21,031 bases of DNA from an uncultured Anaerolineae bacterium (GTDB lineage: Bacteria > Chloroflexota > Anaerolineae > Anaerolineales > Villigracilaceae): assembly GCA_903854805.1 (NCBI GenBank), contig CAINXK010000276.1:1-21031 (forward strand), written 5' to 3'. A program made the translations under genes and the position numbers. Below the pieces are notes generated by a model, which saw nothing but the letters and a program-made list of their open reading frames with translations, was not told the DNA's origin and searched no databases. Below, one piece after another: positions 1-21,031 of this stretch; position 1 is the first letter of the stretch; each line of letters begins with the position of its first letter.

Positions 1-2
1 CA

Positions 3-800
3 AGTTGGGGGATAACCCTTACCAACTCTGGCAGCTATCGCTATACCGTTGTTGATGATAATAATCCTTTGATTAAGGCGACCGATCGTTTCTTCGGAAC
101 CGAAAACGAAGATTTTGCATACATGTGGCCAGCTACCGATCATTATTATTTTTGGAAAATGGCTTATCTCAATTCTTTAAGATTGCGCATGAATTGGGTC
201 TTCGCCGGTGACTATAGCGCCAGCCCTGAGATCATTGACTATGCCAGGCTGACGATGGGGAAGCATGTATACGATTCACCGGATGCCTGGGTTGCCTTAC
301 GCCAATACAAGGACACCTGGGTAGACGGCACGGAGAATATTCGTAACTTTGAGCGCTGGCTTTATCAGCGTGATGTGGCGGATGGTGGGCAAACCTACGC
401 AACCTATCGCACCAATTACACCAGCGATTACCTGGCTGACAATGGCTCCAATAGTTACGAAGCACTGCGTACCGACACAGCCACCGGAAATGATTATATT
501 TATTTCAATATTGACGACGCCTTCATCAAAGGTGGACAGAACAATGTCATGATCAAGGTAACCTACCTGGACAATTTTACCGGTCAATGGGGTATCCAAT
601 ACACATCCCCTGGAAATGGTTACAAAGATTCGATTCAAATCACCAATGCAAATGACAACAAATGGAAGACGGTTTCCTTAACCATCAGCGATGCTGCTTT
701 TGACAATTCTCAAGTTGATGGAATGGATTTTCGAATCTATAACGGCGGTACTGGTGAGGATCTTGTCGTGCGATTCGTGCGTGTGATCAAGCTGAAATAA
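3..800 (+). CDS. 3' end of a large, probably secreted protein with a C-terminal beta-sandwich domain (5' partial)
   Basis: The reading frame is open from base 3 with no stop before 798-800, so the gene starts left of the window and 265 residues are visible. I do not recognise the family with confidence. The first ~120 residues are rich in Trp and Tyr and look like the end of a helical or catalytic domain. The last ~140 residues are Asn/Asp/Gly/Thr-rich with alternating hydrophobic positions (for example NVMIKVTYLDN, WKTVSLTISDA, VVRFVRVIKLK), which is typical of a carbohydrate-binding-like beta-sandwich in exported proteins. A TTG at 69 could be read as a start, but the coding frame clearly continues upstream of it. 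The next gene begins 36 bases downstream, so it may be the first visible member of the same operon. An extracellular polysaccharide-binding or degrading role is inferred from composition and context only. Confidence 0.6.
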   Translation, partial: SWGITLTNSGSYRYTVVDDNNPLIKATDRFFGTENEDFAYMWPATDHYYFWKMAYLNSLRLRMNWVFAGDYSASPEIIDYARLTMGKHVYDSPDAWVALRQYKDTWVDGTENIRNFERWLYQRDVADGGQTYATYRTNYTSDYLADNGSNSYEALRTDTATGNDYIYFNIDDAFIKGGQNNVMIKVTYLDNFTGQWGIQYTSPGNGYKDSIQITNANDNKWKTVSLTISDAAFDNSQVDGMDFRIYNGGTGEDLVVRFVRVIKLK

Positions 801-836
801 TTTTTTCCGAATCATAAAATGGCATAGAGGTGCCCT

Positions 837-2888
837 ATGGAAAAAGAAATAATTTATCCTGTTGATCCTGCAACATGGAGCCGCCCACAGATAAAACATG
901 GCGCGTACGAAGATCTGCTGCAAGTGGATTTGCGCGGCGGAATATTGATGCCATTGGCCGGCTGCAATTTTCACGAGCCTGAAGTGCGCTTACACACCAA
1001 TTTTCTTGAAATGCGTTATGAAATCAATGATGCAGGGCATGGTTATTACCGCCTTTTACCTGAAGTTGGTCATTCGGAGGATGAACAAGAAGCCATGCTG
1101 GTTCTAAGTCAATCCACCTTTAACGTGTTGCCCAACCGAAATTACCTGATTTCGGCGCTGATCAATGCGGATTATGATCGTCAAAAGGTTGACTTTGGCG
1201 GATCAGAAGTTAACCTGGGGATTTGGACCGGGGAAGGGGACGGCAGTATCCCTGAAAAGCGAGCCTGGCATTCAGGCTACATGAACGGTACACCCTCCAA
1301 CACGCACGGCTGGGTGCGCTGGGAATGGGAATTCACCACATCAGATCGCGGTGGCCCAAGTTATTTCTGGCTGAGGGCTTTTGAAATGGAAGGGCGGGAT
1401 TTCAAAATCGCTGATATTCAAATTGTTGAGTTGCCGCCAAAACCGCTCATCTCCTTTCCCAAAGGCACAGGTGTAACCTTCAAAGGGGGGCCGGGGAATT
1501 TGCCCATACGGCTGGATCACGCCAAATTTGAACAAAATCAAGCAGTTGTTTCAGTTACCGGTGCACGCTATACATTCGATTACAAAGATAATGTAATTTT
1601 GGCTGAGCAGCTTCTGGAAAAACAGCGTCTTGTTTCGCGTTGGAATTTTTCGCTTCCTTTAACCGGTTTTGAGATACTAAGCCAGACCGAGATTGAGCTT
1701 GTCCTGGTTAATGATAGCCTCACGATCGGGATTCAATGCGATGGGCTTGTGCTCATCTCGCCTCAAAAACCACTCCAACTCACTGTGGAAAATTGCATAT
1801 CAGCACCCTGGTCGCGTTTAATCTCAGGCCAGCTAGTGGCCCTAGACACTTATGGTGGATTTACTGGTAACCCATGCATTCCACTAGGAACAGGCCGCCT
1901 GCCTGAATGCCAAGTGCTAACTCCCGGTTTGGATTTTGTGGGAAAGATCAACGATCCAAATTTTCTCTCCCATGCTGAACCAGGTTGGAAGGTTACCTGG
2001 TCGCTCTCTCCAGGCGAACGTTTCGGAATTTCAGTTTTTCCGCCACGAGCCTTTGATTGGAAAAAATCCTTTGAAAGCCAGGTGGCATTAACCAGTCGCA
2101 GCCAACCATTGGACCTTTATGGGAAATGGGCCAATGGTATGGCGGATATCGTGATTCTATGGGACTTCTCGATTCGCGGTTATGGCATGAGTTTCAGCCC
2201 GGTATGGATTCCTATTTCCGAGCAAGCAGTATTTGACCATGTCAAAGCGATCAAGGCCGCGCGAATGCGCCCCATCATTTATATGAGCCCACATTTTTAT
2301 TACAGCCTGGATGGGGATGAATACATACGGGGTGTTCGCGAATGGATCGAAAAATATGGTTTGGAAGGCGTGTATATGGATGGCCTGCCAACTCCGCACT
2401 GGCTGCTCAGTTATGAGATTGTTCGTATGGCGCGTGAACTCATCAAGAATGGCGACCTGGTAATTCACACCACCGGCCAGGCTTACGGCGGCGGGCCGCC
2501 ACTGCATCTGCCGGATGTTTTTATGCCTTTCATCGACACGTATGCCACTGCCACAGTGCGTGGCGAATGGTTGCCTGGAGACGGCATTGATTGGCCCTAT
2601 CCAAGGTATGTAACCTCACAATATAGGGTGGCCAACTGCATTGGCATCACCAAAGGCGATCGCTGGACTGTTCCACTGAAAGATCAGTATCGTGTGTTTC
2701 TGACATATAACATGCGCGCCTGGCTGGATTATGGCAGGGATAAAGTTGACCCCTATCAAGATACCTTCCTGCCTATGTTGCAGACCTTGCGAAAATTATG
2801 GGAAGAACGTGGCAGCCAACCAGATTTTTACGAGAATTATTACCTACCCAAAGCACGCGAATTAACCGGCCTTGAAACAGGCAAGTAG
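837..2888 (+). CDS. Putative glycoside hydrolase: CBM-like domain plus TIM-barrel-like catalytic domain, family not assigned
   Basis: This 683-residue protein starts at an ATG preceded by AGAGG at 825-829. Residues ~85-200 resemble a family 4/9-type carbohydrate-binding beta-sandwich that ends in a strand (FKIADIQIVEL). Residues ~205-400 look like a second beta-rich domain. Residues ~425-680 read as a (beta/alpha)8 barrel: a strand and loop ILWDFSIRGYG (440-450), a strand MRPIIYMSPHFYY (477-489), then YGLEGVYMDGLP (507-518). Asp515 in the last of these sits where retaining clan-D-type glycosidases carry their nucleophile, and LVIHTTGQAYGGG follows. There is no signal peptide, so it is probably cytoplasmic. 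It lies 12 bases upstream of a GH31 gene, which supports a role in oligosaccharide breakdown. I cannot assign a CAZy family, and the substrate is unknown. Glycosidase function is inferred from the barrel pattern and the neighbours. Confidence 0.6.
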   Translation: MEKEIIYPVDPATWSRPQIKHGAYEDLLQVDLRGGILMPLAGCNFHEPEVRLHTNFLEMRYEINDAGHGYYRLLPEVGHSEDEQEAMLVLSQSTFNVLPNRNYLISALINADYDRQKVDFGGSEVNLGIWTGEGDGSIPEKRAWHSGYMNGTPSNTHGWVRWEWEFTTSDRGGPSYFWLRAFEMEGRDFKIADIQIVELPPKPLISFPKGTGVTFKGGPGNLPIRLDHAKFEQNQAVVSVTGARYTFDYKDNVILAEQLLEKQRLVSRWNFSLPLTGFEILSQTEIELVLVNDSLTIGIQCDGLVLISPQKPLQLTVENCISAPWSRLISGQLVALDTYGGFTGNPCIPLGTGRLPECQVLTPGLDFVGKINDPNFLSHAEPGWKVTWSLSPGERFGISVFPPRAFDWKKSFESQVALTSRSQPLDLYGKWANGMADIVILWDFSIRGYGMSFSPVWIPISEQAVFDHVKAIKAARMRPIIYMSPHFYYSLDGDEYIRGVREWIEKYGLEGVYMDGLPTPHWLLSYEIVRMARELIKNGDLVIHTTGQAYGGGPPLHLPDVFMPFIDTYATATVRGEWLPGDGIDWPYPRYVTSQYRVANCIGITKGDRWTVPLKDQYRVFLTYNMRAWLDYGRDKVDPYQDTFLPMLQTLRKLWEERGSQPDFYENYYLPKARELTGLETGK

Positions 2889-2900
2889 AGGAATAGAAAA

Positions 2901-4439
2901 ATGCCAAATGGTAAGACAGTCAATCTTAAACTTCAACCTGGCGAATATTGGTGGGGCGGGGCAATTAACAGCCTGTACCACCAGCCCTATTCTACCGGTA
3001 GCGCTGAAAACCTGGTTGATTTGCGCGGCAACAGCGCTATGCCGCTCTTGCTCTCGAACAAGGGGCGCTATGTCTGGTCAGAAGAACCATTTGAGTTCTC
3101 GCTGACAACTGAGCAACTGATTGTGTCTTCGCTTGCTCCTGATGGTGAGTTTGAAATCGGCGAAGGATTGGGAACCCTGCGGGATGTTTATCGCACCGTC
3201 AGCCAGAAGCACTTTCCCCCTTCCGGCTCGATTCCCGACCCCTTATTTTTTACTCATCCCCAGTACAACACATGGATTGAGATGACCTATTTCTCCAGCC
3301 AGGAAAGGGTGCTTGAATATGCCACAGATATTTTGAAACATGGTTTTCCGCCCGGTGTGCTGATGATAGACACCCTCTGGCACCCCACGTATGGGAATTG
3401 GGTCTTTGATGCCGGGCGCTACCCCGATCCAAAGGGAATGGTTCACCAGCTGCATGAAATGGGCTTCAAGGTCATGCTGTGGATGATTCCGTATATTACG
3501 CCGGACACCCTTACTTTCCGCGAACTTCGTGACAAAGGTTTTCTATTTACCCGCGCTAATGATGAACCAGCCATTATTAGCTGGTGGGATGGCTACAGCG
3601 CCGCGCTTGACCTGACCAAGCCGGATTCCGTCGCCTGGCTGAATGAAAAGTTGGATTATCTGGTCAACGAGTTAGGTGTGGATGGCTTCAAGTTTGATGG
3701 TGGGCAGCCAGGCAATTATGCCGAGGCTGGAATTCCAAATGCGCATGCCATTACCCTTGCCTGGAACCGGATTGGTTTGCGATACCCACTGAGTGAGTTC
3801 AAGGATTCATGGAAAAGCGCTGGCTGGCCATTGGCCCAGCGCATCCGTGATCGAAATCACAGTTGGTCTCAAGCCGATGAAGGGCTTGGTTCATTGATCC
3901 CGATGGGTCTGACCCAGGGGCTGCTTGGATACACATTTAACTGCCCAGACATGGTGGGGGGCGGGGAATACACAAATTTCCCTGCTGGCGGTGGTGGCAA
4001 TTTTGACGCTGAGCTTTTTGTGCGCTGCGCCCAGGCATCTGCGCTGTTTCCGATGATGCAGTTCTCAGCCGCCCCCTGGCGGTTGCTGGATGCCGAACAT
4101 CTGGATTATTGCCGCGCAACTGCCCAACTGCACACCCGGTTGGGTGATGAAATCCTGGCGTTGGCAAAGGAATCAGCAGACAGCGGTGAACCGATCATGC
4201 GTCACATGGCTTATGAATTTCCGGATAGCGGTTATGAACAGATCACTGACCAGTTCATGCTTGGTAGCAATTTATTGGTGGCGCCTGTGCTGGAAAAAGG
4301 GGCATCCAGCCGCTTGGTGGAATTTCCACCTGGAGAATGGCTGGGAGATGATGGTAGCCGGGTAAATGGACCCCGCCAGCTTGTAATTGTCGCACCACTT
4401 TCTCGGTTGCCCTGGTATCGCAAAATTTCTCGAGGTTGA
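2901..4439 (+). CDS. GH31 glycosidase, MYORG-like (probable alpha-galactosidase)
   Basis: This 512-residue protein has a short N-terminal beta-sandwich (~1-115) and a GH31 barrel. The strand VLMIDTLW (153-160) and the motif GVDGFKFDGG (259-268) are clear, with Asp266 in the nucleophile position. Asp326 in WSQADEGLGSLIP is the likely acid/base. The run LGYTFNCPDMVGGG (342-355) and the later MMQFSAAPW match the human MYORG/KIAA1161 branch of GH31, as I remember it, better than classical alpha-glucosidases, which carry WxDMNE. MYORG is known to act on alpha-galactosides, so alpha-galactosidase is my leading guess. The C-terminal part (DQFMLGSNLLVAPVL) is the usual GH31 distal beta domain. There is no signal peptide. 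The ribosome-binding site AGAGGA at 2887-2892 overlaps the stop of the preceding gene. An alpha-glucosidase or alpha-xylosidase activity is possible but less likely. Confidence 0.85.
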   Translation: MPNGKTVNLKLQPGEYWWGGAINSLYHQPYSTGSAENLVDLRGNSAMPLLLSNKGRYVWSEEPFEFSLTTEQLIVSSLAPDGEFEIGEGLGTLRDVYRTVSQKHFPPSGSIPDPLFFTHPQYNTWIEMTYFSSQERVLEYATDILKHGFPPGVLMIDTLWHPTYGNWVFDAGRYPDPKGMVHQLHEMGFKVMLWMIPYITPDTLTFRELRDKGFLFTRANDEPAIISWWDGYSAALDLTKPDSVAWLNEKLDYLVNELGVDGFKFDGGQPGNYAEAGIPNAHAITLAWNRIGLRYPLSEFKDSWKSAGWPLAQRIRDRNHSWSQADEGLGSLIPMGLTQGLLGYTFNCPDMVGGGEYTNFPAGGGGNFDAELFVRCAQASALFPMMQFSAAPWRLLDAEHLDYCRATAQLHTRLGDEILALAKESADSGEPIMRHMAYEFPDSGYEQITDQFMLGSNLLVAPVLEKGASSRLVEFPPGEWLGDDGSRVNGPRQLVIVAPLSRLPWYRKISRG

Positions 4440-4442
4440 TCT

Positions 4443-5138
4443 ATGCGATTTTACATTATCCGCCATGCGCACCCCGATTACGAAAATGACACCCTGACAG
4501 CCACCGGCCACAAGGAAGCGCAAGCCCTGGCGGAACATCTGGTTGGCATTGGGATCGATGAAATTTATTCTTCCCCACTAGGGCGTGCGCGACTGACGGC
4601 GAAGTATGCTGCTGACCTGCTGGCATTACCTGTAACTATTGTAAACTGGGCGCAGGAATTGGAAGGCTTGTGGATTGACGAACTCAACAAAACTTTTTGG
4701 GATCTGGATGGAAGCTTGCTGCGCTCCAGTCAGATCATTAATGCGTTGAACCACTGGCAGGATGTCCCACCACTTGACAACCCCATGATCCAGCGCAACA
4801 TGAATCTGGTTTGCCAGGGTTCGGATGATTTCCTGGCCAGGCAAGGTTTTGTCCGAAAAAACGATATTTACGAGGTCGAGCGTGATAACAGGAAAAAGAT
4901 TGCCCTGTTTACCCATATGGGTATCAGCCTTACCTGGCTTTCACACCTTCTTTCAATCCCACTGCCATTAATGTGGGCCGGTTTTTTTCTGCCGCCATCT
5001 TCAGTCACCACAGTGTTATTTGATGAGCGTGTGCCGGGCTTTGCCTTGCCGCGCTGCCTGGGCATGGGCGACATTTCTCACCTCAGTAAGGCGGGCCTTG
5101 AGCCCAAGCCTGCTGGAATCATTGCCAACTACTATTAA
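4443..5138 (+). CDS. Histidine phosphatase family (phosphoglycerate mutase-like) protein
   Basis: This 231-residue protein starts 3 bases after the GH31 stop, with GAGGT just upstream. The N-terminal strand FYIIRHAH carries the RHx signature (Arg7, His8; His8 would be the phosphorylated residue). It is followed by DTLTATGHKEAQALA and IDEIYSSPLGRARLTA, the second arginine region of the family. The second histidine is in LFTHMGISL near residue 158. The fold and catalytic residues are therefore complete, and the length is normal for the broad-substrate branch. Histidine phosphatases hydrolyse phosphate monoesters or act as mutases, and the true substrate cannot be read from the sequence. Its place between glycosidases and aldolase/kinase genes suggests a sugar phosphate or a phosphorylated acid, which is inference. 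Confidence 0.85.
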   Translation: MRFYIIRHAHPDYENDTLTATGHKEAQALAEHLVGIGIDEIYSSPLGRARLTAKYAADLLALPVTIVNWAQELEGLWIDELNKTFWDLDGSLLRSSQIINALNHWQDVPPLDNPMIQRNMNLVCQGSDDFLARQGFVRKNDIYEVERDNRKKIALFTHMGISLTWLSHLLSIPLPLMWAGFFLPPSSVTTVLFDERVPGFALPRCLGMGDISHLSKAGLEPKPAGIIANYY

Positions 5139-5143
5139 AGTTG

Positions 5144-5149
5144 AAAGGA
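5144..5149 (+). promoter_or_regulatory. Ribosome-binding site that fixes the start of the aldolase-like gene at 5156
   Basis: AAAGGA lies 6 bases before the ATG at 5156. An in-frame TTG at 5141 would give five extra residues but would place this site inside the coding region, so the ATG is preferred. Confidence 0.6.
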
Positions 5150-5155
5150 TTTAAT

Positions 5156-5932
5156 ATGAACGGAATTGAACACCGCTTACAAAAAATATTTGAATTGAAT
5201 CGCCCCTGTATATTGGTGGATACCAGCGCCGGTCTTTCCCTGGGGACATTACCCGGTCTGGAGAATTTCTACATCGCTGTTCGACCTGTTTTGCCACTTG
5301 TAGAAGGAGTTGTGTGCAGTCCCGGTCAAATTGGCAGACTTGAAGCACTCCAGAAAACAGACGCCGCTTTGCTGGTTCGCATGGATTGGAATAATACCTT
5401 GAGGAAGGCGGATTTTGTTTTACCTTCTTCCACTGCCCAACGGGTTTCCATACTCACCCCTCAGGACGCGCTTGATCTGGGTGCGGATGGTATGGTCAGC
5501 ACTTTCTTGCTTGGTTATGATGAAAAAGTTGACGCCGATTGCCTGCGCTCAACGGTCCAGATGGCATTGGAAGGTAAGAAACTGGGTTTGCCGCTCGTGA
5601 TCGAGATCCAGCCCACCGGCAGTCGTGTTTCGCTGCCAGGCAAGGCGGTGGAACTTGGCGCTTCATACGCGCTGGAAGGCGGAGCGGATGGTATTGTCGT
5701 ACCTTATCCCGGAAAAGTGTCACTCAAAACCATCTCCGAGTTTGTCAGCGTTCCCTGGCTGCTGTGCCCTACGAATCTGAACAATGCCATTGCTGAATTA
5801 CAGGAAGCGCTTGATCTGGGCGCAGCCGGACTTTGGTTGGGCCATGAGATTTTTGTTAATCCGACCACACTTCCGGCAATGTTAAAACAATTTAAAACCA
5901 TGGCCAAGCATTTCCCAGAAAGTGTAGGATAA
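5156..5932 (+). CDS. Class I aldolase-like (DeoC/archaeal FBPA/LsrF fold) protein lacking catalytic residues; probable pseudoenzyme
   Basis: This 258-residue protein aligns along its length with the aldolase half of the next gene (for example LVRMDWNN against IVRADWMN, and KKLGLPLVIEIQP against RKVGLPCIMEPLA), so the two are paralogues. Active-site positions known from archaeal class I fructose-bisphosphate aldolases are changed. The Schiff-base lysine, Lys193 of the neighbour in GADALKIPYTG, is Val181 here in GADGIVVPYPG (codon GTC). The DHG motif is Asp22-Thr-Ser. The Tyr of the neighbour's TIY motif is Thr116. The phosphate-binding GG and GRN motifs are Cys204-Pro-Thr and Gly-His-Glu (229-231). 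The frame is intact, with a good ribosome-binding site and a 4-base gap to the active paralogue, so it is expressed rather than decaying. Likely roles are a structural or regulatory partner of the fusion enzyme, or a different lyase chemistry. The fold call is strong; the inactive state is inferred. Confidence 0.8.
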   Translation: MNGIEHRLQKIFELNRPCILVDTSAGLSLGTLPGLENFYIAVRPVLPLVEGVVCSPGQIGRLEALQKTDAALLVRMDWNNTLRKADFVLPSSTAQRVSILTPQDALDLGADGMVSTFLLGYDEKVDADCLRSTVQMALEGKKLGLPLVIEIQPTGSRVSLPGKAVELGASYALEGGADGIVVPYPGKVSLKTISEFVSVPWLLCPTNLNNAIAELQEALDLGAAGLWLGHEIFVNPTTLPAMLKQFKTMAKHFPESVG

Positions 5933-5936
5933 AGCC

Positions 5937-7223
5937 ATGCGCACCGGATTAAACACCCGCATGGAACGTTTATTTAACCGTCATGGCGATGGCCGGGCGG
6001 TGTGCGTCGCCGCCGATCATGGCTACATGAGCGATGTGACTGACAACGTCGTCAAATTGCGTCCGATCACCGAGGCCATTGTTAGCGGCGGCGTTGACGG
6101 CATCCTGGTTAGCCCCGGGCAGGCCATCCGGCTGGCGCCACTATTCCGTGGTAGCGAAGCCCCGGCGCTGATCGTGCGCGCGGACTGGATGAACATGCCG
6201 CGTCTGGGCAGTTCAAATGTACTAAATGCCGTGCCGCAGCGCCACCTGCTGCACCAGAAGGTGCTGACCGCTGAGCAGGCACTTTCCCTGGGCGCGACTG
6301 CCATTACGATCTATCTATTTGTTGGTTATAGCGACGAAGTCGAAGCACAGGGCATCGAGGTCTGTGCGCGTTTTGCCAGCGAATGTCGAAAGGTCGGGCT
6401 GCCGTGCATCATGGAACCGCTGGCAGTCGGTGGACAGGTTACTGGCGCAAACAGCGTGGAGCTGCTCACGCTCGGTGCGCGCATGTGCGTGGAACTGGGC
6501 GCGGATGCGTTGAAAATCCCTTACACAGGTGATGTGGAGAGTTTTGCCAATCTGGTGAAGGTTTCCCAGGTGCCTGTGCTGGTATTGGGTGGCGCCCGCT
6601 CGCCCAGCGACCGTGACGCCCTCGAACTTTTCGCCGAAGGGTTGGATGCTGGCTGTCACGGCTGCCTGATGGGTCGCAATGTGACAAAAGCGCCAGATCC
6701 TGGGCAGCTTATCCGCCAGTTTGGCCTGGTTGCCCATCAGGGATACACGGTAGATGAAGCTCTACGCGGCGAGAAATGGGACAAAGTTCGCCTGCGGGTG
6801 GTGACCAGTAAGTGCACTGGCTGCGAATTGTGCGTCAATGCCTGTGTGGGAGCACATGGTGAGGGCGAGTTCAGCACGCACATGGCGAGGTTAAGCATTG
6901 ATACATTAGGGCTGGGGCAGCACAAAGTGCATTACTGCACCCTTTGTAAAAAATGCATCGATATCTGTCCGACTGGCGCGCTAAGATGGCATCAAACCAG
7001 CGGGGCAGTCGAACTCGTTGCCGAGCAGTGCACCGCTTGCGGGAAATGTGTGGAGATTTGCCCAACAAATGTGATTATGAAGAGTGACGAGAAGGTTGTT
7101 ATTAATGGTACGGAACTGCCCTGGGTTCCTGTGGTTTGCGACCTGTGCAATGGCGACCCGGCCTGCGCCCGCCTCTGTCCAACCGGGGCAATAACTATAG
7201 ATGAAAGGAAGGTGGTCAAATGA
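5937..7223 (+). CDS. Fusion: class I fructose-bisphosphate aldolase-family domain + 4x[4Fe-4S] polyferredoxin
   Basis: This 428-residue protein joins two modules. Residues 1-~275 are a DeoC/archaeal FBPA-type class I aldolase: DHG (27-29), Tyr126 in AITIY, Schiff-base Lys193 in GADALKIPYTGD, phosphate-binding GG (218-219) and GRN (246-248). All key positions are intact, so retro-aldol cleavage of a phosphorylated sugar is expected. Residues ~285-428 carry four cysteine clusters: C293/296/299/303, C334/337/340/344, C365/368/371/375 and C401/404/410/414. This 16-cysteine pattern is that of the electron-transfer subunits of molybdo/tungsto-enzymes (HycB/AorA-like), predicting four [4Fe-4S] clusters. 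The stop overlaps the start of the AOR gene (ATGA, 7220-7223), implying translational coupling. The obvious reading is that the aldolase makes an aldehyde, AOR oxidises it, and this polypeptide takes the electrons. The electron acceptor after it is unknown. Substrate (fructose- or tagatose-bisphosphate-like) is inferred. Confidence 0.9.
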   Translation: MRTGLNTRMERLFNRHGDGRAVCVAADHGYMSDVTDNVVKLRPITEAIVSGGVDGILVSPGQAIRLAPLFRGSEAPALIVRADWMNMPRLGSSNVLNAVPQRHLLHQKVLTAEQALSLGATAITIYLFVGYSDEVEAQGIEVCARFASECRKVGLPCIMEPLAVGGQVTGANSVELLTLGARMCVELGADALKIPYTGDVESFANLVKVSQVPVLVLGGARSPSDRDALELFAEGLDAGCHGCLMGRNVTKAPDPGQLIRQFGLVAHQGYTVDEALRGEKWDKVRLRVVTSKCTGCELCVNACVGAHGEGEFSTHMARLSIDTLGLGQHKVHYCTLCKKCIDICPTGALRWHQTSGAVELVAEQCTACGKCVEICPTNVIMKSDEKVVINGTELPWVPVVCDLCNGDPACARLCPTGAITIDERKVVK

Positions 7224-9049
7224 ACCCGGCTGAATGCGGATACTGTAACCGAGTGCTGCGCGTCGATTTGAGCAGCGGCAAGACTTCTGTGGAACCCCTG
7301 CCGGAAGGTGCCTTGCGCCTGTTATTGGGAGGCAAGGGCCTGGGCGCGTACTATCTGTATCGTGAGTTAAAACCTGGCACTGACCCACTTGGCCCCGAAA
7401 ATATGCTCATCCTGCATACCGGTCCTCTGACTGGCACCACTGCTCCAACCGCCGGGCGCTTTGGCTCGACCACCAAAAGTCCCGCGACTGGCACGTATTC
7501 CGACTCATACTGCGGTGGTTTCTTTGGCCAGACCCTGAAATATGCCGGTTATGACCTGGCGATCTTCAGCGGCGCAGCCTCCGAACCGGTGATGGTGGTG
7601 ATCGATAACGACAAAGTCGAAATCCGCCCGGCCACGTACTTGTGGGGCAGGACCATCCCGGAAGCAGACGCCGCCATAAAGGTTGAGTTCGGACCTGGCT
7701 GGCAATCGTTGGTGATCGGTCCCCCTGGCGAAAAAATGAGTAATATTGCCAGCATTTTCAATGAGACTCGCGCCCTAGCGCGGGGCGGTGTGGGTGCGGT
7801 GATGGGTTCCAAAAAAATCAAGGCCATCGTTGCGCGCGGAACCGGCTCCGTTCATGTTGCCGATCGCCAGGCATTCGATCGCGCCAACCAGCTAGCGCAT
7901 CGCGCCGTACGCATGTCCAGCAGCATCAGCCGCATGAAGGTCGAAGGAACTGCTAATATTTTGGAATTCATCAATGTCGGTGGCGCTTTGCCGACACGCA
8001 ACTTTCAGCAAGGGCAGTTTGAAGGCGCGGATGAGATCAGCGGTGCTGCCTGGCGCGAAAAATCCTGGAAGCGCGACTACGCCTGTTTTGGCTGCCCGAT
8101 CAATTGTTCCAAGGTGACCAAAGAACTGGATGGCAAGGTGTTGGAAGGCCCGGAATTCGAGACCATCTATGCCGTGGGTTCCAATTGCGCCATTGCAGAC
8201 CAGGATACGATCATTCGCCTGTCGCTGCTGTGCGATGAATATGGCATCGATACGATCAGCGCCGGCGCAATCATTGCGCATGTAATGGAGATGTTTGAAA
8301 AAGGCATGATTTCGGCGGACGAGCTGGATGGAATCCAGCCTCGTTTTGGTGATTGCGCGGCAGCGCTGGCCTTGATGGAAAAAATGGCAAAAGTTGAAGG
8401 CTGTGGAGTCTGGCTTAGCCAGGGTGTTGCTGCCATCGCAGAACGTTATCCGCAGTCGAAGCCCTTCGCCATGCAGGTCAAGGGTCTGGAGATGCCGGCC
8501 TATCATCCAAACGCAGCCAAGGGCATGGCGCTTGGCTATGCCATCTCGGAACGCGGAGCATGCCACCTGCGCGGCGCACCCCTGACGGAAGTCTTTGGCG
8601 GCGCTGACCCGTTGATTACCAAAGGCAAGGCGCGCCTGTTTCGCGATCACCAGGCGGATTCGGCCTTGTGGAATAGCGCTACCTTATGTTACTTCCCAAG
8701 TTTTGGCATGAGTCTGAAGGAGTTATGTCAGCTGGTGAACGCCGCTACGGGGTTCAATTATGCAACGGTACATGAATTTGAGACGGTTGGCGAACGCATC
8801 AGCACCCTGTGCCGGCTGTTCAATGTGCGTGAGGGTTTCGCGCGCGCCCAGGATACCCTGCCCGCTCGCAACCTGTCCCAGCCAATGCCCGATGGTCCGG
8901 CAAGGGGCCAGGTAGTGGAACTCGACGTGATGCTGGATGAATACTATGCTCTGATGGGCTGGGATAAAAATGGCCTGCCGGATGCAAAAACACTGGCAGC
9001 CCTGGGTTTGGAAACCCTGTTGGCGTACCCAGGTGCGGGCACATTGTAG
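7220..9049 (+). CDS. Tungsten-dependent aldehyde:ferredoxin oxidoreductase (AOR family)
   Basis: This 609-residue protein is full length for the family. Enzymes of this family oxidise aldehydes to carboxylic acids using a bis-pterin tungsten (or molybdenum) cofactor and one [4Fe-4S] cluster. The N-terminal AOR_N pattern is clear (RVLRVDLSSGK, then LLGGKGLGAYYLYREL, then SYCGGFFGQTLKYAGYD). The cluster motif is C289-x2-C292-x3-C296, with Cys490 as the likely fourth ligand. The pterin motif DxxGLD appears as D339-EYGI-D344. The second one, normally DxxGLC, is N485-SATL-C490, so two consensus positions differ. Glu314 and His449 (RGACH) match the catalytic acid/base residues. The C-terminus has CRLFNVREGF. 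It overlaps the fusion gene by 4 bases, so the fused polyferredoxin is probably its dedicated redox partner. A GAP-oxidising role as in archaeal GAPOR is one possibility; the aldehyde is not determinable here. Confidence 0.93.
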   Translation: MNPAECGYCNRVLRVDLSSGKTSVEPLPEGALRLLLGGKGLGAYYLYRELKPGTDPLGPENMLILHTGPLTGTTAPTAGRFGSTTKSPATGTYSDSYCGGFFGQTLKYAGYDLAIFSGAASEPVMVVIDNDKVEIRPATYLWGRTIPEADAAIKVEFGPGWQSLVIGPPGEKMSNIASIFNETRALARGGVGAVMGSKKIKAIVARGTGSVHVADRQAFDRANQLAHRAVRMSSSISRMKVEGTANILEFINVGGALPTRNFQQGQFEGADEISGAAWREKSWKRDYACFGCPINCSKVTKELDGKVLEGPEFETIYAVGSNCAIADQDTIIRLSLLCDEYGIDTISAGAIIAHVMEMFEKGMISADELDGIQPRFGDCAAALALMEKMAKVEGCGVWLSQGVAAIAERYPQSKPFAMQVKGLEMPAYHPNAAKGMALGYAISERGACHLRGAPLTEVFGGADPLITKGKARLFRDHQADSALWNSATLCYFPSFGMSLKELCQLVNAATGFNYATVHEFETVGERISTLCRLFNVREGFARAQDTLPARNLSQPMPDGPARGQVVELDVMLDEYYALMGWDKNGLPDAKTLAALGLETLLAYPGAGTL

Positions 9050-9058
9050 GAGGTAGAT

Positions 9059-10105
9059 ATGATCGAGCTTTGGGGAAAAGACTATACCCGTGAAGAGCTC
9101 TTGCGGCGCGTGGGAGATATGCGCCAGGTCGCGGGCGTGGAGCCGTTTGAACTGACAGATGGCAGCCAGCGCGGAGTGCGTGCTGTGCGCCTGTGGAATG
9201 CCGCAGGGTTGAATTTTACTGTTGCGGCAGAACGCGGCATGTCGCTTACCAATCTTACCTGGCGCGGCGTGCCTATCCCGTTTCTCAGCGCCGTAGGTAC
9301 TGTACACCCTGCTTATTATGAGCCCGAAGGACTGGGCTGGCTGCGAACCTGGCCGGTTGGCTTCCTGACTCCCTGTGGTTTGACCCAGGCAGGTGCTCCC
9401 TGTAGCGATGATGGTGAACAGCTTGGACTGCACGGACGCGTAGCGCATATCCCAGCTCAGAATATACACTGGGGAGCCGAGTGGCGGGGTGAAGAATATT
9501 ATTTATGGGTCGAAGCCGATGTGCGCGAGACAGCTGTGTTTGGTGCAAACCTGCTTTTACATAGGCGAATATCAACCACATTGACTTCCCCCACTTTGTG
9601 GATCGAAGATCGAATTGAGAACCAGGGGTTTTCAGCCAGTCCGCATTTATTTATGCAGCATATCAACATTGGCCACCCATTGATCGACAGCACCACAAGC
9701 CTGGATCTACCCGAACGAATCACAGTCCCCAGTGACGAAAACGCGCGCCTCGGGCTGGAACAGTGCTGTTCGTTTGGCGAACCGCTCATTGGGTGCGAAG
9801 AACAAGTCTTTTTCCATGAGTTGACTCCAGATGATGATGGAAATGTGGAAGTGCGGTTGGTTAATCCTGCTTTTGCCAATGGCGCTGGTCTAGGTATGTG
9901 CTTACGTTATGCTTTGAAGGCATATCCGGTGTTGACCGAGTGGAAAATGATGCGGGAAGGGTTGTATGTGGTGGGTGTGGAACCGGGCAACTGCCGTTCA
10001 CTAGGGCGCGCTCGTATCCGCGAGAATGGCGACCTGCCCATACTTGGTCCGGGTGAAACGCGTAACTACCATCTGGAAATTACCTTTTTTACCAATCAGG
10101 GCTGA
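9059..10105 (+). CDS. DUF4432 / aldose 1-epimerase-like protein
   Basis: This 348-residue protein starts at an ATG with a very strong ribosome-binding site (AGGAGGT, 9048-9054) that overlaps the stop of the AOR gene. It belongs to the galactose-mutarotase superfamily: VRLWNAAGLNFTVAAERGMSL near the N-terminus, GFLTPCGLTQAG around 100-112, the typical LGLHGRVAHIPA (121-132), and MQHINIGHPLID with HxNxGxP spacing around 198-209. Members of DUF4432 are predicted to interconvert anomers or bind sugar substrates in carbohydrate catabolic operons, but few have been tested. No signal peptide is seen, so it acts in the cytoplasm, probably on a sugar released by the nearby glycosidases. The family call is firm; the enzyme activity is inferred. 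Confidence 0.85.
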   Translation: MIELWGKDYTREELLRRVGDMRQVAGVEPFELTDGSQRGVRAVRLWNAAGLNFTVAAERGMSLTNLTWRGVPIPFLSAVGTVHPAYYEPEGLGWLRTWPVGFLTPCGLTQAGAPCSDDGEQLGLHGRVAHIPAQNIHWGAEWRGEEYYLWVEADVRETAVFGANLLLHRRISTTLTSPTLWIEDRIENQGFSASPHLFMQHINIGHPLIDSTTSLDLPERITVPSDENARLGLEQCCSFGEPLIGCEEQVFFHELTPDDDGNVEVRLVNPAFANGAGLGMCLRYALKAYPVLTEWKMMREGLYVVGVEPGNCRSLGRARIRENGDLPILGPGETRNYHLEITFFTNQG

Positions 10106-10110
10106 TCAAT

Positions 10111-11304
10111 ATGCGCGTCATTGTGGCCGGACACATCTGTTTGGATATTATTCCTCAAATTGCTGCTGCGGATCAGGATAACTTTTTTGCGCGCCTTCAG
10201 CCCGGTCACTTGATTGAAGTCGGAGCCGCGGCCATGTCAACCGGAGGCCCAGTTTCGAATACCGGTCTGGCGCTGCACAAGCTGGGTATCCCCACTCATC
10301 TGATGGGCAAAGTAGGCGCGGACCGGTTTGGCGTGATCGTTCGTGATATTGTCAGCGAGATTGCCCCCGAATTGGCTCAGGGCATGATCATCGATCCAGC
10401 ATCAAACACATCCTATTCGCTGATCATCAGCCCGCCTGGCACCGACCGGATCTTTTTGCATAGTCCAGGCGCCAACCACACCTTTTGCGCGGATGATGTT
10501 GACTATTCAGAAGTTGCGAAAGCAGATTTATTTCACTTTGGTTACCCACCGCTGATGCAGCGGATGTACGAGAATAACGGCACAGAACTGGTCGAAATAT
10601 TCAAACGTGTCAAAACGCTGGGTGTTTTAACCTCGCTTGACATGGCTTTTCCAGATCCCGCCTCTCCGGCTGGCAAAGTCGATTGGCGCGTTATTTTTCA
10701 GGCTGTATTGCCTCATGTTGATATCTTCCTGCCAAGCATTGAAGAATTGCTGCTGTGCCTTAACCGCCCCTTATACGATCAATTGGAAGGGCAGGATGGC
10801 AAACTATTGGAGCGTGTAACGCCTGAGCTGCTCAGCGCGCTCAGCAGCGAATTACTTGAAATGGGCGTCAAGATCGTGGTCTTGAAGCTGGGTGAGCGCG
10901 GTTTGTATTTGCGTACAGCTTCTGAAAATGTTTTAAGCCAATGTGGGCATGGAGTTGACCCGGCAGCATGGAGCTGCCGTGAGATTTGGTCGCCCTGCTT
11001 TTATGTGCAGGTGGTAGGCACCACCGGATCGGGAGATGCCACGATTGCTGGGTTCCTGGGGAGCTTGCTGCGCGGGTTAGCTCCTTCTCAAGCGATGACG
11101 ATGGCTGTTGCTGTAGGTGCCTGCAATGTTGAAGCAGCGGATGCATTAAGCGGTATTCGCTCATGGAATGAAACCCAAAAACGGCTCCAGGCAGGTTGGA
11201 CCAGGCGCCAACTTACGTTGAATAACACGAGATGGAACTGGGATCCGGAAACACAACTCTATTACGGCCCTGGGATGTTTGCTGATGTCTCGGAAAAAAC
11301 ATGA
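10111..11304 (+). CDS. PfkB-family carbohydrate kinase
   Basis: This 397-residue protein begins VIVAGHICLDIIP and carries both PfkB signatures: STGGPVSNTGLALHKLG followed by GKVGADRFG (43-74), and GTTGSGDATIAGF with the catalytic Asp309 in the GSGD anion hole. The usual motif is GAGD, so one Ala is Ser. It is longer than the typical ~310-340 residues because of an insertion around 210-300 that contains a Cys-containing stretch (SCREIW), and a C-terminal extension of ~35 residues. It starts 5 bases after the epimerase-like gene with only a weak ribosome-binding site, so it is probably translationally coupled. PfkB kinases phosphorylate sugars, sugar phosphates or ketodeoxy acids with ATP. Here the product may feed the aldolase domain encoded upstream, which is inference. 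Confidence 0.88.
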   Translation: MRVIVAGHICLDIIPQIAAADQDNFFARLQPGHLIEVGAAAMSTGGPVSNTGLALHKLGIPTHLMGKVGADRFGVIVRDIVSEIAPELAQGMIIDPASNTSYSLIISPPGTDRIFLHSPGANHTFCADDVDYSEVAKADLFHFGYPPLMQRMYENNGTELVEIFKRVKTLGVLTSLDMAFPDPASPAGKVDWRVIFQAVLPHVDIFLPSIEELLLCLNRPLYDQLEGQDGKLLERVTPELLSALSSELLEMGVKIVVLKLGERGLYLRTASENVLSQCGHGVDPAAWSCREIWSPCFYVQVVGTTGSGDATIAGFLGSLLRGLAPSQAMTMAVAVGACNVEAADALSGIRSWNETQKRLQAGWTRRQLTLNNTRWNWDPETQLYYGPGMFADVSEKT

Positions 11305-11345
11305 ATTGCAGAATCGAAATATGGTAGCTCAACTGATTTTTAGAA

Positions 11346-11352
11346 AGAGAGG
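11346..11352 (+). promoter_or_regulatory. Ribosome-binding site that fixes the start of the PIG-L gene at 11359
   Basis: AGAGAGG lies 6 bases upstream of the ATG at 11359. An in-frame TTG at 11353 directly abuts the site and would leave no spacer, so it is not the start. Confidence 0.55.
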
Positions 11353-11358
11353 TTGCAA

Positions 11359-12240
11359 ATGACAACTGCATATAATTATTTTGATTTACGACGTGGGATA
11401 AAAAGTGATCGGTTGGATTTGATTTTCCCCGGCTGGACGGGTAAGGATGAACACATCCTGGTCCTCTCTCCTCATGATGACGATGGTGTTATTGGTGCGG
11501 GCTATATCATGCTTGCGGCGCTGGCGCAGGGCGCGCGCGTTTCGCTGGCGATCTTCTGCAATGGGTGCTTTGGGTATTCGAAGGTGGAAGATAAAGATAC
11601 CATATGCGAAGTTCGCCGGCAGGAAACTCTGGAAGCCTATCAAATTTTAGGCCTGCAACCAGCAGATATCCTGCGCTTCGAATATCCGGATTACGGAACC
11701 TGGCCAGCGCTGGGCTGGAACCTGCCATCAGGTGAATTGGGCACAACCTCGCGCTTCTTACCGGTATTACGCGAGCTGAAGCCCACCCGGTTACTGCTGC
11801 CCAATGGTTATCGTGAGCACCCGGACCACGAAGCCGTTTACAGGGTGGGTGCTTATGACGGCCCGCAAGCCGGTGATCCCATCCTGGCAGAGCTTGGCCG
11901 AATGGCGCCCATTCGCTCTTTTTTGCAATATTCTGTCTGGGCAGATTTTTCTCCAGAAGATGCACTTGTGAATGGGGTTTCTTCCAATTTACGCGCGAAC
12001 CTGGCAGTTCAGGTTACTCGTGATGTCGAGGAATTGATTGAAACTTCTATCCGAAAATTTAGATCGCAAGGACAGATCATTGAACACATGGTTGTAACTC
12101 GTGCTCAAAATAGGTTAAAAGATGAATATGGTCTGGAAGTTTATCTTAGTCTGGATCCCCGCCCAAGATTGGACTATGCACCTTATCAGGCATTGGTTGC
12201 TGATATTTCAGGCGGTAATTTGGAAAAAACAACGAAGTGA
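11359..12240 (+). CDS. PIG-L (LmbE-like) family deacetylase
   Basis: This 293-residue protein shows the PIG-L zinc-binding pattern. A first motif after a hydrophobic strand, ILVLSPHDDDGVIGAG (33-48), replaces the classic HPDDE with HDDDG. A second, HPDH (154-157, in GYREHPDHEAV), provides further metal-binding histidines. The strand VSLAIFCNG and the CEVRRQETLEAYQILGL helix (83-99) are also typical. Family members remove acetyl or other acyl groups from N-acetylglucosamine-type substrates (GlcNAc-PI, GlcNAc-inositol/malate, N,N'-diacetylchitobiose). With a GH20-like hexosaminidase gene in the same run, deacetylation of a released N-acetylhexosamine is plausible but not shown. The replaced Glu in the first motif is unusual and could shift substrate range. 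Confidence 0.85.
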   Translation: MTTAYNYFDLRRGIKSDRLDLIFPGWTGKDEHILVLSPHDDDGVIGAGYIMLAALAQGARVSLAIFCNGCFGYSKVEDKDTICEVRRQETLEAYQILGLQPADILRFEYPDYGTWPALGWNLPSGELGTTSRFLPVLRELKPTRLLLPNGYREHPDHEAVYRVGAYDGPQAGDPILAELGRMAPIRSFLQYSVWADFSPEDALVNGVSSNLRANLAVQVTRDVEELIETSIRKFRSQGQIIEHMVVTRAQNRLKDEYGLEVYLSLDPRPRLDYAPYQALVADISGGNLEKTTK

Positions 12241-12294
12241 GGATGGCTGGTTATTAATCCGAACGCCAGGCCGCATTCAAACTGGATTGAATTG

Positions 12295-12301
12295 AAAGGA
12301 G
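12295..12301 (+). promoter_or_regulatory. Ribosome-binding site for the aminotransferase gene
   Basis: AAAGGAG lies 6 bases before the ATG at 12308 and supports that ATG over the in-frame TTG at 12305. The preceding 67-base gap shows no terminator hairpin. Confidence 0.55.
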
Positions 12302-12307
12302 AAATTG

Positions 12308-13635
12308 ATGCCCAAATTAACATCGCAAGAAATCGTAGCTATGAATCGCGAATACACATTTTTCTCGTGGTCTGTTCAGAACCAGGTAAATCCCATCCCG
12401 GTGGAAAAAGCCCAGGGTGTTTATTTTTGGGATACAGATGGGAAACGTTACCTCGATTTTTCATCACAATTGATGAATACCAATATCGGCCACCAGCATC
12501 CTAAGGTGGTCAAGGCCATTCAGGATCAGGCTGAAAAGCTTTGCTTTGTCCATCCGGGAAATGCCACAGATGTGCGCGGCCTGTTGGGGAAGAAACTTGC
12601 CGAGTTGACTCCGGGTGATCTGAAAAAGGCTTTTTTTGCCCTGGGGGGCTCGGAAGCCAATGAGAACGCGATCAAGATCGCCCGTTTCTATACGGGGCGT
12701 CATAAAATCCTGGCGCGCTACCGTTCCTATCATGGCGCCACCCACGGTTCCATCGCGTTGACCGGCGATTATCGTCGCCTGGCTGTTGAACCGGCCATGC
12801 CCGGCGGAGTGCATTTTCTTGATCCGTTTTGTTACCGCTGTCCATTCGGACAGAAACCGGAAACCTGTAAGCGCGAATGTATTTCGCATCTTGAAGAAGT
12901 TATCAAGTATGAGGGGCCTGACAAAATTGCCGCCATTATTATGGAAGGTGTGGTGGGTTCCAATGGCCTGATCGTACCGCCGGATGATTATTGGCCAAGA
13001 GTCCGTGAAATTTGCGATAAATACGGCATCCTGCTAATTTCAGATGAAGTCATGAGCGGGTGGGGTCGCACGGGTAAGTGGTTCGCTGTGGATAACTGGG
13101 GTGTGACTCCGGATATTATCACCACCGCTAAAGGTATCACCAGTGGGTATGTGCCGCTTGGAGCGGTAATTGTCTCGGAGAAGATCGCCAGATTCTTTGA
13201 TGACAAATATTTGTATGCGGGACTCACCTACAATGTGGTCATGCCCTGGCTTGCGCAGCAGCCCTGGCAACGATCGACGTATACGAAGAAGAGAACTTGC
13301 TTGAGAACGCAACCATCCTGGGCAAGTACCTGGGCCAGGCGCTCGATGAAATCAAGAAGCAACACGCCTCGGTGGGTGATGTACGCTATATTGGTTTATT
13401 TTCAACTATCGAATTGGTGGCTAATCGCGAGACAAAGGAAATTATGCCAGCATCCGTAATGGCCGAAGTAGGCAAAACCCTGCGTCAGAATGGGCTATTT
13501 ACCTTCATTATGGCGAATAACATGGGCAGCATGTTGTTTGTGGTTCCGCCGCTGTGTATTACGCAGGCCCAGTTGGACGAAGGTCTGGCTGTTGTGGAAA
13601 AAGCGCTGGAAGTCGCTGACAAAAAGGTTAAATAA
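12308..13635 (+). pseudogene. Class III (PLP-dependent) aminotransferase, interrupted by a frameshift at about 13232-13239
   Basis: The first 309 residues read as a normal class III aminotransferase: GVYFWDTDGKRYLDF (38-52), FFALGGSEANENAIKIAR (109-126), YHGATHGS (141-148), IMEGVVGSNG, SDEVMSGWGRTG with cofactor-binding Asp246, and TTAKGITSGYVPLGA with PLP Lys275. After GLTYN (codon 13232-13234) the frame fails. The expected continuation GHALACAAALATIDVYEEENLLENA is read in another frame from 13237 and runs to a stop at 13633-13635. Two extra bases (or one missing) explain it; the family's TYSGH pattern favours a two-base insertion in AATGTGGTCAT. Repaired, the protein would be 441 residues, normal for the family. 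No other lesion is visible, so it is either a very recent mutation or an assembly error. It resembles omega-amino acid/taurine:pyruvate-type transaminases and precedes a semialdehyde dehydrogenase, suggesting amine-to-semialdehyde conversion. Confidence 0.85.
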
Positions 13636-13680
13636 CATTGACGTCATTCTTCCCAGACAGGGAGAGCGGAGAAAATAAAG

Positions 13681-15150
13681 ATGATGAAAATATTGAATTA
13701 CATTAATGGTGAGTGGGTTGAGCCGGTTGTAAGTGAATATGTGGATGTTATCAATCCCGCCACGGGTGTTGTTGAAGCGCGCACTCCTTTGTGTGGCAAA
13801 GATGTGGTTGATATGGCAACACAGTCCGCAGCAGATGCGCTGCCAGGATGGCGCAGGCTGCCTGCCCAAGATCGAGTGCAGTTTCTGTTCAAACTCAAGT
13901 TTCTGTTGGAAGACAGTCTGGACGAGATCTCGCGCACGATCACCAATGAATGCGGCAAGACCTATGAAGAAGCCAAAGCCGAAATGCGCCGGGCCATCGA
14001 GAACGTGGAAGTGGCCTGCGGGATCCCAATGATGAGCAAAGGCGAAATCAGCGAAGATATTGCACCAGGTATTGATGAGATCATGCTGCGACAACCGATT
14101 GGTGTATGCGCAACGATTGCGCCGTTCAATTTCCCTGGCATGATTCCATTCTGGTACCTACCCTATGTGCTGGCAACCGGCAACACATACATCGTTAAGC
14201 CTTCTGAGAGGGTCCCGATGACCATGATGGTCATTTTTCGCTTGATTGAAAAACTTGGTTTGCCCAAGGGTGTCATCAACATGGTTCACGGTGCAAAAGA
14301 TGTTGTGGATGGGCTCCTTGACCACCCAGCCATCAGAGCCATTACTTTTGTCGGCTCATCGACCACGGCACGATATATTTACCGGCGAGCTGCCGAGAAT
14401 GGCAAGCGGGTTCAAGCCCAGGGTGGCGCTAAGAACCCTGTGATTGTGATGCCGGATGCTGACATGGAAATGGCTACCAAGATCATCGCGGATTCGGCCT
14501 TTGGTTGCGCGGGTCAGCGCTGCCTGGCGGTTTCATGGGCGGTGACTGTGGGAGATGCGCGTAATTCGTTCATGGAGTTGATCTGCGACGCCGCTGCTTC
14601 GCGCAAAGTTGGCTATGGTCTGGACGAAGGCGTGCAGATGGGACCGGTCATCAATCAGGGCAGCAAGGCGCGCATCGAACAGTTGATTGGAAAAGGATTA
14701 AGCGCTGGGGCAACTATTCCGGTGGATGGACGCAAGACAATTGTGCGGGGCTACGAGCAGGGCGCATTTGTTAGCCCTACTATCCTGGCAGATGTACCAC
14801 CAGGGAGTGAAATATCTGGAATTGAGATTTTTGGACCGGTTCTCAGCCTGATGCATGTTAATACTATCGATGAAGCGATTGCATTGGCAAACAGCGGGCA
14901 ATACGGCAATCAGGCCAGCCTGTTTACATCCAGTGGGTCGGCGGCGCGCAAGTTCCGCTATGAAGTGGATGCGGGCAATATCGGCATCAATATTGGCGTT
15001 GCAGCGCCAATGGCATTCTTCCCATTTTCCGGTTGGAAAGACTCTTTCTTTGGCGATATGCATGGCCAGGGCATGGATGCAGTTGAGTTCTTCACCCAGA
15101 AAAAGATCGTGGTTGAAAGATGGCCAAAAGATTGGTCGAGAAAATTTTAG
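13681..15150 (+). CDS. CoA-acylating (methyl)malonate-semialdehyde dehydrogenase family, MmsA/IolA-like
   Basis: This 489-residue protein is a complete aldehyde dehydrogenase. Asn150 ([18 protein letters not shown]) and Lys173 (VKPSERVP) fit the NAD site, and Cys281 (AGQRCLAVS) is the nucleophile. Two features point to the MmsA branch: [16 protein letters not shown], and [14 protein letters not shown], where the general-base Glu of ordinary aldehyde dehydrogenases is absent. MmsA enzymes convert malonate or methylmalonate semialdehyde to acetyl- or propionyl-CoA plus CO2 with NAD. The two adjacent ATGs at 13681 and 13684 share a CGGAG site ending at 13671, and the first fits the spacing better. 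It follows the aminotransferase by 45 bases, so the pair would turn an omega-amino acid into an acyl-CoA. The link to the sugar genes is unclear. Confidence 0.9.
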
Positions 15151-15245
15151 GGATAGCCAAATCAAGACAAATGGTTTGAATAACAGCTGTCGGATATAGA
15201 GTCTCGAAATGGCACATCCTGAAAACGCAATTAAGGAACCGAAAA

Positions 15246-16388
15246 ATGACAAATAAATTGGCGCTTACCCCACCGATGGGTTGGAATAGTTGGAACGCCT
15301 TTGGCGAATTGGTAGATGAAAAAGTAATCCGAGAAACGGCAGATCTGCTGGTAAGCAGTGGCTTGCAGGCAGCAGGTTATACCTACCTGGTCATTGATGA
15401 TTTCTGGCATGGAGGACGCGATGAGCACGGCAACCTGTTCCCAGATCCGGTGAAGTTCCCCAGCGGAATGCTGGCGCTGGCTGATTATGTGCATGCGCGT
15501 GGGCTGAAATTTGGAATTTATTCGGACGCAGGCAGCAAAACTTGTGGAGGCCAACCGGGTGGAATGGGACACGAGACTCAGGATGCCGAAACTTTTGCAA
15601 GCTGGCAAATTGATTTCCTGAAATACGACTGGTGCAATGCGCCGGATACGCGTGCCGATGCCGAACGGCTTTACTCAACAATGGGCAAGGCTCTTCAGGC
15701 AACTGGGCGTCCGATTCTATTCAGTATTTGCGAGTGGGGACACCATCGCCCCTGGCTGTGGGCAAATACAGTTGGCGGTCACATGTGGCGCACCACCGGA
15801 GACATCTGGGATGCCTGGGAAAATGGGCAAGAATCCTATCACTATGGCATTGACTCAATTGGATTTGACCAGCAGCGCGACCTGGATGTATATGCCGGGC
15901 CTGGAGGTTGGAACGACCCGGATATGCTCGTTGTTGGTTTACATGGTAAAGGTTCCATAGGAGGTAGTGGTTGTACGGATATTGAATATCGTACCCACTT
16001 CAGTCTATGGTGTATGCTGGCGGCTCCTTTAATGATCGGCGCGGATATCCGTAAATTGGATGCTGTTTCTTTTGAAACTCTTACTAATCCCGAAATGATC
16101 GCGATTGATCAGGATCCGTTGGGCAGACAGGGGTATCGCGTTGCGCGTCAATTGGTGACGGAAATCTGGCAAAAACCACTTGCCAATGGTGACCTGGCAG
16201 TTGGTTTGTTCAACCGAAGCAACCAGGCTGCCAACATCACTGCCCCGTGGTCGGACCTTTTAATTGATGGCGAGTACCAGGTTCGTGACCTGTGGCAGCA
16301 TAAAGATATGGGCTTCTATAGCCAATCGTACAGCGCAGAGGTTGAAAGTCATGGCTGTGTCATGCTGCGCCTGTCTGCTGTAAAGTAG
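15246..16388 (+). CDS. GH27 alpha-galactosidase
   Basis: This 380-residue protein starts TPPMGWNSWNAFG, the family hallmark. YLVIDDFW (47-54), the nucleophile Asp128 in FLKYDWCN and the acid/base Asp226 in GPGGWNDPDML are all present. The specificity loop reads SICEWGHH with Glu163 after Cys162. In human enzymes Glu at this place belongs to alpha-galactosidase and Ser to alpha-N-acetylgalactosaminidase, so galactose is favoured. The barrel (~1-290) is followed by the small C-terminal beta domain (LAVGLFNRSNQAANI). There is no signal peptide, so it acts on imported oligosaccharides in the cytoplasm. A 95-base gap with AAGGA at 15233-15237 precedes it; no terminator or promoter can be argued there. 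It is the second probable alpha-galactosidase of the window and unrelated in sequence to the GH31 enzyme. Confidence 0.95.
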   Translation: MTNKLALTPPMGWNSWNAFGELVDEKVIRETADLLVSSGLQAAGYTYLVIDDFWHGGRDEHGNLFPDPVKFPSGMLALADYVHARGLKFGIYSDAGSKTCGGQPGGMGHETQDAETFASWQIDFLKYDWCNAPDTRADAERLYSTMGKALQATGRPILFSICEWGHHRPWLWANTVGGHMWRTTGDIWDAWENGQESYHYGIDSIGFDQQRDLDVYAGPGGWNDPDMLVVGLHGKGSIGGSGCTDIEYRTHFSLWCMLAAPLMIGADIRKLDAVSFETLTNPEMIAIDQDPLGRQGYRVARQLVTEIWQKPLANGDLAVGLFNRSNQAANITAPWSDLLIDGEYQVRDLWQHKDMGFYSQSYSAEVESHGCVMLRLSAVK

Positions 16389-16402
16389 TGGAGATATTAA
16401 TC

Positions 16403-17851
16403 ATGCCTGTTAACCTGGATAAAAGCCAACTTCCAACTCCCATATTTGACGAAAACCCGGCGTTGGTAGATTTTTACTGGTTTGCCTGGGAGACCGCATG
16501 GAAACGGATAAAAGAAACGCCCGGAGCACCCCAACCATTTTACATGGACGAAGGATTGGACGAACCGGAATTCGACAACGCCGTCTGGATCTGGGACACC
16601 TGCTTCATGGCCTTGTTCTGCAAGTATGCGCCGGGGATATTTCCGGGTATCGAGAGTCTCAATAATTTCTATGTGCCCATGCATGACGACGCTGCCTGTA
16701 TCTTGAAAGTATGGCATCCGGACAATCCTCCGTTATTCGCCTGGGTGGAATATATGTATTTTCAATACACAGGTAACCGGCAACGACTGGACACCATATT
16801 CAAGAAAGGCTACCTGCAAAAGCACTTCTCTTTTTTTGAAGGATTGAAGCGCGATATGCGGTTGCCTTTCGCGCATGTGCCTGTCGCGTTGGAGCGGGAA
16901 GGGCCAGGTTATTACTGGTCAGGTTGGGCGAGCGGCATGGATAATTCCCCGCGTGGACACAGCCAGGGAGATGGGAATTTCACGCCGATGTACTGGGTGG
17001 ATGCTATTGCTCAACAGGCGCTGGCCGCGTTATATATTTCCAAGATTGCAGAAACTGTTGGCGATGGGGAAACCGCAAAGGCTTTCAAATCAAAACATGC
17101 TGAATTCAGCGATCTGATCAACCGCTATTATTGGGACGCTGCCGATGGTACGTATTACGACCTAAATCCCGGCACCCTGGAAAAAATCAAGGTACCGACA
17201 CCAGCCTCATTTTGGCCCATGCTTGCAGAAGTATGCAGCAGCGAACAGGCTGCCGCCCTGGCCGAAAAACTTTCGAATCCCAACCAGTTAGGTGGTCTTG
17301 TGCCCTGGCCGACTGTCTCGCGCAGCGACCCGGCTTTTGAGCCAAAGGGAAACTACTGGCGCGGTGGTGTCTGGCTCCCAACTGCCTACATGGGCACCAA
17401 GGCGCTTGAAAAATATGGGTACGATTCTCTTGCAGATCAAACTGCCGAACGCCTGCTGCTCTATATGCTGCAAACGTATCAGGAATATACGCCCCATACT
17501 ATTTGGGAATGTTACTCCCCAGAAAAACCTGTACCTGCCACTGATAAGGATAATATTACCCCGGTACGGCCGGATTTCTGCGGCTGGTCGGCCTTGGGTC
17601 CGATTTCGCTATTGATTGAGAACGTTCTCGGGTTTTATGAGATCAATGCCCAAAAGCGGGAAGTTTTCTGGCGCAAACACCAGGTCGGCAGGCACGGTAT
17701 CTCCAACCTGCGCTGTGGTGAAATCCAACTGAGTATCATTGCGGATGGGAATGAAATCCGGGTTGAAACCACCCATCCCTTCACATTGGTGGTCAATCAG
17801 CATCGGTTTGAGATCACGCAATCGCGCCAAACCTTGATGATGCTGGCCTGA
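16403..17851 (+). CDS. GH63/GH37-like (alpha/alpha)6-barrel glycosidase
   Basis: This 482-residue protein begins at an ATG with GGAGA at 16390-16394. An upstream in-frame GTG at 16388 overlaps the previous stop and is less likely. The pattern is that of the MGH/trehalase-like glycosidases of clan GH-G. It has FDNAVWIWDTCFMALFCKYA (57-76), then SGWASGMDNSPRG with candidate general acid Asp180. NYWRGGVWLPTAYMG follows at 317-331, then HTIWECYSPE with candidate base Glu369, and finally DFCGWSALGP. These are inverting enzymes acting on alpha-glucosyl or related linkages (processing glucosidase I, mannosylglycerate hydrolase, trehalase). There is no signal peptide. The last ~70 residues form a beta-rich tail. 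Substrate is unknown; the co-location with GH27 suggests sequential trimming of one oligosaccharide. Confidence 0.85.
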   Translation: MPVNLDKSQLPTPIFDENPALVDFYWFAWETAWKRIKETPGAPQPFYMDEGLDEPEFDNAVWIWDTCFMALFCKYAPGIFPGIESLNNFYVPMHDDAACILKVWHPDNPPLFAWVEYMYFQYTGNRQRLDTIFKKGYLQKHFSFFEGLKRDMRLPFAHVPVALEREGPGYYWSGWASGMDNSPRGHSQGDGNFTPMYWVDAIAQQALAALYISKIAETVGDGETAKAFKSKHAEFSDLINRYYWDAADGTYYDLNPGTLEKIKVPTPASFWPMLAEVCSSEQAAALAEKLSNPNQLGGLVPWPTVSRSDPAFEPKGNYWRGGVWLPTAYMGTKALEKYGYDSLADQTAERLLLYMLQTYQEYTPHTIWECYSPEKPVPATDKDNITPVRPDFCGWSALGPISLLIENVLGFYEINAQKREVFWRKHQVGRHGISNLRCGEIQLSIIADGNEIRVETTHPFTLVVNQHRFEITQSRQTLMMLA

Positions 17852-17901
17852 AACAGTGCATCCGAACAAGAATAGTGAAGGATGCTGATGATAAGGAATA
17901 C

Positions 17902-17919
17902 GATTGGCCACTGCCAATC
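17902..17919 (+). other. Perfect 7-bp hairpin (GATTGGC, 4-base loop, GCCAATC) in the longest gene-free gap
   Basis: The 145-base gap 17852-17996 is the longest without a gene. It holds this inverted repeat followed by a run of seven A bases at 17922-17928. On the + strand a terminator would need a T run, so it is not a standard intrinsic terminator. It may be an RNA-processing hairpin or a protein-binding palindrome. A strong ribosome-binding site (GAAGGAGA, 17983-17990) lies at the end of the gap. Confidence 0.45.
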
Positions 17920-17996
17920 ATAAAAAAACGCATTCAGGCATTTACCATCTTTCGCATCCATCAATGACCCATTTTCAAACTTGAAGGAGACTTAGC

Positions 17997-19382
17997 ATGA
18001 CAAGCAAAAAACGTTATGCTCTCGTGGGAACAGGCGGTCGGTCGGAGATGTACATTAATGCTTTGGTTAAAGACTACCTTGAAGTCGGCGATCTGGTCGC
18101 ACTCTGTGATATTAACCCTGGTCGAATGCAAATCTATTCTGAGTGGGCGGCTCAGCAGGGGGTATATGTAAAGACCTATTTTGCAGATGATTTTGACCGG
18201 ATGATCGCGGAATGCCAGCCGCAGACTATCATCGTTACCAGCAAGGACTGCACCCACGATCAATACATCATTCGGGCGATGGAACTGGGCTGCGATGTCA
18301 TTACCGAAAAGCCAATGACAATGCACGAAGAAAAATGCCAGCGCATCTTGGATACCCGCCAAAAGACAGGCCGGCAGTGTCGAGTGACCTTTAACTACCG
18401 CTATTCGCCACCCAATACACAAATCAAAGACTTGCTGATGTCCGGCATAATCGGCGAAGTGCTTTCGGTAGATTTCCACTGGCTGCTCAACACCTCTCAT
18501 GGCGCAGATTATTTCCGGCGATGGCATCGCCACAAAGTCAATAGCGGTGGATTGCAGGTGCATAAAGCCACGCATCACTTCGACTTGATCAATTGGTGGC
18601 TCTCGAGTGTACCGACCCAGATCTATGCCGTGGGCGGGTTGAATTTCTACACCCCGAAAACTGCTGAACGTTTTGGCCTGAAAAACCGGGCGGAACGATG
18701 CTTGGAATGTCCGGAAGCCAAACGCTGTCCATTCTACTTTGACGCGCGCGCCTATCCGGACATTGTCAAACTCTATCTTGATAACGAAGTCCACGACGGC
18801 TATCATCGCGATAATTGTGTTTTTGGCGCAAACATCGATATCCAGGATACGATGCATGTGATTGCAGAGTACCGCAATCAAGTCCAGATGAGCTACTCAC
18901 TGCATGCCTTTATGCCCTGGGAGGGCTATACCGTTGCCTTCAATGGCTCGCGAGGGCGATTGGAGCACACCTGTCGAGAAACAACCTACATAAATGGAGA
19001 CGGACAAATTCCAGGCGAACTCTTGAGCGAAGGCACCCAGACGCGTGTAATCCCACATTTTCAATCGGGATATGACGTGCCCATCTGGAAAGGCGAAGGA
19101 GGACATGGCGGCGGCGACCCGCGTATGCTGGATGACCTGTTCAACCCAAATCCACAGTCTGATAAATTCATGCGGGCGGCAGACCAACGGGCGGGTGCTT
19201 ATTCCATTCTGACCGGCATCAGCGCCAGCCGCTCCATGGAATGGGGGCGTCCTGTCAAGATAGACGAACTGGTGCACGGTTTGGAAGCCCCGGATTACCC
19301 GATCATGCCATCCGCCGATGAACCGATCAATCCACAAGCCTTCAGACCCGGTCAAACCGTGGAATATTTCCAGGAGGGATGA
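17997..19382 (+). CDS. Gfo/Idh/MocA family NAD(P)-dependent oxidoreductase with a four-cysteine insertion
   Basis: This 461-residue protein has an N-terminal Rossmann fold: YALVGTGGRS (7-16), LVALCDINPGR (33-43) and the family motif EKPM with Lys105. A C-terminal alpha/beta substrate domain follows, with GGLQVHKATHHFDLINWW (184-201) holding the likely catalytic histidines 193/194. Family members oxidise or isomerise sugars and cyclitols, and some act as NAD-dependent glycosidases (GH109-type). Residues 235-274 form an insertion with Cys235-x2-Cys238-x5-Cys244 and Cys274, which looks like a metal site not needed for the basic fold. The extra segment, and the HGGGDPRMLDDLF stretch further on, account for its length above the usual ~350 residues. 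A strong ribosome-binding site precedes the ATG by 6 bases. It is followed by the GH20-like gene 5 bases later. The substrate is unknown. Confidence 0.85.
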   Translation: MTSKKRYALVGTGGRSEMYINALVKDYLEVGDLVALCDINPGRMQIYSEWAAQQGVYVKTYFADDFDRMIAECQPQTIIVTSKDCTHDQYIIRAMELGCDVITEKPMTMHEEKCQRILDTRQKTGRQCRVTFNYRYSPPNTQIKDLLMSGIIGEVLSVDFHWLLNTSHGADYFRRWHRHKVNSGGLQVHKATHHFDLINWWLSSVPTQIYAVGGLNFYTPKTAERFGLKNRAERCLECPEAKRCPFYFDARAYPDIVKLYLDNEVHDGYHRDNCVFGANIDIQDTMHVIAEYRNQVQMSYSLHAFMPWEGYTVAFNGSRGRLEHTCRETTYINGDGQIPGELLSEGTQTRVIPHFQSGYDVPIWKGEGGHGGGDPRMLDDLFNPNPQSDKFMRAADQRAGAYSILTGISASRSMEWGRPVKIDELVHGLEAPDYPIMPSADEPINPQAFRPGQTVEYFQEG

Positions 19383-19387
19383 TAGCC

Positions 19388-21031
19388 ATGTCCACCATTC
19401 CATACAAACCCCTGCGCGGTTTTCACCTGTACCTGCCGGCGCGTTCTAATATTCCATTCTTCAAGCGCTTTGTCAGGTGGATGGCCTCTTTAGGCTACAA
19501 CACACTCTTTCTAGAGATTGCTGGCGGAATGCAGTATGACTGTCACCCTGCGATTAATGAAGCCTGGGAAAAGTTTTGTTCGGAAGCGAATCGCTATCCG
19601 GGTGGTCCAATGGCCTTCCAGCTAAAATCTCACCCATTCCTGAAAGCTGCCACACATACCGAGTTGGCCGGAGGGTTGTACCTGGAAAAGAGTGAAGTCA
19701 CGGATCTGGCGGCCTATGCGCGTGAAGTGGGCATCGAAATCATTCCAGAAGTTCAATCGCTCAGCCATGTGTATCACCTGTGCTGCGCCTATCCCGAAAT
19801 TGCGGAACGCGCCGACGACCGCTGGGATATGTACTGTCCATCCAATCCGCGAAGTTACGAGATTCTGTTTGATGTCTTGGCGGAGGTGATCGATGTATTT
19901 CACCCACAGCGTATCCACATTGGGCATGACGAAGCCTACTTCATCGGTTTCTGTCCGCGCTGCCAGGGGAAAAGCGGTGCAGATTTATTGGCTGAGGATA
20001 TAAATCGAATTCACACCTATCTGGCGGAACGCGGTATTGGCGTGTGCATGTGGGCGGACAAACTGATGCCTTTTTCTGTCGATGGTCAGGGTGGTGTGGC
20101 GCAAGAATTCCACGATGATGAAACCGGCGCACACTGGAATGTTTTAGAAACCTACACAGCGATAGATCTAATACCACAGGACATCCTGCTGCTGGATTGG
20201 CTGAGCAATTCCGGCTCACGTGCCCTGGAATATTTCATCGAAAAAGGCTTTGACGTCATTGCCGGAAATTTCGGCAATTATTTTTCTCCGCAGACTTTTG
20301 TAGATTGGTTCCACCGCTCAGCCAGGTTGCATTTCCTGGGAGGCGAAATTGCAACCTGGTGCGATGTATCCGAGTTTGCGCTGGGTTACAACGGCTGCAT
20401 ATTCCACGCTATGCTTTCATCGCGAATGCTGCTGGAAGGCACAGATCTAGAAACAAATCGAAATAGTATGGCTGCGGATGCAGCCCGGTATATGCCCCAA
20501 GTGAGAGAACAATTGAGTGGGGAAATAGTCCCATCACGGCGACCCGGCGCGACTTTTCTCCAAATCCGGTTGGAACCATTCATTACAGATACCCTCGAAT
20601 TTGCTTCTGGACTCTCTGGCATACGCGTGGACACCAAACACCGTTCGGTTGAAATATCCATTGGCGAAGTTTGCCAGAGTCTCCTCCTAACACATGCCTG
20701 CACAACTAGGAAGAAGCGCCGCCCATCCTGGGAATTTCCTGATCCTTGCCATCCTGCCATTGAAAATATACTGGCGAAATACATTATTCATTACCAGGAT
20801 GGAGAGCAAGCAGAATTTGAACTGCACTACGGCACGCATTTGGCTCGCTATGATGTGCCTTATGGGTCAGATATTGACGCAATTCCTTACCTTGGCGACC
20901 CTGTTTTACAGAATTCTGATCGGGATAATGGCATCTTGTATCGCTGTGAGTGGGCCAATTCTTGGCCAGAACGCCCCATAAAAAGCCTGGAGTTTGTTTA
21001 TTGTGGCGATGATGGCGGCGCTGTGTGGTTA
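19388..21031 (+). CDS. GH20-like beta-N-acetylhexosaminidase (3' partial)
   Basis: The frame is open from the ATG at 19388 to the right edge, giving 548 residues without a stop, so the end is missing. AGGAGGG at 19372-19378 is a strong ribosome-binding site. The barrel shows GFHLYLPA and ASLGYNTLFLEI near the start, GIEIIPEVQSLSHVYH (115-130) and RIHIGHDEAYFIGFCPRC (175-192). Asp181-Glu182 in HIGHDE matches the Asp-Glu pair of GH20, in which Glu is the acid and the Asp assists the substrate's acetamido group. A CxxC (189/192) follows directly. MWADKLMPF and IATWCDVSEF are also typical. After ~residue 400 there is a beta-rich domain that runs out of the window. There is no signal peptide. It would release terminal GlcNAc or GalNAc, matching the deacetylase gene upstream. 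Confidence 0.82.
   Translation, partial: MSTIPYKPLRGFHLYLPARSNIPFFKRFVRWMASLGYNTLFLEIAGGMQYDCHPAINEAWEKFCSEANRYPGGPMAFQLKSHPFLKAATHTELAGGLYLEKSEVTDLAAYAREVGIEIIPEVQSLSHVYHLCCAYPEIAERADDRWDMYCPSNPRSYEILFDVLAEVIDVFHPQRIHIGHDEAYFIGFCPRCQGKSGADLLAEDINRIHTYLAERGIGVCMWADKLMPFSVDGQGGVAQEFHDDETGAHWNVLETYTAIDLIPQDILLLDWLSNSGSRALEYFIEKGFDVIAGNFGNYFSPQTFVDWFHRSARLHFLGGEIATWCDVSEFALGYNGCIFHAMLSSRMLLEGTDLETNRNSMAADAARYMPQVREQLSGEIVPSRRPGATFLQIRLEPFITDTLEFASGLSGIRVDTKHRSVEISIGEVCQSLLLTHACTTRKKRRPSWEFPDPCHPAIENILAKYIIHYQDGEQAEFELHYGTHLARYDVPYGSDIDAIPYLGDPVLQNSDRDNGILYRCEWANSWPERPIKSLEFVYCGDDGGAVWL

Follow-up and report, generated by a model that had tools for sequence, protein, structure and literature searches.

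A putative class I aldolase fused to a predicted WorS-type electron subunit shares a conserved gene cassette with an aldehyde oxidoreductase in Chloroflexota

Why should an aldolase carry the cysteine motifs of four iron-sulfur clusters, and why should its gene overlap that of an aldehyde:ferredoxin oxidoreductase (AOR)? Both questions are raised by a contig of an uncultured Anaerolineae bacterium (Chloroflexota; GenBank assembly GCA_903854805.1, contig CAINXK010000276.1), of which the whole stretch analyzed here, 21,031 nucleotides, is referred to as the window (Table 1). Only 5 of the 92 tungsten-oxidoreductase clades hold an enzyme of known physiological role (PMC13328260). In this locus, a covalent link joins the electron subunit to the putative source of the aldehyde, which narrows the search for a substrate to those aldehydes that one defined aldolase subfamily can release.

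Table 1. Coordinates of the cassette genes, their domains, and the downstream neighbors in the window
Feature	Coordinates	Strand	Remarks
Pseudo-aldolase, DhnA-family paralogue	5156..5932	+	258 aa from ATG 5156; start given by the ORF caller, TTG 5141
Aldolase-polyferredoxin fusion	5937..7223	+	428 aa, one open frame
Class I (Schiff-base) aldolase domain	5937..6776	+	Residues 1-280; Lys193, Asp27, His28, Glu160, Tyr126, Arg247
WorS/AorA-like domain, four cysteine motifs	6786..7220	+	Residues 284-428; phmmer and profile search
Aldehyde:ferredoxin oxidoreductase large subunit (WorL)	7220..9049	+	609 aa; AFOR_N, AFOR_C; match to 1aor
DUF4432 protein, possible accessory	9059..10105	+	PF14486, 300.5 bits; also adjoins the cassette in L002
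PfkB sugar kinase that may act upstream of the aldolase	10111..11304	+	PfkB, 100.6 bits

In a Pfam scan, the fusion frame matched the DeoC/LacD aldolase family (residues 22 to 250; 79.9 bits against a cutoff of 23.8), followed by Fer4-type domains; its N-terminal part is a DhnA-family Schiff-base aldolase. The domain has the TIM barrel, Schiff-base Lys, and catalytic Asp expected of a class I enzyme of this type. Residue conservation was followed in 224 sequences (the window fusion and 223 homologues among the matches listed). Lys193, Tyr126, and Arg247 are invariant in 224/224, while Asp27 and His28 are kept in all 221 rows that have a residue there, the remaining 3 being gaps. By alignment, with numbers counted by hand, Lys193 and Asp27 correspond to Lys177 and Asp24 of the Thermoproteus tenax fructose-bisphosphate (FBP) aldolase 1ojx. 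The initial annotation of the window had named Asp27, His28, Tyr126, and Lys193 as catalytic; Tyr126, which aligns with Thr112 of 1ojx and with a His of MJ0400, is not the classical catalytic tyrosine. In 1ojx that residue is Tyr146, and its position is taken by Leu162 in the fusion, with Glu160 in place of Trp144. Because of these two replacements and the different location of Tyr126, the predicted active site is close to that of the archaeal FBP aldolase and yet different. The fusion also has an insertion around residues 82 to 89, unlike the DhnA-family aldolases 1ojx, MJ0400 ADH synthase, and LsrF. All five aldolase models listed score it below their cutoffs, including the NCBIfam models for FBP aldolase (123.8 bits, far under 430) and ADH synthase (136 versus 299.45) and the PRK07226 model (170.7 versus 241). 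A fold search with the whole predicted fusion model, which is weak by the active site (residues 29 to 34 and 89 to 100), had only aldolases among the matches listed, a result that bears on the aldolase part and not on the tail; MJ0400 ADH synthase was the nearest solved structure. The domain can probably cleave sugar phosphates.

The tail contains 16 cysteines (C293/296/299/303, C334/337/340/344, C365/368/371/375, and C401/404/410/414) arranged as four [4Fe-4S] motifs. Across the 224 sequences, 13 of the 16 are present in every one, and C410 and C414 are each retained in 223; at the position of C368, 213 have Cys and 9 have His. Thus, both Pfam and the alignment agree with the earlier description of one frame encoding an aldolase and then four clusters. 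A 153-residue query piece matched the AorA chain 8c0z_C over residues 11 to 146 of the piece (phmmer E value, 4e-14) and also 6x6u_B and 6x1o_B, the small subunit of WOR5, with 9mqx_E ranking lower; a profile search agreed. Because these AOR small subunits (8c0z and 6x6u) can be aligned with the tail throughout its length, we identify it as a WorS-type electron subunit, in line with the annotation, which had read it as an AOR-type small subunit placed on an aldolase. Free-standing genes of similar type that adjoin other AORs in the class are 35% (L070) and 32% (L088) identical to the tail. Folded alone with 12 sequences, the tail reached a mean pLDDT of 48.3, and the model was discarded.

The AOR gene is intact and overlaps the fusion by 4 bases (ATGA), as had been annotated. 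It matches AFOR_N with 241.8 bits (cutoff, 29.8) and AFOR_C with 416.3 bits (cutoff, 27). Its best PDB match is 1aor (452 bits), with which the four cluster cysteines (Cys 289/292/296/490) and Thr244, Glu314, Tyr428, and His449 (Thr243, Glu313, Tyr427, and His448 in PfAOR) agree identically. These eight residues are kept in 12/12 cassette AORs and in nearly all of 26 paralogues as well, so they are a sign of competence rather than of a special substrate. Likewise, the four key residues are conserved in the bacterial GOR of clade 20 (PMC12096430) and therefore cannot separate the window AOR from GOR. The NCBIfam model for archaeal GAPOR (GAPOR_Arch) gives the window AOR 39 bits of 1300, which places it outside that family. 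In a tree of the window AOR, 11 further cassette AORs (65 to 69% identical to it), and the 26 paralogues, with L004 and L014 omitted as partial, the 12 cassette AORs formed a single clade apart from the paralogues (local support, 1.0). An AOR was found at an E value of ≤1e-100 in 224 of 396 genomes of the class, and one more than 45% identical to the window AOR, among the matches listed for these 396 with up to three candidates scored per genome, only in the 3 that bear the fusion. By these comparisons, the AOR clade is specific to the cassette.

Directly upstream of the fusion lies a second DhnA-family gene, whose product has Val instead of the Schiff-base Lys and scores under the cutoffs for DeoC (22.2 bits versus 23.8) and PRK07226 (E value, 8e-19; 68 bits of 241). 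The Lys is absent in all 120 pseudo-aldolase homologues listed (Val in 87, Ala in 16, Ile in 16, and Thr in 1), and Ser replaces Asp27. Among 14 genome loci, the AOR gene immediately follows the fusion in 13, at a spacing of −4 to +20 bases, and the pseudo-aldolase gene immediately precedes it in 13; the exceptions fall at the end of a contig and at a gap in a scaffold. This architecture thus adjoins an AOR in 13/14 loci, the 14th contig ending within the fusion, and the pattern that would have spoken against the annotation's reading, fusions mostly lacking such a neighbor, was not seen. In L014 the AOR reads in pieces, while the fusion is intact. A further 14 of the 28 loci collected (L015 to L028) match only within residues 197 to 427, largely in the Fe-S region, and a search of them with the window proteins found no AOR at an E value of ≤1e-5. 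The fusion is patchily distributed (3/396, 1/147, 3/38, 5/18, and 1/7 genomes, centre genomes counted); when the divergent fusion of L014 was used to search across the phylum, it was found in 1 of 400 genomes, the centre genome itself, and no relatives were found among viral contigs. Homologues of the fusion with KSB1 and Calditrichaeota names exist, which suggests that the fusion reaches beyond Chloroflexota.

A class of AORs that work with a separate small subunit of four clusters is already well recognized (PMC13328260); hence, the novelty lies in the fusion together with the degenerate paralogue. No description of an aldolase-WorS fusion was found in the literature searched by title and abstract opening, and the word “aldolase” is absent from the main text of PMC13328260. 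Like Class II WORs (WorL plus WorS; Pyrococcus furiosus WOR5/ASOR and Caldicellulosiruptor bescii GOR), the window combines an AOR large subunit with a small subunit of four [4Fe-4S] motifs encoded with it. Unlike them, it has the small subunit fused behind an aldolase and a pseudo-aldolase gene 5' of the fusion, and its large subunit is closer to PfAOR (452 bits) than to WOR5 (219 bits). The Pfam scan of window genes showed no flavin subunit (WorN). AorABC of Aromatoleum aromaticum (Class III, filament forming) is similar in that AorA, together with the WOR5 subunit, provides the best PDB matches that span the tail unbroken and in that AorB matches the window AOR with 391 bits. It differs in lacking the N-terminal aldolase and in having a longer C terminus: the match stops at residue 421 of 428 in the fusion but at residue 167 of 192 in AorA, whose C-terminal helix makes the filaments (PMC10413684). 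The FAD/NAD subunit AorC is likewise missing among the window genes scanned, which sets the locus apart from Class III. The closest unfused comparison is a pair of Anaerolineae genes for a DhnA aldolase and a PfkB kinase. This aldolase is 36 to 40% identical to the fusion and shares its EP and YxFxGY active-site motifs, whereas it has no Fe-S tail, and neither an AOR nor a pseudo-aldolase was detected within the 3.4- to 3.8-kb loci searched.

Sequence comparison establishes the domains, the conservation of catalytic and cluster residues, a compact cassette of three genes, and an AOR clade specific to it. On balance, we favor the reading that the cassette encodes a Class II-type tungsten aldehyde oxidoreductase whose WorS forms one polypeptide with an apparently active aldolase of the DhnA family and which, with a dedicated degenerate paralogue, works as a sequential cleavage-oxidation complex. 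Pseudo-aldolase, fusion, and AOR would assemble as a single complex, in which the aldolase domain, probably forming a ring with the pseudo-aldolase, would cleave a phosphorylated ketose via Lys193. The freed aldehyde would be oxidized to the acid at the tungsten site, and electrons would leave the AOR cluster and reach ferredoxin by way of the four fused clusters. In AorA, the nearest cluster lies 11.9 Å from that of the large subunit (PMC10413684). The substrate may differ between operons. If true, this would be a new route to ferredoxin reduction in sugar breakdown in mostly uncultured Chloroflexota, and the conserved pseudo-aldolase would gain a testable role. Only tentatively do we extend the proposal to a heteromeric ring, built of both active and inactive aldolases, that carries the AORs on fused electron-transfer arms, the aldehyde going straight to the tungsten site and the electrons to ferredoxin within the complex. 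Such a ring would be an aldolase-ferredoxin machine saving energy at sugar splitting, before or instead of glyceraldehyde-3-phosphate dehydrogenase (GAPDH).

DhnA aldolases assemble as large rings, and the barrel and its paralogue might mainly oligomerize AOR and clusters, the two reactions not being sequential. The conservation of a degenerate paralogue in 13/14 loci would fit such a scaffold, as would the fact that the filament-making helix of AorA has little counterpart in the fusion; a scaffold would not, however, require Lys193, Arg247, and Tyr126 in every sequence or Asp27 and His28 wherever they can be compared, and we think it rather unlikely. The least probable reading reverses the pathway. 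MJ0400 ADH synthase, the nearest solved aldolase, runs in the condensing direction. AORs can reduce acids when given low-potential donors (PMC9295118); in this reading, reduced ferredoxin would drive the AOR to turn an acid into an aldehyde, and the aldolase would join that aldehyde to a phosphorylated ketone donor. The catabolic-looking neighbors in the window and in L002 argue against it.

The initial annotation had also raised a ferredoxin-linked glycolytic shortcut, in which FBP is cleaved and glyceraldehyde-3-phosphate (GAP) is oxidized directly. A precedent exists in C. bescii GOR, a WorLS enzyme that oxidizes GAP (PMC13328260), and the phosphate-site Arg247 is conserved. Moreover, a search for the class II type (PF01116) detected FBP aldolase in just 4 of the 11 genomes that carry the fusion, which leaves room for an FBP-cleaving role of the fusion. 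Nevertheless, GAPDH is present in 10 of the 11, the scores against the FBP-aldolase and archaeal GAPOR models are low, Leu and Glu occupy the Tyr146 and Trp144 positions, a PfkB kinase accompanies the unfused relatives, and a patchy distribution is ill suited to a core pathway. We therefore consider the shortcut improbable and GAP a possible but not favored substrate.

A kinase 47 to 53% identical to the window PfkB directly adjoins the unfused aldolase relative in 10/10 such loci. No such kinase was found beside the fusion in L001 to L014, and the kinase was accordingly rejected as an obligate cassette member; in five fusion-bearing genomes of one family, it occurs elsewhere in the genome in three and was not found at an E value of ≤1e-20 in two. 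Some gene neighborhoods point to a catabolic use, since alpha-galactosidases, an isomerase, and kinases surround the cassette in the window and L002. The operon in L002 (and, by eye, in L001) already has a class II aldolase and an FGGY kinase, so that a second cleaving aldolase looks redundant there. By eye, L007, L011, L013, and L014 have no recognizable sugar genes nearby. For the complex model, we counted, besides the sequence comparisons of tail, residues, cassette, and AOR clade, the PfkB pairing of the unfused relatives and the presence of that kinase in the window; against it, we counted the kinase not adjoining the fusion elsewhere, the redundancy in L002 and L001, the four loci without sugar genes, the fragmented AOR of L014, the retention of the key AOR residues in paralogues, and the weak model by the active site. 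A GH31 gene and TauE/SafE neighbors had suggested sulfoquinovose use or sulfoglycolysis, an idea that was rejected: the GH31 protein is alpha-galactosidase-like, with 468 bits to 8j50 and only 77 to YihQ.

The aldolase-iron-sulfur fusion and the AOR gene that follows it form a real, conserved cassette, a variant of the Class II tungsten oxidoreductases (WORs), which consist of a large subunit (WorL) and a four-cluster small subunit (WorS) and use ferredoxin (PMC13328260, in excerpt). No description of this variant was found in the open-licence literature searched, where no title or abstract opening mentions an aldolase-WorS fusion. As judged from sequence, the parts of the cassette are those named in the initial annotation: the frames and Pfam matches give a 428-aa protein with a DeoC/LacD aldolase domain followed by ferredoxin-type domains, overlapping by 4 bases the 609-aa AOR frame, which carries both AFOR domains. 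A protein search from the window yielded 534 homologues at E<=1e-30, and the divergent L014 fusion as query yielded 513, some with KSB1, Calditrichaeota, or Chloroflexia names (organism names are as given by the sources, and some lack credibility, such as Mycobacterium leprae). Both searches restricted scoring to candidates sharing most words, with 120 homologues listed for each (the best 120 for the first); their union of 223 plus the window sequence was aligned (n = 224). Lys193, Tyr126, and Arg247 are kept in all 224 sequences; Asp27 and His28 are kept in each of the 221 long enough to cover them. Of the 16 tail cysteines, 13 are invariant, and the remaining three are kept in 213, 223, and 223 sequences. 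A chance join or misassembly would not show such conservation. In 9 of the 224 sequences, His replaces the second Cys of cluster motif 3 (residue 368), which suggests that some homologues hold a His-ligated or three-iron cluster.

Scanning genome contigs yielded 28 loci: 14 are fusions (L001 to L014), all in Anaerolineae/Chloroflexota MAGs, and the other 14 match only in part, mainly over the Fe-S region. A second aldolase-like gene lies directly upstream of the fusion in 13 of the 14; in L004, the fusion instead borders on 100 consecutive N, probably a scaffold gap. The AOR gene is directly downstream in 13 loci, at a spacing of -4 to +20 bases, the exception being L012, whose contig ends inside the fusion. 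Three of these AORs could be read only in part (L004, another N run; L008, contig end; L014, in pieces). Among the best 120 of 701 homologues of the upstream paralogue, the Schiff-base Lys is replaced by Val, Ala, Ile, or Thr, Asp27 by Ser, and Tyr126 by Thr, Ser, or Ala in every case, and hence this paralogue looks like a pseudoenzyme.

In a FastTree phylogeny (without L004, L014, and paralogue L076; L012 had no AOR to enter), the AORs of the window and of 11 other cassettes group in a single clade (local support 1.0), apart from 26 paralogues. AOR is common, occurring at E<=1e-100 in 224 of 396 genomes sampled from the class, while the fusion occurs in 3 (centre genome included); among the matches listed, only these three have an AOR more than 45% identical to that of the window, in a first survey limited to 3 or 4 scored candidates per genome, which may have missed some. 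Thus, with an AOR adjoining nearly every fusion and the cassette AORs forming their own clade, we did not find Fe-S-tailed homologues mostly lacking an AOR neighbor, a pattern that the initial annotation held would refute the proposed complex. By family, the fusion was found in 1/147, 5/18, 3/38, 1/7, and 1/2 genomes (each count including the centre genome), and phylum-wide in 1/400, the centre genome itself. This patchy spread fits a cassette that moved sideways or was often lost rather than a core pathway. Thr243, Glu313, Tyr427, and His448 of PfAOR, named especially for aldehyde-oxidizing AOR/WOR members (PMC13328260, in excerpt), are all kept in the window AOR; all 12 of 12 cassette AORs retain these residues together with the four cluster cysteines, but so do nearly all 26 paralogues.

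Comparison of the aldolase domain with Thermoproteus tenax fructose-bisphosphate (FBP) aldolase (1ojx), with residue numbers counted by hand on the alignment, places Asp27-His28 and Lys193 on Asp24-His25 and Lys177. Tyr126, proposed as catalytic in the initial annotation, does not correspond to Tyr146 of 1ojx, which we take to be the classical catalytic tyrosine; where 1ojx has Tyr146 and Trp144, the fusion has Leu162 and Glu160. Unfused Anaerolineae relatives also have the EP motif (around Glu160) and the YxFxGY motif (from Tyr126 onward), and therefore these proteins and the fusion aldolase look like a subfamily of their own. In agreement, all five NCBIfam aldolase models listed (25 of 71 families shown) score below cut-off. 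That the aldehyde released and oxidized is glyceraldehyde-3-phosphate, in a ferredoxin-linked glycolytic shortcut, seems improbable: 10 of the 11 genomes with the fusion have GAPDH, and the fusion aldolase does not qualify as an FBP aldolase, either by NCBIfam model or at the Tyr146 position, although class II FBP aldolase (one aldolase type) was found in only 4 of the 11, whose completeness is not given, and C. bescii GOR, a WorLS enzyme, provides a bacterial precedent for this oxidation (PMC13328260, in excerpt).

Among solved structures, the AOR small subunits AorA (8c0z_C) and WOR5 (6x6u_B and 6x1o_B) are the best matches to cover the tail as a single segment; 9mqx_E ranks lower. Because the long polyferredoxins MvhB and 9sfi_O, summing several repeated segments, score higher, and other ferredoxin subunits rank in between, we assign the tail as a probable AOR-type small subunit by alignment length and company, not by rank alone. 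A pattern search of short flanks found an iron-sulfur-like ORF at 4 of 27 paralogous AOR loci (L070, L075, L086, and L088) and none at the other 23; two of these, 158 and 163 aa long, share 35% (L070) and 32% (L088) identity with the tail. The whole-fusion model predicts the tail blocks at pLDDT 81 to 95, and its fold search listed aldolases only; a model of the isolated tail was of unusable quality. In AorA, the distance from cluster FS1 to the AorB cluster is 11.9 A, and filaments form through a C-terminal helix (PMC10413684, in excerpt). Since only 7 residues follow the aligned part in the fusion, versus 25 in AorA, we do not expect such filaments here; the assembly may instead be organized by the aldolase barrel and degenerate paralogue.

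At E<=1e-40, one 18-genome Chloroflexota family has five genomes with the fusion, ten with an unfused relative, three with neither, and none with both. A PfkB kinase (47 to 53% identical to that of the window) adjoins the unfused DhnA aldolase in all ten (L037 to L046). In three of the five fused genomes the kinase lies elsewhere, without an aldolase match in the stretch fetched; it was not detected in the other two. The absence of the unfused relative from fused genomes and the separate kinase suggest, without proving it, that downstream of the kinase the fusion took the place of the unfused aldolase. Kinase, aldolase, AOR is the likely order of reactions; complex, direction, and substrate we infer. 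In L052, such an unfused pair lies beside xylose-isomerase-like and FGGY genes.

Cassette neighbors in L002 are an L-fucose-isomerase-like protein, a class II aldolase, and an FGGY kinase, and L001 has genes that look similar by eye; nothing sugar-related was seen by eye near the cassette in L007, L011, L013, and L014. LarA and TauE/SafE families lie near it in L006, L009 and L010 have proteins that resemble these by eye, and a TauE/SafE permease directly follows AOR in these three and, by eye, in L003 and L005. Lactate-racemase and UPF0261 genes occur in L006, L009, and L010, creatininase-like genes in L006 and L010, and a PEP-hydrolase-like gene in L009 (L006 neighbors and one L009 gene were Pfam-checked, the rest assigned by eye). 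These neighbors may form an uncharacterized hydroxy-acid pathway; speculatively, LarA hints at a 2-hydroxy acid product, e.g., lactate.

Features of the window
Feature	Position	Remark
Same-strand, mostly catabolic gene run	837-21031	GH31 alpha-galactosidase-like, His phosphatase, DUF4432, PfkB, PIG-L, aminotransferase, Gfo/Idh, GH20, GH27-like, MGH1-like
CoA-acylating methylmalonate-semialdehyde dehydrogenase	in run 837-21031	534 bits, cut-off 448.5
683-aa protein	837-2888	head of gene run
Putative pseudo-aldolase, window copy	5156-5932	
Fusion	5937-7223 (+)	
Codon of residue 368	7038-7040	
AOR	7220-9049 (+)	
PfkB kinase	10111-11304	
Class III aminotransferase	12305-13635	
Overlapping frame	13297-13635	

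The 683-aa protein has no Pfam match at E<=0.001 and by eye resembles a glycosidase barrel. The class III aminotransferase gene appears to be split by a frameshift: the Aminotran_3 match in its 384-aa frame ends after residue 299, and the overlapping frame looks by eye like the aminotransferase C terminus.
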